64,000 nucleotides of DNA from Adlercreutzia muris (lineage in GTDB: Bacteria; Actinomycetota; Coriobacteriia; Coriobacteriales; Eggerthellaceae). A program made the position numbers and the translations under genes. The stretch spans positions 62,001-126,000 of the forward strand of contig NZ_WAJS01000001.1 in NCBI RefSeq assembly GCF_008831045.1, given 5' to 3'. The notes under the pieces are model-generated. The model ran no database searches. It had not been told where the DNA came from and worked only from the letters and a program-made list of their open reading frames with translations. This document shows positions 1-64,000 of this stretch, piece by piece; positions within the stretch are counted from its first letter, which is position 1, and every line of letters begins with the position of its first letter.

Positions 1-562
1 CGATCATGCCGAAGCCGAATACCACGGCGATGACGATCACCTGCAGCATGGTGGCATCAGCCATGGGCTGGAAGAAGTTGCTCGGGAAGATGTTCACGAT
101 GGTGTCGATGAACGACGGCGGGTCAGTGGCCTCGTAGGACAAATCGCCGGTGTCCATCACATAGCCTGCGCCTACGTTCATCACGTTGGCGAAGATGAGG
201 CCAAGGGTGACGGCGAAAGCAGTGGTAACCAGGTAGAACAGGATGGTCTTACCGCCGATGGCCCCCACCTTCTTCACGTCGTCGAGCGATACGACGCCGG
301 CGATGATGGAGAACAACACCAAAGGCACGACGATCATCTTGATGAGGTTCAAAAAGATGGTGCCGAAGGGCTTGATGTAGGTGTCGGCGATATCCGGCGC
401 ACCCTGGAGGGCGACGCCGGCGAACACGCCCAGGATGAGCGCGATGAAGATCCAGGTAGTCAGCGACAGGCGCTTGAACCAGGGCTTGTCCTTCTTGTCG
501 CGAGGCGCGCCGTCTCCGAGGGCGGGATCGACGGCGGGCTGCACGGTGGCATCGTCGGCCAT
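1..562 (-). CDS. Dicarboxylate/amino acid:cation (Na+/H+) symporter, DAACS family, 3' end outside window
   Basis: Secondary transporter taking up a dicarboxylate or acidic/neutral amino acid with Na+ or H+ across the cytoplasmic membrane. Reading from ATG at 562 gives a charged cytoplasmic N-terminus of about 30 residues, then a first membrane segment (TWIFIALILGVFAGVALQG) and the family hallmark around residues 68-93 (PFGTIFLNLIKMIVVPLVLF). A third hydrophobic segment and a conserved NIFPSNFFQPMA stretch follow. About 187 codons are visible; family members have about 400-450, so the substrate-binding C-terminal half lies beyond base 1. A GGAAAGGA ribosome site precedes the ATG. The family is clear but the substrate cannot be told from this part. 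Confidence 0.9.
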   Translation of the reverse strand, partial: MADDATVQPAVDPALGDGAPRDKKDKPWFKRLSLTTWIFIALILGVFAGVALQGAPDIADTYIKPFGTIFLNLIKMIVVPLVLFSIIAGVVSLDDVKKVGAIGGKTILFYLVTTAFAVTLGLIFANVMNVGAGYVMDTGDLSYEATDPPSFIDTIVNIFPSNFFQPMADATMLQVIVIAVVFGFGMI

Positions 563-839
563 AACGGTGAGTCCTTTCCCCTATGAATGCACGAGTGCCC
601 TCATTATAAGCAAATTGCCGAGGAAAACCAGGTGGCAGCCGCAGCGATCTAACGGCCCCGCAACAAAACGGGGAACGTGACGCGTTGGTGTCGGGGAAGG
701 GCCATAATGGCAACGATGCTATCTTGGGGACGTTTGCCCCGAAGCTGTGTGGAACTGCAATTGCGGCTCCGCGCGGGCCTCCATCGTGCTATGGTGTCCC
801 GCGTTTCCAGGGGAAACGCAGATATGAAAGGAGCGACCT

Positions 840-2249
840 ATGGATCGCAAGGAAATTGTGGCCGCCGCCGGCGCCTATTGGGATGCGAACCGCGACGCCA
901 TCGTGGCCGACATCGCCAAGCTCGTGGAGATTCCCTCGGTAGAGGATCTGGCTGCGGCCGCTCCCGGGGCGCCCTATGGTCCCGGCCCCGCCGCCGCTTT
1001 GGCTGCGGCGCTGGAAATCGCCGAGGGCATGGGCATGGCCGCCACCAACTGCGAGGGTCATATCGGATTTGCCGACCTGCCGGGCGAGACCGATGCGCAG
1101 CTGGGGATCATCGGGCACGTGGATGTGGTGCCGGCCGGCCCCGGTTGGAGCTTCGAGCCCTTTAAGGTGACAGAAAAGGACGGCTATCTCATGGGCCGCG
1201 GTTGCCTGGACGACAAGGGCCCCTCGGTAGTGGCCCTCCATGCGGTGAAGTGCCTGGCCGGCCTGGACGTGCCGCGTCCTTACACCATGCGCTTCATCTT
1301 CGGTGCCAATGAGGAAACGGGCATGCGCGACGTGGCCTGGTACCTCGAGAACTACGACAGCCCGGCCTTCCTGTTCACTCCCGACGCCGACTTCCCCGTG
1401 TGCTATGGCGAGAAGGGCGGCTATGACGGCCTCATTACGAGCGCGCCCATTGCCGATCCGGTGATTCTGGACATCTCCGGCGGCGTGGTCTCCAACGCGG
1501 TGCCCGGCGAGGCTTGGGCCGTCGTGCGCGGCAATGCGGACGTGTTGCCCGCGGCCGAGCGCATTGCCGTGGCCGATGCCGGCGATGGCACCGTGCGCAT
1601 CGACGCCAAGGGGCAGAACGCCCATGCGGCGTGGCCCGAGCGCGGCATTTCCGCCATTCTGCTGCTGGTGAATTACCTGCTGGAGAACGACCTGTGCAAC
1701 CAGCAGGAGCGCGAGTTTTTGGAGCTGGTGCGCAGCCTGACGAGCGATACCACCGGTGCCGGCGTGGGTATCGCCACGGCCGACGAGTACTTCGGCCCCC
1801 TCACGGTGGTGGGCGGCACCATCCGCAAGGAGGGCGATCGCCTGGTGCAGACCATGGACAGCCGCTGGCCCACGTCCATCACCGCCGAGGAGATCACGGC
1901 GGCGCTCACGAAGCTGACCGACGACATCGGCGCTACCTTCGAGAACACCCTGCTCATGGTGCCCTTCCTCGTGAAGCCGGAGGATCCCGAGATCCAGGTG
2001 CTCCAGGATGCCTTCCAGTTCGTGACCGGCGACACCGAACATGAGCCCTTCACCATCGGCGGCGGCACCTATGCCCGCGAGTTTAAGAAGGGCGCATCCT
2101 TCGGCGTGAACATGCCCTGGGTGGAGAACCCGGCCTGGGTCGGCGGCGAGCACGGCCCCGACGAGGGCGTGTCAGAGGAGCTGCTGAAGGCCTCCTTCGA
2201 GATCTACGTGTTGGCTTTGGCCGAGTTGCAGGGGCTGGAAATTCAGTAA
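840..2249 (+). CDS. M20 family metallopeptidase, Sapep/PepV-like dipeptidase
   Basis: Cytosolic dinuclear metal-dependent dipeptidase, 469 aa, the usual length for Sapep/PepV. Metal-ligand motifs of the M20 family are in order: GHVDVVP (His93, Asp95), GRGCLDDKGP (Asp124) and GANEETG with the catalytic Glu pair at 158-159. FTPDADFPV and a late GGGTYAREF segment with the distal ligands follow, and the lid/dimerisation domain sits between. AAAGGAG a few bases upstream of ATG fixes the start. It is divergent from the symporter to its left, and the two may share a role in peptide/amino-acid use, which is inference. The family call is secure; metal (Zn2+ or Mn2+) and specificity are not. Confidence 0.92.
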   Translation: MDRKEIVAAAGAYWDANRDAIVADIAKLVEIPSVEDLAAAAPGAPYGPGPAAALAAALEIAEGMGMAATNCEGHIGFADLPGETDAQLGIIGHVDVVPAGPGWSFEPFKVTEKDGYLMGRGCLDDKGPSVVALHAVKCLAGLDVPRPYTMRFIFGANEETGMRDVAWYLENYDSPAFLFTPDADFPVCYGEKGGYDGLITSAPIADPVILDISGGVVSNAVPGEAWAVVRGNADVLPAAERIAVADAGDGTVRIDAKGQNAHAAWPERGISAILLLVNYLLENDLCNQQEREFLELVRSLTSDTTGAGVGIATADEYFGPLTVVGGTIRKEGDRLVQTMDSRWPTSITAEEITAALTKLTDDIGATFENTLLMVPFLVKPEDPEIQVLQDAFQFVTGDTEHEPFTIGGGTYAREFKKGASFGVNMPWVENPAWVGGEHGPDEGVSEELLKASFEIYVLALAELQGLEIQ

Positions 2250-2307
2250 CCGGCGCGTTTTTGCAAGACGTCCCGCCAAGGGGCGATGGATGGGGCGGCC
2301 CCCGCGA

Positions 2308-2326
2308 GGGCGGAAGCCGCCCTTTT
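2308..2326 (+). terminator. Rho-independent terminator after the M20 dipeptidase
   Basis: Six-base GC stem (GGGCGG/CCGCCC) with a 3-base AAG loop followed by TTTT, 59 bases after the dipeptidase stop. The short loop makes it modest. Confidence 0.55.
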
Positions 2327-2490
2327 ACGGTCGGATGCCATCGCCGGACTCGCGGTTCGGGGGCCATCGGTAATTTCAATGCCTCGACGAGGGATAAAGC
2401 CGTGGTTTATTCTTGGTCGGGGATGACGGGCCGTCAGCTGTGCTATAGAATGGGCTGGAATTTAACCGAGGGTTCATATTGGAGGACACT

Positions 2491-3204
2491 GTGCTTAACG
2501 CGATTATCGTTGACGACGAGGCGCCTGCCCGTTCTGAACTGCGCTTCCTCCTCGATGAGGTTGGCGGGGTTGAGGTGACGGCTGAAGCCGCCAACGTGCG
2601 CGAGGCTATTGAGAAGCTGAAAGAGTACCCCTGCGACGTCATGTTCATGGATGTGAACATGCCCGAGGCCACCGGCCTGCAGCTGGCCGAGGCCCTGCAG
2701 CACCTGAAGTTTCCGCCGGCGGTGGTGTTCGTGACCGCTTATTCCGAGCATGCGCTGGACGCCTTCAAGGTCAGCGCCATCGACTACCTGGTGAAGCCCG
2801 TGGAGACCGAGCGCCTGGCCCAGGCCATCGCCCGGGTGCGCGAGCACGTGGCCCTGCATATGCAGGCGCATAAGTCCGAGCGCATTCCTGTGGAAAAGGG
2901 CGGCAAGAAGATTCTCATCGGCATCGACAAGATCCGCTTCGTCATGGCCCGCGACGATTACGCCTACCTGCAGACCGACGCCGACCGCTACTTCTCTACG
3001 GTGAGCCTCGCTCAGCTTGAGAAGCGCCTCGACGGCCATGGCTTCTTCCGCGTGCACCGCGGCTACCTGGTGAATCTGTCCATGGTGGAGGAGATTGAAT
3101 CGGTTTCCGGCGGCACGCTGCTGCTGACCCTGAATGGCGTGGAGGAGAAGATCCCCGTGTCCCGCCGCCGCGTGAGCTCGCTGAAGAAGGCGCTGAACCT
3201 GTAG
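2491..3204 (+). CDS. LytTR-family DNA-binding response regulator (LytR/AlgR type)
   Basis: Transcription regulator, 237 aa. Residues 1-120 are a receiver domain with acidic pocket IIVDDE (Asp8, Asp9), phosphoacceptor Asp54 in MDVNMPEA and the conserved lysine in YLVKPVE. Residues about 135-235 form a LytTR DNA-binding domain, with GGKKILIGIDKIRF, FFRVHRGYLVNL and IPVSRRR. I chose GTG at 2491 because GGAGG at 2481-2485 lies five bases ahead; a TTG at 2479 is also in frame but would sit upstream of that site. No sensor kinase is adjacent, so the partner is elsewhere or it is an orphan. Targets are unknown. Confidence 0.93.
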   Translation: MLNAIIVDDEAPARSELRFLLDEVGGVEVTAEAANVREAIEKLKEYPCDVMFMDVNMPEATGLQLAEALQHLKFPPAVVFVTAYSEHALDAFKVSAIDYLVKPVETERLAQAIARVREHVALHMQAHKSERIPVEKGGKKILIGIDKIRFVMARDDYAYLQTDADRYFSTVSLAQLEKRLDGHGFFRVHRGYLVNLSMVEEIESVSGGTLLLTLNGVEEKIPVSRRRVSSLKKALNL

Positions 3205-3230
3205 CGAAGGTCAGCAAGAGAACTGCGAGG

Positions 3231-3258
3231 AGGGCTCTGCTACGGCAGGGCCCTTCTG
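3231..3258 (+). terminator. Terminator after the LytTR regulator
   Basis: Ten-base stem AGGGCTCTGC/GCAGGGCCCT (one G-T pair) with loop TACG, then TCTGCTT. It lies 27 bases after the stop codon. The rest of the 3259-3494 gap shows no gene. Confidence 0.65.
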
Positions 3259-3494
3259 CTTGAGCGGCGAGGGGTGGCGAAGCGCCCCTGCCAAGTGTCT
3301 GACGGGCCCTCTCATGACGAGGGTCTGCTTTGTCCTTCCGTTCACAGAACCGCCATAGGGTTGCGGGGAAACGGGCGTGGTAGCGGGGCCTTTGATAGAA
3401 TGTTGCGAACAGATTAACGAGGAGGGTCCCCCGTGCGGGGCTCGTTTGCAATGCTGCTGGCTGGCAGAGGTTGCCCAGAGAGAAGAGGAGCACC

Positions 3495-5441
3495 ATGCTC
3501 TCCGTTGACATCGAGAAGCTGTATCCCGCTGCAAAGAGCCTAGTGAAGGCCCGGGCCGCGAGCCGCATCCACGCCAAGGATGCCACGCTCTACGAGTTCT
3601 CCGAGGTCGCGCAGCAGTGCGCCGCCGAGTACATGGGCTGGACCGACCTGGCCACGAACCCCCTGTGTGACCTGGCCGCCGTGCAGGCCTTCGCTGACGA
3701 GGCCGTGGCCGAGGGCATCGACACCGTCATGCTCATCGGCCAGGGCGGCTCCACCCAGGCCCCTATGACCATCACCAAGTACAACAAGCCGGACTCCAAC
3801 CGTGTGTCCTTCAAGACGCTGGACTCCGATTCGCCGGTGCGCGTGCGCGAGATGCTCACCATGTGTCGCCCCGATCGCACGCTGGTCATCATCTCGTCCA
3901 AAAGCGGCGGCACCATCGAGCCGCGCATGCTGTTCGAGGCCGTGCGCGCCGAGTTCGCAAAGGCCCTGGGCGAGAAGGAGGCCGTCCGGCATCTTGTGGC
4001 CATCACCGATCCCGGCAGCGAGCTGGACCGGGTGGCCCGTGAGGAGGGCTGGCGCGCCGTATTTCCCGGTGAGCCCACCGTGGGCGGCCGCTTCTCGGCC
4101 CTGTCGGTGTTCGGGCTGGTGCCTGCGGCCCTGGCCGGCATCGACCTGGACGAGTTCATGGCTCACGCTCGCGCTGCCGAGGAGGCCTGCTCCGAGGACG
4201 CCATCGACAACCCGGCCATCGGCCTAGCCGCATTCCTCTACGACAACTACCTGAAGGGCCGCAACAAGTTCTCGTTCCTCACCCCCCGCCGCGGACGCGT
4301 GCTGGGCCTGTGGATCGAGCAGCTGGTGGCCGAGTCTCTCGGCAAAGAGGGCCAGGGCATCCTGCCGAGCATCGAGATCGACTCGCTGCTGCTGACCGAG
4401 GACCCCGGCGACCGCTCGGTCATCATGTACCAGACCAAGACCGACCTGTGGGACGAGAGCCGCAACTTCGATATGAGCCTCGCCTACATCGACAACGCCA
4501 TCCCGCGCCTGAACTACCGCATCGAGTCGGTCTACGAGCTGGCCGAGCACTTCGTCATGTGGGAGTACGCCATCGCCATGTGCGGCTATCTCATGGGCGT
4601 GTGCCCCTTCGACCAGCCCGACGTGGCCTCCGCCAAGGCCGAGGTGCTGGAGATCCTGGAGAACGGCCAGCCTGAGCCCCGCTTCACCGAGGTGTTCACC
4701 GAGGCCGTGGACATGGGCCGGGTGGAAGTGACCTACGGGGACGTGTTCGAGGGCTGCGAGGACCTGCACGAGACGCTCTATGCGCTGCTATCCTCCATCC
4801 AGCCCGGCGACTTCTTCGCGCTGAACGCGTTTCTGCCCTTCACGGGAGAGGGCCGTCGCGAGGCTATCGAGACCATCCGCCACGGCGTGGCCGAGGCCTT
4901 CGGCGTGGTGTCGTGCCTGGAGGTGGGCCCGCGCTACCTGCACTCCACCGGCCAGCTGCAGAAGGGCGGCCCGAACATGGGCGTGTTCCTCATCCTGTCG
5001 GCCGACGAGCTGAAGGACATCCCGCTGCCCGAGGGCTGCCCGGCTTCGAGCCTGGGGGCGCTGGCGAAGGCCCAGGCCGCTGGCGATTTGGTGACCCTGG
5101 CGAAGCGCGGCCGCCGGTGCGTGCATCTGCACCTGCCCGACAACTCGGGCGTGACCCTGCGCCTTCTGGCCCAGGTGGTGGAAGACGTGATCGCCGACAT
5201 CCTGACTGATCGGGCCTTGGCCGAGGCTGCCGCAGCAGCTGAGGACGAAGAGCTGGCCGAGGCCACGGTGGTGGTGGAGGCGGCCGGGAGTGCCGATGGG
5301 GATGCCGGCTTTGGAGCCGACGGAGCTGCTGCGGCTACTGCAGCTACTGCAGCCGCTGCAGTAGCCGATGTTGAGGGCGCCGATGCGGCCGATGCCGTGG
5401 CGACGGGCGAGGAAGCCCCAGGCGAGCCGGCTATCGACTAG
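3495..5441 (+). CDS. pgi: Glucose-6-phosphate isomerase of the transaldolase/PGI-fusion type (PGI half only)
   Basis: Interconverts glucose-6-P and fructose-6-P in glycolysis/gluconeogenesis. Of 648 aa, residues about 60-560 carry the sugar-isomerase fold: MLIGQGGSTQAPM, IISSKSGGTIEPRM, VAITDPGSELDRV, GGRFSALSVFGL and, late, PRYLHSTGQLQKGGPNMGVF. The last motif and GVCPFDQPDV match the isomerase half of bacterial transaldolase-PGI fusions rather than the classic E. coli enzyme; no transaldolase domain is attached here. ATG 3495 follows AGAGGAG directly, better than the upstream in-frame start at 3471. The final ~75 residues are an Ala/Glu/Asp-rich low-complexity tail with no obvious fold. It appears monocistronic. 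Confidence 0.9.
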   Translation: MLSVDIEKLYPAAKSLVKARAASRIHAKDATLYEFSEVAQQCAAEYMGWTDLATNPLCDLAAVQAFADEAVAEGIDTVMLIGQGGSTQAPMTITKYNKPDSNRVSFKTLDSDSPVRVREMLTMCRPDRTLVIISSKSGGTIEPRMLFEAVRAEFAKALGEKEAVRHLVAITDPGSELDRVAREEGWRAVFPGEPTVGGRFSALSVFGLVPAALAGIDLDEFMAHARAAEEACSEDAIDNPAIGLAAFLYDNYLKGRNKFSFLTPRRGRVLGLWIEQLVAESLGKEGQGILPSIEIDSLLLTEDPGDRSVIMYQTKTDLWDESRNFDMSLAYIDNAIPRLNYRIESVYELAEHFVMWEYAIAMCGYLMGVCPFDQPDVASAKAEVLEILENGQPEPRFTEVFTEAVDMGRVEVTYGDVFEGCEDLHETLYALLSSIQPGDFFALNAFLPFTGEGRREAIETIRHGVAEAFGVVSCLEVGPRYLHSTGQLQKGGPNMGVFLILSADELKDIPLPEGCPASSLGALAKAQAAGDLVTLAKRGRRCVHLHLPDNSGVTLRLLAQVVEDVIADILTDRALAEAAAAAEDEELAEATVVVEAAGSADGDAGFGADGAAAATAATAAAAVADVEGADAADAVATGEEAPGEPAID

Positions 5442-5548
5442 GCGAGGCGGCGCGGCGTAGCGCGACATCAGTTTGCGGATGGCGCGCGGCCCGCGTCCTT
5501 CTCAGAACAAGAATGAAATCCTCGTGAGGGGCCGCTCGGGTTGCTCGC

Positions 5549-5669
5549 GATGCAGAAATATGCGATTTCGCGAGTTCTCGGAAAGCTTCAGATACAAGGA
5601 AGTGCAGTTTCTTGCGATTTCGCGAGTTCTTGCGCGCTGGAAACTCGCGAAACCGCACATTTCTGCATC
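5549..5669. repeat. Imperfect long inverted repeat with a nested direct repeat in the pgi-hypF gap
   Basis: The 326-base gap between pgi and hypF holds no gene. Arms 5549-5576 and 5642-5669 are complementary at 26 of 28 positions (left arm begins GATGCAGAAATATGCGATTT). An exact 18-base copy of the left arm's inner part (TGCGATTTCGCGAGTTCT) recurs at 5613-5630, so three related copies sit in two orientations and the RNA or DNA could fold in two alternative hairpins. It resembles a REP/MITE-like element; identity unknown. Confidence 0.8.
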
Positions 5670-5767
5670 ATGGCGGCGCTTTTCCCTACAAAGCATCGAC
5701 CAAGGGGCGCTCGGTGCTCGAGGTTGGGTAAACTAGGGAGGAACCTGATTTTCGTTAGGAGCAGCTC

Positions 5768-8413
5768 ATGATCGACGCGGTTGACATTCATGTGAAGGGC
5801 ATTGTGCAAGGGGTGGGCTTCCGTCCCTTTGTCTATCGGACGGCGAAGAAGTACCTCATCAACGGCTGGGTGCTGAACGCGGCCGATGGGGTGTACATCC
5901 ACGCCGAGGGTGAGAGCAAGCTGGTAGACGAGTTCATCATGGAGTTGTCCGACAACCCGCCGGCGGCTTCGAAGGTGGAGGAGATCGACATCAAGGAAGT
6001 GCCCCTGGAGGACTTCGACAGTTTTGAGATTCGCTTCTCCGACGACGAGGCCGTGGCCGAGACGACTCTGGTGTCGCCCGAGCTGGCCACCTGCGCCGAC
6101 TGCGTGAACGAGCTCTTCAACCCCAACGACCGCCGCTACCGCTATCCCTTCATCAACTGCACGAACTGCGGGCCGCGCTTCACCATCATCGACCACTTGC
6201 CCTACGACCGCGCCGCCACCTCCATGGCGGCCTTCCCCATGTGCGAGCGCTGCGCTGCCGAGTACGCCGACCCGCTCGACCGGCGCTTCCACGCCCAGCC
6301 CGATGCCTGCTCCGAGTGCGGGCCTCATGTCTCGTTCGCCTGGCGGCAAACGGACGAAACCTCGTTGGCTTCCTTGGGCGAACCGGTATTCAGCGAGGAT
6401 AATATTGAAGTTCACGGCGGATTCAGTGTCGTATGGGGCAAGACCCGCGAGGAATCCGATGCTATTTTCACGGCAGCGGTGGAGATGCTGCTGGCGGGGA
6501 AGATCCTGGCGGTGAAGGGGCTGGGGGGCTTCCATCTGGTGTGCGACGCGAACAATATCGAGGCGGTGGCTGAGCTGCGCCGCCGCAAGCGCCGCGACGG
6601 GAAGGCCCTGGCGGTGATGGCCCAAGGTATGGGCGATGTGCGGGCGCTCTGCCAGGCGGTCGAGGAAGAGGAGGCGGTGCTCACAGGTTCTGCCCGGCCC
6701 ATCGTGCTGCTGCGCAAGCGGCCCGACGGGGCCATCGGCGAAGGCGTGGCCGACGGGCTATCGGAGTTGGGCGTGATGCTGCCCTACACGCCGGTGCAGC
6801 ACCTGCTCATGCACGACTTCGCGGCGGCTTGGTACGCGGCGCATCCCGAGGTTGCCGAAGCGGGCGACGTGCCTGGGCGGCCGGTGCCGCTGCTGGTGAT
6901 GACCTCGGGAAACGTGCATGACGAGCCCATCTGCATCGCCGATGAGGAGGCTCGCGAGAAGCTGGCCGGCATCGCCGATGCCTTCTTGGGCAACAACCGT
7001 CCCATCCTCACGCGCTTCGACGACTCGGTGGTGCGACTCATCCGTGTGGGTGAAACCTCCGAGGGAGCACCGGAGCTCGCGGTGCAGTTTCTACGCCGTG
7101 CCCGGGGGTTCGCCCCCGTGCCGCTGTCGACGGCGGTTACGGTGACGGCGGCGTCCGAGAACGAGGAGGCTCGAGGGGCGGCAACCGGAAGCGGCGTCGC
7201 ATCTGAGGCGGCGACTGGCAGCGCCGAACGTCCTGGTGCGGGCATCATTTTCGCGACGGGCCCCGAGCAGAAGAACACCTTCACGTTGCTTCGCGGCACT
7301 GACGGTTTCGTGTCCCAGCATATCGGCGATGTGGAAAACGCCGACACCTACGTTGCGTGGCTAGCCACGAAGGATCGCTTCGAGAGTCTGTTCGAAATGG
7401 AGCCCACGGCCGTGGCTTGCGACCTGCACCCTGAGTACCTGACGAGCAAATGGGCGCACCATCAGGATCTTCCCGTGACCGAGGTGCAGCACCACCATGC
7501 CCATATCGTGTCAGTCATGGCCGAGCATGGCTTGGCCGATGCGGTCTGCGGTATCGCCTTCGATGGCACGGGCTACGGCGTGGATGGCGCCATTTGGGGC
7601 GGTGAGGTGCTGCTCGCGAACCGCACCGATTTCGAGCGCTTCGCCAATTTCGCCTATGTGCCCATGCCCGGCGGTGCAGCGGCCATCAAGCATCCGCTGC
7701 GCATGGCCTACGGCGTGCTGTGGGCCTACGATCTGCTGGACCATCCGGCGGCCGTTGAGGCCTTGGCACCCCTCGGCGAGGAGGCCGAGGTGTGCGACCG
7801 TATGATCGAGCGTGGTCTGAACACGCCCATGACCTCCTCGGTGGGACGTCTGTTCGACGCGGCCAGCGCCCTTCTCGGCATCTGCGCCGAGCCGAGTTAC
7901 GAGGGCGAGGGCGCCATTCTTCTGGAAGCGGCCATGGAGGCAGCCGGGGCCGATGCGCCCGGCGCTGCCGCAGTTGAGGAAGCGGCCGGTGTGGCCGGCG
8001 AGAACGAGCTGGCGGCTCGCGAGCGTTATGCGGTAACGGCCCAGAAGAACGTTGCTACTGAGACGAGCACCGCCGAGGATACCTCGGTGCTCCTGCTGGA
8101 TGCCGAGCCCACCTTCCGCGCCTTGCTGGACGATGTGGCGGCAGGCGTGCCGGCGTCGGTGATCGCACGCCGCTTCCACGACGCCATGGTGAGCGCCATC
8201 GTGATGGCTGCCGAGCTGGTGCGGGCGCTGTACGGCATTTCGACGGTGGTGCTGTCGGGCGGCGTGTTCATGAACCGCTACCTCGTGGAGCACGTGTTAC
8301 CGGCTCTGGCCGAGGCGGGCTTCACCGCTGCCATCAACCGCGATCTGCCCCCCAACGACGGCTGCATCAGTCTGGGCCAGGCCACCGTGGCCTCCGCCCG
8401 TTCGGAGGAATAG
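5768..8413 (+). CDS. hypF: Carbamoyltransferase HypF, [NiFe]-hydrogenase maturation
   Basis: Makes the thiocarbamate precursor of the hydrogenase CN ligands from carbamoyl phosphate and transfers it to HypE. At 881 aa it is somewhat longer than usual (~750). Domains in order: acylphosphatase (GIVQGVGFRPFVYR, residues 11-24); four CxxC pairs forming two zinc fingers (Cys109/112, 131/134, 159/162, 181/184); YrdC/Sua5-like ATP/carbamoyl domain (about 240-450); Kae1/TobZ-like C-terminal domain with HHHAHIV and VLSGGVFMNRYL. The extra length comes from Ala/Glu/Thr-rich inserts near residues 455-500 and 720-770. AGGAG precedes ATG. The rest of the hyp set resumes only at 12799, after an inserted island. 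Confidence 0.95.
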   Translation: MIDAVDIHVKGIVQGVGFRPFVYRTAKKYLINGWVLNAADGVYIHAEGESKLVDEFIMELSDNPPAASKVEEIDIKEVPLEDFDSFEIRFSDDEAVAETTLVSPELATCADCVNELFNPNDRRYRYPFINCTNCGPRFTIIDHLPYDRAATSMAAFPMCERCAAEYADPLDRRFHAQPDACSECGPHVSFAWRQTDETSLASLGEPVFSEDNIEVHGGFSVVWGKTREESDAIFTAAVEMLLAGKILAVKGLGGFHLVCDANNIEAVAELRRRKRRDGKALAVMAQGMGDVRALCQAVEEEEAVLTGSARPIVLLRKRPDGAIGEGVADGLSELGVMLPYTPVQHLLMHDFAAAWYAAHPEVAEAGDVPGRPVPLLVMTSGNVHDEPICIADEEAREKLAGIADAFLGNNRPILTRFDDSVVRLIRVGETSEGAPELAVQFLRRARGFAPVPLSTAVTVTAASENEEARGAATGSGVASEAATGSAERPGAGIIFATGPEQKNTFTLLRGTDGFVSQHIGDVENADTYVAWLATKDRFESLFEMEPTAVACDLHPEYLTSKWAHHQDLPVTEVQHHHAHIVSVMAEHGLADAVCGIAFDGTGYGVDGAIWGGEVLLANRTDFERFANFAYVPMPGGAAAIKHPLRMAYGVLWAYDLLDHPAAVEALAPLGEEAEVCDRMIERGLNTPMTSSVGRLFDAASALLGICAEPSYEGEGAILLEAAMEAAGADAPGAAAVEEAAGVAGENELAARERYAVTAQKNVATETSTAEDTSVLLLDAEPTFRALLDDVAAGVPASVIARRFHDAMVSAIVMAAELVRALYGISTVVLSGGVFMNRYLVEHVLPALAEAGFTAAINRDLPPNDGCISLGQATVASARSEE

Positions 8414-8415
8414 GC

Positions 8416-9597
8416 ATGACAACTGTGATGAAGCCGGAGAACGAGGAGCCCCAAGCCGGCGTTTCGCTGGGGGATCCAATTGGTATTCCAGACGATATGT
8501 GGAGCGCGGAAAGAATCGGAACTTCAGCTGCCTGGGATAGGTTTGGATCTAAGCCGCACCCTTCGTTTGAGGATCTGGTCTGTGCTGTCGAAAATGCGGT
8601 GGTGCATACTCGCGATTCCGCCGCGCAGGCTGCGAACAAAGGGCAATTGCTTGCCTACTGGACTGTCGGCAAGATGATTGTCGTATACGAGCAGGATGGC
8701 TCCGATCGGGCAAAATACGGAGATCGTACATTGGTAAAGCTGGCGAAGCGTCTTACGGTGACGTTGGGGCGCGGGTTTTCTCGCACGAATCTGTATTACA
8801 TGCGTCAGTTCTATCTAACGCATCAAATTTTCCAGACAGTGTCTGGAAAATTGTTCTGGTCGCATTATTGCGAGTTGCTCAATGTCGATGATGACGCAAA
8901 ACGGGGCTTTTATGAGCATGAAACCGCCAATGCAGGCTGGAGTGTGCGCGAGTTGCGTCGCCAAATGGACAGCATGCTGTTCGAACGTGTGATCAATGCA
9001 AAAGATAGCGTGGATGCGGAAAGCATAAAGGCGCTTGCCTGCGAGGGCATAGCGTATCAACGTCCCGTGGATGCAATGAAATCGCCTGTTGTGTTGGAAT
9101 TTCTTGATATCCCTGATGTAAGTGCGCCCTACGAGGGGGAGTTGCAGAAAGCTCTTCTTGCGCAGATTGAGAAATTTATGCTGGAGCTTGGTCGCGGCTT
9201 TATGTTCGTGGGAAGCAATGTGCGAATCCCCGTAGGGTCGGATAAAGATTACGCTGACATGGTCTTCTATTGCAAGCCGCTCCGAGCTTATGTGATCATA
9301 GAGTTGAAGACAACTAAGTTTATGGCTTGCGCGGTTGGCCAGATCAATGAGTACTTGAATTATTATGTAACTGAAGTTAATGACGAGTACGACAACCCTC
9401 CCATCGGCATCATTTTGTGCACTGATAAGAATAACGTGCGTGCTGAATATGCGCTCGGAGGGCTAAATAACGCAATTTTCGCGTCGACCTATACTTTGAG
9501 GCTGCCAAATGAGGAGCAGCTTATAGAGCAGGTGCGCAAAACCATCGAAGCAAACGAGCCCAAGATCCTGCCAGTGGAAACAACAATTCCCAATTAG
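8416..9597 (+). CDS. YhcG-family (DUF1016) PD-(D/E)XK nuclease-domain protein
   Basis: Predicted DNA-acting nuclease of 393 aa. The N-terminal DUF1016 domain (about 50-230) has FEDLVCAVENAV, GRGFSRTNLYYMRQFYL and WSHYCELL. The C-terminal PD-(D/E)XK core has YADMVFY (catalytic Asp), IIELKTTKF (Glu-x-Lys) and PIGIILCTDKN. YhcG proteins are common in defence islands and near restriction systems. The gene starts two bases after hypF and uses GGAGG at 8404-8408 inside the end of hypF, so it is translationally coupled. Its first ~16 codons are GC-rich like hypF, whereas the rest is clearly AT-richer, marking an island border. The stop overlaps that of the XRE gene on the other strand. Confidence 0.88.
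   Translation: MTTVMKPENEEPQAGVSLGDPIGIPDDMWSAERIGTSAAWDRFGSKPHPSFEDLVCAVENAVVHTRDSAAQAANKGQLLAYWTVGKMIVVYEQDGSDRAKYGDRTLVKLAKRLTVTLGRGFSRTNLYYMRQFYLTHQIFQTVSGKLFWSHYCELLNVDDDAKRGFYEHETANAGWSVRELRRQMDSMLFERVINAKDSVDAESIKALACEGIAYQRPVDAMKSPVVLEFLDIPDVSAPYEGELQKALLAQIEKFMLELGRGFMFVGSNVRIPVGSDKDYADMVFYCKPLRAYVIIELKTTKFMACAVGQINEYLNYYVTEVNDEYDNPPIGIILCTDKNNVRAEYALGGLNNAIFASTYTLRLPNEEQLIEQVRKTIEANEPKILPVETTIPN
8826..8852. repeat. Perfect 13-bp palindrome inside the YhcG gene
   Basis: AATTTTCCAGACA and its exact complement flank a single central G. It lies within the codons for QIFQTVSGKLF. A perfect palindrome in coding DNA could be a hairpin in the mRNA or a protein-binding site; chance under codon constraint cannot be excluded. 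Confidence 0.8.
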
Positions 9598-9818
9598 TTG
9601 GAAAAGAGATCTCGAATCTCGACATTAAGGCCTAAGGCAATCTTTTCTATCACGTCGATAGTGGCGTTGGCCTTTCCGTTTTCGATATTGCACAAATAAG
9701 AATAATCGACACCAATCATAAGACCGAGTCGTCTAATCGACAAGCGCTGAGAAATACGCAAATCCTTAATGCGCCTTCCAAGCGCATGCCGCGCAGTATT
9801 TTTCGCAAGTTGGCTCAC
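9594..9818 (-). CDS. XRE-family helix-turn-helix repressor
   Basis: Small Cro/C1-type DNA-binding protein, 74 aa, essentially one HTH domain: RRIKDLRISQRLSIRRLG, then LMIGVDYSYLCNIENGKANA with the recognition helix, ending in an amphipathic EKIALGLNVEIRDLF. The start is GTG at 9818; no strong ribosome site is visible, so a weak or leaderless start is possible. Its 3' end overlaps the YhcG stop by four bases and it is divergent from the phosphoribosyltransferase cassette, whose -10 box lies about 40 bases from its start codon. That position suggests it controls the cassette and itself. AT-rich like the island. Confidence 0.88.
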   Translation of the reverse strand: MSQLAKNTARHALGRRIKDLRISQRLSIRRLGLMIGVDYSYLCNIENGKANATIDVIEKIALGLNVEIRDLFSN

Positions 9819-9858
9819 CGCATAAAGACTAGGATAGCTGTGCGTCTAATTGTTGGTG

Positions 9859-9864
9859 TATAAT
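9859..9864 (+). promoter_or_regulatory. Candidate -10 box for the PRTase-DprA-HAD cassette
   Basis: Consensus TATAAT in the XRE/PRTase divergent region, about 70 bases before the PRTase start. A loose inverted repeat (ATTGTT at 9849-9854, AACAAAT at 9867-9873) brackets it and could be an operator for the XRE protein. No convincing -35 was found. Confidence 0.45.
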
Positions 9865-9935
9865 CAAACAAATGGCTATTGAATCGAGAACATGGGCGAG
9901 TTTGGCATGTTCAGGGATCATGGGGAGATAGAAGG

Positions 9936-10733
9936 ATGTACCAGAGGTGCCCGAAGTGTGGAGCGGTGGCTTATGCGCGTTCACTGTATGATGACGGCTA
10001 CTACTGCTTCCCGCGGCAGGGCGGCTGTGGGGAAAAGTTTCCGCCTCCCCTTGAATGGGATATGGGCCTGCTCTGTTGCAAAATCGGTGCAAACAGGTTT
10101 TTACGTAACACGATCGAGTGCTTTTCTCATGGTCCCTACTATGCTGTTCGGCATGGCAAGGGCGATCGATTGAGTAAGCTGATTCTTGAAATTAAGAATT
10201 CATTTCTGGAGTCAACGGAACAGCAGGTGCGTCGCGTATGTGATGAGATATCCAGTATTGTTTCTGCGGATTTGGATAAACTGGTTCAGCGGGACGATCG
10301 ATTTAAAAAAGACCGGCCAGTAGTGATGGCGGTGCCCAGATCGAAGCCAGATGGTTGTTGGCATGCATCGCAATTGCAGTTCCGCGTGGCATTGTCGCTT
10401 GCTATCAAGAAAAGTAGGTTAGTAGTTAAGGGCGGCAGTGAGAAGTGGATTATAGATGCCGTTGACTGGATCCAGCGTGTAGCCGAGACGAAGACTACCC
10501 ACAAGCGGAGAATTGCAGACGGTAAGAACAACGGCCCCGATCCCTATCCAGGAATCACGAGGGACACGTGCCAGATACGAAAGAGTGTTAGGGGGAGGCC
10601 GATCATCCTCGTTGACGATATATATACGGCAGATGTGGGTATTGACGAAGACTGTGCGCAATTTCTGCTAGATAATGGAGCTTCAAGCGTGCTTCTTTAC
10701 ACCCTCGGAAAGACTACTATGCCAGAGAACTAA
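9936..10733 (+). CDS. Zinc-ribbon phosphoribosyltransferase-fold protein (ComF/ShosT-like)
   Basis: 265 aa. The N-terminus is a zinc ribbon (Cys5, Cys8, Cys24, Cys31; CPKC and CFPRQGGCG). The C-terminal half is a type I phosphoribosyltransferase fold with a PRPP-loop-like IILVDDIYTADVG near residue 225, followed by a typical L-x-x-x-GA-x-x-V strand. ComF proteins pair such a ribbon with a PRTase, but this one is followed by a DprA-like gene in a defence setting, matching the ShosTA pair in which ShosT (PRTase) is the toxin. I start at ATG 9936, seven bases after GGGGAGA, which places the zinc ribbon at the very N-terminus; a TTG at 9879 is the upstream alternative. Substrate unknown. Confidence 0.72.
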   Translation: MYQRCPKCGAVAYARSLYDDGYYCFPRQGGCGEKFPPPLEWDMGLLCCKIGANRFLRNTIECFSHGPYYAVRHGKGDRLSKLILEIKNSFLESTEQQVRRVCDEISSIVSADLDKLVQRDDRFKKDRPVVMAVPRSKPDGCWHASQLQFRVALSLAIKKSRLVVKGGSEKWIIDAVDWIQRVAETKTTHKRRIADGKNNGPDPYPGITRDTCQIRKSVRGRPIILVDDIYTADVGIDEDCAQFLLDNGASSVLLYTLGKTTMPEN

Positions 10734-10771
10734 TAGGGGCAAGGTGCTGATTATGCAAGATAGGGATTACG

Positions 10772-11821
10772 ATGCAGTATTCTGAAGAAACACTCTTTGT
10801 TCTTGCCTGCTCCCTGTGCTCGAAAAATGATGAGTTTGGCAAAGAACGAAACATCGTAAGCGGGCACGCCGGTCTCTCCTGCGCGGATTTCTTCGAGCTT
10901 AAGAGAGGGCAATCGTTTCGGGAGTTCCGTGTCCGATGCGAAGAACGGCTCTCAACTGACGTTGTGGATTTCGATGCGTTTAAGAGAGATGTTGCCTATG
11001 TCTTGGACGGGGAGTGTTTCGACGATGAGCGCGACTTGGTTCTTGACGATGTTTCTATAAAGGGGTTGGTCTCCTTAAGGGATTCCGTCGATGGGATCAT
11101 TTCTCCATTTGATCCTGAGTTCCCTCCAATCAATGCAAAGGTGAGGAAGGGCTCGGATAAGCCCTACCTTCTATTCTATAAAGGTGATATAAGCCTGCTT
11201 GGATGCATCAATGAAAACGTAGCAGTTGTTGGATTGCTGGATCCTGCCGAAGCGGTCGGGCAAAGAGAGAAAAAAATAGTAGAGGCTCTCGTTGAGAATC
11301 AAATGAACATCGTGAGCGGTCTCGCCAAGGGCTGCGACACTATAGCCCACGAGGTGTGCCTAAAGGCCGGAGGCCGAACTGTTGCGGTGCTGCCATCGCC
11401 TATCTCTAGTATATATCCAGCGGAGAACAGGGCTCTCGCGCATAGAATCGTTGAGGAAGGAGGACTTTTGGTAACGGAGTACTTTCTTCCACCTCGCAAT
11501 AAGTTTGAAGCAAGAAAAAGGTTTGTTGACCGCGACCGACTGCAGGCAATGTTCTCGAAAGCAGTTGTTCTTGCGGCCAGTTACAGGGAGGGCGAAGGGG
11601 ATAGTGGGTCTCGGCATGCCCTTAAAAAGGGAGAAGAATGGGGCCTGCGCACGACGGCTCTCTTTAACGGAGAGAGCGACAATGGGGATCCGCAATTTGG
11701 TCTAAATAAGGATTTGATAGCATCGGGGGTCGCTCCAGCCAGCGAGAGAGTACTTAGAGATATTGTTACTTACCGAGTGGAGATGGAGCCATCTGTCCCG
11801 CAGTTATTCCTGACGATTTAG
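10772..11821 (+). CDS. DprA/Smf-like DNA-processing protein (ShosA-like)
   Basis: 349 aa with a DprA Rossmann-type domain from about residue 145: AVVGLLDPAEAVG, then NIVSGLAKGCDTIAHE, the diagnostic GGRTVAVLPSPISSIYP and EEGGLLVTEY. Classical DprA loads RecA on transforming ssDNA; this copy has a divergent N-terminal third with no clear SAM-like domain and ends soon after the Rossmann fold. It lies 38 bases after the PRTase gene, is AT-rich, and sits away from any topA/DNA-uptake context. In ShosTA systems the DprA-like ShosA is the antitoxin, and that is the role I infer here. Confidence 0.82.
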   Translation: MQYSEETLFVLACSLCSKNDEFGKERNIVSGHAGLSCADFFELKRGQSFREFRVRCEERLSTDVVDFDAFKRDVAYVLDGECFDDERDLVLDDVSIKGLVSLRDSVDGIISPFDPEFPPINAKVRKGSDKPYLLFYKGDISLLGCINENVAVVGLLDPAEAVGQREKKIVEALVENQMNIVSGLAKGCDTIAHEVCLKAGGRTVAVLPSPISSIYPAENRALAHRIVEEGGLLVTEYFLPPRNKFEARKRFVDRDRLQAMFSKAVVLAASYREGEGDSGSRHALKKGEEWGLRTTALFNGESDNGDPQFGLNKDLIASGVAPASERVLRDIVTYRVEMEPSVPQLFLTI

Positions 11822-11835
11822 CCTTGTGATCAGCC

Positions 11836-12129
11836 GTGAATAGGGGTGATGGAGTGGGGAGTGTTGCGTTCAGCAAGGTCTGCCCTGAAGATCTAAACGC
11901 TGTTGTCGACAGCATTGGCTGTGGCTTCCAGCTTGCATACGAGCTTCTTGTCATTGCAGGGGGTGATGTCGAGCTTGTGGTCGAGGCGGCGAGAGAGGGC
12001 GGAAAAATCAGCATAACCAAGGCGAAGATCATTGATGCTAGACTCAACTGTATTGAGCAGAAGAACGGGATCGACAATTGTGGCTGCCAAGATCAAGATC
12101 GGCGCGATCTGCATCGTAGCCATTTCTAA
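11836..12129 (+). CDS. Small uncharacterised protein between DprA-like and HAD genes
   Basis: 97-codon ORF from GTG 11836 in the cassette's direction, filling the gap almost exactly (14 bases after dprA, 2 before the HAD frame). Residues about 15-65 could form helices (PEDLNAVVDSIG, AYELLVIAGGDVELVVEAA). No family is recognised. A second start (GTG 11854) is in frame. A +1 frame opening at about 12036 also reads through to 12160, so a frameshift or an overlapping short gene is possible. Codon use resembles the island. Coding status is likely but not certain. Confidence 0.45.
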   Translation: MNRGDGVGSVAFSKVCPEDLNAVVDSIGCGFQLAYELLVIAGGDVELVVEAAREGGKISITKAKIIDARLNCIEQKNGIDNCGCQDQDRRDLHRSHF

Positions 12130-12149
12130 CCGTGCTGTTGGAGCGTCTG

Positions 12150-12674
12150 GTGCATCATTATCTGTTTGACATCGATGGCAGCTTGTTTTTCAGCGATGAA
12201 CTGAATAGGGAGGGCTACAACTACGCATTGTGCAAGTTTGGTTATAAGGCAATCTCTTGCATTGGAAGGCTTACGAGGTCAGTTGTTAAGCGGTGCTACC
12301 CTCGAATGAGCGCATATGACCTCGATAGAATAGTTGAAACGAAGCAGGACTATTTCACGGCCAACATTCGAAGCATTCAAGAAAACGAAATGCTGCTCAA
12401 TCTTTTAAGGATAATCGGTCCTCGGCAAAGTGCACTATGGACAGCGGGGGCCAGGACAAGAATCGAGGAGATGCTCAAGGCCTTCTCTTTAGAAGGTGCA
12501 TTCTCTCAGAGATTTTATAGTTTGAAGCAAGATATTCCGGCAGATGTAGATCGGATATGTGCTGTTCTCCAATGTAGGAAAGAGCATCTTGCTGTGTTCG
12601 AGAATGACGCGGGCGTTGCAAGGCGGCTGTCCAATTATGGTGTTCCATGTTTTTCGGTAATTCCTCGTAAATAG
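12150..12674 (+). CDS. HAD-superfamily hydrolase/phosphatase
   Basis: 174 aa. The nucleophile motif FDIDGS (Asp7, Asp9) is at the extreme N-terminus. Motif II is WTAGA, a motif III lysine is in SLKQDIP, and the acidic motif IV is FENDAGVA; a helical cap lies between motifs I and II. I place the start at GTG 12150, behind TTGGAG, because it puts the nucleophile at the normal distance; GTG 12132 is in frame and would add six residues. As last gene of the PRTase-DprA cassette it may dephosphorylate a nucleotide-like product of the PRTase, which is inference from neighbourhood only. Confidence 0.75.
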   Translation: MHHYLFDIDGSLFFSDELNREGYNYALCKFGYKAISCIGRLTRSVVKRCYPRMSAYDLDRIVETKQDYFTANIRSIQENEMLLNLLRIIGPRQSALWTAGARTRIEEMLKAFSLEGAFSQRFYSLKQDIPADVDRICAVLQCRKEHLAVFENDAGVARRLSNYGVPCFSVIPRK

Positions 12675-12798
12675 CCCCTGCTCTCGACCGCAGACCTTGC
12701 TGGTCGTGCACGTATTGGCGCTGCCGCGTTTCTCGTGGAGCATGGAAGCGGAGCTGTGATAGCATGGCGTAATCAAACAGAGAGAAGTGGAGCAGCCT

Positions 12799-13062
12799 AT
12801 GTGTTTGGCAATTCCCGCTAAGGTGGCGAAGCTCGAAGAGGGCAATCTGGCCACTGTCGATATCCTGGGCGTGTCCCGCGAGATTTCCGTGGACCTCACG
12901 CCGCAGGCCCAAGTGGGCGACTATGTGCTCGTGCACGCTGGGTTCGCCATCGAGGTAGTGGACGAGCAGTTCGCCCAGGAGACCATCGAGCTTATCAAGC
13001 AGTTCCCCGAACTGGCCGACTTGGAAGGGCAGCCGCCAATGAAAAAGCCGTCCCTCGCATAG
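12799..13062 (+). CDS. hypC: Hydrogenase maturation chaperone HypC/HybG
   Basis: 87-aa chaperone that holds the Fe(CN)2CO unit with HypD and delivers it to the hydrogenase large subunit. It begins MCLAIPAKV; the cysteine after the initiator Met is the essential iron ligand, which is why ATG 12799 is chosen over the in-frame start at 12787. A GVSREISVDL barrel strand and VGDYVLVHAGFAIEVV follow, all standard. Ribosome site GAAGTGGAG precedes it. It follows the low-GC island by 124 bases and is 110 bases from hypD. Confidence 0.96.
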   Translation: MCLAIPAKVAKLEEGNLATVDILGVSREISVDLTPQAQVGDYVLVHAGFAIEVVDEQFAQETIELIKQFPELADLEGQPPMKKPSLA

Positions 13063-13172
13063 GAAGAACGGCTCTTCATCACATTAAGTAGAGTAATGTG
13101 AAGCAGTCGTGCCCGCTGCACCGGGCTTTCCGCTTGTCCGCATTGTACACCCCTGAAGGAGTGGTTGCAAGA

Positions 13173-14264
13173 ATGGATCATATGCAAGAAGAGCTGAAGG
13201 CATTCAAGGATCCGGCCCTGGCGCGGGGGCTCATTGAGTCCATTCAGGCGTTGGCTCCGGAGTCGGCGACGCTGATGGAGGTGTGCGGCACCCATACGGT
13301 GGCCATTGCCCGCAACGGCATTCGCGGCCTCATGCCGGAAGGGGTGCGTCTGGCTTCGGGGCCGGGGTGCCCCGTGTGCGTGACGAGCAATCACGACATC
13401 GACAAGGTGATTGCCCTTGCCCGCGTGCCCGAGGTGACCATCGCCACCTTCGGCGACATGACGCGCGTGCCTGGCTCCTCTTCCAGCCTGCTGGCCGAGC
13501 AGGCGGCCGGCCGCGCCGTGGAGATCGTCTACTCGCCGCTCGACGCGCTGCGCCTGGCCCAGGAAAACCCCGACAAGCAGATCGTCTTCGTGGGCGTGGG
13601 CTTCGAGACCACCACCCCGCTCGTGGCCATGGCCATCAAGCGCGCAAAGGCCGCGGGTCTGAAGAACTTCACCGTGTACGGGGCGCACAAGAACATGCCC
13701 GGCGCACTGGAGGTCATCATCAACGATCCTTCTCTGAAGCTGGACGCGCTCATTTTGCCGGGGCATGTGTCTACCATCATCGGTGCGGAACCCTATCGCT
13801 TCCTGGCCGAGAAGTACGGCATTCCCGGCGTCATCACCGGGTTCGAGCCAGTGGACGTGCTCCAGGGCATCGCCATGATCATGCGCCAGCTGCACGAGGG
13901 GCGCGCCGACATCGAGATTGCCTATGCCCGCGGCGTAATGCCCGAGGGCAACCCGGTGGCGCTCGCTGCCATCGACGAGGTGTTCGAGACCTGCGCGGCC
14001 ACCTGGCGCGGCTTGGGCGAGATTCCCGGCAGCGGTTACCGCATCCGCGACGAGTTCGCCGAGTTCGATGCCATGCGGCGCTTCCAGCCCGATGTGGAGC
14101 CGGTGCGCGAGCACGCCGGCTGCCGCTGCGGCGACGTGCTACGCGGCATCATGGCCCCCAACCAGTGCCCGCTCTTCCGCACGGTGTGCACCCCGGAAAA
14201 CCCCGTCGGCCCCTGCATGGTGAGCAGCGAGGGCAGCTGCGCGGTCTATTATCGGTATTATTAG
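13173..14264 (+). CDS. hypD: Hydrogenase formation protein HypD
   Basis: 363-aa [4Fe-4S] protein that with HypC assembles the Fe(CN)2CO centre. Conserved signatures: MEVCGTHTVAIARNGIR, SGPGCPVCVT, VGFETTTP, VITGFEPVDVLQG and the C-terminal cluster-binding region CRCGDVLRGI, QCPLFRTVCTPENPVGPCMV. ATG 13173 gives the usual length; GAAGGAG lies 11 bases ahead. hypE, hypA and hypB are not in this window, and no hydrogenase structural gene follows, so the pathway is completed elsewhere. Confidence 0.96.
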   Translation: MDHMQEELKAFKDPALARGLIESIQALAPESATLMEVCGTHTVAIARNGIRGLMPEGVRLASGPGCPVCVTSNHDIDKVIALARVPEVTIATFGDMTRVPGSSSSLLAEQAAGRAVEIVYSPLDALRLAQENPDKQIVFVGVGFETTTPLVAMAIKRAKAAGLKNFTVYGAHKNMPGALEVIINDPSLKLDALILPGHVSTIIGAEPYRFLAEKYGIPGVITGFEPVDVLQGIAMIMRQLHEGRADIEIAYARGVMPEGNPVALAAIDEVFETCAATWRGLGEIPGSGYRIRDEFAEFDAMRRFQPDVEPVREHAGCRCGDVLRGIMAPNQCPLFRTVCTPENPVGPCMVSSEGSCAVYYRYY

Positions 14265-14278
14265 ACAAGCTCCTCGTC

Positions 14279-14362
14279 CGGAAAATCACAAATGAAAAAT
14301 TCGGATTTTCTCAAGTGGAAAATTCGGAAAATCACAAATGAAAAGTTCGGATTTTCTTAAGT
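14279..14362. repeat. Two tandem 38-base repeats, each with an internal hairpin
   Basis: Copies at 14279-14316 and 14325-14362 agree at 36 of 38 positions with a 46-base period. Each starts CGGAAAATCACAAATGAAAA and contains GAAAATC...GATTTTC, a 7-bp hairpin. It sits just after hypD and before the DUF4143 gene, is AT-rich in GC-rich surroundings, and is non-coding. Confidence 0.85.
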
Positions 14363-14429
14363 CACGGGGGAAATACCAGGTAGATGATCTACAATCATGC
14401 CATTATCGATAACGCTGAAAGAGGATGCC

Positions 14430-15728
14430 ATGACTGATGATCTTCCTCCTCGTGATGAGTATATTCTCCGTATCGTGGACGAGCAGGTGCAACGCTATCT
14501 CGAGGTTTTCGGCGCGGTGGAAGTGGCGGGAACTAAGTGGTGCGGCAAAACATGGACGGCTTGCCGTCATGGTGAAAGCGTGAGTTATGTGGATCAGGCG
14601 CTTGCGTTGGCCCAGTCCGATCCTCAGGCGATGCTGGCGGGCAAGCGGCCCCACGTTATTGACGAATGGCAGTTGGCTCCGCTTATTTGGAATGCCGTGC
14701 GTCATGCGGTCGACCGTCAGCGAGGCTTGAGGGGCGCATGGCTGCTCACGGGCTCATCCACTCCTTTCAAAAAGGACGATGAGCAGGTGCGTGCTCTTCA
14801 CAGCGGAGCGGGCCGGATCGGGCGCATTCGCATGCGCCCCATGACGCTCGCCGAGTCGGGCGATTCTACGGCGGCAATCTCTCTAGCGGCGCTTTTCGAA
14901 GGGGAATTCTCCCATGCGACAGCGGCTGGTGATGCGGCGTCTTTGGCTGCTGTGGTGTGTCGTGGCGGGTGGCCCGAAGCTCTTGACCTCACCCCGATCC
15001 AGGCGCAGCTAACGGCGCGTGAATACCTCAACCTCATTTTCGATGAAAGCGTACCGCGTCACGGCAAAGATGGGGAGGCGGCTCGAAGAATCGCACTTTC
15101 ATTGGCGAGAAATTTGGGGCAGGCAGCCACCTATAAAACGATCTTGTCCGATATATCCGGCGGCGATGAGCCCCTTATGACTACGACGACACTTGCAACC
15201 TATCTGGATTTGCTCAAGAGCCTGTACTTCGTGGAGGAAGTTCCCGGATGGGTGCCGGAGAAACGTTCGCCTAAGCGGCTGTCGGTAAAGCCGAAGCGCT
15301 ATTTGGCCGATCCATCGCTGGCAGTGGCGTTGCTTGGCATGAACGAGCAGGCGCTTCTCGATGATTGGCAGACTTTCGGTCTCGTATTCGAGAACCTCTG
15401 CATGCGAGATCTCATGGTATATGCCGGAGCGCATCCCGATACCTCAGCTGTTCCCGTGCGATATTATCGCGACGACAGCGGCTTGGAAGCTGACGCTATT
15501 GTGGAATTGGCGGATGGCCGATGGGCCGCTTTCGAATTCAAGCTCGGGGCAGCCAAAACCGATCAGGGCGTGGCCTCGTTGCGACGCCTTCGCGAGAAGG
15601 TGACCGCTAACGAAAAGGCTCGCACACGGCCGCCTGCGTTCATGGCCGTTGTTACGGGAACAGGTGAGTACGCCTATCAACCTGAAGAGGGCATCTACGT
15701 GATTCCACTGCGAGCTTTAGGGGCCTAG
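14430..15728 (+). CDS. DUF4143-type P-loop ATPase
   Basis: 432 aa. N-terminal AAA-like ATPase with Walker [10 protein letters not shown] (residues 34-42) and Walker B HVIDEW (75-80). The C-terminal DUF4143 region, from about 190, ends in a restriction-nuclease-like fold ([22 protein letters not shown]). These widespread, often multicopy proteins have no settled function. The start at ATG 14430 follows AAAGAGG; an upstream in-frame ATG at 14397 lacks a site. A GIY-YIG gene follows after five bases, so the two are probably co-transcribed. Confidence 0.9.
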
Positions 15729-15733
15729 ACGCT

Positions 15734-16024
15734 ATGGCGTCCCATTACATGTACGTGCTGGAATGCGCGGATGGCTCGCTGTACACGGGTTATGCGGTGG
15801 ATGTGCAGGCGCGGCTCGCGGTGCACAATGCGGGCAAGGGCGCGAAGTACACCCGGGCTCGGCTGCCCGTGAGCCTGCTTGCCTATGCGGAGTTTTCCAC
15901 CAAGCACGATGCCATGCATGCGGAATACGTCTTCAAGCAGCTGTCCCGCAACGAGAAGGACGCCCTGCTGGCCGTCGCCTCCCATTCCTCCTTCGAGGAG
16001 GCGCTGGAAGAGTTGCTCGGTTAG
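15734..16024 (+). CDS. GIY-YIG domain protein (UPF0213/YhbQ-like)
   Basis: 96-aa single-domain GIY-YIG protein: [18 protein letters not shown] holds the two-tyrosine core, [10 protein letters not shown] the catalytic-region arginine/lysine side, and [15 protein letters not shown] the conserved late helix with Glu. Family members are small DNA-acting nucleases of unclear cellular role. It is coupled to the preceding ATPase. Confidence 0.93.
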
Positions 16025-16162
16025 GGAAGGCTGCTTGCGGGATCTTCATCTGGTGCTGGCTGTCGGAAGGCTGTCTCATAGTTGAGGCCGAAGGCCCACA
16101 GTGGCACAACGTTGGCAAAGCTGTTGTAATGCGGCTGGGGCATCAGTGCTCGGAAACGGCAG

Positions 16163-16236
16163 CTGCACTCATTGAGTGCAGGTCGCCTTTAACTCTTTTA
16201 GGTTGCTTTAAAAGTTTTAGGTCGCTTTAACTTTTT
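16163..16236. repeat. 19-base palindrome followed by three short tandem repeats
   Basis: CTGCACTCA and its complement flank one T (16163-16181). Immediately after are three imperfect copies of a 18-20-base unit (about 16180-16199, 16200-16218, 16219-16236) of the form AGGTCGCTTTAACTTTTT. The 280-base gap between the convergent GIY-YIG and YqeY genes otherwise holds only the terminator. Confidence 0.7.
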
Positions 16237-16240
16237 AGCG

Positions 16241-16272
16241 AAGAAAGGCCTCCCAGTTGCGGGAGGCCTTTT
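16241..16272. terminator. Bidirectional terminator between GIY-YIG and yqeY genes
   Basis: Perfect ten-base stem AAGGCCTCCC/GGGAGGCCTT with a 6-base loop, A-rich upstream and T-rich downstream, between two convergent genes. Confidence 0.85.
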
Positions 16273-16304
16273 GGCTCGTGCGCGGGGTGCTTTGCCGGCT
16301 GCTG

Positions 16305-16748
16305 CTAGCTCAGCTTGCTGCCGAGCTCCTTGGCGGCGGCTGCCTTGTCGAAGTTGCCGCCGGTGCGCTTCGTGAGCTCGCCCATCACGCGGCCCATGTC
16401 CTTCTTGGTTGCAGCCCCGGTGTCGGCCAGCACCGCGTCGATGAGCGCGATCAGCTCCTCGCCCTCCACCTGCTTCGGCAGATAGCCTTCCAGGATGGCC
16501 ACTTGCTCGGTGAGGGTGTCGGTGCGCTCTTGGTTGTTCCCCGCTTTGATGGAGCCGTCGAGCGTCTCCTTCGTCTGCTTGATGACGCGCTTGAGCATGG
16601 CGTCCACGTCGGCCTCGGTTACCTCGCGCCGCTCGTTCACCTCGATGGCCTTCAACTCGGTGTGCACCTGGCGCAGAATGTCGCGGCGATGGTTGTCGCG
16701 CGCCTTCATGGCCGCCTTGATCTCGTCTTGCAGCTGTTGATATTCCAT
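16305..16748 (-). CDS. yqeY: GatB/YqeY domain-containing protein
   Basis: 147-aa all-helical protein of the YqeY family, related to the C-terminal tRNA-binding region of GatB. Recognisable segments are LQDEIKAAMKARD, LRQVHTELKAIEVNERRE, EGYLPKQ and KKDMGRVMGEL. It may act in tRNA-dependent amidation or tRNA contact, but the role is not established. GGAAGGA precedes ATG. It lies tail-to-tail with the GIY-YIG gene and downstream, on the same strand, of the AAA ATPase. Confidence 0.93.
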   Translation of the reverse strand: MEYQQLQDEIKAAMKARDNHRRDILRQVHTELKAIEVNERREVTEADVDAMLKRVIKQTKETLDGSIKAGNNQERTDTLTEQVAILEGYLPKQVEGEELIALIDAVLADTGAATKKDMGRVMGELTKRTGGNFDKAAAAKELGSKLS

Positions 16749-16812
16749 GCTCGTCCTTCCATTAAGGCTCCCGCTGTGTCGTTTCCATCATACCTCGTCG
16801 GGCGCCTTCTCG

Positions 16813-17922
16813 TTAAGACAGGCTCTCATCCTCTTCGTAGCGCTCGGCGAAGTATTCGGGGAAGACGGGCATCTCGAAGCGCACGTAGCCCTTGGCGGGC
16901 TCGCTTATGATTCCTTGTTCGAGAAGGCGCTTGCGATACTGCGAAGCGTAATTGCTGCCCACGTCCATCTTCTCGGCTACGCGCGCGAGAGGCACGTCGC
17001 GCGGCTCGTTGAGCATGGCGGCAAGAAAACGCTTATCGCCAGCCGAAAGGTCAAGGTAAGTGTAAGCAAGAACGCCATCAGCCATTTCGTTGCGGGCCAG
17101 CTCTACGCCCGTAGCGGCGTTCTCGACGTCGATCTCCTCCGCGACTGCTTGGGCCCAGGTGTGGAACCCGACAAGCTGCATCATGTACGGGAAGCCATCG
17201 GTGGCCTCGACCGCAGCCGCAAGGGCGGCGGGGCTAATGCGTTTGCCAGCATCTTCGATAGTGGCAGTGAGGGCGTCGGATATCTCTCGGTCGGGAATGC
17301 GACCGAGGGTGTGCTTGCGCGCCCTTCTCAAGAAAGAAATGCCGTCGTCTCTCAAAAGCTGGGAAATATTATGGGGAAGCCCTGCCATAAGAAGCGCGAC
17401 TTGGCGACCTTCCGTGACGAAGTGCTGATATACGCGAGCGAGCTGCTTCATTTCGTCGATCGTCACGTTCACCTCGTCGACGGTTATGAGAAGCCCGACC
17501 CGATAGGAGGCGAGCTGGTCGAGCAGCGTGCTCATACGGGTGCGCCAATTGCCCTCCTCCGGTTGCACGTTCTCCCATTCCAGGCTCAGGAACTGACCAA
17601 GGCTCAGCCCCCTTAGGCGCCGGCCCCCGTCTTCTTCGACGAATTCCCGCGCGTTGCGAACGGCCTGTTGCAATAGGTCCTCGAGCATGCCCTCGGCAGC
17701 GGTAGTTTTCGCAGAAATCCAGCCCTGCGACTCCGCCTCTTGGCTTATGAGGGAGATGAAGGCCGTCTTCCCTGAGCCACGGGCCCCGGAGACGATGGTG
17801 CATAAATTAGGGTCGCCTAGGCCGTTGTCGAAAGCTGCTTTCAGCTCCTCTACGAGGGACTCGCGTCCAGCCATAAAGGGAGGGATGACTCCGAATGTGG
17901 GAGTGAAGGGGTTGCGTGCCAT
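16813..17922 (-). CDS. AAA/STAND-like ATPase with C-terminal winged helix
   Basis: 369 aa. N-terminal NPFTPTFGVIPPFMAGRE is typical of this group. Walker A GARGSGKT is at 46-53 and Walker B-like LLITVDEVN near 145, with arginines around FLRRARKH and a lid-like helical domain. The last ~80 residues look like a winged helix (LAYTYLDLSAGDKRFLAAML, YASQYRKRLLEQGII). The layout is like Orc1/Cdc6-type and DUF815-like ATPases, but the function is unknown. GAAAGAGAGGG lies before ATG. A 19-bp repeat array occurs ~90 bases upstream and may be its operator. Confidence 0.85.
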   Translation of the reverse strand: MARNPFTPTFGVIPPFMAGRESLVEELKAAFDNGLGDPNLCTIVSGARGSGKTAFISLISQEAESQGWISAKTTAAEGMLEDLLQQAVRNAREFVEEDGGRRLRGLSLGQFLSLEWENVQPEEGNWRTRMSTLLDQLASYRVGLLITVDEVNVTIDEMKQLARVYQHFVTEGRQVALLMAGLPHNISQLLRDDGISFLRRARKHTLGRIPDREISDALTATIEDAGKRISPAALAAAVEATDGFPYMMQLVGFHTWAQAVAEEIDVENAATGVELARNEMADGVLAYTYLDLSAGDKRFLAAMLNEPRDVPLARVAEKMDVGSNYASQYRKRLLEQGIISEPAKGYVRFEMPVFPEYFAERYEEDESLS

Positions 17923-18010
17923 GGACCCTCTCTTTCTTGTCGGTGCGGTTGCTATTTGGCGGCGTCCGCATGGGAGCGATGCGTCGCTCGTTGTGGATGG
18001 CTTTGCAACT

Positions 18011-18055
18011 TTTGCAAACTTTTTCTAGTTTTGCAAACTTTTTCTAGCTTTGCAA
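18011..18055. repeat. 19-bp tandem repeats upstream of the AAA ATPase gene
   Basis: TTTGCAAACTTTTTCTAG recurs at 18011 and 18030 (period 19, differing only in the last base), with a partial third copy at 18049-18055 and a degenerate one before. AT-rich iteron-like array in the 373-base gap between divergent transcription of the AAA gene and the end of the ABC operon; apart from it and the terminator at 18137 I see nothing in that gap. Confidence 0.8.
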
Positions 18056-18136
18056 GGGCGATGAGCCTCGCAGAACGTGTGCAGCTATATTTTCTGTGCA
18101 AGAACGGTACAAAAAGCTTTGCTGTCTGATGCAAGA

Positions 18137-18166
18137 AGGGCGGCTCGGTAACGTCCGAGCCGCCCT
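18137..18166 (-). terminator. Terminator of the Bce-type ABC operon
   Basis: Perfect 12-bp stem AGGGCGGCTCGG/CCGAGCCGCCCT with a 6-base loop. On the minus strand it is followed by TTCTTGC, about 130 bases beyond the permease stop. Confidence 0.75.
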
Positions 18167-18295
18167 GGTGGGGAAGCCGCTTTGGTGGTGGGATCCGTAG
18201 GGGGTGACTCAAGCCGCCCCGGTAGTGGAGGAGTGTCCTGGTGGAAGGGCGGTCTGAAGCTGCCCCTACGGCGAAACCGTGCCTCGGTGCGAAGC

Positions 18296-20503
18296 TTACC
18301 CCTCGGTGAGGGCGGTTTTCGCGATGCCGCGGGCGGCCAGGTAGGTGACGAGCATGTAGCCGCCGTAGATGACGATGGTGAGCCCCGCGGCCATCATGAT
18401 GGGGGTGAAGGTGCTCACGCCGATGGCATCGAACATGGAGTCGGACAGCACGCCGATGGCGCAGGCTGCGTGGCACACCGCCAGCGCCAGCGGTACGAGG
18501 AAGTACACGAGCACCTGGATCAGAAGCGAGCGGTAGATCATGCCCGCATCGCAGCCGAGCTTGCTCAGGATGCGGTAGCGCGGCGCCGAGTCTGAGGCCT
18601 GACTCAGCTGTTGGATGGCCAGGATGGCTGCGGTGGACAGGAGGAAGATGAAGCCGATGTAGAGCGCCAGGTAGGTGATCATGAGTCGCATGCCGGCCGA
18701 CTGGTCGGTCATCTCGTGGGCTGTGATGATGCGCGTGACCGGCCACAGCAGGTTCGCGTAGGCGTTGCCGGCGCCGCTGCGCCCCTGCTCGAAGCCGCCC
18801 ATATCCGAAGGCTGCGTGGCGGCTACGATATCTCCCAGGGCCGTATCGTTCTCGGCAGCGGTCTTGCCGTTGTCGGCGTACATCACGTTCAGCGTTTGGG
18901 TCGTGGGAATGAGTCCCTCGGCACCCAGGGCCTCCACAGCCTCATCGGGCACCACGAAGATAAGCGCGGTGGCGGCCATGGCGTTGTCTTCCAGCTGGGT
19001 GTCGTAGATGGGGCCGGCCACGGTGAGCTCTTGGTCCGCCACGGTGATGGTCGGGGCCGCCTTCGCCACGGCCTCGGCCAAGGCATTGACGATCTCCATG
19101 TTGTTCACCAGGCCGCAGGTGCCCGGCTCAAGATTCACGGCCGGCTGCCCCTGCAGGGTGCGGGCGGCGTTGAAGTCGGACAGCGACATCACAGCCACGG
19201 CGGTATCTCGCACCTTGCCCAAGTCGTCGATGCGCATGGCCTCGGGGCTCGCCACGGTTTCGGCGGCATCGATGATCGGGTCGTAGGTCATGTCGGGCAG
19301 CGACCACATGCTCACCTGGGCCCATGCGCCTATCGTCTCGGCCCACAGCTCGGGCGCGCCTGCTTCCAGAGCGGCGGCCATGTCCCAGTCGTATTCCTCG
19401 GCCAGGGCCAGCCGATCGGGGGCATCGGCCTCCATTTCGGCGCGGCGCTCGCGCTCGCCGGCCGACGAGCCCGTGGTGCCATCGGGGCCGTACCATACCC
19501 CGGCGCTCAAGGTGGCCGAGTAGGGGTTGGCCTTCTCCACGCCGCCGACGAACACCTCCACGAACCCCATGCCCGACGAGAACACGGTAATGGAGAAGAA
19601 CAGCAGCACGCACACGGCCCACAGCGACAGAAACGCCGTGTTCACCTTGCTGGCAATCTGGCGCACGGTGAACAGGTTCAGCTTGCGCAGGTACACGCCG
19701 CGCAGGCGCGTGAGCACGGCGATGGCGAAGCCGGCCAGCGACCAGAAGAACATGAGCGAGCCCACAAGCATGGCGATGGTGGCGCGCACGAACTCGGGCT
19801 GATCCAGCATCACCAGGCCGTTGGCGATGAGCTGCTGGTAGGCGTAGGCCAGCACAGCGATGGCCACGACGAACACCACAAGGCACACCCACGGGTTGCG
19901 CACTCCGGCCCGCTCGTTCCTCTCGCCGGCGCGGATGAGATCGATGAGCTTGCAGCGGCTCACGGTGAACGTGTTGAACAGGGCCACCACCACATAGATG
20001 GCGGCGAAGCATGCCAGGGTGACCACGAGCGCGTCAGGCGAGAACACGAACTGGTAGTTGCTCATGGTGGTGCCGAACAGCGCCGCGGTGAAGAACGACA
20101 GCGCCTGGGACAGCAGCACGCCGCAGATAAGGCCCACGGCCAGCGAGATGAGGCCCACGAGCACCGTCTCGTACAGCACGATGCGCGACACATGGCCCGG
20201 CGTCATGCCCAGCACCAGGTAGGTGCCGAACTCGCGCTTGCGGCGCCGGATGAGGAACTGGTTCGTATACAGGATGAGGAAGCCCAGCACGCAGGCCACC
20301 ACGACCGAGAACATGCCGAGCAGCTGGGTGGTCGACTCGAAGACCGAAACCGAGGCCGAGCTTTCCATGTCGAAGAGGATCTGCTGGCTGCCGATGGAGT
20401 TGAACGCGTAGAACACCGCCACGCCGAACAGAAGCGTGATGAAGTAAATGGCGTAGTCGCGTACCGACCGGCGGATGTTGCGCAGGGCGAGCTTAAGATA
20501 CAT
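18296..20503 (-). CDS. FtsX/MacB-type ABC permease, BceB-like (antimicrobial peptide resistance)
   Basis: Membrane half of a peptide-sensing/detoxification ABC transporter, 735 aa. The start ATG at 20503 gives the canonical MYLKLALRNIRRSVRDY and has GGGGAGG just upstream; the open frame further 5' is not coding. Two FtsX blocks (about residues 60-200 and 620-735) and additional membrane segments between flank a large extracellular domain, roughly residues 300-570, as in BceB proteins. It overlaps the ATPase gene by 11 bases. With the kinase and regulator upstream it forms a Bce module, in which the permease itself usually signals to the kinase. Confidence 0.9.
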   Translation of the reverse strand: MYLKLALRNIRRSVRDYAIYFITLLFGVAVFYAFNSIGSQQILFDMESSASVSVFESTTQLLGMFSVVVACVLGFLILYTNQFLIRRRKREFGTYLVLGMTPGHVSRIVLYETVLVGLISLAVGLICGVLLSQALSFFTAALFGTTMSNYQFVFSPDALVVTLACFAAIYVVVALFNTFTVSRCKLIDLIRAGERNERAGVRNPWVCLVVFVVAIAVLAYAYQQLIANGLVMLDQPEFVRATIAMLVGSLMFFWSLAGFAIAVLTRLRGVYLRKLNLFTVRQIASKVNTAFLSLWAVCVLLFFSITVFSSGMGFVEVFVGGVEKANPYSATLSAGVWYGPDGTTGSSAGERERRAEMEADAPDRLALAEEYDWDMAAALEAGAPELWAETIGAWAQVSMWSLPDMTYDPIIDAAETVASPEAMRIDDLGKVRDTAVAVMSLSDFNAARTLQGQPAVNLEPGTCGLVNNMEIVNALAEAVAKAAPTITVADQELTVAGPIYDTQLEDNAMAATALIFVVPDEAVEALGAEGLIPTTQTLNVMYADNGKTAAENDTALGDIVAATQPSDMGGFEQGRSGAGNAYANLLWPVTRIITAHEMTDQSAGMRLMITYLALYIGFIFLLSTAAILAIQQLSQASDSAPRYRILSKLGCDAGMIYRSLLIQVLVYFLVPLALAVCHAACAIGVLSDSMFDAIGVSTFTPIMMAAGLTIVIYGGYMLVTYLAARGIAKTALTEG

Positions 20504-21500
20504 GGCCGGCCTCCCCGCCGAGGAAGGACACCACTTCCATGATGCGGGCGAAGAAGGCATCGCGGCTCTCGTCGCCCCGGCGCAGCTCGTTGAACACGGC
20601 GCCGTCCTTGATGAACAGCACGCGGTTGGTGTAGCTGGCGGCGAAGGCATCGTGGGTGACCATCATGATCGTGGCGCCCATCTGCGTGTTCATCATCTCC
20701 ATGATCTCGAGCATTACCGTGGCGGCGCGGGAGTCGAGCGCGCCGGTGGGCTCGTCGGCCAAGATGAGCTTCGGGTCGCACACCATGGCCCGGGCCGCGG
20801 CCACGCGCTGCTTCTGGCCGCCGGACATCTGGTAGGGGTACTTGGAAAGCACGCCGTCCACGCCGAGACGCGCGGCCATGGCGTTTACCTTGCCGGGAAT
20901 GCTGCGCGCCGGCTCGCCCTTGATGGTGAGCGCGAGCGAGATGTTCTCGAAGCCGGTGAGGGTGTCCAGCAGGTTGGAGTCCTGGAAGATGAAGCCCAAA
21001 TCGTCGCGGCGGAACTTCGCCAGCTGGCGACGGGACATGCCGGTGATGTCGCGGCCGCCCACGATGATGTGGCCGCTCGTGACGGTGTCGATGGTGGACA
21101 CGCAGTTCAGCAGCGTGGTCTTGCCCGAGCCCGAGGGGCCCATGATGCCGACGAACTCGCCGGCGGCCACGTCGAAGGAGACGCCGGCCAGGGCATGGGT
21201 GACCGAGTCGCGGCTGCCGAAGACCTTCTCGATGGAACGCACCGACAGGATGGGGGAACCCGCAGGCCGCGGGGCCGCCGCATGGACACCGTGGGAAGCG
21301 GCGGCAGAGGCGCCGGCACCCTGGGCGACGCGGCCCGCGGCAGCCGAGGAGGCGCCGGGCGCGTAGGCATCGCGCGAGAAGGCGGCGGCCAGGCCGTCAA
21401 GAGCGCTGCGGTCGTCGGCGGAAAGCGGCAGGGGCGTGCCCGGATCGGTGGGGTTGGCGCCAAAGGCCGAGGGGGTGGGTTCGGTGTACACTTCAGCCAT
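20493..21500 (-). CDS. ABC transporter ATP-binding protein, BceA-like
   Basis: 335-aa nucleotide-binding subunit of the Bce-type exporter. Walker A GPSGSGKTT is at 121-129, then Q-loop FIFQDSNLL, signature MSGGQKQRVAAARAM, Walker B LILADEPTGALD and H-loop VTHD. The first ~83 residues are an Ala/Ser/Pro-rich extension not found in standard members, which start near residue 83 (PILSVRSIEKVFG). An internal start is conceivable, but ATG 21500 overlaps the stop of the miniprotein (TAATG) and so is well supported by coupling. Confidence 0.93.
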   Translation of the reverse strand: MAEVYTEPTPSAFGANPTDPGTPLPLSADDRSALDGLAAAFSRDAYAPGASSAAAGRVAQGAGASAAASHGVHAAAPRPAGSPILSVRSIEKVFGSRDSVTHALAGVSFDVAAGEFVGIMGPSGSGKTTLLNCVSTIDTVTSGHIIVGGRDITGMSRRQLAKFRRDDLGFIFQDSNLLDTLTGFENISLALTIKGEPARSIPGKVNAMAARLGVDGVLSKYPYQMSGGQKQRVAAARAMVCDPKLILADEPTGALDSRAATVMLEIMEMMNTQMGATIMMVTHDAFAASYTNRVLFIKDGAVFNELRRGDESRDAFFARIMEVVSFLGGEAGHVS

Positions 21501-21601
21501 TAGTGGTAGCTCCTCTCGGTCTTGGGCAGCTGGCGGGCGATGATGGCGCCCACCGCCCCGATGATAGCAACGGCAAGCATAATCTTCCCTGACGTCTTCA
21601 C
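21500..21601 (-). CDS. 33-residue single-pass membrane miniprotein of the Bce module
   Basis: GTG start with AAAGGA three bases before the adjacent codons, encoding KTSGKIMLAVAIIGAVGAII plus a basic/polar tail ending RSYH. One transmembrane helix is evident. Its TAA shares a base with the ATG of the ABC ATPase, so translation is coupled. Short hydrophobic proteins tied to transporters often act as regulators or subunits. Too short for most annotation pipelines; function unknown. Confidence 0.7.
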   Translation of the reverse strand: MKTSGKIMLAVAIIGAVGAIIARQLPKTERSYH

Positions 21602-21693
21602 AATGGTCCTTTCTCTCGAATGCGCGGCCCGCTCTCCATCCCGCCGGAGATGGCTTCGCGGTATTCCGATTCGCTCAAACAGTCCTCGCTTTG

Positions 21694-21718
21694 TGGAAAT
21701 GTCCACTGGACATTTCCA
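21694..21718. promoter_or_regulatory. Perfect 12-bp inverted repeat upstream of the Bce ABC genes
   Basis: TGGAAATGTCCA and its exact complement flank a single C, about 95 bases before the miniprotein start. Candidate operator, possibly for the BceR-like regulator or the AlbA_2 protein. A second perfect 9-bp repeat (CGCTTACCT at 21835-21843 and AGGTAAGCG at 21856-21864) lies further upstream in the same 296-base gap. Confidence 0.6.
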
Positions 21719-21897
21719 GTCGCTGTGGAACTCGCTCGGTCGGAACACCCCGAACCCGTCTCCTACATTGCGTAGGCTGCGAGCACAATTCCATCCTAGG
21801 GAAAGGGGCGCGGCGGCTCCATCGATCGGGCTTACGCTTACCTTACGAACGTGTTAGGTAAGCGAAGCTGCCAGGCCCCTTCGAGGACCAAGGGTCG

Positions 21898-23214
21898 CTA
21901 AGTGCGCGCGTATCGCGTGTTTTTCCCTGCGCCGGTTTTGGTCAGTTGGCCAGATTTTTCCATGCGCAACAGCAGCTGCCCGGCTGGGGAGCGGGAAATA
22001 CCGAGGAGCGCTTCGACTTCCGATCGAGAGATGTATTCGTGCTCTTTGAGGTATTCCAGAACTCGACCCTCCTGAATCCCCCCGGACGCGGTTCCATGCT
22101 CTCGTACCGTCGTAATTACCTCTCGATGAGGAGCGAGAAGCGAGGGCAAGGTCGTTCTGAATGAATTGGATGCCACGTCGAACTCGGGTTGTAGATCAGC
22201 GCCGGTGTAGCTTTCCATAATCTTTGGGATGCCCGTTCCGTAGGCTTCGATCAGTTTAAGGCGATAAAACGTCATGGCGAGGTGGGGATTTCTCTGGAGA
22301 GAGACGCCCATCATGAGGTCATCGGCGGACATGCCGGCCACAAGTCCTCCAAAGTTGACGAATTCCACGCGCTGGTCGAAGACGCTGACCAGAGCGGGAG
22401 CGGGAACTGAATAGTCCCGATGGACGAACATATTGAGCAGTGCTTCGCGGATGGCATTTTCGGGATAGTCTCGCCGATCAATGCGGCGCATGTCGGTGCC
22501 GATTTCAGATCGAGTGGCATTGTATCGGTTGATGAAATCGATCGTTTCGCGTAGTTGCTTCAAGATGGAGCCGGAGAACTCGAAGCGGTCTTTGAAGATG
22601 CTTTTCGTATCACCCTCAAACACCGCCGCCTTCACCGTGACGGGGCATTGATCGGAAAAGAGCAACGCCGTGTTGGTGAACGTGCCAGCTTCATCGATAA
22701 AGCCGAGAGAGCACATCTGCTGCTTGCCGAAGGCGATGTCGTGCTCCGAAAAGAAGCGCTGCGCCTCATCGAACGTGAGCTCTTGATCGAGAGAACGCTC
22801 GGCGTCGAATATGTCATGGGCGGATTCTCTGATCATGGCGAGAATGGCGCTTTCGGACGCTGAGGCGGTCATGGCTCCCTGGCGAACGAACACTCCCGAT
22901 GGGCGCACGCCCTTCTCGGCAAGATAATAGGGCCGCGCGGTGCCCCTCTGCACCTTGATCTCTACAACGGGCAGGCCGTCTTTTTCGATGATGTCTGCCC
23001 GTGTGCAAAGGGTGATGTCGGGTCGGATGGCATTGGCCGCGACCTGCGCGGCTCTCACAATGCAAGCGTCGGGGTCGTCAAGGCCAAGGATTTCGCCCTC
23101 GTCGGAGATACCGATGTAAATGCTGCCACCTTCTGTGTTGGCGAAGGCGACCATAGTTTTCTTGATGCCGTCGGCCCACGTGCTCTTGAATTCGACGTTG
23201 GTTCCCTCGTGCAT
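21898..23214 (-). CDS. AlbA_2 (Schlafen-type) DNA-binding / HATPase_c_4 / winged-helix protein
   Basis: 438-aa cytosolic predicted regulator. The AlbA_2 domain is at about 1-130 (EFKSTWADGIKKTMVAFANT, GGSIYIGISDEGEI). The ATP-binding HATPase_c_4 (RecG-like) module is at about 230-350 (NAIREALLNMFVHRDYS, FVNFGGLVAG, EAYGTGIPKI). The C-terminal winged helix is at about 375-438 (YISRSEVEALLGISRSPAG). It is placed between the sensor kinase and the ABC genes of the Bce module, on the same strand, and preceded by five 10-bp repeats. It could be a second regulator of the transporter. Target unknown. Confidence 0.87.
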   Translation of the reverse strand: MHEGTNVEFKSTWADGIKKTMVAFANTEGGSIYIGISDEGEILGLDDPDACIVRAAQVAANAIRPDITLCTRADIIEKDGLPVVEIKVQRGTARPYYLAEKGVRPSGVFVRQGAMTASASESAILAMIRESAHDIFDAERSLDQELTFDEAQRFFSEHDIAFGKQQMCSLGFIDEAGTFTNTALLFSDQCPVTVKAAVFEGDTKSIFKDRFEFSGSILKQLRETIDFINRYNATRSEIGTDMRRIDRRDYPENAIREALLNMFVHRDYSVPAPALVSVFDQRVEFVNFGGLVAGMSADDLMMGVSLQRNPHLAMTFYRLKLIEAYGTGIPKIMESYTGADLQPEFDVASNSFRTTLPSLLAPHREVITTVREHGTASGGIQEGRVLEYLKEHEYISRSEVEALLGISRSPAGQLLLRMEKSGQLTKTGAGKNTRYART

Positions 23215-23225
23215 GACGGCTCACT

Positions 23226-23275
23226 TTCTACCTGATTCTACCTGATTCTACCTGATTCTACCTGATTCTACCTGC
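23226..23275. repeat. Five 10-bp tandem repeats in the 5' region of the AlbA_2 gene
   Basis: TTCTACCTGA repeated with a period of exactly 10 bases, the fifth copy ending in C. It sits 12 bases before the ATG, between the kinase stop and the AlbA_2 start. On the gene's own strand the unit reads AGGTAGAATC, so each copy carries an AGGT that could serve as a weak ribosome site. Confidence 0.9.
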
Positions 23276-23297
23276 GCGGCTGAGGGGAGCGCGGCCC

Positions 23298-24392
23298 TTA
23301 CGAGCCGTAGAGTTCTTTGCGGGTGCGGTCGTGGGGGAAGGTGAGGATGACGCGGGTGCCGGTGCCCTCTTCGCTGGCCAGGCCCACGTGCAGGCCCATG
23401 GAGGCGCACAAGCTGGCCACCAGGTACAGCCCCATGCCCGTGGCCGATCCGTGGGTGCGGCCGACCTGGCCGGTGAAGCCGCGCTCGAATACGCGGGGCA
23501 CGTCGGCGGCGGGAATGCCGCAGCCGTTGTCGCGCACCTCCAGCACCGTGCGGCCCCGCGGGGTGCCGGACTCTTCCTCGCGCGCGGTGAACTCGATGCT
23601 CGTGGCGCCGTATTTCGCGGCGTTCACCACCACCTGCCCCAGGATGAACACGAGCCACGGTTCGTCGGCCAGCACCGTCATGGTCTCGGGAATGTTGAAG
23701 GCGGGGAGTGCCCCGCGTTCGATGAGGAAGCGCGTGTTGCGCTTGCACGCCTCGCGCGCTGCCCCGCCCAGGCTCACCTCGCGGATGGCATAGTCGCGCT
23801 CCACCGAGGTCGATCGAGCATAGTACAGCGCCTGGTCCACCTGAGCCTCGATGCGCTCGAGCTCGCGGGCGATTTTCGCCGACTGGGTGCTCGGCTCATT
23901 GGCGAGCATGAGCTTTATCGCGGCAATGGGCGTCTTCGTCTCGTGGATCCACAACTCGATGTAGCGACGGTAGGCCGCAGCGTCTTCCTGGAGCTTGTCG
24001 GTTTCCGCGGCGGCAAGCGAGCTGATGCGGGCCGCGGTTCCGTAGGCAATCTGCCCTTCCAGGAAGGCGGGTTCGGCGACGAGAGCCGGCAGTACGCGGG
24101 CTTGCCGCAGCGAGGCGAGCAACCCTCGCAACTCGTGGTAGAAGGCGGCTTTGCGGCGGTAGTCCAGAAAGCCGGCGCCCACAGCCAGCAGGGTGAGGAT
24201 GTCGGCCACCAGCAGCACGCCCGATGAGTTCACGCCGAGGGCGGGCAGGATGAGCACGAGGCTTACGAGGCTCAGCACCAGCGCCGCCAGCCCCAGCATG
24301 TTGTCGCGCACATAGGCGGCGGGCGTGAAGGCGGCGAGGTCTTCGATGGAGAAGTCGTCGCCAGCGAGGGAGCAGTGGGGCGGCTGGCTCAT
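23298..24392 (-). CDS. BceS-type intramembrane-sensing histidine kinase
   Basis: 364-aa sensor kinase. Two membrane helices between residues about 31 and 77 are separated by only a few residues, so there is no extracellular sensor domain, as in BceS kinases that receive their signal from the ABC permease. H-box YIELWIHETKTPIAA (His150), N-box VVVNAAKYG, G1 VRDNGCGIP, F-box VFERGFTG and G2 SATGMGLYL are all intact. The start at 24392 overlaps the regulator's stop (ATGA); the longer open frame is not used. Confidence 0.93.
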   Translation of the reverse strand: MSQPPHCSLAGDDFSIEDLAAFTPAAYVRDNMLGLAALVLSLVSLVLILPALGVNSSGVLLVADILTLLAVGAGFLDYRRKAAFYHELRGLLASLRQARVLPALVAEPAFLEGQIAYGTAARISSLAAAETDKLQEDAAAYRRYIELWIHETKTPIAAIKLMLANEPSTQSAKIARELERIEAQVDQALYYARSTSVERDYAIREVSLGGAAREACKRNTRFLIERGALPAFNIPETMTVLADEPWLVFILGQVVVNAAKYGATSIEFTAREEESGTPRGRTVLEVRDNGCGIPAADVPRVFERGFTGQVGRTHGSATGMGLYLVASLCASMGLHVGLASEEGTGTRVILTFPHDRTRKELYGS

Positions 24393-25063
24393 ACGGCGTA
24401 CCCCACGCCACGGCGCGTTACGAGGAAGTCGTCGGGCACGCCAAGGGAGGCCAGCGTCTTGCGCAGGCGATTCACATTCACGGTGAGGGTGTTGTCGTCG
24501 ATGAAGGCATCCGACTCCCACAGCGCGCACATAATCTCGCTGCGCGGCACCACGACGCCCGGATTCCGCATGAGCGTCTGCAGGATGCGCAACTCGTTGC
24601 GGGTAAGCTCGGCGGTGCGGTCGTTGAAGGAGACGGTGCCGGCGCCAATGTTCAAAGTGACGCCCTTGTGGCGCATCGTCATATCCGCCGCTGGTCCTGC
24701 GCTGCGCCGCAGCAGGGCCTGCAGGTGGGCCAGCAGCACGGCAGGGCGGTAGGGTTTGGTCACGTAGTCGTCAGCCCCCAGGTTCATGGCCATCACTTCG
24801 TCGAACTCGCTTTCCGAGGAGGTGAGCATGAGAATGGGCACCGAGCTGTTCGCCCGAATGTCGCGGCAGATGGAATGGCCGTCGGCACCGGGCAGCTTCA
24901 GGTCGAGCACGATGCAGTCGGGCTCGGCGGCCAGGGCCCGGGCGGCGGTGTCGGCCCAACTTCCCTCGTAGACGCCCACGGCAAAGCCGGAAAGTTCCAG
25001 CACGTGGGCCAATTCCGTGCGCAGGGCCACGTCGTCTTCGATGATATAGATGCGCTGGGCCAT
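24389..25063 (-). CDS. OmpR/PhoB-family response regulator (BceR-like)
   Basis: 224-aa regulator. The receiver domain has acidic pair Glu9-Asp10 in IIEDDV, phosphoacceptor Asp54 in IVLDLKLPG and YVTKPY lysine. The C-terminal winged helix (about 125-224) has ELTRNELRILQTLMRNPG and NTLTVNVNRLRKTL. The start at 25063 follows AAGGAGG with a seven-base gap; earlier in-frame starts would lie upstream of it. First gene of the minus-strand operon regulator-kinase-AlbA_2-miniprotein-ATPase-permease. Confidence 0.94.
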   Translation of the reverse strand: MAQRIYIIEDDVALRTELAHVLELSGFAVGVYEGSWADTAARALAAEPDCIVLDLKLPGADGHSICRDIRANSSVPILMLTSSESEFDEVMAMNLGADDYVTKPYRPAVLLAHLQALLRRSAGPAADMTMRHKGVTLNIGAGTVSFNDRTAELTRNELRILQTLMRNPGVVVPRSEIMCALWESDAFIDDNTLTVNVNRLRKTLASLGVPDDFLVTRRGVGYAV

Positions 25064-25210
25064 GGCGGCCGCCTCCTTCATCTTGCCCCCCGGCATCCCG
25101 GGGGCGATTGCCAGCCTGCCCATTCTACCGCGATGCCCCTGTCGCGGGAACGGCGACCGCGCACTCTTACAAGAGCGTAAGCGGCCTGCCGGCGATGTTG
25201 GTCGGGCCGA

Positions 25211-25346
25211 CCCCTGTTTTTTGCACGAGATTTAGAGTTATGAGCGTCTTCCGAAAGAAAAGGAGGACGGTTTTATTGAAATTCATTAAATCTTAGAGTC
25301 TCGAAGGGCTGTGTGACGCTCATAACTCCAAATCTCGCGCAAATAG
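25211..25346. repeat. MITE-like element with long terminal inverted repeats
   Basis: Arms 25223-25248 and 25312-25337 match at 24 of 26 positions (left arm begins GCACGAGATTTAGAGTTATG), and the similarity extends outward with a small gap to CCCCTG...AGGGG. The 63-base interior is AT-rich and non-coding. The element fills much of the 443-base gap between divergent bceR-like and PH-domain genes. No clear target duplication was seen. An RNA structure is the alternative. Confidence 0.7.
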
Positions 25347-25506
25347 GGGAGATTGCGTCAAACGAAGCTGGTCATGGATTTCCTCCAAGGTCGAGCAAGT
25401 ATTAAGTTTTCGCGAGAATTGCTGAAAGTGGGGTAGTATGGTCAGCGCATTTTCAAGCAGCGGTGAGCGTCGTTGGCGGCGCCCCGCGAGGGGCGAAAGG
25501 ACATAT

Positions 25507-25998
25507 ATGAGAGAGATGCCCGCTAACCAGTTGAATCCGCGCATCAAGAACGTGTGGCGCATCAGCGACGCTATTTGGATCGTCATCGCGTTCCTATGCT
25601 GCTTCGCGCCGTTTGCGATCATTGCGGCAGTTGAGCCGTCGGAGACCTGGGCGGGGTTCGTGGCCCTTATGGTGGCCGTGGTCTTCGCGGCGCTGTTCGT
25701 GTTCTTCGTCGTGGTGTTGCCGCCCATTCGCTATGCCCGCTGGCGCTACGAGCTGACCGACGACTACCTGGACATCGCCCGGGGCATCTTCTGGCGCAAG
25801 CGCTTCATCATCCCGTTCATCCGCGTGCAGAACACCGATACGCGCCAAGGACCGGTGCTGCGGGCCTTCGGGCTGTCCAGCGTCACCGTGGCCACGGCCG
25901 CCGGTGAGCACGAGATTCCCGGCCTGGGCAACGAAGAGGCCGACCTGCTGCGCGACCGCGCCGCCGAGCTGGCCCGTCTGGCCCGAGAGGATGTCTAA
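25507..25998 (+). CDS. Membrane protein with bacterial PH domain (YdbS-like, bPH2)
   Basis: 163 aa. Two membrane helices at about residues 20-75 (WIVIAFLCCFAPFAIIA, VAVVFAALFVFFVVVLP) are followed by a bacterial PH domain (RYELTDDYLDIARGIFWRK, IPFIRVQNTDTRQGPVLRAF). The start is ATG 25507 behind GAAAGGA. Pairs of YdbS/YdbT proteins are widespread and act at the envelope, with no defined function. Its TAA overlaps the next ATG. Confidence 0.9.
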   Translation: MREMPANQLNPRIKNVWRISDAIWIVIAFLCCFAPFAIIAAVEPSETWAGFVALMVAVVFAALFVFFVVVLPPIRYARWRYELTDDYLDIARGIFWRKRFIIPFIRVQNTDTRQGPVLRAFGLSSVTVATAAGEHEIPGLGNEEADLLRDRAAELARLAREDV

Positions 25999-27947
25999 TG
26001 GAGGCCCCGCAGCAACCCCAGCAACCGCAGCCCGCGCCTCAGCCCGAGGGCGCTGAGCCGGTGAAGCACCACGTCCACCACAGTTACATGTGGCTCGAGA
26101 GCATCCGCACCCTGGTGGTGGTTGCCCTGGCTGTTCTGGTGACGAACTTCTCCACCATCGTCGGGGTCATCGCCGATGGAGGCCTCGACGGCCTCCCTAC
26201 GGGCCTGGCCCTGGCCCTCGTAGCCGGCGGGTCGCTCCTCGCCATCCTCGTGGTCGTCGGCATTGTGGTGGCCATGCGGGTTGTCAGCTACAAGCACCTG
26301 TACTTCATCGTAGGACCCGAAGAGTTCACCCTCTGCTCCGGCGTGTTCAGCAAGAAGCGCGTGCACGTGCCCTACCAGCGTGTGCAGTCCATCGATCAGC
26401 GGGCCACGCTGCTCCAGCGCATCTTCGGGGTGTGCACGGTGCTCATCGACACGGCCGGTGGTGCCTCGAACAAGGCCATCACCGTACCTTATGTGACCAA
26501 GCAGCAGGCAGAATGGCTGCGCGCCGAGCTGTACAACCGCAAGAACCACCTGGCTGCCGTGGCCGCCGGTGTGGTCGGAACTGCCGTGACTGTTCCCGGT
26601 GCCCCGAGCGCCTCCGCTGCGGCCAGCCCCGCTGCTCCCGCCGCCAGCCCTGCGGTCGCCCCCGCCCCCGGCATCGCCGCGGGTGCCGCAGCCCCCGGCG
26701 CCCCGGCCCCGGTCGGTCAGCCCGCGTTCGGCAACGTGCTCGACATCGGTTCGCAGGCATGGGACGAGGTGGGCGGCCTGTTCGCCGGCGCCGATGTGGA
26801 CACGGGCCGCGTCACCTACGAGTACGGCCTCACCAACAAGGAGCTCTTCCTCACGGGCCTTTCGGGCTCCACCTCGGCAGGCCTCATCCTTCTCGGTCTG
26901 ATCGTCGGTCTCTTGCAGCTGGTGGGCAACGCCTTCGAGCTGTTCGGCGATGCGGCGAACAGCGTGGTGGCCAGCGCCGTCAGCTATGCCACCTCCCAGG
27001 CCATGGGCGCGGTCGTCGGGCTGGTCGTCGTGCCGTTCATCGTGGTGCTGCTCGTGCTGTGGCTGTTGTCGGCTCTCGGCACCTGCGTGAGCTACGGCGG
27101 CTTCAAGGCGCGCCGCCGCGACAACCGCATCGAAGTGGAATACGGCCTGCTCAAGCACAGCTTCCAGGGCCTTGCCGTAGATCGCGTGCAGTCGGTCAGC
27201 ATCAACCAGACCTTCATTCGCCGTCTGCTCGGCTATTGCGAGATATCCCTGGGCAAGATCGACGCCGCCGAGGGCGAGAGCGCCAACAACAACCAGAACG
27301 CCAACGAGCTGCTGAACAAGGGCCTGGTGGTGCACCCCTTCGTGAAGGTCAGCCGCGTGCCGGAGATTTTGGCCGGCCTCATTCCTGAGTTCGCCGACCT
27401 GCCCCAGGATGCGAAGCCCGTGGCTAAGGTGGCTCTGCGCCGGGCCCTCATTCGCCGTGCCGTCGTACAGGGCGGCGGCTTCTGGTGCGCCGTGGCGGCC
27501 GCGATCTTGACAGCGGTCCTTGCGGCCGTGGGCGCCGCCGCCGAATCGGGAGCGCTGTACCTCGAGAGCGACGACTTGTTCCTTCTGTCCATGGGCTCTG
27601 TGGCGGCTATGGGCCTGTTCGTCTGGGCCGCTATCCTCTTCGTCATCGACATCATCGGCGCGGTGCTGTGGGCCCGCGAGTCCAGCTTCGCCTTCAACCG
27701 CCGCTTCATGCAGGTGAGCAACGGGGGTCTGTCGCGCACCACCATCAGTTTCCCCCGCCAGAAGATCCAGTTCGGCTGCGCCCGCAGCAACCCGCTGCAG
27801 CGCCGTGCCGGCACCCGCACGCTGCTGGCCACCACGGCCGCCGGCCAGGGGGGCACCACCACGACGCTCGTGGACGTGCCGGCGGAAGACGCCGCGGCGT
27901 GGCTCGACTGGCTGAAGCCAGGCGGCAACCAGGTCTGCGGCTCGTAG
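25998..27947 (+). CDS. Large bacterial-PH-domain membrane protein (YdbT-like)
   Basis: 649 aa, translationally coupled to the preceding gene (TAATG). A Pro/Gln/His-rich start is followed by a helix pair (about 35-95), PH domain 1 (about 98-180), an Ala/Pro linker (195-235), a helix pair (about 285-370), PH domain 2 (about 375-440), a helix pair (about 490-560) and PH domain 3 (about 565-640). Each PH unit has the strand pattern ending in a VPYQRVQSIDQR, LAVDRVQSV or SFPRQKIQFG type motif. The three-unit design is the YdbT norm; the Ala/Pro linker is an extra. Confidence 0.9.
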   Translation: MEAPQQPQQPQPAPQPEGAEPVKHHVHHSYMWLESIRTLVVVALAVLVTNFSTIVGVIADGGLDGLPTGLALALVAGGSLLAILVVVGIVVAMRVVSYKHLYFIVGPEEFTLCSGVFSKKRVHVPYQRVQSIDQRATLLQRIFGVCTVLIDTAGGASNKAITVPYVTKQQAEWLRAELYNRKNHLAAVAAGVVGTAVTVPGAPSASAAASPAAPAASPAVAPAPGIAAGAAAPGAPAPVGQPAFGNVLDIGSQAWDEVGGLFAGADVDTGRVTYEYGLTNKELFLTGLSGSTSAGLILLGLIVGLLQLVGNAFELFGDAANSVVASAVSYATSQAMGAVVGLVVVPFIVVLLVLWLLSALGTCVSYGGFKARRRDNRIEVEYGLLKHSFQGLAVDRVQSVSINQTFIRRLLGYCEISLGKIDAAEGESANNNQNANELLNKGLVVHPFVKVSRVPEILAGLIPEFADLPQDAKPVAKVALRRALIRRAVVQGGGFWCAVAAAILTAVLAAVGAAAESGALYLESDDLFLLSMGSVAAMGLFVWAAILFVIDIIGAVLWARESSFAFNRRFMQVSNGGLSRTTISFPRQKIQFGCARSNPLQRRAGTRTLLATTAAGQGGTTTTLVDVPAEDAAAWLDWLKPGGNQVCGS

Positions 27948-27980
27948 CGCTGCCGGCGAGCAATCAAAAGCGAAACTTAC

Positions 27981-28012
27981 GGGGGCGGTCTCGGGCCGCC
28001 CCCGCTGTTTTG
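27981..28012 (+). terminator. Terminator after the PH-domain operon
   Basis: Eight-base stem GGGGGCGG/CCGCCCCC with a 7-base loop, followed by GCTGTTTTG. Confidence 0.7.
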
Positions 28013-28039
28013 CGGCCGAAATATGGTAAAGTACCCGCC

Positions 28040-28891
28040 ATGGCTAAGACAGACGACATATCACCCAAGCCGGGCTTCCTCGAGTTTCTGAAGCCGGGCC
28101 GCCGCGACACCGTGTCCGAAGACGAGATCAAGGACATGGTGGCCGACAACGACGAGCTCCTCGACGACGAGAAGCGCATGATCAACGACATCCTCGACCT
28201 GGCCGACATGACCGTGCGCGAGATCATGAAGCCCCGCGTGGACATGATCATGGCCGAAGATGTGGAGCCGGCCCGCACCGCCTTGGAGCGCATGCGCGGC
28301 ACCGGCTACTCCCGCTTGCCGGTGTACCACGAGGAAGTGGACGACGTCATCGGCATCGTGAACTACAAGGACCTCATGGGTCCGCTCATGGACGGTCGCA
28401 TGGAAGGCCCCGTGTCCGACTACATGTTCGAGCCGCTGTATGTGCCCGAGACCAAGAACGTGCTGGCTCTGCTCTCCGAGCTGCAGGAGGCCCGCATGCA
28501 GATGGCCATCGTAGTGGACGAGTACGGCGGCACCGACGGCCTTATCACCATGGAAGACATCGTAGAGGAGATCATCGGCGAGATCGTGGACGAGACCGAC
28601 CGCGACCGCGAGCTCGTAAGCGCCGTCGGCCCCGACCAGTGGCGCTGCGACGGGCGCTTCCCCGTGGAAGATGCCGTGGAGCTGGGCTGGCCCATGGAGG
28701 AGTCCGACGATTACGAGACCGTGGCCGGCTGGCTCATCCACACCCTGGACTTCGTGCCGAAGGTGGGGGACGAGTTCGTCGTGGACGGCTTCTCCTTCAA
28801 AGTGGAGAAGATGCGCCGCAGCCGTATCTCGGTCATTCGGGTGCGCAAAATCACCGACGAAAGTTGTGGAGGCGCCTCCGCAACCGTCTAG
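28040..28891 (+). CDS. CorC/HlyC-like CBS-domain protein without a membrane domain
   Basis: 283 aa. The N-terminal acidic region DEIKDMVADNDELLDDEKRM and IMKPRVDMIM match the CorC/TlyC group. A CBS pair spans about 70-190 (YSRLPVYHEEVDDVIGIVNY, VVDEYGGTDGLITMEDIVEE), and a CorC_HlyC transporter-associated domain spans about 205-280. The DUF21/CNNM membrane domain of full-length members is absent, as in E. coli CorC, so it is cytosolic. It may modulate Mg2+ efflux or act in another adenosyl-sensing role. The start at ATG 28040 lacks a good ribosome site; a TAAAGT about 11 bases ahead hints at a very short leader. Confidence 0.88.
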   Translation: MAKTDDISPKPGFLEFLKPGRRDTVSEDEIKDMVADNDELLDDEKRMINDILDLADMTVREIMKPRVDMIMAEDVEPARTALERMRGTGYSRLPVYHEEVDDVIGIVNYKDLMGPLMDGRMEGPVSDYMFEPLYVPETKNVLALLSELQEARMQMAIVVDEYGGTDGLITMEDIVEEIIGEIVDETDRDRELVSAVGPDQWRCDGRFPVEDAVELGWPMEESDDYETVAGWLIHTLDFVPKVGDEFVVDGFSFKVEKMRRSRISVIRVRKITDESCGGASATV

Positions 28892-29062
28892 GCTTCTCGC
28901 ACACTCTACCTGCGGGAACCTGAGGGAATCGCTTTGTCAAGCGAACAAAACGTGAACATCGGCCGTTGCCGCTTTTGCGCCAGCGGCCAACTACGCTAAA
29001 ATACGCCCTGTCGAAAACAACATAGAGCGCAAACATCTTGCAGCAAACCACCCACCTTAATC

Positions 29063-29101
29063 CAGCACGCTGCTGCCGCTTCTGCGGCTGGTTTCGTGCT
29101 G
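29063..29101 (+). promoter_or_regulatory. Nested stem-loop in the leader of the exported lytic-enzyme-like gene
   Basis: Outer arms CAGCACG (29063-29069) and CGTGCTG (29095-29101) enclose an inner GCCGC/GCGGC hairpin with a TTCT loop, ending just before the ribosome site GAAAGGA. Possible cis-regulatory RNA; no known riboswitch class recognised. Confidence 0.45.
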
Positions 29102-29117
29102 TCATGAAAGGAAGCAA

Positions 29118-29936
29118 GTGGTTACTCGTCGCAAGCAGAGTCATCGGGGGGTCGTCGTTCTGACGATGGCTGCCGCCTGCGTGCTGTCGGTGCTGGCTGT
29201 GGGCTTCCTCGGGTTCGGATGGGCCTCCGCAGGTTCCCACGATACGAACGCCACCACCTTCGGTCTGGAGCGCATGAGCTCCGAGAACCGCCCCGAGGGC
29301 GAGGTCTCCCCCGAAACGGTGCAGGATAAATCCAATGCCGATATGCTGGCTGTGGAAGACGTGGCCGAGGCCGCCTCTCTTCAGACTGCGTCCTCCCGCG
29401 ACGTGAGCGCCGGCATCGACGAGATTGCCGCCGAGGAAGAGGCCGCCCGCATTGCCGCCGAGGAGGAGGCCCGTGCCGCCGAGCAACGCGCCATCGCCCG
29501 GGCTGACGCCACCCGCTCTGAGTACTACGCCACCTTCGGTTCCCTGCCCGCCGGCGATGTCGACTTCTCCGTCGGCCGCGAGGCCTTCGTCGCCGAATGG
29601 ACCGAGCGCATCGATGACTATCTGTTCGGAAGCCCCCTGGCCGGCCATGGCTCTACCTTCGCCGAGGCCGCCTGGGAAGCGGGCATCGATCCGCGCTGGT
29701 CGCCGGCCATTTCCAACACCGAATCCACCAAGGGCCGCGTGTGCTTCAAGTCCCATAACGCCTGGGGCTGGGACCAGACCCACTGGCCCGACTGGGATAC
29801 GGCCATTCGCGCCCATGTGGCCGGCTTGGCCCGCGGCTACGGCTTCACCATCAGCTACTCGTACGCCATGCGCTATTGCCCCCCGAATTATGACAACTGG
29901 TACAGAGATACGCTCGGCCAGATGCAGCAGATCTAA
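29118..29936 (+). CDS. Exported protein with lysozyme/glucosaminidase-like C-terminal domain
   Basis: 272 aa. The N-terminal membrane anchor/signal (VVVLTMAAACVLSVLAVGF) follows a basic start. An Ala/Glu-rich coiled-coil-like spacer (about 95-135) leads to a C-terminal domain (about 145-272) with FAEAAWEAGIDPRWSPAISN, TESTKGRVCFKSHNAWGW and ARGYGFTISYSYAMRYCPPN. That arrangement resembles small muralytic transglycosylase/glucosaminidase domains, with Glu in NTESTKG the likely acid. It is predicted to act on peptidoglycan outside the membrane. GTG start behind GAAAGGA. Enzyme class uncertain. Confidence 0.75.
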   Translation: MVTRRKQSHRGVVVLTMAAACVLSVLAVGFLGFGWASAGSHDTNATTFGLERMSSENRPEGEVSPETVQDKSNADMLAVEDVAEAASLQTASSRDVSAGIDEIAAEEEAARIAAEEEARAAEQRAIARADATRSEYYATFGSLPAGDVDFSVGREAFVAEWTERIDDYLFGSPLAGHGSTFAEAAWEAGIDPRWSPAISNTESTKGRVCFKSHNAWGWDQTHWPDWDTAIRAHVAGLARGYGFTISYSYAMRYCPPNYDNWYRDTLGQMQQI

Positions 29937-29943
29937 AAGAATG

Positions 29944-29970
29944 AGAAAATGGCTTCGGCCATTTTCTTGT
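29944..29970 (+). terminator. Terminator with UUCG tetraloop after the lytic-enzyme-like gene
   Basis: Ten-base stem AGAAAATGGC/GCCATTTTCT closed by TTCG, followed by TGTATAGG, eight bases after the stop. Confidence 0.8.
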
Positions 29971-30024
29971 ATAGGGGCATGGTCGGTCGCGGGCGTTGCT
30001 GTATTCCATGGGCGCTCGCGTGCC

Positions 30025-30030
30025 TATAAT
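30025..30030 (+). promoter_or_regulatory. Candidate -10 box for the trkA-trkA-DUF2207 operon
   Basis: Consensus TATAAT 39 bases before the first TrkA start codon; ribosome site GGGAGGA lies between. The -35 is not convincing. Confidence 0.45.
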
Positions 30031-30068
30031 GAGTTCACCATCGGCTTGGTAAGGGAGGACTGCGGGCT

Positions 30069-30731
30069 ATGAGCAACGTCATTGTCGTGGGCTGCGGGCG
30101 CGTGGGGTCGCAGCTGGCCAACATGCTGTCCGACAACGGCAGCAACGTCTGCGTCATCGACAAGAACGCCGACGCCTTCGCGAACTTGGGGCGCAACTTC
30201 AACGGCAGCACCGTGCAGGGCGTGGGCTTCGACGAGGACGTGCTGCTACGGGCCGGCGTGGAGGAGTGCGACGTGCTGGCGGCCGTGACTCAGTTCGACA
30301 ACGCGAACCTCATGTGCGCCGAGGTGGCCAACCATCTGTTCGGCGTGCCCCATGTCATTTCCCGCCTCTATAATCCCGACCACGAACGGGCCTACATGCA
30401 GCTCGGCATCGACTACGTGTGCGGCACGTCGCTCGTGGCCGAGGATGTGTTCAGCAAGATCGTGTCGGGCCACGGCTCCCACATCGATACCTTCGGGGAA
30501 TTCGAAGTGCTGCGCTTCACCCTGGATCTGTCGAGCCGCGACAACGCCCGCACCGTGCGCGTGTCCGAGCTGGAGCGCGATCACGAGGTGCGCATCATCG
30601 CCTTCGAGCGGGCCGACGGCTCGGCTTCCTCTATTCCGACAGCCGATTCCCTGCTCTACGCCGGCGACTCCATTCTCGCCTGCGTGCGCCACGATGTGAT
30701 CTCCCAGTTCTCGCGCTATATCCTGGATTAA
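30069..30731 (+). CDS. TrkA/KtrA-type potassium channel regulatory subunit (first copy)
   Basis: 220 aa, a single RCK unit: Rossmann NAD(H)/nucleotide fold from residue 3 (NVIVVGCGRVGSQLANMLSD, acidic VIDKN at strand 2) and a RCK_C ligand domain at about 140-220. It gates a TrkH/KtrB K+ channel at the inner face of the membrane. No TrkH gene is in the window. It is directly followed by a second TrkA of the same size, so the two may form a hetero-octameric ring. Confidence 0.93.
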   Translation: MSNVIVVGCGRVGSQLANMLSDNGSNVCVIDKNADAFANLGRNFNGSTVQGVGFDEDVLLRAGVEECDVLAAVTQFDNANLMCAEVANHLFGVPHVISRLYNPDHERAYMQLGIDYVCGTSLVAEDVFSKIVSGHGSHIDTFGEFEVLRFTLDLSSRDNARTVRVSELERDHEVRIIAFERADGSASSIPTADSLLYAGDSILACVRHDVISQFSRYILD

Positions 30732-30740
30732 GGACGTCCC

Positions 30741-31412
30741 ATGTACATTGTCATTGCCGGCGGCGGCAAAATCGGTTCCTACTTGGCCTCCATCATGCTG
30801 AAGAGCGGCAACGAGGTGGCCGTAATCGAGCAGAAGCTGGCTACGGCCGACCGCCTGTCGGTGCAGTTGGAAGGCCGCTACCTGGTCATTCACGGCGACG
30901 GCTGCGATTCCCGCTATCAGGAGGACGCGGGCATTCGCACGGCCGACGTGTTCGTGGCCACCACGGGTCAGGACGACTCCAACCTGGTGTCCTGCGAGAT
31001 CGCTCAGCGGGTGTTCCATGTGCCCCGCTGCATCGCCCGCGTGAACAATCCGAAGAACCAGCGCATCTTCCGTGAGGTGGGGATCGAGTGCGTGTCCTCC
31101 ACGACCCTCATCGCGAACCTCATCGAGGAGGAGGCCCTGCTGGGTTCGGTGTCGGTGGTGTCGTCGCTCACCCACGGCAATGTGGCCCTCGCCGAGGTGA
31201 CGGTGCCGCGCATGCGCCGCTTCTCCAACGAGGACGGCGTGCTCATCGAGGAGATTCCCCTGCCGGAAAACGCTCTTATTGCCGCCGTGTCCAGCGGTGG
31301 CGACGTGGAAGTGGCCAACGGTGACACGCTGCTGTATCCCGGGGACAAGGCCATCGTCGTTGCCGACAACGACGTGCTCGACGACGTGCGGCAGGCGTTC
31401 CGGAGCCTGTAG
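30741..31412 (+). CDS. TrkA/KtrA-type potassium channel regulatory subunit (second copy)
   Basis: 223 aa, also one RCK unit: MYIVIAGGGKIGSYLASIML nucleotide fold, then a C-terminal RCK_C domain (about 140-220, LIEEIPLPENALIAAVSSGG). It is nine bases behind the first copy and its stop overlaps the next start, so all three genes are one unit. Sequence differs clearly from the first copy (GGGKIG against GCGRVG), so it is not a recent duplicate. Confidence 0.93.
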   Translation: MYIVIAGGGKIGSYLASIMLKSGNEVAVIEQKLATADRLSVQLEGRYLVIHGDGCDSRYQEDAGIRTADVFVATTGQDDSNLVSCEIAQRVFHVPRCIARVNNPKNQRIFREVGIECVSSTTLIANLIEEEALLGSVSVVSSLTHGNVALAEVTVPRMRRFSNEDGVLIEEIPLPENALIAAVSSGGDVEVANGDTLLYPGDKAIVVADNDVLDDVRQAFRSL

Positions 31413-33223
31413 TGCGTCAGCGGTCGCGACATAGCCTGCTTCCCCTCGCTGCCCTGGGCGCCGCGGTGCTCGCTCTGCTGTGGGTCGCCGTGGCGCCGAT
31501 TGCGGCCTGGGCGGCCGACTATCGCTGCACCGAGGTGGACCTCGTGGCCCAGGTGCAGACCGACGGCTCGGTGTCCGTGGTCGACCAGCGTATCTTCGAG
31601 TTCGACGGCGCCGAACGCGAGACCCTCAAGTGGCTCTACGAGGGCTTTCCCGAGGATGCCGCCTTGGTGGTGGAACGGGTGCGCATGGCCCCGGCCAATG
31701 CCGAGGGGGCCGTGGACGGGGAATGGGTGGACCTTTCCGAGGCTACCTTCCAGCTGCCCTGGCGCTCAGGGGGCGGCCCCGAGAGCGACGCCTGGGCCTA
31801 CGACCGCTTCCAGCACCGGCTGTACGCCTTCGTGGGTCATCTGCCCTCCCGGGTGGTGTTCGAGGTGGCCTATCGGGTGGAAGGTGCCGTGGTTGCCTAC
31901 GACGATGCCGCCGATTTCCAATGGCTGTACGTGCCGCGGGACTACGCCGTGGCCCTCGATAACGTGACGGCCGAGGTGGTGCTGCCCCTGGCTGCTGACG
32001 ACACCGTGCGGGCTGAGGACAACGTGTACGCCTGGGGCCATGGGCCGGCGGACGGCTCGGTGTCCATCGCCCTGGACGGGTCGATCACGTTCACCGATCC
32101 CGAGGTGGAGCCCACCCAGTTCGCCGAGGCCCGGGTGCTCTTTCCCGTGGACTGGCTCACCAACCTGAGCGACGAGGCGCGACTGGCGAATCAGGGCAAC
32201 CCCCAGTATTCCTGGACGCCCCGCTACGAGGCCGAGTGGGTCGATCGCGATACGTATCGCACGATTATCCGGTTGCGGCTCATCATCGGGCTGCTGGGCC
32301 TGGCGGCCGTGGTGCTCGTAGGGGCGCTGCTCGTCTACCGACGCTGGGGTCGCGAGCGGCCGCCGGCCTTCACCGATGACTACGGGGACGAGGTGCCCGA
32401 CGCGCGCCTTGCCCCAGCAGTCATGGGGCGCCTGTGGCGCTGGAACCACGAGAGCCCCGACGACGTGGTGGCCACGGTGCTCGACATGGTGCGCCGCGGG
32501 GCCCTGACGGTGCGTCGCGACGACGACGGGCGCCCGGCGGCCCTCGTGCTGCTGCCCGACCTCGGCGCCCGAACGACGTCCCCGGCCGAGGCCGAGGCGG
32601 TCCTCGACGGCGCCACGCTGCGTCTGCTGCGCACCCTGGCCGCAGGGGCCGAAGAGCTCTCCGTGGGCGCTGCGGCCGCCTTCGCGCGCTCCCATCCGAG
32701 CGAGTTCCTGCAGGCCGAGCAAGCGTGGCAGCTGTCGCTCACGGCCTTGGTGGAGCCCTACTGCTTCTTCGATCGGGGCAGCCGCCGCGCCCAGCGCGTG
32801 GTGCTGCTGGCTGCCGCCCTGGTGACCCTGCTGGCAATTGTCTCCTTCTTCGCCCTCGGGTGGCTGCCGGCCCTGCTGGCCCTGGCCGCCGCTGGCGCCA
32901 CGGCCGTGCTCGGCAACTACACCATGCGCCGCTCCGTGGAGGGGAACAACATCGTCGCCCGCGCCAAGGCCCTGCGCAATTGGCTGCGCGATGGCGATGT
33001 GCGGGCCGAGATCGACCGCCCCGAGCTGGTCATCTACGCCTACCTGTTCGGCGTTTCCGAGTACGGGGAAGAGGTGGGCAGCACCGTGTCCGGCCAGCCC
33101 GTGGCCGCCGGCATCCTCGTTCCCGCCACGATGGCAGCCACGCTGGCCTACCTGGCGCCGCGCCTGTCCCGAACGTTGGGAGACGCTCTGCGGGCGGCCC
33201 ACCATCGCGCCGAGGTGTCCTGA
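31412..33223 (+). CDS. DUF2207 membrane protein
   Basis: 603 aa. Signal peptide (LLPLAALGAAVLALLWVAVA, cleavage near AWA), then an extracytoplasmic DUF2207 beta domain (about 35-245: VDLVAQVQTDGSVSVVDQRI, LKWLYEGFP). A transmembrane helix lies near 290-312 and a cytoplasmic Ala/Arg-rich region follows. A further helix pair near 465-505 precedes a C-terminal segment with NWLRDGDVRAEIDRPELVIY, typical of the family. Function unknown; envelope-located. The GTG start overlaps the TrkA stop (TAGTG). Confidence 0.88.
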   Translation: MRQRSRHSLLPLAALGAAVLALLWVAVAPIAAWAADYRCTEVDLVAQVQTDGSVSVVDQRIFEFDGAERETLKWLYEGFPEDAALVVERVRMAPANAEGAVDGEWVDLSEATFQLPWRSGGGPESDAWAYDRFQHRLYAFVGHLPSRVVFEVAYRVEGAVVAYDDAADFQWLYVPRDYAVALDNVTAEVVLPLAADDTVRAEDNVYAWGHGPADGSVSIALDGSITFTDPEVEPTQFAEARVLFPVDWLTNLSDEARLANQGNPQYSWTPRYEAEWVDRDTYRTIIRLRLIIGLLGLAAVVLVGALLVYRRWGRERPPAFTDDYGDEVPDARLAPAVMGRLWRWNHESPDDVVATVLDMVRRGALTVRRDDDGRPAALVLLPDLGARTTSPAEAEAVLDGATLRLLRTLAAGAEELSVGAAAAFARSHPSEFLQAEQAWQLSLTALVEPYCFFDRGSRRAQRVVLLAAALVTLLAIVSFFALGWLPALLALAAAGATAVLGNYTMRRSVEGNNIVARAKALRNWLRDGDVRAEIDRPELVIYAYLFGVSEYGEEVGSTVSGQPVAAGILVPATMAATLAYLAPRLSRTLGDALRAAHHRAEVS

Positions 33224-33273
33224 CCCTATCTGTCCTGGCGGCCCCGGGCCGCCCTCACAAGAAAGGAAGCCCC

Positions 33274-33801
33274 ATGAAAGAGAAGTCCTTCGAGCCCGGC
33301 CGCGACAACGTGGTACTCATCGGCATGCCCGGCGCCGGCAAGTCCACGTTGGGAATCGTACTGGCGAAGATCCTCTGCATGGACTTCGTCGATGCCGACC
33401 TGCTCATCCAGCAGTCCTGCGACAAGTCGCTCCAGCGGCTCATCGATACGCTGGGCCCCGATGCCTTCATCGAGATCGAGAACCAGGTGCTCTCCGAGAT
33501 GAGCTTCGAGCACTCGGTCATCGCCACGGGCGGCTCGGCCGTCTACAGCGACGCGGCCATGGAGCACCTCGGCAAGATCGGCCGCATTGTGTACCTCAAG
33601 ATCAACTTCGACGAGTTGAAGTGCCGCCTGGCCGACTTCTCCGACCGCGGGGTGGTCATGAAGGGTGGCATCGGCATGAGCCTGCGCGACCTGTACGACG
33701 AGCGCCTGCCCCTCTACGAGAAGTACGCCGACATCACCGTGGACGTGAACGACCTCACCATCACCGCCGCCGCCCGCAAAGTAGCCGCGGCGTTGAAGTA
33801 G
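33274..33801 (+). CDS. Shikimate-kinase-like P-loop kinase
   Basis: 175 aa, the size and fold of shikimate kinase. Walker A GMPGAGKST is at residues 17-25, FVDADLLIQ gives the conserved Asp of the substrate site, ATGGSAVY replaces the usual TGGG, and late RLPLYEKYADITV matches. The FR-x-x-E element carrying a key shikimate-binding arginine is replaced by FIEIEN. It may therefore be a divergent AroK or a kinase for another small molecule. AAAGGA precedes ATG. No other aromatic-pathway gene is near. Confidence 0.75.
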   Translation: MKEKSFEPGRDNVVLIGMPGAGKSTLGIVLAKILCMDFVDADLLIQQSCDKSLQRLIDTLGPDAFIEIENQVLSEMSFEHSVIATGGSAVYSDAAMEHLGKIGRIVYLKINFDELKCRLADFSDRGVVMKGGIGMSLRDLYDERLPLYEKYADITVDVNDLTITAAARKVAAALK

Positions 33802-33972
33802 GGGGTTGCACGCGGGCCGGCCGACTCATTGGCGGCTTCCCTCGCTCTTCCTGTCTTGCGGCGAGGACGCGTTCGGTTCTCTCGAGGGTGCCGTGGCTCT
33901 CGTGGGGCGTACGATGAGGGGATTGCTCCGAAATACCTGGATAACCTCGGAGGTTTGGGGTTGTCCGTCGTG

Positions 33973-34158
33973 TAAAATAGGGGCACTATCTCGCGCCGGT
34001 AGGGGCCGGTGCGCCGTGACCAAGAGGCCGTTTTCCTATCGCGAATCACGCTGACACCGTCCGACGGTGCGCATTGCCCGTGATTCGCGCGCAGAAAGAC
34101 GGGCCCCGTCTGGGAACGCACGGGCTTGATGTCCGGCGCGTTCCGGAAAGGAGCATCT
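33973..34158 (+). promoter_or_regulatory. Structured leader of the alanine/glycine:Na+ symporter gene
   Basis: A TAAAAT -10-like box at 33973-33978 precedes a region with at least three hairpins. The first has outer arms GCGAATCACG (34041-34050) and CGTGATTCGC (34079-34088) around an inner perfect CACCGTC/GACGGTG. The second is AGACGG/CCGTCT near 34097-34111. The third is GGAACGC (34113-34119) with GCGTTCC (34138-34144), just before the ribosome site. It occupies the 357-base gap after the kinase gene, which has no other feature. Glycine riboswitch hallmarks are not evident. Confidence 0.5.
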
Positions 34159-35676
<1,518 letters not shown>

Positions 35677-35724
35677 CCTCCTCCTTTGGCGAGACAACCC
35701 CTGGCCTCGCTAGGGAAAGCCCTC

Positions 35725-35755
35725 GGGCCCGACCATGTGGTCGGGCCCTTTTCTT
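35725..35755 (+). terminator. Terminator of the AGCS symporter gene
   Basis: Perfect ten-base stem GGGCCCGACC/GGTCGGGCCC with loop ATGT, then TTTTCTTTC. Confidence 0.9.
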
Positions 35756-36028
35756 TCAAGGGGGGGGTGGAACTCGCGACGCGCCGAGGCGGTTTGGCGG
35801 TGCGCTGCCTGCTTCACCTCGCAGCGCGGCACAGGACGGCGCTCGCGACCCGCCCCCGTGGTCGGAGCTGGGCGGCGCTTGCGATCAGCCCTCGTTGTCC
35901 TCCGGGGCGGCGTGATGGCCCGCGCTCGTGCTATACTGGCCCGGAACTATGACGAGGGGGCGCGACCCGGCAGTATTCGTGCTGCGGCCTGGGGAGGCGG
36001 GGCGCTCGCAGAGAGGTTGAGGGATACT

Positions 36029-37348
36029 ATGATCGATATACCGAGCCCGGCCATTGCCATTGTGGGGCGACACAATTCCGGGAAGACCACGCTCATTGAA
36101 CAGCTTATCGCCGAGTTGGTGGACCGCGGCTACGACGTGGGCTCCATCAAGCATCATTCCCATGCCGGATTCGACATCGATTATCCGGGGAAGGACTCCT
36201 ACCGCCATCGCGCCGCCGGCGCCTCCGAGACGGTTATCGCGGCTCCGGGCCAGGTGGCGCGCATAAAGACCATCGAGGGCGAAGAGGAGTGCGGCGATCT
36301 GGTGCGCTCCATGCCCGGTCACGACATCGTGGTGGTGGAGGGCTATCGCAAGAGCGGCCTGCCCACCATCGAGGTCATGCGTGCGGGCAACGCCGCCGAT
36401 GCCCACACGGCCGAGGTGTTCCTGCGGGGCGCCCGCGAGGGCGTGCCCCTGGGGGCCGACCACGTGCAGATGGGCCGCGGAGACGGGGCGGCCACGGCTG
36501 GGGCCGGCGCCCCCGCCCCCTCGAGCCCTGCTTCCTCCCCGGCTCCGGCCGCTGCTCCCTTCGCCGCCGACGAGCGAGAGAAGATGCCGGCCGCGTCCAC
36601 CGTGGCGGTGGTCACCGACATTCCCGCGGCCCGCGAGGCGGCGGCGCTCTACGGCATTCCGGCCTTGGGCCTGGAGGACACGGCGGCTCTCGCCGATTTC
36701 CTGGCCGAGCACTACGTGCGCCCGCGCGTCACCGTGGTCATTCAGGCCGGGGGCGAATCGCGGCGCATGGGCCGCTCGAAGGCCACGGTGCCCTTCGTCG
36801 GCCGTCCCCTCATTTGCCGGCTCGTGGAGCGGCTCTCGCCGGTGGCCGACGAGCTCATCATCACCACCAACGAGGCCCCCAACCTGGCGTTCCTTCATGA
36901 GATGTACCCCGACTTGAGCATTCGCCTCGTGCCCGACGCCTACAACGAGCGCGGGGCCCTTCCCGGCATGTACACGGCTCTTTCCGCGGCGCAGAATCCC
37001 TATGTGGCCGTGGTGGCCTGTGATATGGTGTTCGCCAGCGCCCGCTTGGTGGTGGCCGAGGCCCTGGCCATGCACGAGAGCGGTGCCGATGTGGTGGCTC
37101 CCCACAACAAGCACGGCTTCGAGCCCCTGCACGCCATGTACCGTCGGGAAACCTGCATGCCCGCCGTGCGCCGTCGCGCCGATCGAGGCGAGAAGCGGGT
37201 GCAGAGCTTCTTCGATGATCCCGAGCTTTCGGTGCTTCCCTACACTCAGGACAAGGTGCTCGCGGTGGAGCCCCGCGGCGGCTGCTTCATCAATGCGAAT
37301 ACGCCGGAAGAATTGGCTCGCATCGAAGATTCCTATCTGGGAGAATAG
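36029..37348 (+). CDS. mobBA: MobB-MobA fusion, molybdenum cofactor guanylylation
   Basis: 439 aa. Residues 1-160 are MobB (GTP-binding; Walker A GRHNSGKTT at 13-21, SIKHHSHAGFDIDYPGKDS, VVVEGYRKSGLP). An Ala/Pro-rich linker (about 155-190) and a short segment resembling the MobB end follow. Residues 232-439 are MobA (VIQAGGESRRMGRSKATVPF with the GG-x-SRRMG-x-K nucleotidyltransferase loop, VACDMVF, FEPLHAMY). It converts molybdopterin to the guanine dinucleotide for oxidoreductases of the DMSO reductase family. ATG 36029 lies behind GAGGG; a TATACT box at 35932-35937 may be its promoter. The neighbouring Fe-S protein gene follows 92 bases on. Confidence 0.92.
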   Translation: MIDIPSPAIAIVGRHNSGKTTLIEQLIAELVDRGYDVGSIKHHSHAGFDIDYPGKDSYRHRAAGASETVIAAPGQVARIKTIEGEEECGDLVRSMPGHDIVVVEGYRKSGLPTIEVMRAGNAADAHTAEVFLRGAREGVPLGADHVQMGRGDGAATAGAGAPAPSSPASSPAPAAAPFAADEREKMPAASTVAVVTDIPAAREAAALYGIPALGLEDTAALADFLAEHYVRPRVTVVIQAGGESRRMGRSKATVPFVGRPLICRLVERLSPVADELIITTNEAPNLAFLHEMYPDLSIRLVPDAYNERGALPGMYTALSAAQNPYVAVVACDMVFASARLVVAEALAMHESGADVVAPHNKHGFEPLHAMYRRETCMPAVRRRADRGEKRVQSFFDDPELSVLPYTQDKVLAVEPRGGCFINANTPEELARIEDSYLGE

Positions 37349-37440
37349 GGGCGCACGAAAAACCGGCTCGCGCCGCCGAGGGGAACCCGCGGCCCTGCGC
37401 GCGGGGCGCGGCCTGCTCGCAAGTGGAAGGAACGGACGTC

Positions 37441-38607
37441 ATGCCCAACCTGAACGATATCATGGAGATGGTAGACGCCTTGGAAACCAAGGCGGTCATT
37501 ACGGCGCCCACCCGCTGCGTGGCCGTGCGCAACCGCCACTCCACCTGCCGCAAGTGCGCCGATGTGTGCATGGCCGATGCCATTGAGATCGAGAAGAACG
37601 AGCTGGCCATTGACGCCGGGGCTTGCGTGGCGTGCGGGGCGTGCATTGCGGTGTGCCCCACGAGCGCCCTCATTTCGGTGGATCCCATGGAAGAGGAGCT
37701 GGCTGCTGCTGTGGCCACCGCCACTGCCGCTGCCGAGGGCGTGACCGTGATCGCCTGCGCCCGCAAGGCCGCCCGCCAGACCGGCGATCCGGACAAGTAT
37801 GCTGTAGTGCCCTGCCTGGCTCGCATGGACGAGCGCCTGCTCGTGGAACTGGCCGCCCGGGGCATTCGGGACATCCAGCTGGTGGACGGCACCTGCCGTA
37901 CCTGCAAGTACCGCGCCGCCGCACCGTGCATCGATGACACGGTGGAGTCTGCCCGCACGCTGCTGGAGGCCGTGGGGTCTGCCACCGCCATCACCCGCAG
38001 CGACGACTTCCCCGAGGCCGTGAGGGTGGCCGATCTGCACAAGGCCGTGGGTGCTGCGCGCCGTGAGTTCTTCACCTCCACGGGCCACTACGCCAAAGAT
38101 GTGGCGAAGACGGCGGCCGAGAAAATGGTGAACGAGAAGCTCAAGCAGCTGAAGCTCCAGAAGGAGGAGCAGTCCCTGCGGGAGAAGCTCGGCGTGAAGA
38201 ACGGGGCGGGGAAGATGCCCACCATTGAAGCTGGGCGCAACCTGGAGATCCTCGATGCCATGAGCCGCATCGGCGAGCCGGAGGTGCCCGAGATGTTCAC
38301 GCGCATCTTCGGCGACATTGAGATCGACGTGGAGAAGTGCAACGGCTGCGGCATGTGCGTGATGTTCTGTCCCACCGATGCCCTGCGCAAGAGCCTCGAC
38401 GTGCACCCGGACAAGACCCGGGGCTATGTGGAGTTCTCCATGGCCGACTGCACCCAGTGCAACCTGTGCGCCGATGCCTGCCTGAAGAAGTGCATCGAGA
38501 TCATCCCTGTGGTCCCCATGGCCGAGCTGTTCGACTTCGAACCGCGCCTCGTGGAGATTTCCGCCTCCAAGAGCGGCAACAACAAGCTCTTTAACCGCAA
38601 AAAGTAG
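37441..38607 (+). CDS. Multi-cluster 4Fe-4S ferredoxin-type protein
   Basis: 388-aa cytosolic electron-transfer protein. N-terminal cluster motifs include CRKCADVC (Cys36/39/43) and CVACGACIAVCP (Cys62-72). A central CRTCKYRAAAPC lies in a domain resembling the hydrogenase/heterodisulfide-linked iron-sulfur region. A basic coiled-coil-like linker (KLKQLKLQKEEQSLREKLG) leads to a C-terminal double ferredoxin with CNGCGMCVMFCP and CTQCNLCADACLKKC. It probably shuttles electrons for a molybdenum oxidoreductase given the mobBA neighbour, which is inference. Start ATG 37441 behind GGAAGGAA. Confidence 0.85.
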   Translation: MPNLNDIMEMVDALETKAVITAPTRCVAVRNRHSTCRKCADVCMADAIEIEKNELAIDAGACVACGACIAVCPTSALISVDPMEEELAAAVATATAAAEGVTVIACARKAARQTGDPDKYAVVPCLARMDERLLVELAARGIRDIQLVDGTCRTCKYRAAAPCIDDTVESARTLLEAVGSATAITRSDDFPEAVRVADLHKAVGAARREFFTSTGHYAKDVAKTAAEKMVNEKLKQLKLQKEEQSLREKLGVKNGAGKMPTIEAGRNLEILDAMSRIGEPEVPEMFTRIFGDIEIDVEKCNGCGMCVMFCPTDALRKSLDVHPDKTRGYVEFSMADCTQCNLCADACLKKCIEIIPVVPMAELFDFEPRLVEISASKSGNNKLFNRKK

Positions 38608-38629
38608 CGGGTTCTGCCGCTTCCCGTGT

Positions 38630-38667
38630 TATACTTGCCAACACTTCAGTACTTTAGTACGCTAAAG
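38630..38667 (+). promoter_or_regulatory. Promoter/operator of the amino-acid ABC transporter
   Basis: TATACT (38630-38635) followed 16 bases later by a perfect hairpin/palindrome CTTTAG-TACG-CTAAAG (38652-38667), which overlaps the expected start of transcription. Such placement suits a repressor site. Confidence 0.5.
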
Positions 38668-38760
38668 AGGTAAAGTGAACGGACGCGCCGGATAAGCGGT
38701 GCGACGGAAGCAACGGACAAGGGGCGAACGAAGGGTTCGCCGCCTTCAAGGGAGGAACCT

Positions 38761-39615
38761 ATGAAGAAGATGACGAAACTGGCGGCCATGGCCGCGACCC
38801 TGTGCCTGGGCGCGGCGCTTCTGGCCGGTTGTGCCGGTGCGGGCGACAATGGCGCGGCCGACAACGGTGCCGACAACGGTGCCGCGGCCAATCCCGAGGC
38901 CACCACGCTTATCGTGGGTCTCGATAACGCCTACCCGCCCTACGGCTTCATCGGCGACGACGGCAACCTGACCGGCTTCGATATCGACCTGGCCACCGAG
39001 GTGGCCGCTCGCAACGGCTGGAACCTTGAGCTGGAGGCCATCGACTGGGATGCCAAGGACGCGCTCTTGGGCCAGGGCACCATCAACTGCATCTGGAACG
39101 GATTTACCATGGAGGGCCGTGAGGGTAAGTACGCCTTCTCGAAGCCCTACATGCACAACGAGCAGGTCGTGGTGGTGAAGAAGGACTCCGGCATTAGCAA
39201 GCTGGAGGATCTGGCCGACAAGAACGTCATGACCCAGGCCGACTCCGCCGCCCTGGACGTGCTCGAGGGCGATCAGAAGGCCCTGGCCGACACCTTTGCC
39301 GGCGGCAAGGCCCAGACCATCGGCGACTACAACAACGCCTTCATGCAGCTGGAGTCCGGTGCCGTGGATGCCGTGGCCTGCGACCTGTCCATTGCCGACT
39401 ACCAGATGGCTGCCAAGCCGGACATGTTCGTGAAGCTGGAGCCCCTGTCCACCGAGAACTACGCCGTGGGCTTCGCGAAGGACGGCGATACCGCCATGGT
39501 GGACGCCGTGAACAAGACCTTGAAGGAGATGTACGACGACGGCACCATCGCCCAGCTGTGCGAGAAGTGGGGCGAGTACGGCATCAGCATCGACAACTGG
39601 GTTCTCGTTGACTAA
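38761..39615 (+). CDS. Amino-acid ABC transporter substrate-binding lipoprotein
   Basis: 284 aa, family 3 solute-binding protein for polar amino acids (cystine/glutamine/arginine type). Lipoprotein signal with lipobox LLAGC (Cys24), then a short Ala/Asn/Asp-rich spacer. The binding fold starts at TTLIVGLDNAYPPYGFIGDD and continues with DLATEVAARNGW, TIKNC-like TINCIWNGFTM, the GREGKYAFSKPYM hinge and a GIAQLCEKWG-type end (TIAQLCEKWGEYGI). GGGAGGAACCT precedes ATG. Followed by a permease and ATPase that complete the importer. Substrate not resolved. Confidence 0.93.
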   Translation: MKKMTKLAAMAATLCLGAALLAGCAGAGDNGAADNGADNGAAANPEATTLIVGLDNAYPPYGFIGDDGNLTGFDIDLATEVAARNGWNLELEAIDWDAKDALLGQGTINCIWNGFTMEGREGKYAFSKPYMHNEQVVVVKKDSGISKLEDLADKNVMTQADSAALDVLEGDQKALADTFAGGKAQTIGDYNNAFMQLESGAVDAVACDLSIADYQMAAKPDMFVKLEPLSTENYAVGFAKDGDTAMVDAVNKTLKEMYDDGTIAQLCEKWGEYGISIDNWVLVD

Positions 39616-39636
39616 TTGCTTTCGCAATTAGTCAAC
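39607..39636 (+). promoter_or_regulatory. Perfect 13-bp hairpin spanning the SBP stop codon
   Basis: GTTGACTAATTGC/GCAATTAGTCAAC with loop TTTC; the TAA stop is inside the left arm. No T run follows, so it more likely protects the 3' end or attenuates read-through to the permease than terminates fully. A second 11-bp hairpin, GGAGGGCGAAG/CTTCGCCCTCC, follows at 39787-39818. Confidence 0.65.
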
Positions 39637-39698
39637 GCCGACGCTGCGGTTCCGACAGACACCTGGCCTTCGCATTCAGGGCTTTCCCTCGTGGCACA

Positions 39699-39724
39699 AA
39701 GACAACTGGGTGCTGACTGACTAG
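39699..39724 (+). pseudogene. Vestigial duplicate of the 3' end of the SBP gene
   Basis: Reads GACAACTGGGTGCTGACTGA then a stop, i.e. codons for DNWVLTD, nearly identical to the SBP C-terminus DNWVLVD about 100 bases upstream. Only these few codons remain. Confidence 0.55.
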
Positions 39725-39887
39725 CCGGTCGCAACCTCGCTGACTTCCTTGGGCGCACCCCGGGAGTCGGGAAAGTAAATGTATAGGGAGGGCGAAGTCC
39801 TGACGGGCTTCGCCCTCCGTGGCGCTGGGGTGCGGTATCATGGGCACCCGGGTGTAGGCCGGACGGCTAGAGAGGAAGTGGAGAGGC

Positions 39888-40541
39888 GTGGAATTTCCCG
39901 TTATGATGGGCATTCTCATGGAAGGCTTCGGGCTGACGGCCCAAATCTTCGTCATTACGCTCGTGGGGTCGCTGCCCCTCGGCATTGTGGTGGCCCTGGC
40001 CCGCATGAGCCGGTTCAAGCCCTTGGCTTGGCTCGCCCAGCTCTACATTTCCATCCTGCGCGGCACGCCGCTCATGCTGCAGCTCATGGCCATCATGTTC
40101 GGCCCCTACTACTTGTTCGGCCTGAACATGGGCAGCGATTGGAAGTTCTGGGCCTGCGCCATCGGCTTCATCCTGAACTATGCGGCCTACTTCGCGGAAA
40201 TCTACCGCTCGGGCATCCAGTCCATTCCCCGCGGCCAGTACGAGGCGGCCACGGTGCTGGGCTATTCCAAGGCCCAGACCTTCACGAAGATTGTGCTGCC
40301 CCAGGTCATCAAGCGCATTCTGCCGGCCATGGGCAACGAGATCATCACCCTGGTGAAAGACACGTCTCTGGCCTTCGTGCTCGGCATCATGGAGATGTTC
40401 TCGGCAGCCAAGGCGCTCGCGGCCAGCGAGGTGTCCATGATCCCCTACGCCATCGCCGCTCTCATCTACTGGGTGTTCTGTCTGGTCATCGAGTTTATCC
40501 TGAACCGCGTCGAGAAGAAGCTGGATTATTATCATGACTAA
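39888..40541 (+). CDS. Amino-acid ABC transporter permease (HisM/GlnP type)
   Basis: 217-aa inner-membrane permease with about five helices. Family signatures are [16 protein letters not shown] near the second helix, [20 protein letters not shown], and the EAA loop [20 protein letters not shown], which docks the ATPase. A late [15 protein letters not shown] follows. GTG start behind GGAGAGG. Overlaps the ATPase start by eight bases. Confidence 0.94.
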
Positions 40542-41304
40542 CGCTGTTGTAACGTTGAACCACGGCAAGAAGGCCTTCGGGGACAACGAGGTCCTGAAGG
40601 ATATCTCGCTGACGGTGAATAAGGGCGACGTGCTGGCGGTCATCGGGCCGTCGGGCGGCGGGAAGTCCACGCTGCTGCGCTGCCTGGCGCTGTTGGAAAC
40701 GCTGAACTCGGGCGACTTGTCCTACGGCGATTTGGTGGTGTGCTCCAACAACGCCGAGGGCCGCGCCGTGTACGGAGATGCGGCCACCATCGCGAAGGCC
40801 AAGACCCGCTATGGGCTCGTGTTCCAGAACTTCAACCTGTTTCCGCACTATACGGTGCTGCAGAATGTGACCGATGCCCTCATCTGTGTGCAGAAGATGC
40901 CGAAGGACGAGGCTTTGGCCCGGGGGCGCGATCTGCTGGCGAAGATGGGCCTGGCCGATAAGGAATCCATGGTGCCCTGCGATCTGTCCGGCGGCCAGCA
41001 GCAGCGCGTGGCCATTGCCCGGGCGATGGCCATGAACCCCGATGTGCTGTACTTCGACGAGCCGACGAGTGCCCTGGACCCGGAGCTCACGCGCGAGGTG
41101 CTGAAGGTTATCCGCGATTTGGCGGCCGAGCATATGACCATGGTGATCGTCACCCACGAGATGGGCTTTGCCCGCGACGTGGCCGATCAGATCATCTTCA
41201 TGGACGGCGGCGTTATCGTGGAGCAGGGACCGGCCAGCGAGGTCATCAACAACCCCCGGCACGACCGCACCCGGGCCTTTCTGGCGAACTACGACCGAGA
41301 TTAG
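40534..41304 (+). CDS. Amino-acid ABC transporter ATP-binding protein (GlnQ type)
   Basis: 256-aa ATPase driving the importer. Walker [10 protein letters not shown] near residue 40, Q-loop [17 protein letters not shown], signature [15 protein letters not shown], Walker [16 protein letters not shown]-loop [13 protein letters not shown] and late [14 protein letters not shown] are all the polar amino-acid class pattern. A 20-residue insert between strands ([18 protein letters not shown]) is slightly longer than usual. Followed nine bases on by a histidine phosphatase. Confidence 0.95.
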
Positions 41305-41313
41305 CCGCACGTC

Positions 41314-42006
41314 ATGGCCGTCACCTTCTACTTCACCCGCCACGGGGAAACCCAGTTCAATGTTGAGAACCGCGTTCAGGGATGGTGCGACTCGCCCTTG
41401 ACGGAGAAGGGTGTGCGCGATGCCCGCCTGCTCGGCCGGGGCTTGGCCGATCGGGATTTTGCGGCCGCCTATGCCAGCGACGCCTCCCGGGCCCGCGATA
41501 CGCTGGCCCTGGCCCTGGAAGCCCGGGCAGAGGCGCGTGCCTGCGAGGGACGGGCTATTGCGCCCGTTCCCGTACGCGAAGATGCACGGCTGCGCGAGTG
41601 GTGCTTCGGGGCGCTGGAGGGGGAGCCCTCCGAGGCCATGCGCCAGTGCCTGCGGGATCTGTTCGGGGAGGATCTGCCCCGGGAAGCCCAGAATCGGCGC
41701 CTCAACGAGATCGCCGACTATCTGAATGCCACCGATCCAACGGAACGGGCTGAGAATTTCGCTGCCATAGCTGCCCGCATCGAGGCGTTCCTGCACGAAT
41801 GCGGCCGCGCCGTGGAGGAGGCGGGCGGTGGCAATGTGCTCGTGGTGTCCCATGCCCTGCTCATCCGCGCGCTGGTGTTCCTGTACGTCCGCGATGGCGT
41901 GCCCTTTCCCTCCAAGATCGAGAATGCCTCTATCACCGAGGTGGTGTGGGATGATGGTGCCATTTCCGTGGGGGCCATCGGCGCCACCGATCATTTGGCG
42001 GGCTAG
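41314..42006 (+). CDS. Histidine phosphatase family protein (phosphoglycerate-mutase-like)
   Basis: 230 aa with the RHGE catalytic motif FTRHGETQFNVENRVQGW near residue 10, a second arginine in ASDASRARDT, the acidic REWCFGALEGE and the second catalytic histidine in VLVVSHALLIRAL. Members are cofactor-independent-looking phosphatases of sugar phosphates, nucleotides or cobalamin intermediates; the substrate here is unknown. It ends the ABC transporter operon. Confidence 0.9.
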   Translation: MAVTFYFTRHGETQFNVENRVQGWCDSPLTEKGVRDARLLGRGLADRDFAAAYASDASRARDTLALALEARAEARACEGRAIAPVPVREDARLREWCFGALEGEPSEAMRQCLRDLFGEDLPREAQNRRLNEIADYLNATDPTERAENFAAIAARIEAFLHECGRAVEEAGGGNVLVVSHALLIRALVFLYVRDGVPFPSKIENASITEVVWDDGAISVGAIGATDHLAG

Positions 42007-42088
42007 CTGCTGGAGTTGCATCGGCTCCCGCCCAACGGTGCAGCGGGGCTCTTAACGAAATGTTTCGTTCCCGAGCAAAGACGCTTTG

Positions 42089-42116
42089 TTGAAAAATCGT
42101 CGGGTTGGCGTATACT
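42089..42116 (+). promoter_or_regulatory. Promoter of the poly-G surface protein gene
   Basis: TTGAAA (42089-42094), a 16-base spacer, then TATACT (42111-42116), about 75 bases before the ATG at 42193. One of the best sigma-70-like promoters in the window. Confidence 0.7.
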
Positions 42117-42192
42117 GTGCGACACCTATACCGACGATTACGTTTGCGTCTTCCTCGGTCCATCGGCTGTGGAAGGCCAGTTGGGAGCAGCA

Positions 42193-45100
42193 ATGAAAGA
42201 AAACGTACCCCAAAAGAAGCTGTTTCGTTGCATCCTGGCGGTAACCCTGGCGGCGGGCTTGACCCTGCCGTCCGTGGGTGCATTCGCCTACGGAAGCCCT
42301 GAAGAAACATCTTCCGATTCGCTGACGGTGAACGACCGTCCTCTGGATGCCGGCGAAACTGGCACTGGCGAGGCCCTGCCGCCCGAATCTGATGAGCACG
42401 CCGACACTTCCGCTGGTGGCGATGGCGTTGCGCCTGACAGCTCGGCACCCGGCGATGGCTCCGAAAACGCCACGGGGGGGGGGCGCTTCTAAGGAAGAGG
42501 TAGCCGATCCCGCTGTCGATGCCGCCGACTCTGCCGACTCTGCCGATGCCCCGGCTGTCGCTGCTCCCGCAGCCGATGACGGCATCGTCGCGGCCTCCGA
42601 GGAAGGCGAGCCCGCGCCCCAGGCCGACGGTGACGGCTTCACCGACTACGGCGGACTTTCCATCCAGGGCGGCACGCCCGGCACCGACTACGATTTGGAG
42701 ACGGTGACCTATACCCATTACTGTCGGAGTAGCACGCGTCCCGCTGGCTCGAACAGCGGCCGCGACATTACGGTGTACCCTCAGTACAAGGCCGAAAACA
42801 CGATATCCTCCCTCGTCATCAAGAAAGACGGCACCTATCGTCTGAGGAATACCCAGGGGGTTGATACGGCGGTGTCCACCTCCATCCGGGTCGAGCCCGG
42901 CGTGAAGGCCGATATCACCTTCGAGGGCGTGAACATTCGCAGCGAGCTTCCCTTCAACATCGTCACCAACAGCACCGATAATGGCTCCTACCTCACGACA
43001 GAAGTGTCTGCCGACGACGTGAAGAACAAGACGACCGTGCACCTCACCCTCGCCGATGGCACGGTGAACACGCTCTACGCCAACCAGCACCTTACAAAGA
43101 CGGCGAATACTGCCACCGACCCCACGCGCTATCAGCAGTACCCGGCCCTTCGCTGCGGCGAGGGCTCGGTTCTCGTGGTGGACGACGCGGTCCGCAACGT
43201 GGACACGGCCGGCAGGGCCATTGTTCCCGAGCAGGGCATGATTCCCGCAGGCACGAAGTACCGTGATAAGGACGGCGACACGCAGACGGCTACGGCCAAA
43301 GGCTCCGATCTGGTCAACAGCCTCTCGAATCTCGACAGCCGAAATCCGGGAGCCTTGAACGCCTATGGCGGTATTCGTGCGGCGGCCATCGGCGGCGGCC
43401 CTCTGGAGAATTCGGGTCACATGACGTTCAACGGCGGCATTATCCATGCCGAGGCAAACGACAGAACTGGCAACGGCGCCGGCTGCGGCATTGGCGGCGG
43501 TCACGCAGCGGGCAGCACCGAGACCGTCTTCAACGGCGGTGAGGTGAAAGCCTATGCTTCCTATCATGGGGCGGCCATCGGCGGCGGCTGCACCTACGAG
43601 GGCGGCATGTCCCTGGGGACCCAGTACACATTCCCCTTCCAGGATGCCCTTATAACGCGCAATGCTCACGCCACGGTGGCTGGCGATATCACCATCAACG
43701 GCGGCTTTATTGAAGCCTTTGGCGCAGAGCACAGCAATGCCTTCGGTCAGGGTTGCGCGGGCACCAATGCAGGAAAGACCATTCTCATCACCGGCGGCAC
43801 GCTGCTTCCCCATTGGGGCAACGGCGCCGGCTATCTCGAAATTGGTGGCAATCAGGGCTACGTGATCATCACTGGCGGCTCGGTCTACTGCACGCTTTTC
43901 CAGGGCAACGACAATGATGGCCTGGCCTATGGTGACGTGGAGAAGACCAAGAAGGTCGGCATGATCACCGTGGATGTGAAGTCGAAGATTCAGGCGGCGG
44001 CCGATAAGGCACAGGTCACACCGGACTTTAACGCCAAGATGGAGAGCTGGGAGCTTCTGCTTGACAAGAAGCTCTCCGACCCGCGCTATGGGGCACCGGC
44101 GAATCTGAACGACGGCAAGCTGTATCTCTGGCTTCCCCAAGGCACGAACGACGACCATCAGATCGATGCGAACTTCTCCTATTATGTGGGAGACAAGCTG
44201 CTCACCTCCAATACTACCCTTCCTCCCGGATCGGTGGGCGGCGGTGACACCAAGCCGAAGGAGTGGAACGTCTTCAAGCTGGACGAGACCTTCGTGCAGG
44301 AGAACTGGAACAAGTACTACGATGGCAAGGAGCTTGAGCGGGTAGATGTGGAGAAGACCCCCATTCCCGTTGACGATCCCATTGACGGCAAGCTGAACCA
44401 GAACAAGTTCATCAAGTACTACTATTGGCAGGTCGATGAGGACGGCGAGACGGTCGGCAGCGCATCGGAGAACACCAAGACGCCCGCTGCTGCGGGAACC
44501 TACACCATCGAGGTGCGCTCCAACCAGTACGCCTCCGACCCGAACTTCAACATGACCTACTGGGGCCATGCGGCTACGGGTAGTGCCGTTATCTCGCCAG
44601 TGACCTCGAAGACCTCCTGGGAACTGACCGAACCGCTGAAGTTGGAGATCACCGACGGCGAGGGCAACAAGGTGGAGAAGGAGTACACCGGCCCCACCTG
44701 GGCCCAGGATGAGAACGCCGGCAACTTCAACACCGCCACGAACAACCATCTGGTGGTGCCTGTGGACGTAACCAGCGACAAGCTGCCCTTCGGCGACACC
44801 TACCCCGACGGCTCCAATATGTCGAAGACCACCTGCGCGGCACCGACGGGCCGCTTGCAGCTCTACATCGACGGACGCGCGGTGCCCGAGAGCCTCGGCG
44901 GCGTCATCGAGTTCGATCGCGCCAAGCTGGAAGACGCCACCTTCGAGAAGGCGTGGATCAAGAAGGACACGGATGGCCGCGAGCACACCATGGCCTACTT
45001 CAACCTGACCCGCGGCCAGCTGGAGGCCTTCGGCCTGGAGGACAAGAGCGCCGAGGGCAACGAGCACCGCGTGTATGTGGAGTACACGAGCGCCCGCCCG

Positions 45101-48100
45101 GGGTCCGACCCGCGCGACGAGGCCGCCGCCGGTGCCGCTGTGGCCTCGGCCCTGGCCCGCATCATGGGCACCGAGCCCCGCGAAGCCTGGCAGCCGGCCC
45201 ACAACGATTCCGCCTACGTGAACTACTACGAGTCGGCCAACGAGGCGGCGCCGGTGGAAATTGAGCTGGCCACGCCCGACTTCCGCCTGTTCAACATGAA
45301 GGATACCGGCTATGTGCCCAACGGCGAGGGACTTAGCGACGCCGACCAGGCCGCCAACGAGGCTACCGTGAAGGCCAACATCAACGAGAAGACCGAGCGC
45401 GACTGGATTGACCCTGCCACCAAGGAGCCCCGCGGCAAGCGGGAGGAGACCGACGTGTCGAAGTTCCGCGACGAGACCGACGAGGACGGCACGGTGATCG
45501 CGACCCATGCGGATTGGTTCCCGCTGTACGTGCAGTCCAATTCCATCGGCGACATCGTGTTCACCAGCTCGAACCCGGGCGTGATTAAGATCGAGCCCAA
45601 CGACTTCACCACGAACCGCCCCTATGTGGACGGCAAGGTGGATTACGGCGTGGGTGCCGTGGCGCGGGTGATGTCGGCGGGCAAGACCACCATCACGGCC
45701 ACCATCAAGGGCACGGGCGCCTACAGCAGCGTGACCAAGAGCTTCGACGTGTACATCTTCCCCGATCTGGCCAAGGAGCCCGAGCTGGCCATGACCGAGA
45801 CGGCCTACGACATGTCGCGCACCGACGGCACCATCCGTCCCGGTGACACCTTGCGCTACGTCGTGACGGCCACCAACGAGAAGAACGACACCGCCTGCAT
45901 CAATCCCGTGTACGAGCTGGGCATTCCCGGCGACACCGACTTCTCGGCCCTGACCATCGTTGACCCGGAGGGCAACGAGGTGCAGGCCGATTACGAGGTG
46001 GTCGGCGACAAGGTGGTGGTGAAGAGCCTGCCCACGCTGTTCGGCGGCCAGTCCTACCGCTTCAAGCTGGATGTGGTCGTGAAGACCGATGTGCTGGACA
46101 AGCAGCCGGGCGAGAAGCCGGAGTTCCTGAGCCATTCCGAGGTGTCGGGCGTCTACGGCATCGATCCCGATGCCTTCGACTGGGATAACCGCATCGATAC
46201 CGAGAACGGCGTAGAGGTGACTCCGGCCGAGGCCGAGGCCAATCCGACCCTGCCCCCGAGCCCCGATGCCGCCCCCGAGCCGGAGCCGGAGCCCATCGTG
46301 CCCGACCCCGACACGGCCACCGAGATTCTCGGCGGCGACCTGGAGGATCCGGAGCCGGAAGATCCGAGCGACCCCGACAGCCCGAAGAAGCCCGGCGTGC
46401 CCGTGGGCCCCGTGAAGCCCGGCTCGCCCTTCGACGAGGCCGTGGATGCCGATCCGGACGATCCCACGAAGCCGGCTCCGCCGACCGATCCCGATGCCGA
46501 CCCGGACGACCCCGATGCCCAGCCGCCGAAGCGCCCCATCCAGGAGGGCGATGTCATCGTGCAGTTCGGCGACAAGAAGGATCCGCAGTCGCCCGAGGAT
46601 ATTGCCAAGGAGTTGGACGAGCAGATCAAGCAGAAGCTGGAGGAGGATCCCGAGGCCGACCACGTGGATATTCCGGTGACCATCGAGCGGCCCAACCCCG
46701 ATGACCCAGATGGCGACCCCCTTCGCGAGGAGGTCATCGTCACGGTGCCCATTACGCCCGAGATGCGCCCCGACCCGGTGGACCCCGATGCCCGCGACGA
46801 CCACGATCTCATCATCGTGCCCGACGATGTAGACCCCCGCCCCGGCGGCGACATCACCACGACCAAGACGGCCGAGAACGTGACCCCCGGCTTCGCGAAC
46901 CGGCCCAACCAGGCATCGGCCCTGGTGGGCGATACCATCCGCTTCACCATTACCGTGGCGAACTCCAAGCCCGGCAGCTCCTACTACGACGTGGTGGTGA
47001 AAGACCCGCTGCCCCAGGGTCTGGCCTACGTGGCCGGATCGGCGGTGGTGACCGATGCGGCCGGCAAGGAGTACCGCGACTTTGAGGCTGACTGGGATGA
47101 GAATTCGCGCATTCTCGGTTTCTGCCTGGGCGATGTGCCGGGACTGAAGAGCGCCAGCGTTACCTTCGAGTGCACGGTGACCGGCGAGGCCCTGGACGGC
47201 GATGGCAACCTGTCCAACATTGCGGCGCCCCTGGGCACCCAGCCCTCGCAGACGGTGCCCGAGCCCGATCCCGACAACCCCGCGCCGGGGCCCATCGTGA
47301 TCGATCGTGAGCCCACCCCGCCCGGCCCCTACAACCCCGAGGACCACGGTACCACGTGGGAGGACAAGGAGAAGGACGTCATCGACGAGATCAAAGACCT
47401 GTTCCCCGAGATTCCCGAGGACGAGGAGATCGTGATCCCGCCCTCCGAGCCGGCCGACCCCGGCACGGCGAGCCCGTCGGATCCGAAGCTGGAAGATGAC
47501 GACGAGGGACCGGCCGACGTGAAGCTGGTGAAGACGGCCGAGAACCTGGACCGCAGCGACGGTAGCACCCACGTGGGCGATACCGTGCGCTACATAGTAA
47601 CGGTGAGCAACGCCAAGCCGTATTCCATGTGGTACGACGCGGTCGTTCGCGACGAGGTGCCCGAGGGGCTGGAGGTGCTGGAGAAGAGCATCAAGCTGAC
47701 CGATGCCGCCGGCACGGTGCACGACGTGCCCGATTCGGCCTACGATGTGCGCAGCCGCGTGCTGGCCGTGGCCTGCGGCGACTTGCCCGGCGGTGCCTCG
47801 GTGTCGGTGACCTTCGACGCCCTGGTGACCGAGGACGCGGTGGGTAAGGACGTGGGCAACACGGCTTCGGCCCACGGCACGCTGCCCTCCACCCGCGAGC
47901 CCGGCGGTGCCAACACGACCCCTGGCGGCCCCTTCGTGCCCTCCGAGGGCTGGGAGTCCTTCATCGAGGGGCATCCAGGGGTGAGCAACCCCGACCCGGT
48001 GTACCCGTCGGCCGATGTGAACGCCAAGGGCGGCATCATCGGCGGCGATGTGGGCGACGATAAGAAGCATCGCACGCTGCTGTATCTGGCCCAGACGGGA

Positions 48101-48205
48101 GATGCGGCCCGCGGGGCCCTCCTGGTGGTCGCGGCCTGCGTGGCCGGCTGCGTGGCCGTCATCGCCCTGGCGCGGTCGCGGCGTCAGAGCCGGCGCAGGG
48201 CTTAG
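42193..48205 (+). CDS. Large LAQTG-anchored surface protein, out of frame at a poly-G tract (probably phase-variable)
   Basis: As sequenced, translation from ATG 42193 stops at 42492 after about 99 residues (ending GGGRF), because ten Gs stand at 42474-42483. With nine Gs the frame continues as GGGASKEEV to 48205, giving ~2003 aa. Signal peptide (ILAVTLAAGLTLP, cleavage near AFA). An acidic Ala/Pro spacer leads to a beta-rich region with repeated NGG...IGGG motifs (about 43370-43880) and an Ig-like/BIG2-like segment (about 45500-45770). Three DUF11-type repeats (about 45780-46130, 46860-47210, 47520-47840) are joined by Pro/Asp linkers. The end is YLAQTGD, a membrane helix and an Arg-rich tail, i.e. 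a sortase signal. A homopolymer sequencing error is the alternative to real slippage. Confidence 0.85.
42474..42483 (+). repeat. Homopolymeric tract of ten Gs (contingency-type)
   Basis: Ten Gs inside the coding start of the surface protein. Nine or twelve keep the frame open; ten or eleven close it. Confidence 0.9.
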
Positions 48206-48210
48206 GGCTT

Positions 48211-48244
48211 AGGGGCGGTTCCGGAAGGGGCCGCCCCCTTTTTC
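48211..48244 (+). terminator. Terminator of the surface protein gene
   Basis: Stem GGGGCGG/CCGCCCC with a 12-base loop followed by five Ts, just after the stop codon. Confidence 0.8.
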
Positions 48245-48452
48245 GTCGAGTGCCACATCCGCGCCCGACAGACCGCCCTTCTTCGCGCGGAGGGGGTCGC
48301 CTGCGTTCCGCTGGCCGCTCCCGGATGTACACCAGGTGGTGTATCTCCGTGACGCAAGCGTGACGATGGGTTGCCAGCATGGTGGATTCTCTCAGGGGCG
48401 TGCTAAGGTTTGCCGCAGCATACGTTGCAACCCTTCTGCAAAGGAGACCCCT

Positions 48453-50012
48453 ATGACTGACATGAACGGCACTCCCGCCCCCGGCGGGGGCACTCCCGCC
48501 CCCGATGGCCAGCCCGGCCAGCCGAGTTCCTTCCAGCCGGTTCACCCCGCCCCGGCCGCTTCGCAAACCCACAGTGCTCCCCATGGCCAGCAAGCCTGGG
48601 GGGCGCCCCAGCATGGCTACGCCGCGCCCCAGGCCGGTGCCCAGCAAACCTATGAAGCCGAGCCCGTCCATGCCCAGCATGCGGCCCAGAAGAGCTCCGG
48701 CGGCAAGACCTTCCTCATTGCCTTCGCCGGCGCGCTTGTGGCCTGCGTGCTCGCCTTCGGCGTGTGGGGGGCGGTGGATGCCATGACCGGTTCTTCCCCG
48801 GCCACCACGGTGACCGATCCCAACACCGGCCAGCCGGTGGTCATCTCGCCGAGCGAGGATGCCACTCTGGCCGAGGGCGTGGCCGCGAAGTGCCTGCCCT
48901 CCGTGGTGGCCATCGACGTGTACGCCGCCCCGCAGTCTATGGGCGGCATGGGCGGCCTGGAGGAGCTGTTCGGCTACAACTACGGCTACGGCACCCCGCA
49001 AGACCAGGGTGGCCAGGAGCTCCAGATGTACTCCCAGGGCTCTGGCGTAGTGCTGTCCGAGGATGGCTACATCATCACGAACAACCACGTGGTTGAAGGT
49101 GGTGCCGCCTATAAGGTGACCGTGGCCGGCGAGACCTACGACGCCGAGCTGGTGGGCACCGACGCCTCTTCCGACGTGGCCGTACTGAAGGCCAAGGATG
49201 CCAGCGGGCTTACCCCCATGGATATTGGCGATTCCGACAATCTCACCATTGGCGAGTGGGTCATGACCCTCGGCTCCCCCTTCGGTCTGGAGCAGTCGGT
49301 GGCCACGGGCATCGTATCGGCCACGAGCCGTTCCCAGATCATGGACGCCACCGAGTCCATGCAGTCCGGTGGCTCGGGTGAGGTGACCATCTATCCGAAC
49401 ATGATCCAGACTGACGCGGCCATCAACCCCGGTAATTCCGGTGGCGCGCTCGTGGACGACGAGGGCAAGCTCATCGGCATCAACACGCTCATCACCTCTT
49501 ATTCCGGCAACTACTCCGGCGTCGGCTTCGCCATCCCGGTGAACTACGCCATCAACCTGGCCCAGCAGATCATCGCCGGCCAGGAGCCCACCCACGCCCA
49601 GCTCGGCGTGAGCCTGTCTACCGTGAGCGCCCAGGCGGCTCAGCGCTACGGCCTGGCCGTTGACACCGGTGCCTACGTGGCCGGCGTGTCCGAGAATTCC
49701 GGCGCCGCGGCGGCCGGTATCGTGCCCGGCGACATCATCACCGCCTTCGACGGCCAGCCCGTGGAAAGCGCGAGCGACCTCATGCTGGACGTGCGCACCA
49801 AGAACCCCGGCGACACCGTGACCCTGACTGTGAACAGCGGCGGCCAGGAGAAGGAGGTCCAGGTGACCCTCGGCGACGACGCTGCCACCCAGCAGCAGAA
49901 GAAGGCCGAGACCGAGCAGCAGTCCATGGATCAGCCCCAGGGCGGCATGGGCGGCCTGAGCATCGAGGACATGCTGCGCCTCTACGGCCAGCAGCAGCAA
50001 GACGCCGCGTAG
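48453..50012 (+). CDS. htrA: HtrA/DegP-like membrane-anchored serine protease with PDZ domain
   Basis: 519 aa. A Pro/Gly/Gln/His-rich cytoplasmic N-terminus (1-84), one membrane helix (about 86-108) and an extracytoplasmic trypsin-like protease follow. The triad is His in NNHVV, Asp in SSDVAVLK and Ser in NPGNSGGAL. A PDZ domain lies at about 385-480 (LGVSLSTVSAQAAQRYG, GAAAAGIVPGDIITAFDG). A Gln-rich end with DMLRLYGQQQQ closes the protein. It degrades or processes misfolded or surface proteins; the position beside a huge exported adhesin fits envelope quality control, though that is inference. AAAGGAG precedes ATG 48453, preferred over the in-frame start at 48336. Confidence 0.95.
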   Translation: MTDMNGTPAPGGGTPAPDGQPGQPSSFQPVHPAPAASQTHSAPHGQQAWGAPQHGYAAPQAGAQQTYEAEPVHAQHAAQKSSGGKTFLIAFAGALVACVLAFGVWGAVDAMTGSSPATTVTDPNTGQPVVISPSEDATLAEGVAAKCLPSVVAIDVYAAPQSMGGMGGLEELFGYNYGYGTPQDQGGQELQMYSQGSGVVLSEDGYIITNNHVVEGGAAYKVTVAGETYDAELVGTDASSDVAVLKAKDASGLTPMDIGDSDNLTIGEWVMTLGSPFGLEQSVATGIVSATSRSQIMDATESMQSGGSGEVTIYPNMIQTDAAINPGNSGGALVDDEGKLIGINTLITSYSGNYSGVGFAIPVNYAINLAQQIIAGQEPTHAQLGVSLSTVSAQAAQRYGLAVDTGAYVAGVSENSGAAAAGIVPGDIITAFDGQPVESASDLMLDVRTKNPGDTVTLTVNSGGQEKEVQVTLGDDAATQQQKKAETEQQSMDQPQGGMGGLSIEDMLRLYGQQQQDAA

Positions 50013-50154
50013 GCTTCGAGCCAACCCGCATCTGTTCCGACGCCTCGGCGCGGCGAGTGCTTCAACTTGCAGCAAGGCGCTCCGCCGCGCCAGTGCGGTG
50101 AACCGCTACGGCACCAGGTGCCTCGCCTAAGCACCGCCCATGCCTCGCAACCCC

Positions 50155-50192
50155 AGCGGGCCGGCTCCCTCCACGGAGCCGGCCCGCTTTGC
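50155..50192 (+). terminator. Terminator downstream of htrA
   Basis: Perfect 13-bp stem GCGGGCCGGCTCC/GGAGCCGGCCCGC with a 6-base loop, then TTTGCGTTT. Confidence 0.85.
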
Positions 50193-50233
50193 GTTTGACG
50201 GAAGGGGGTGTTTGTCGGCTGCGAGGAAAAAGC

Positions 50234-50327
50234 GCCGCAGATAGCCCTGCCGCCCGCAGAGGAGGGAGCCGCAGATAGCCCTGCCGACGGCAGAGGGGGG
50301 GCTGCGGATAGCCCTGCTGGCTGTAAC
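50234..50327. repeat. Three tandem 33-34-bp repeats
   Basis: Units begin at 50234, 50268 and 50301 with GCCGCAGATAGCCCTGCC (third copy GCTGCGGATAGCCCTGCT). Each contains a small inverted repeat around CTGCCG/CGGCAG. Part of a 542-base region after htrA that has no intact gene. Confidence 0.75.
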
Positions 50328-50352
50328 AATGGCCACGCAAGACCCTCTGCGA

Positions 50353-50560
50353 CACCAAACTGCCCGTTTCCGCCAACCTCAGGGAGGTTTCTGGCGGAAA
50401 CGGGCAGTTTGGTGCCATTTTCTTGGCGAAAAGCAGGTGTTTGGCGCTTCTGCCTAGAGGAACACCAGGTCACAGCATCGCTAAAAAACTGTCCGTGATA
50501 CCAAACCCCTCATTTTTGACAGGAAAGCCAAGAAGGATGTCAAAAATAGGCGATTTGGTA
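50353..50560. repeat. Two consecutive long palindromes (cruciform/REP-like) next to the RHS fragment
   Basis: The first has perfectly complementary 23-base arms, 50353-50375 and 50392-50414 (left arm begins CACCAAACTGCCCG), with a small inner ACCTC/GAGGT stem. The second has arms 50499-50521 and 50538-50560 matching at 17 of 23 positions, with perfect outer TACCAAA/TTTGGTA and inner ATTTTTGACA/TGTCAAAAAT. Both share a CCAAA edge. The RHS-like sequence begins directly at the edge of the second. Confidence 0.85.
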
Positions 50561-51309
50561 CCCAGGGCTCCACCTGCACGCCCTATGTGCAGGAGCGCTG
50601 GGAGCTGGTGGCCTATGTGAACTCCACGGTCATCGACGATGTGGCCCAGCCCCTGGCCCGCGAATCCAGTGTATCGGGCGCCCTGAACGACACCTACGGC
50701 CTGGGGCGCCTATCTGCCGTGGGCGGCACCGAGGCCGTGCCTGTGGCCGATACGTACTTGGAAGACGGCTTTGGCAGCGTGAGCGCCGTAATGGCCGGCG
50801 ACGGCCGCATCGCGGCCAGCTACGCCTACGCCGAGGGCAACCCGGTGGCCTCGGCCGACCCCACGGGCCACGTGTCCGCCGCAAAGAACCGTTACAAGCA
50901 ACAGCAGGCCGCCAAGAAGCGGGCGACCAAGCAGTCGACGGCTCGCAAGAGCACGATCCAGAAGCTGAAGAAGACCTCGGCAATATCGAAGATCGTCACG
51001 ACTGTCAAAAGGGTCCAGAGCGCCCGGAAGGCCAAGACCATATGGGCCCCTCTGAAAAAGGCGAACCAGAATATCGCGAAGACGGTGAGGCAGTTGGGCT
51101 ACAAGTCGGGCGGCTCCGGAAGGGGCGGCAGCGGATGGAGCCCGGGCTCCTCGTCCTATAGGGGCGGCAAGTCGACGTCGCGGTCGGCCTATCGGGCGGC
51201 TGCTGCGAGTCGGTACGCGAAAACCTTTGAGGCTGTGACGCGCACGCTGTGTGGCACGGCGTCCTACATGGGCTCATCCCAGGCGAGGGCGTCATTCAGG
51301 GCGTGGTGA
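50555..51309 (+). pseudogene. RHS/YD-repeat protein C-terminal fragment (broken polymorphic-toxin-like gene)
   Basis: Open frame from about 50555 with RHS-core hallmarks YGLGRLSAVGG, TYLEDGFGSVSAVM, YAEGNPVASADPTGHVS (the last in place of the usual DPxG end of the core). A strongly basic tail follows (KNRYKQQQAAKKRATKQS, then Lys/Arg/Ser/Gly-rich). No signal, no upstream YD repeats and no clear ribosome site are present; a palindrome abuts the 5' edge. The frame ends at 51309, but from about 51226 the next frame is open to 51482 with good codon use (HGVLHGLIPGEGVIQG), suggesting a frameshift. Probably non-functional or a C-terminal cassette remnant. Confidence 0.65.
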
Positions 51310-51458
51310 TGGAGGTTGAGGGCACGCCGGCCAGAGGCGCCGCTGGCGATGTCGTCGCCAGGGAAACGAATGCCTTCTACTACGGCCTCGGCACCCCCGA
51401 GGCACCTCGGCTGCTTCGGCACCGTCAAGGCGTCTCGCCGCCCGAGGTCCTGGCGGTC

Positions 51459-52928
51459 TTAGCTGCCCAAGTGGTCGCCTAGGTCCACCAGTTCCTGTCG
51501 GGAGTGCACGTCGAGCTTCTTGTAGATGCTCTTCGTGTGGCCGCGGGTGGTGTTCTCCGATATGAACAGCCTCCCAGCGATGGCCGACACGGTGTGCCCC
51601 TTCATGAGCAGCTCGGCTACCTCGATCTCCCGCGGGGACAGGCCGCGCTCCCTCAGGTACGCGACCACGATGGCGCCACGGTCTTCCCGGGCCGGTGTCG
51701 CCTCGGTGCCGGGGGCCGTCTCGGCGCAGGCCTCCTTCTTCGCCGACGACCGCGCCGCGCGATTGAGGAGCTCGGCATCGGTGAGGGAGGCCGACGCCTC
51801 GCCCTTCCCCCTCGCCACCAACACGAGGGCCACCGACAGCAGCACGATGCAGAACAGGATGACGCTCGCCCAGTGCGCAAAGTCGCTGGAGGGGGCCGGG
51901 CCGAGCAGGGCGCCGGCCACGCCGCCGAGGGTCATGGCCAGAAGCACCGGCGCGATGCAGAGCGCGTACAGCGGCGAGGGCGGCAGGCCGTTGCGCACGG
52001 TGTACACCGCGCAGGTGATGATGAGCAGCAGGTTCAGCACCTCGAACCCGAACATGAGGAAGGCGTCCAGCAGGGGCGCGTACTGCTGTCCGAACAGCGA
52101 CGGCAGCAGGAACACGATGGTGAGCGCCGGGAACAGCAGCTGGTAGATGTGCAAGATGTCGAAGCCCTTCGACAGGAACAGCTCGAGCGCCACCACCAAA
52201 AGGGCCGCCGCCGCAAAGCCGAGCAGCACGGCGAAAGTGCTTCCGGCCCCCGAGGAGCCCACGCTGCCGACGAGCTTCTGCGCGAATCCCAGAATGCCCA
52301 CGCACAGCGCAGGGCGCCACAAATCGCCGATGGCACGGCGCAGGCGCGGACGCGTGAGGGCGGGCACCGCGTCCATCTCGATCTCCGCGAGGCTGCGCTG
52401 CAGGCTGACAAGCGAAAGGAAGGGCAGCACCGTCACCGTGACGAAGGCCATGGCCACCGCGGGCAGCATGCCGACGATGAGGTAAAGCGCCACCGACATG
52501 GCCGCCGACAGCGGAATGCAGATGAGGGCCCGCTGCTGGCCCTCGGTGACGTAGAACAGCTCCCAGAGGAGGAAGAACAGCGCGCAGGCGCCGCCCATGA
52601 GCAGTCCCGCCGCCACGGCGAGCAGGTCGCTTCCCTCCCCGAAGCGGAAGGTGAGGAAGTATAGCAGCGCGGCCCCGCTGAGCATGAAGCTGGCGGCCGA
52701 TGCCGCGCCGTGGGGCAACTCGCGGCGGCGCAGCGCGCAGACGAGGCCGAGGGCGCCCACGGCCGCGGGCAGCAGGATCTCGTCGGACAGGGCGTAGAGG
52801 TGCCACGGCCCGGCGAGCACGCCGCCGTCCTGGAACCCCGTGAGGGTCACGAAGGTGACGGTCCAGAAGAAGCCGAATCCCAGATGGTGAATGCGCAGCC
52901 CCTCGATGAGCCGCTTCGCTCGTTCCAT
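51459..52928 (-). CDS. Twelve-TM LuxR-family transcriptional regulator
   Basis: 489 aa. About twelve hydrophobic segments cover residues 20-400; the C-terminal LuxR/GerE helix-turn-helix (about 425-485) is LSPREIEVAELLMKGHTVSA, SENTTRGHTKSIYKKLDVHS. This membrane-bound LuxR design is characteristic of Eggerthellaceae, where copies sit beside flavoprotein reductases and are thought to sense the substrate. Start ATG 52928 follows GGAAGGAGGG. Divergent from the flavoprotein at 53271, probably its regulator. Confidence 0.92.
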   Translation of the reverse strand: MERAKRLIEGLRIHHLGFGFFWTVTFVTLTGFQDGGVLAGPWHLYALSDEILLPAAVGALGLVCALRRRELPHGAASAASFMLSGAALLYFLTFRFGEGSDLLAVAAGLLMGGACALFFLLWELFYVTEGQQRALICIPLSAAMSVALYLIVGMLPAVAMAFVTVTVLPFLSLVSLQRSLAEIEMDAVPALTRPRLRRAIGDLWRPALCVGILGFAQKLVGSVGSSGAGSTFAVLLGFAAAALLVVALELFLSKGFDILHIYQLLFPALTIVFLLPSLFGQQYAPLLDAFLMFGFEVLNLLLIITCAVYTVRNGLPPSPLYALCIAPVLLAMTLGGVAGALLGPAPSSDFAHWASVILFCIVLLSVALVLVARGKGEASASLTDAELLNRAARSSAKKEACAETAPGTEATPAREDRGAIVVAYLRERGLSPREIEVAELLMKGHTVSAIAGRLFISENTTRGHTKSIYKKLDVHSRQELVDLGDHLGS

Positions 52929-53270
52929 GATGCCCTCCTTCCCTGGGTGCATTGTAGCAGCCGTCGGAGCCAGCCGCGGGGGCCGCTGTCAAGAACTTCG
53001 GGACGATAGGGGGCCCTGAACAGGCGGTTTCCAAAAACAACCCAAAATATGTCCCCCTCAAAAGTGTGATGGGGCACCCGAAATGCGGCGGTTTCGGCAC
53101 GGCAAAATACCCAATTTGGTGGCTTACGCATCGGCGTCGAAACGGGCATAGTGGCCCTCGATCCCGGCAAGGAGAAAGCCGGGGAGGGCCGGCACCTGCT
53201 CATGCCGCCCGCGGATGCGCGGGCTGCGATGGTGCCGGCGCGCAGGTCATACGAGACTATGGAGGGAAAC
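52929..53270. other. Divergent regulatory region between LuxR and flavoprotein genes
   Basis: 342 bases with no gene. It holds an AT-richer stretch (about 53025-53115), a CCCGGC/GCCGGG hairpin (53163-53183) and the two ribosome sites at its ends. No clear -35/-10 pair was found; operators of the LuxR protein are expected here. Confidence 0.5.
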
Positions 53271-54935
53271 ATGACTGCAATTTCTCGACGCAATCTGCTC
53301 AAGGGTGCTGCCTTCAGCGCCGCCGGCGTGGCCGCTCTCGGCATGGCCGGCTGCGCGCCCCAGGATAGCGGGGCCGCCGACGCCGTGCTGTCCGAGACCG
53401 GCGAGGCTGCCAAGCACACCTGGGAAGTGAAGCCCGAGCCCATCGCGACCGACCAGATCGGCCAGACTGTGGACACCGAGGTGCTCGTCATCGGCGGCGG
53501 CTACTCCGGCGCCTGCTGCGCTCTGTCGGCGGCCGAGAACGGCGCGAAGGTCGTGCTCGTGGAGAAGGACGCCGTGCTGAACGGCCACGGCGTGGGCGGC
53601 ACCGGCGCCATCGCCTCGCGCGCCCTGGACGATTTGGGTCTGACCTTCGACAAGTCGCTGGAGATGGAGCGCTGGGTGTCCACCTGCGGCAACCGCTGTC
53701 GTGAGTCGCTCGTGGCCAAGTGGTTCCGCGAGTCGGAGCGCTGCATGAACTGGTTCCTCGACATGGCTGAGGCCAACGGCGCCCAGTGCATGGTCACTGT
53801 GGGCTCCAATTCAACGGTGCACCCCGAGATCGCCTGCTACCACTTCATGTTCGGCGGCCCGCTGTACGAAGAGCACACCATGGCCGACTTCGTGGAGTAC
53901 ATGTTCGAGGCTGAGGCTCTGAAGGCCGGCGCCGAGTTCGTGTACGAGATGCCCGCCGTGCAGCTGGTGCAGGACGAGTCCGGCCGCGTGACCGGCGCCA
54001 TCTGCCAGAACAAGGCTGGCGAGTACGTGCAGTACAACGCGAGCAAGGGCGTCGTGCTGGCCACCGGCGACATCAGCTACAACGACGAGTACATCAATGA
54101 GTTCGCTCCCGTGGCCAACCGCGTGTTCACGCGCCTGTGCTCCGACCAGGGCAACGTGGGCGACGGCCACAACATGGCCGCCTGGGCCGGCGGCGCCTTC
54201 CAGGAGGGCCCCTGGCCGACCATGATGCACCCGCAGGCGGCGGCCACCTTCCACGGCCCCTTCCTGTTCGTGAACCCCGACGGCAAGCGCTTCATGAACG
54301 AGGCCACCTGGGTACAGGGCAAGTGCTTGGGCGTGATGTACAACGGCGGCGCCGACCATGCCTGGTCCATCTTCGACGCCAACTGGCAGACCGACCTCTT
54401 GGGCTCGCTCGAGCACGGCGGCGGCATGTTCTGGGACACCTTCCGCCCCTATGGCTCCGACTACCAGGCCGCTGTGGACGGTCACACCGACACCGTGGAG
54501 AACGGCATCGCCGAGGTGCCCGACTACTACAAGCGAGCCGACACCCTGGAGGAGCTCGCCGAGATGATTGAGGTAGATCCGGCCGAGCTGAAGGCCACCG
54601 TGGAGCGCTACAACGCCCTGTGCAAGGCTGGCGAGGACACCGACTTCTACAAGGAGAAGCACTTCCTGTTCCCTATCGAGGAGGGCCCCTTCACCGCGTG
54701 CATGGTGGCTCCGGGCCTCTTGTCGGTGGTGGGAGGCATCCACATCTCGGACAACTTCGAGGTGCTGACCGCCGAGGACGAGCCGATTCCCGGCCTGTAC
54801 GCCATCGGCAACTGCGCCGGCGACATCTACGCGGTGGACTACCCCATCAACATCCAGGGCAACAGCCACGGCCGCTGCCTGGTGGAGGGCAAGTGCCTCG
54901 GCGAGCAGCTGGCCGGCGTCTACCAGGAGATCTAG
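53271..54935 (+). CDS. Tat-exported FAD-dependent reductase (fumarate/urocanate reductase-like)
   Basis: 554 aa. Tat signal SRRNLLKGAAF with a following lipobox-like LGMAGC (Cys28), so it may be a lipoprotein. The FAD-binding fold starts VLVIGGGYSGACCAL (GGGYSG at 75-80) with VLVEKD closing it. A substrate domain of the fumarate reductase/succinate dehydrogenase flavoprotein family follows, with KGVVLATGDIS, FVNPDGKRFMNEA and the final GLYAIGNCAGDIYAVDYP and NSHGRCLVEGK. No heme or FMN domain is present, so electrons must come from a partner. Start ATG 53271 behind GGAGGG. In Eggerthellaceae such enzymes reduce dietary or host compounds; the substrate here is unknown. Confidence 0.92.
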   Translation: MTAISRRNLLKGAAFSAAGVAALGMAGCAPQDSGAADAVLSETGEAAKHTWEVKPEPIATDQIGQTVDTEVLVIGGGYSGACCALSAAENGAKVVLVEKDAVLNGHGVGGTGAIASRALDDLGLTFDKSLEMERWVSTCGNRCRESLVAKWFRESERCMNWFLDMAEANGAQCMVTVGSNSTVHPEIACYHFMFGGPLYEEHTMADFVEYMFEAEALKAGAEFVYEMPAVQLVQDESGRVTGAICQNKAGEYVQYNASKGVVLATGDISYNDEYINEFAPVANRVFTRLCSDQGNVGDGHNMAAWAGGAFQEGPWPTMMHPQAAATFHGPFLFVNPDGKRFMNEATWVQGKCLGVMYNGGADHAWSIFDANWQTDLLGSLEHGGGMFWDTFRPYGSDYQAAVDGHTDTVENGIAEVPDYYKRADTLEELAEMIEVDPAELKATVERYNALCKAGEDTDFYKEKHFLFPIEEGPFTACMVAPGLLSVVGGIHISDNFEVLTAEDEPIPGLYAIGNCAGDIYAVDYPINIQGNSHGRCLVEGKCLGEQLAGVYQEI

Positions 54936-55504
54936 TGACCGCCGCTGTGACGGGGGCCGAGCGGGCCTGCGGGCTTCGCGGCTCCCGCGCCGGGGCCGAC
55001 TCGGCGGCCGGGGCGACCTCGCCCGAGCAGACCTTCGAGCAGTTGGAGCGCCTGTACCAGCAGCTGCCGGCCATGGAGGCCAAGGGCGCGGCACTGGCGC
55101 GGGCCCGCTCTGCCGCCGAGGTCGACCGCTTCGCGCGGACGGCCGCCTATCGGGCCGCCGAGCTCGACCGGGCCGAGGCCCAGGTGGCCGAGGCAAAGGC
55201 CCGCGTGGCTGCGGCTGGCTCCCAGGTTGGGGGCGATGCCAGGACCGACGGCGGGGCCGAGGATGCGCGGCGGGCGCTCATGGCCGCCGGCACCTGGCGC
55301 GGCCTGCGCGTGGGCCCGGCGCGCAACGCCGAGCGGGCTTTGACCCTGGCGCTGGAGGCGAGCCCCTTCGCCACGGTGGAGGAGGCTCGAGCGGCCCTGC
55401 TGCCGGCCGATACGCTGGCGGCGCTCGCTGCCGAGGTGGAGACTTATCAGCGCGACTACGCCGAGGCCCTGGCGGCTTGCCAGCAGCTGGAAGGCGCCGC
55501 CTAG
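54935..55504 (+). CDS. Coiled-coil protein resembling a fragment of SbcC
   Basis: 189 aa, GTG start sharing a base with the flavoprotein stop (TAGTG). An Ala/Glu/Arg-rich helical protein; FEQLERLYQQLPAMEAKGAA and RAEAQVAEAKARVAAAGSQ read as coiled coil. The end, ASPFATVEEARAALLPADTL and AALAAEVETYQRDYAEALAA, closely resembles the central coil of SbcC exonuclease subunits. No P-loop or zinc hook is present. Either a degraded gene piece or a flavoprotein-linked accessory protein; coding is supported by the overlap. Confidence 0.5.
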   Translation: MTAAVTGAERACGLRGSRAGADSAAGATSPEQTFEQLERLYQQLPAMEAKGAALARARSAAEVDRFARTAAYRAAELDRAEAQVAEAKARVAAAGSQVGGDARTDGGAEDARRALMAAGTWRGLRVGPARNAERALTLALEASPFATVEEARAALLPADTLAALAAEVETYQRDYAEALAACQQLEGAA

Positions 55505-55648
55505 CCTGGCCGCCGGTCGCAGCCGTGGCGCCCCGCTGCCTGGCGGGGTGCCCCACTGCGGGCCGGACGCCCTGCTGCGGACCCCTTCAATAACCTATCC
55601 CGCGCGGGACGCCAACCCTCCCTGGCGTCCCGCTTTCTCATGTCCGCC

Positions 55649-55842
55649 CGTGCGGACCGCCGATTTTTGGCCAGAAGCGACCTTCCACGACGCTTTTCGC
55701 TGGCATCTTGGGCAAAATCGCCGCCTTCGCTCGTGCAAACCGCTGATTTCTGGCCAGAAAGGTCTTTCCGGGGCGATCTCGATGACCATTTCAGGCGAAA
55801 ACATCGCTTCTGCCCGTGCGAACCGCCGGTTTTTGGCGGGCC
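55649..55842. repeat. Three-copy 83-bp direct repeat upstream of pyrH
   Basis: Copies start at 55649, 55732 and 55815, a constant period of 83. The core is CGTGCGGACCGCCGATTTTT followed by GGCCAGAA; the third copy is truncated. A weaker second conserved block (GGGCAAAATCGCC/GGCGAAAACATCG) precedes copies two and three. Since 83 is not divisible by three it is non-coding. It is in the 500-base gap 55505-56004, in which I see no gene; a TAATAT box at 55957-55962 may serve pyrH. Confidence 0.85.
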
Positions 55843-56004
55843 CTCTTTTCGGATTCGGTCAGTTTTCCGCTTGAAGAGGCGGCGAAGGCGCCCAAGGGGC
55901 CGTCTGTTTTTCTCAGGTCTTGGGGGAGCGCGGCGGTGCGGGGGCGCTATTTCGGGTAATATGTATCCGTTTAGATAGAACCTGCCGATGAAGGGATTTG
56001 CTCG

Positions 56005-56721
56005 ATGGCGAACGAATATAAGTACGATCGCGTTCTGCTGAAGTTGTCCGGCGAGGCGCTGGCCGGCGATCTCGGGTATGGAATCGATCCGAAGGTGGTC
56101 GACGACCTGGCCGAGGAGATTGCCGAGATCGTGCACGACGGCGTGCAGCTGGCCGTGGTCATCGGCGGCGGCAACATCTTCCGCGGCTTGGCCGGCTCGG
56201 CCGAGGGCATGGATCGCGCCCAGGCCGACTACATCGGCATGCTGGCCACGGTGATGAACGCCCTGGCCCTTCAGGACGCCTTCGAGCGCCACGGCATCTT
56301 CTCCCGTGTGCAGAGCGCCATCAACATGCAGGAGGTCTCGGAGCCCTACATCCGTCGCCGCGCTGTGCGCCACCTGGAAAAGGGCCGCGTGGTCATTCTG
56401 GCTGCCGGCACGGGCAATCCCTATTTCACTACCGATACCACGGCCGCCCTGCGCGCCTGCGAGTTGGACGTGGACTGCGTCATGAAGGCCACCAAGGTGG
56501 ACGGCGTCTACGATGCCGACCCCACGACTCATCCCGAGGCCCAGCGCTTCGACCGCATCAGCTACATGGACGTGCTCAGCCGCGGCCTCAACGTGATGGA
56601 CGCCACGGCCACGTCGCTGTGCATGGACAACGACGTGCCCATGATCGTGTTCAGCTTGACCACGCCCGGCAACATCAAGGCCGCGCTCCAGGGCGAGCCG
56701 GTGGGCACGGTCGTCGAGTAG
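56005..56721 (+). CDS. pyrH: UMP kinase
   Basis: 238-aa cytosolic kinase making UDP from UMP, first gene of the core block. Motifs: [59 protein letters not shown] and [14 protein letters not shown], all bacterial PyrH-specific. GAAGGGA precedes ATG. In many bacteria rpsB-tsf lie upstream; here they do not, and a repeat region precedes instead. Confidence 0.97.
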
Positions 56722-56805
56722 CGCGCACGGCCGCGGCCTTCCCGGTCGCGCATTTTGTATCCGAGGAGCCCGCGGGCTCTGTTCCTAAAGAGGGAGGAAA
56801 CCCCA

Positions 56806-57369
56806 ATGGCAGATATCGATGAGATTCTCATGGGCGCCGAGGAGCGCATGGAGAAGGCCGTGGCGGCCTTGAAGGACAACTTCATCGGCGTGCGCACCGG
56901 CCGCGCCAACGCCATGGTGCTCGACCGCATCAAGGTGGACTACTACGGCGTGCCCACTCCGGTGAACCAGATGGCCGGCGTGAAGACGCCCGAGGCGCAC
57001 CTGCTGGTCATCGAGCCCTGGGACAAGGGCGTGCTGCGCGCTATCGAGCAGGCTATCCTGGAGAGCGATCTGGGCGTGACCCCGAACAACGACGGCAACG
57101 TCATCCGCCTGCCGTTTCCGAGCCTGACCGAGGAGCGCCGCCGCGATTTGGTGAAGCAGTGCAAGACATTCGCCGAGGAGGCCCGCGTGGCCGTGCGCAA
57201 CGCCCGCCGCGATGCGAACACCGCGGTTGAGAAGGCCGTGAAGAACGACAATCTTCCCGAGGACGAGTCCAAGCGCGCCGAGGCCGAGATTCAGAAGATG
57301 ACCGACAAGTTCGTCGCCGAGATCGACGAGGTGCTGAAGAAGAAGGAAGCCGAGGTCATGGAGATCTAG
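56806..57369 (+). CDS. frr: Ribosome recycling factor
   Basis: 187 aa, standard size. It splits post-termination ribosomes with EF-G. Diagnostic are VRTGRANAMVLDRIKVDYYG, PVNQMAGVKTPEAHLLVIEP, NDGNVIRLPFPSLTEERRRD and a three-helix-bundle end. Start ATG 56806 behind GGGAGGAAA. Eighty-four bases behind pyrH, co-transcribed. Confidence 0.98.
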   Translation: MADIDEILMGAEERMEKAVAALKDNFIGVRTGRANAMVLDRIKVDYYGVPTPVNQMAGVKTPEAHLLVIEPWDKGVLRAIEQAILESDLGVTPNNDGNVIRLPFPSLTEERRRDLVKQCKTFAEEARVAVRNARRDANTAVEKAVKNDNLPEDESKRAEAEIQKMTDKFVAEIDEVLKKKEAEVMEI

Positions 57370-57401
57370 CTGGTTCCGTGGGCGAACCTGCGAGAAATGA
57401 T

Positions 57402-58181
57402 ATGGCTAAAAGTTTGGATTACATATTCCCGAACCCGCCCGCGGGGCTCGACCCTGCGGCGCTTGATCGTGCGCGGGTGCCCGAATCGGTGGCCATCATT
57501 ATGGATGGCAACGGGCGCTGGGCGAAGAAGCGCGCGCTCAATCGCCTGCGCGGACACAAGGCCGGCATCGAGGCGGTGCGCGAGACCATTCGCTGCGCGT
57601 CTGACCTGGGCGTTCGGTACCTCACCATTTACTCGTTCTCTACGGAGAACTGGAAGCGGCCCGAAGACGAGGTCGTGGGGCTCATGGATCTGTTTGCCAA
57701 GACCATGCTGGCCGAGGTGGACGGGCTTCATGCCGAGGGTGTGCGCGTGCGCACTATCGGCGATCTGTCGCCGCTGCCTGCAGAGACGCGCGAGGCCTTC
57801 GACGCCGCCTGGGAGAAGACCCGCGACAACGAGGGAATGACCCTGGTGGTGGCCGTGAACTACGGCGGTCGCCAGGAGATTTTGCGGGCCACGGCCGTCT
57901 GCATGCGCGAGGCGATCCTGATAGCCGAGGAGACCGGCGAGGTGCTGGAGCCTACCGAGGAGATGTTCGAGCGCGGGCTGTACACCTGCGGTATGCCCGA
58001 TCCCGATCTGGTTATTCGCACCTCGGGCGAGATGCGCGTGTCGAATTTCCTGCTGTGGCAGATCGCCTATAGCGAGTTCGTGGTGACCGATGTGCTGTGG
58101 CCCGACTTCGACCGGTACGAGTTCCTGCGCTGCCTGCTGGCGTACCAGGGCCGCAATCGCCGTTTCGGGGGCGTGGCCTAA
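57402..58181 (+). CDS. uppS: Isoprenyl (undecaprenyl) diphosphate synthase
   Basis: 259-aa cis-prenyltransferase making the lipid carrier for peptidoglycan. Signatures: SVAIIMDGNGRWAKKRALNR with the catalytic Asp, GHKAGIEAVRE, YSFSTENWKRPEDEV, VNYGGRQEI and IRTSGEMRVSNFLLWQ. I use ATG 57402; a GTG at 57378 in the same frame has no ribosome site. Between frr and cdsA; the stop abuts the cdsA ATG. Confidence 0.96.
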   Translation: MAKSLDYIFPNPPAGLDPAALDRARVPESVAIIMDGNGRWAKKRALNRLRGHKAGIEAVRETIRCASDLGVRYLTIYSFSTENWKRPEDEVVGLMDLFAKTMLAEVDGLHAEGVRVRTIGDLSPLPAETREAFDAAWEKTRDNEGMTLVVAVNYGGRQEILRATAVCMREAILIAEETGEVLEPTEEMFERGLYTCGMPDPDLVIRTSGEMRVSNFLLWQIAYSEFVVTDVLWPDFDRYEFLRCLLAYQGRNRRFGGVA

Positions 58182-59333
58182 ATGAGAGGCGGCATCTCCG
58201 ACGACGAGAAGAAGAGTCGCGCCCGTCGGGCCCGCGAGCGGTTGCGCCAGAGCGCACCGAGCATCAAGGGGGCCCGTTGCGAGCCCAAGGCCGACCATAT
58301 CGGGTTCGGCCTGCTGACCGATGAGGATGAGGAGCGCGAGCTGCCCCCGCTGGCCTGCGACCCCGCCTCGGCGCCTCCTGGGCCGCCGTGGCATTACGAC
58401 CTTTCCGAGGAAGAGGAGCAGGCTCGCCAGGAGAAGCGCGAGACCCGCCAGGAGAAGCGCGACCGCCTGAAGCGCAAGGCCCTCGACAAGGCCCCGCAGA
58501 AGCTGAAGAATCCCTCTGATTTGCAGGTGCGCTTCCGTACCGGCGCGGTGTACACGGCAGTGACCGTGGTGTGCGTGCTGGCGGGCAACATTCCCATGGT
58601 GCTCATGCTCATGGCCGTGGCAGGCATCTGCGCTGGGGAGTTCTTCTACATGCTGCGCTCCGATGCGAAGCTGCCCAACGAGATGCTCGGCATTGTCGCG
58701 GCGGTGCTCTATCCGGCGAGCGTGTATCTGGCCGGGCTCATCGGCGCCATGCTCGTGAGCCTGGGGCTGCTGCTGGCGCTGATCGTTTGGTACGTGTTCT
58801 GGCTGCGGGCCCGCATTCCCGATGTGGGCGTGAGCTTCTTCGGCGCAGCCTATACCGGGCTTTTGCTGTGCGGTCTCATCGTCATCCGCGTATCGCTACC
58901 GGAGCCGTGGGGCGGCATCGTGGTGCTGTTGCTGTTCTTGAGTGTGTGGGCCAACGACGCCTTTGCCTACCTGGTGGGCAGCAAGATCGGCCGTCACAAG
59001 CTGGCTCCGCGCACGAGTCCGAAGAAAAGCTGGGAGGGCTTCTTCGCGGGGCTCGTGGGCTCGGTGCTGTTCTGGTGCGCCATCTCCTTCGTGCCAGGCG
59101 TGACCATGTCCGTCGTGCAGGCGGTGGCCTTCGGGGCTATCGCCGGCTGCATGGGCGTTCTGGGAGACTTGGCCGAGAGCCGCATCAAGCGCAACTCGGG
59201 CTTCAAGGATTCCGGCACTATCATGCCCGGCCATGGCGGTCTGCTCGATCGCAGTGATTCGCTGTTCCTCACCTCCATTACCGCCGCCATCCTCATGGTG
59301 GCCGGCGGATGCATTCCCTACGTCGTCTTCTAG
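58182..59333 (+). CDS. cdsA: Phosphatidate cytidylyltransferase with charged N-terminal extension
   Basis: 383-aa membrane enzyme making CDP-diacylglycerol from phosphatidate and CTP. About eight helices in residues 125-383; the family signature SRIKRNSGFKDSGTIMPGHG with GGLLDRSDSLF near 340-370 and SPKKSWEGFFAGLVGS are intact. The first ~110 residues are a highly charged Lys/Arg/Glu-rich extension absent from most homologues. ATG immediately follows the uppS stop. Confidence 0.95.
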   Translation: MRGGISDDEKKSRARRARERLRQSAPSIKGARCEPKADHIGFGLLTDEDEERELPPLACDPASAPPGPPWHYDLSEEEEQARQEKRETRQEKRDRLKRKALDKAPQKLKNPSDLQVRFRTGAVYTAVTVVCVLAGNIPMVLMLMAVAGICAGEFFYMLRSDAKLPNEMLGIVAAVLYPASVYLAGLIGAMLVSLGLLLALIVWYVFWLRARIPDVGVSFFGAAYTGLLLCGLIVIRVSLPEPWGGIVVLLLFLSVWANDAFAYLVGSKIGRHKLAPRTSPKKSWEGFFAGLVGSVLFWCAISFVPGVTMSVVQAVAFGAIAGCMGVLGDLAESRIKRNSGFKDSGTIMPGHGGLLDRSDSLFLTSITAAILMVAGGCIPYVVF

Positions 59334-59375
59334 GGCGGCATCCCGCCTTCTGTTCCCGACCTGAAAGGCAGGCCC

Positions 59376-60626
59376 ATGAGCAAGCGCCGCATCGTCGTTC
59401 TCGGCTCGACCGGCTCCATCGGCACCCAGACACTGGATGTGGTGCGTCAGCATGGCGACCAGCTGGAAGTGGTGGGGCTCGCCGTGCATGGGAGCTTGGA
59501 CGGCCTGCTCGCCCAGGCCCGCGCGTTCGGCGTGCGCCATCTGGCCGTGGGCGACTCCTCTCTGATCGACGATCCCCGTTGCGATGAGGCGCGCGCTCTG
59601 GTGGCTGCGCTGCCCGGCGCTGTGGGTGAGAGCGAGGCCTCTTTCGCCGTGGGGCCCGAGGCGGTGGCGGCCCTGGCCCAGCTGCCCGAGGCCGATGTGG
59701 TGGTGAACGCCCTGGTGGGCGCTGCGGGCCTGCGGGCGAGCTACGATGCCCTGGCCGCTGGCAAAGTGCTGGCCCTAGCCAATAAGGAGTCACTCGTGGT
59801 GGGGGGCGACCTCATCATGCCCTTGGCGGCCCGCCTCGACGAGCAACGCCGTGCCGATGGCGCGGCTCCGGTCACAGGCCCGGCGGGGGCGCTCATGCCC
59901 ATCGATTCCGAGCACGGCGCCATCTACCAGTGCCTTCTGGGGGAGAATCCCCAGGAGGTGTCCAAGCTGTGGGTGACGGCATCGGGCGGCCCCTTCCGCG
60001 GGAAGACTCGCAGCGAGCTGACGGCCATCACGCCGGCCCAGGCCCTGGCCCATCCCACCTGGAACATGGGGGCCAAGATCTCCATCGACTCCTCTACCCT
60101 CATGAACAAGGGCCTGGAGGTGATCGAGGCGCACCATCTGTTCGCCATGGCCTACGACCAGATCGAAGTGGTGGTGCAGCCCCAGAGCGCCATCCACTCC
60201 ATGGTGGAGTTCACCGATGGCTCGGTGCTCGCGCACCTCGGTACGACCGACATGCGCATTCCCATTCAGTTCGCCCTGTCCTACCCGGCTCGCTGGGAGG
60301 CTCCGGTGGCTCCTCTCGATTTCCGCACCCTGGGCACCTTGGAGTTCGCTGCCCCCGATACGGATACGTTCCGCTGCCTGCCCCTGGCCCGCCATGCGGG
60401 CGAGGTGGGCGGCACGCTGCCTGCGGTTATGAATGCTGCCAACGAGGTGGCCGTGGCGGCGTTTCTGGCCGAGCAGATCGGCTATTTGGACATTGCCGCC
60501 TGCGTGGAGGCCGTCATGGAAGCCCATGAGCGTGCGGGCGTCCAGCCGGTGGAGAGCCTCGATCAGCTAGAGGCGGTGGACGGCTGGGCCCGCGCCCAAG
60601 CCCGTTTGTGGTGCGCCGCCCGCTAG
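59376..60626 (+). CDS. dxr: 1-deoxy-D-xylulose-5-phosphate reductoisomerase
   Basis: 416-aa NADPH enzyme of the MEP isoprenoid pathway, giving MEP from DXP. NADPH-binding GSTGSIGTQTLDV (residues 9-21), ALANKESLVVGG, the catalytic PIDSEHGAIYQCL (metal-binding acidic residues), TASGGPFRG flap and WNMGAKISIDSSTLMNKGLE are all present. ATG 59376 behind GAAAGGC. Completes the pyrH-frr-uppS-cdsA-dxr run; the next gene is convergent. Confidence 0.97.
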   Translation: MSKRRIVVLGSTGSIGTQTLDVVRQHGDQLEVVGLAVHGSLDGLLAQARAFGVRHLAVGDSSLIDDPRCDEARALVAALPGAVGESEASFAVGPEAVAALAQLPEADVVVNALVGAAGLRASYDALAAGKVLALANKESLVVGGDLIMPLAARLDEQRRADGAAPVTGPAGALMPIDSEHGAIYQCLLGENPQEVSKLWVTASGGPFRGKTRSELTAITPAQALAHPTWNMGAKISIDSSTLMNKGLEVIEAHHLFAMAYDQIEVVVQPQSAIHSMVEFTDGSVLAHLGTTDMRIPIQFALSYPARWEAPVAPLDFRTLGTLEFAAPDTDTFRCLPLARHAGEVGGTLPAVMNAANEVAVAAFLAEQIGYLDIAACVEAVMEAHERAGVQPVESLDQLEAVDGWARAQARLWCAAR

Positions 60627-60732
60627 CCTTGCCGTGCGCGGCAGCGCTCCTCTGAAATGGCCTGTATGGTTAGATAGAGATCATGTAGATATTAAATTGA
60701 TTTCAAAATGATATAGATCATTGAGGTGATGG

Positions 60733-60757
60733 GTAGGGCGGCCTGAGGCCGCCCTAC
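60733..60757. terminator. Stem-loop between dxr and the convergent adhesin gene
   Basis: Perfect 11-bp stem GTAGGGCGGCC/GGCCGCCCTAC with loop TGA. No T run on either side, so efficiency is uncertain; it is preceded by an AT-rich stretch (60663-60725). Confidence 0.6.
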
Positions 60758-60762
60758 TATGG

Positions 60763-63700
60763 CTACTTGTGACGGTTGCGGAAGCTGTGCCAGGCAAGGG
60801 CTCCGCCGAAGCAGGCGGCCAGGGCTGCGATGCCGATGGGAATGAGGTTGTTGTCGCCTGTTTGGGCCAAGCGCCCGGGAGCGGGAGAGGCGGCCTGACT
60901 CGGTTCGGGCTCTTGGGGCTCGGGCTCCTCGGTGCCGCCCGTGGGAGGTAACGGCAGGTCGGGGTAGCCGTAGGTGACCGTCTGCCCCTCGTCCTCCAAG
61001 TCGGCGTGGAGGGCCACCTCCGCATCGCCATGGTAGAGCGACTCGAAGACGACGAGGCTCGCGCCATCGAGGTCGGTGCCGGGGATGGTGATTTCCACTT
61101 CTACGATGCCATCGCTGTGCTCGGGCACGAAGGTCTTCTCGGCGGTGATGATCTCATCGCCAACGGCGAAGGGCTCGCCGCTCTGCTTGTCCATGAGCAG
61201 GGCCACAAGACGGTATTCGAAGCCCGGGGTGAGGCCCTGGTAGCTTACGGCATCGACGATCGTGACCTCTTCGGCCGGTTCGCCCTCGTGGGTGCCGCTC
61301 ACGCTGTCGCGGGCGGAGGTTGCTATGGTGATGGGGTTGGCGGTGATAGTCTGCTTGCGATCGTCGATATCGTGGTGGGCGGCCACCTCCGAGCCGTTCT
61401 TGAGCAGGGTCTCGAACACGACCAGCTCGGTGGATTCCTCGATGCCCGAGGCATCGAAGTGCAGCTCGATGTTCTGGTAACCGTTGTAGTCGTTCGGCGT
61501 GAAGGTAGCGGATGTGGCCACTTCGGCGTCATCGGCGAGGAAGGGCTCGCCGGTGGATTTGTCCATCAGCACGGCCTGCAGCTCGTAGGGCTCGCCCGGC
61601 TTAAGGCCGGAATAGGTCACGCGATCCACAATGGACACATCGGTATCGGCGCTGATCTCGCGGTCGCAGAGATCGTTGGAGATGCCGTCGTAGGCGCTCG
61701 TGCGGATGGAGGGGCGCCCAGCAGCAGTGTTGTTGAGCGTGCCCAGGTCGATGGCGAGGTCCTGGTCGCTCTCGTCCACGACGATCTCATCGTGGATCAT
61801 CTGGAACAGCTCGTTGGCGGGACAGCGCAGCTCTTCCAGCTCGTAAGTATCGAAGGGCAGCGCTCCGTGCTCGTTGTCGGGATCGATGGCCGTGCCGTCG
61901 GCTCGTAGACCGAACCACGTGCCGGCGGTGGGATCGAGGGCATCGACATCCAGGGTGAGGGGCATGCGGAAGCTGCCGTCGGGGGCGCGGAACTGCTCGT
62001 CGTTGCTGTTCGTGCGTTGGTCGTGGGGATGGGCAGCGGTGGACTCCGTGGAGGCGAGGCCGTTCTTGTCGGTGACGATGATGTGCCACTCGCCCGTCGT
62101 CTTGGAAGTGAGCTTGAAGGGAATGCCCGCTAGCTTGGCAGCCCCTTCGGCCCGCTTCATGAAGCGCAGATCGGAGCGCACGACCTGATCAGTTACGAGA
62201 TCGCCGTTCTCCTCGGCGTCATAGGTCTCGATGATCTCGCCGTCGTGGTCGGCATCGGTGATATGGCGCACGCGCACGGTGGGATCGAGTCGGTAGCCCT
62301 CAGGGGCCTTCACCTCTTGGATGGCGTAGGTGCCGATGGGCATGGCGATGGTGCCGTCAGAGAGCTTGTAGAAATCGGATCCACTCACTTTGTAGGGGAG
62401 CTGCGTCTCTTGCCCGTTCTTGTCCATGTGCGTGAAGCTACTTTCCGCGTCTTTCAGTACGAACGCGCCCTCATCGTTGGTGCGCACGACCCAGCTGGCT
62501 CGCGGCGTTAAGGGAGCGATGGACGACGCTGTGCCGCCCTTTACGTCATGATAGTCGATACGGAAGTGCGCGTCCCCCAAGGTAGCCGCACCTTGGGCAA
62601 AATTCTCCTTGCTTTGGGCATCTCGCTTCTGGATGAAAATGGACAGAGGGTTTAGCTTCGCCTTGTCGGTGACGGCCGTGGTGTTGACGCGGGTCACGGC
62701 TCCGTCGGTGACGATGACGGGGTAGATGCGGGTATCGAGGGCGAATCCCTGAAGCGGGCGCTTCGTCTCGCGTACCCAGTAGGAGCCGATGGGCAGCCCG
62801 TCGGCTCGGGCATAGCCCTCTCCCTCGGCCGTCAGGTCGGTGCGCAATTCGCGAGCGAGCTGCGTGCATGCCTCATCGCGGTAGATACCGTAGGTGGCGC
62901 CGGCGAGGGTATAACCGGGATTATTGCCGGTCAGTTCGGGATAGTTCGACTGCTTGAGCAGGTCGATGGAGCCCTGCTGGGGCACGTCCTCGAAGACGAG
63001 GGAGCTTATAGCCTCGGCATCGCTTGCGGCTTCTACGGCGAGGGCCTTGACCGAGGGGGCCAGGCGGAAGCCGGGGGGCGCGAAGAGCTCGGCGACGTAG
63101 TACGTGCCGGCCTCGATGTCCTCGACGACGTTGCTCGCGCCGTCGCTATCGGTCACGAATGTGAAACTCGCGTTCTGGTCGGCCCAGGCGCGCGCCTCCT
63201 CCCAGGTACCCCAGGCACCGTTCTGGGCCTGGCGCGATGCCGCCTCGGCAGAAGATTGCCCATCGAAGGCGGCGAACACGCCGTGCTCAAGGGAGTAGTT
63301 CCCATTGGCATCGGAGATGGCCGGCTCGGTAGACACCTTGGTAAGCTGGGCCTTCCCGGTGGTTACGGGCGCAGCGAGCAGGTAGCCCACGACATCCTGG
63401 AACTCGTTGCCCGTAGCGGCGGACATGGCGTCGAATTTGTAGTAGAACTTATACCAGCCCTGGTACTGCGTCTGGGGCCCCGTGTAGGTGCCCTTGAACA
63501 CGATGTAGTTATCACCGGCGGGGTTGGTGGTGACGGCGCCGTAGCCGTTGTTCACATTGGATGATCCGCAGGTGCCGTGGGCCATGGCGCGGTTGGTGGG
63601 CGCAGTGCCCGAGCTGATGCCGGCGTCGAAGAAATCGCGGCCGGTGGTGACGTAGCGATCGTAGTAATGGCTGCCGGTCTGGGCTGTGGCGAACTGGGCG

Positions 63701-64000
63701 GCCGACCCGTTGCGGGCCGCCACCGTATCCCACAGGTAGAGGTCCACGGCGGCGTCGAAGGAACTGTCGTTCACATCGAGGAACCAGTCGTTGAAATTGG
63801 TGCTGTTGGGCTTGCTGTTCTCCCATACCTGGGAGGCACTGAAGAGCACGCCGAAGCCGTAGCTGCCCACTTTCTCCGGCGGGAAGCCGTAGGCCTTCTG
63901 CTTCTCGATCTGCTGATCGGTGAAGTTCTCGAGGCGCGTGTGGGGGTTCAGCTGGTAGCGCTTTTCGGCCTGGCCGGGGAAGGCGCGAGCGCTCTCGCCG
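60763..64000 (-). CDS. VaFE-repeat surface-anchored protein (SpaA-like adhesin), 5' end outside window
   Basis: About 1078 residues visible; the frame is open to base 64000, so the signal peptide and start lie beyond. N-terminal visible part has SARAFPGQAEKRYQLN and a domain with AHGTCGSSNVNNGYGAV reminiscent of thioester-type adhesins. Several prealbumin/SpaA-like folds with KxD...E elements follow. Two VaFE repeats (about 61620-61300 and 61300-60960) have SIVDRVTYSGLKPGEPYEL, LVVFETLLKNG and TIVDAVSYQGLTPGFEYRL, LVVFESLYHGD. The C-terminus is a Pro/Glu spacer, LAQTGD, a membrane helix and a short basic tail. Anchored by a sortase not seen here. Confidence 0.9.
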   Translation of the reverse strand, partial: GESARAFPGQAEKRYQLNPHTRLENFTDQQIEKQKAYGFPPEKVGSYGFGVLFSASQVWENSKPNSTNFNDWFLDVNDSSFDAAVDLYLWDTVAARNGSAAQFATAQTGSHYYDRYVTTGRDFFDAGISSGTAPTNRAMAHGTCGSSNVNNGYGAVTTNPAGDNYIVFKGTYTGPQTQYQGWYKFYYKFDAMSAATGNEFQDVVGYLLAAPVTTGKAQLTKVSTEPAISDANGNYSLEHGVFAAFDGQSSAEAASRQAQNGAWGTWEEARAWADQNASFTFVTDSDGASNVVEDIEAGTYYVAELFAPPGFRLAPSVKALAVEAASDAEAISSLVFEDVPQQGSIDLLKQSNYPELTGNNPGYTLAGATYGIYRDEACTQLARELRTDLTAEGEGYARADGLPIGSYWVRETKRPLQGFALDTRIYPVIVTDGAVTRVNTTAVTDKAKLNPLSIFIQKRDAQSKENFAQGAATLGDAHFRIDYHDVKGGTASSIAPLTPRASWVVRTNDEGAFVLKDAESSFTHMDKNGQETQLPYKVSGSDFYKLSDGTIAMPIGTYAIQEVKAPEGYRLDPTVRVRHITDADHDGEIIETYDAEENGDLVTDQVVRSDLRFMKRAEGAAKLAGIPFKLTSKTTGEWHIIVTDKNGLASTESTAAHPHDQRTNSNDEQFRAPDGSFRMPLTLDVDALDPTAGTWFGLRADGTAIDPDNEHGALPFDTYELEELRCPANELFQMIHDEIVVDESDQDLAIDLGTLNNTAAGRPSIRTSAYDGISNDLCDREISADTDVSIVDRVTYSGLKPGEPYELQAVLMDKSTGEPFLADDAEVATSATFTPNDYNGYQNIELHFDASGIEESTELVVFETLLKNGSEVAAHHDIDDRKQTITANPITIATSARDSVSGTHEGEPAEEVTIVDAVSYQGLTPGFEYRLVALLMDKQSGEPFAVGDEIITAEKTFVPEHSDGIVEVEITIPGTDLDGASLVVFESLYHGDAEVALHADLEDEGQTVTYGYPDLPLPPTGGTEEPEPQEPEPSQAASPAPGRLAQTGDNNLIPIGIAALAACFGGALAWHSFRNRHK

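Follow-up and report, generated by a model that had tools for sequence, protein, structure and literature searches.

A G10 tract near the start of a predicted LAQTG-anchored surface protein gene of Adlercreutzia muris as a candidate phase-variation switch

Organization of the locus

The analysed DNA, a 64-kb stretch of the A. muris genome hereafter called the window, contains a gene for a large predicted surface protein whose coding sequence is broken near its 5' end by a run of ten Gs (Table 1). The frame beginning at ATG 42193 encodes a signal peptide (MKENVPQKKLFRCILAVTLAAGLTLPSVGAFAYG...) followed by a Ser/Asp/Gly-rich linker, passes through the G10 tract, which is found 281 nt after the ATG, and meets a stop codon at 42490–42492. 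The frame beyond the tract is open until 48205, and its 1906 residues end in LAQTGDAARG, a hydrophobic stretch and RSRRQSRRRA. A preliminary description of the locus had stated that the signal-peptide frame ends at 42492, that one G fewer would restore the frame to 48205, and that the LAQTG protein is OFF as assembled; both frames, the tract and the LAQTG-transmembrane-Arg tail were confirmed here.

All parts of a sortase-anchored architecture are present, i.e. a signal peptide, an LPXTG-like motif (the LAQTG variant), a transmembrane stretch and a positively charged tail, and the genome contains three matches to the sortase domain PF04203, two of them over the cut-off. The C-terminal half of the protein matched DUF11 and RrgB-type isopeptide domains (TIGR04226 and TIGR01451 above cut-off), and an isopeptide-type stalk is the usual kind for a wall-anchored surface protein. 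The N-terminal half gave no match in Pfam and no sequence match in the PDB, and a single-sequence structure model of the N-terminal region reached a pLDDT of 35; the label "adhesin" is thus a putative one, taken from the architecture (signal peptide, isopeptide/DUF11 stalk and LAQTG anchor) rather than from a binding domain.

The window encodes another LAQTG surface protein on the minus strand (60766–63870), with SpaA and T-Q ester-bond domains; no G/C tract was found in the part of this gene within the window, and its 5' end may fall outside. The window has one further long G run, a G8 at 35760–35767, which was considered and rejected as a switch candidate, as it is placed after a terminator-like hairpin and ahead of a MobB/MobA gene.

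Table 1. Features of the tract-containing surface protein gene (window positions).
Feature	Position	Strand	Evidence
Sigma-70-like promoter, TTGAAA-16-TATACT	42089–42116	+	10/12 matches; 0.1 expected; sole site in 41900–42600
Assembled signal-peptide frame, 99 codons up to the stop (product in the OFF state)	42193–42492	+	1 difference in 279 bases of the upstream coding part compared to the sister species
G10 tract, proposed slippage site	42474–42483	+	G9 in the orthologue; immediate flanks identical
1906-residue protein body	42484–48205	+	Domain matches; dN/dS about 0.08
Composition of the body: Ser/Ala/Asp-rich linker, Gly-rich N-terminal region, DUF11/RrgB-type isopeptide repeats, acidic-Pro linkers			
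Sortase sorting signal: LAQTG, transmembrane stretch, Arg-rich tail	48086–48202	+	Sequence; sortase-domain genes elsewhere in the genome

Comparison with the sister species and selection on the downstream frame

An orthologue of the gene (L031) was found in a sister species represented by the metagenome-assembled genome of an uncultured Enterorhabdus from the class Coriobacteriia (CANSQM010000009.1; G003). Here, the tract is G9 and the gene forms one uninterrupted frame of 2066 codons, so that a tract one G shorter indeed joins both frames. The sequences are closely similar upstream as well, with five differing positions in the 152 bases preceding the ATG. A search of 138 genomes of the family for precisely the flanks seen at the window tract gave only the A. 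muris genome and the sister species.

The long open frame had initially been taken as a sign of selection, having stayed open for 5.7 kb. This argument was rejected, as in this GC-rich DNA the minus strand over the same gene contains an open reading frame of 2045 codons (41933–48070) that spans the whole gene. The rarity of a G10 was likewise discarded as evidence in itself, since one appeared somewhere in 33 of 100 dinucleotide shuffles of the 64 kb, i.e. in a third of the shuffled windows. As the antisense strand is also open and G10 runs are common in shuffles, neither the openness nor the run alone is evidence, and what is above chance is the position of the G10 together with its recurrence in paralogues. 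The conclusion on selection stood nevertheless, on the basis of dN/dS instead: purifying selection acts strongly on the downstream frame, with a dN/dS of 0.07–0.08 compared to the orthologue over 1903 codons downstream of the tract. Substitutions at codon positions 1, 2 and 3 of the sense frame numbered 41, 26 and 243, respectively, a pattern which marks the plus strand, and not the antisense open reading frame, as the coding strand.

Tract genes across the genome and the genus

The A. muris genome contains 41 G or C runs of at least nine bases, of which 12 fall 73–281 nt after the start of genes encoding large surface proteins with signal peptides (LAQTG-type). The expected number of such placements is about 0.1 (Poisson P about 4e-21), calculated with an estimated number of roughly 24 such genes, each contributing 300 nt. 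The tract genes were counted from the regions around G/C runs, giving a total of at least 12; several have visible LAQTG or LAQTS ends and others reach contig ends. The same arrangement was found in four other species of the genus (G002, G003, G004 and G005). Across the 28 tract genes of the five species, the remaining 109 kb of coding sequence contained no run of at least nine bases, while the count in the first 300 nt is selected by construction and was not used as a test. The tracts are uninterrupted even though the 112-nt coding stretches upstream of them differ by 18% on average. Some family members lacking a tract (in L096, L114 and L115) are simply in frame. A distant homologue from another family (L034) also has no tract and an in-frame signal peptide. 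The gene family thus seems ordinary in other respects, with the tract as a control superimposed on it. As runs of this kind are found at the start of at least eleven sister genes, the window locus seems to belong to a whole collection of surface-protein switches that flip at random.

An assembly or sequencing error, with a true tract of G9 and a constitutively intact gene, would fit the error-prone nature of long G runs, the difference of a single base and the G9 of the sister species. However, an error at this position leaves unexplained both the eleven paralogue tracts at the same place, which occur in both frame states, and a second pair of genes differing by 10 versus 9 bases (L068/L120), and even a true consensus of G9 would leave the tract a slippage site. 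We therefore regard such an error as unlikely to account for the locus.

Several other tracts were noticed in the genomes. A G10 (L086:6993–7002; G000:C32:24192–24201) splits a family-2 glycosyltransferase gene into 347 codons before and 518 codons after the tract, in differing frames, making it a candidate for a second kind of phase variation. A G11 (L084:6967–6977; G000:C28:25866–25876) is placed within the receiver domain of a LytTR response regulator, the halves of which are in different frames, and this regulator is possibly phase-variable. A G9 (L094:2814–2822; G000:C61) follows a short start frame and precedes a frame of 716 codons with no Pfam match, out of frame as assembled. Another G9 (L067:1777–1785; G000:C8) separates two divergent frames resembling the ends of HsdS, the type I restriction specificity subunit, perhaps an invertible arrangement. 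The 2.4-Mb draft genome G004 had 262 matches to G9, several times more than its relatives.

Frame states and tract lengths

Among the 28 tabulated genes, 7 were in frame and 21 out of frame, and two further genes were in frame (L083) and out of frame (L127), respectively. Nearly every tract had a length of 9 or 10. Genes with an intact frame at length 9 were ON in 7 of 9 cases, compared to 0 of 19 for genes needing another length, 17 of which need 8 or 11 (Fisher P = 3e-5, only indicative as the copies are related). The genes requiring 8 or 11 were thus OFF in 17 of 17 copies, with long frames still free of stops; in the MREKRR...TPP-IEFSE subfamily, for example, all copies (G000, G002, G003 and G005) have C9 or C10 and never the in-frame 8 or 11. 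Two near-identical pairs differ by one base in the tract, namely the window gene and L031 (10/9) and L068 and L120 (C10/C9; dS 0.016). For the compared pairs of the always-OFF set, dN/dS was 0.28–0.62, indicating less constraint than at the window locus or in the L078/L115 pair (0.10).

That one class is OFF in every copy counts against free ON/OFF switching as a complete description, which alone would not predict it. A tentative explanation, which we consider possible rather than probable, is that the register relative to a mutational resting length of 9–10 sets the default, such that the ON-at-9 genes are mostly ON and the 8/11 genes are either near-silent or read by programmed slippage on the C run.

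Slippage of RNA polymerase or the ribosome at the tract could also operate in its own right, yielding some full-length protein at any DNA length and hence leaky or set-level expression with no heritable switch. The CCC-C proline codons found in the C-tract paralogues are a known type of +1 shift site, and the retention of long open frames at a dN/dS of 0.28–0.62 in genes that are out of frame in every copy would agree with such reading. The other subfamilies are, however, mostly in frame (7 of 9), and at the window locus, where the orthologue is in frame, no fixed slippage has to be assumed. As a general explanation slippage during expression is improbable, and it may be relevant mainly for the C-tract genes that are always OFF. 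A plain frameshift pseudogene in A. muris, suggested by the frame being broken as assembled, is very hard to reconcile with the low dN/dS, the 1906 codons past the tract without a second lesion, the conserved promoter and upstream frame, and a break exactly at a homopolymer of the kind common to the paralogues.

Mismatch repair and the proposed switch

Neither MutS1 nor NucS was found in the genome, and the only match to MutL was below the cut-off, with matches of this type also occurring in control genomes that lack a true MutL. This result agrees with a previous report in which all analysed Coriobacteriia were without MutS-MutL and NucS (PMC5290159). Slippage within a ten-base run would consequently escape repair by these systems.

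The window gene combines three features of slipped-strand contingency loci, namely a homopolymer of at least about 8 bases in the 5' coding part, a tract length that decides the frame, and a downstream frame under selection. Slipped-strand phase variation, with the G10 as the contingency tract, is very probably the best explanation, in view of the intact orthologue of another tract length, the purifying selection, the eleven further tract genes and the absence of mismatch repair, and the original proposal of such a switch is accordingly largely supported. During replication, the run would gain or lose one G by strand slippage that mismatch repair does not correct. A tract of 9 (or 12) Gs would place the signal peptide in frame with the protein of about 2000 residues, which would be exported and then attached to the wall by sortase through its LAQTG motif (ON), and with 10 or 11 Gs translation would stop within about 20 bases past the tract (OFF). 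The chromosome as assembled, at G10, is in the OFF state. The length would presumably change at a high rate within the strain, and the protein is presumably expressed when in frame. As the genome has at least twelve tract genes, this locus included, a clonal population would be expected to form a mosaic of surface-protein combinations.

Significance and comparison with known systems

The mechanism is known in other bacteria but has apparently not been reported for Eggerthellaceae, for which no paper on tract-based phase variation was found among the open-licence literature; capsule switching by inversion has been described in Eggerthella lenta (PMC13174815). The present locus would bring tract-based phase variation to the Eggerthellaceae, gut commensals of a lineage that lacks mismatch repair, with a dozen surface proteins involved in each genome. 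Strain typing that considers only which genes are present would then give wrong assignments, since individual cells would display different surfaces. From the register pattern follows a simple rule, open to testing, that tells the genes with an ON default from those with an OFF default, and if it is true, the 8/11 set, OFF across four species, would be a near-silent reserve of surface proteins.

The closest likeness is to the sortase-dependent pili of Bifidobacterium breve UCC2003, where replication slippage in a G tract acts as a switch and most cultured cells have the OFF length (PMC9187656). Both are gut commensals of the Actinomycetota with a tract in a sortase-dependent surface gene, one G fewer restores the frame and the genome sequence is OFF. 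In B. breve, the tracts are G10–G12 in two pilus operons and switching was measured in reads and in mice (PMC9187656), whereas the candidate switches described here are at least 12 genes for large surface proteins, with G or C tracts soon after the signal peptide. In Gardnerella, for which such switching is also indicated, a genome likewise has numerous genes with variable homopolymer tracts, among them LPXTG and other surface-protein genes and putative sortase substrates, and 9/10-base differences were observed between colonies (PMC11287997). Most Gardnerella tracts are, however, upstream of the open reading frames, while those described here are intragenic and follow the signal peptide (PMC11287997). 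The set also resembles the phasomes of Campylobacter, Helicobacter and Neisseria, in which poly-G/C tracts in surface-structure genes act as independent switches (PMC8355987, PMC2823697). Those phasomes involve LOS, capsule and outer-membrane genes, while the set described here encodes predicted wall-anchored proteins of a Gram-positive bacterium.
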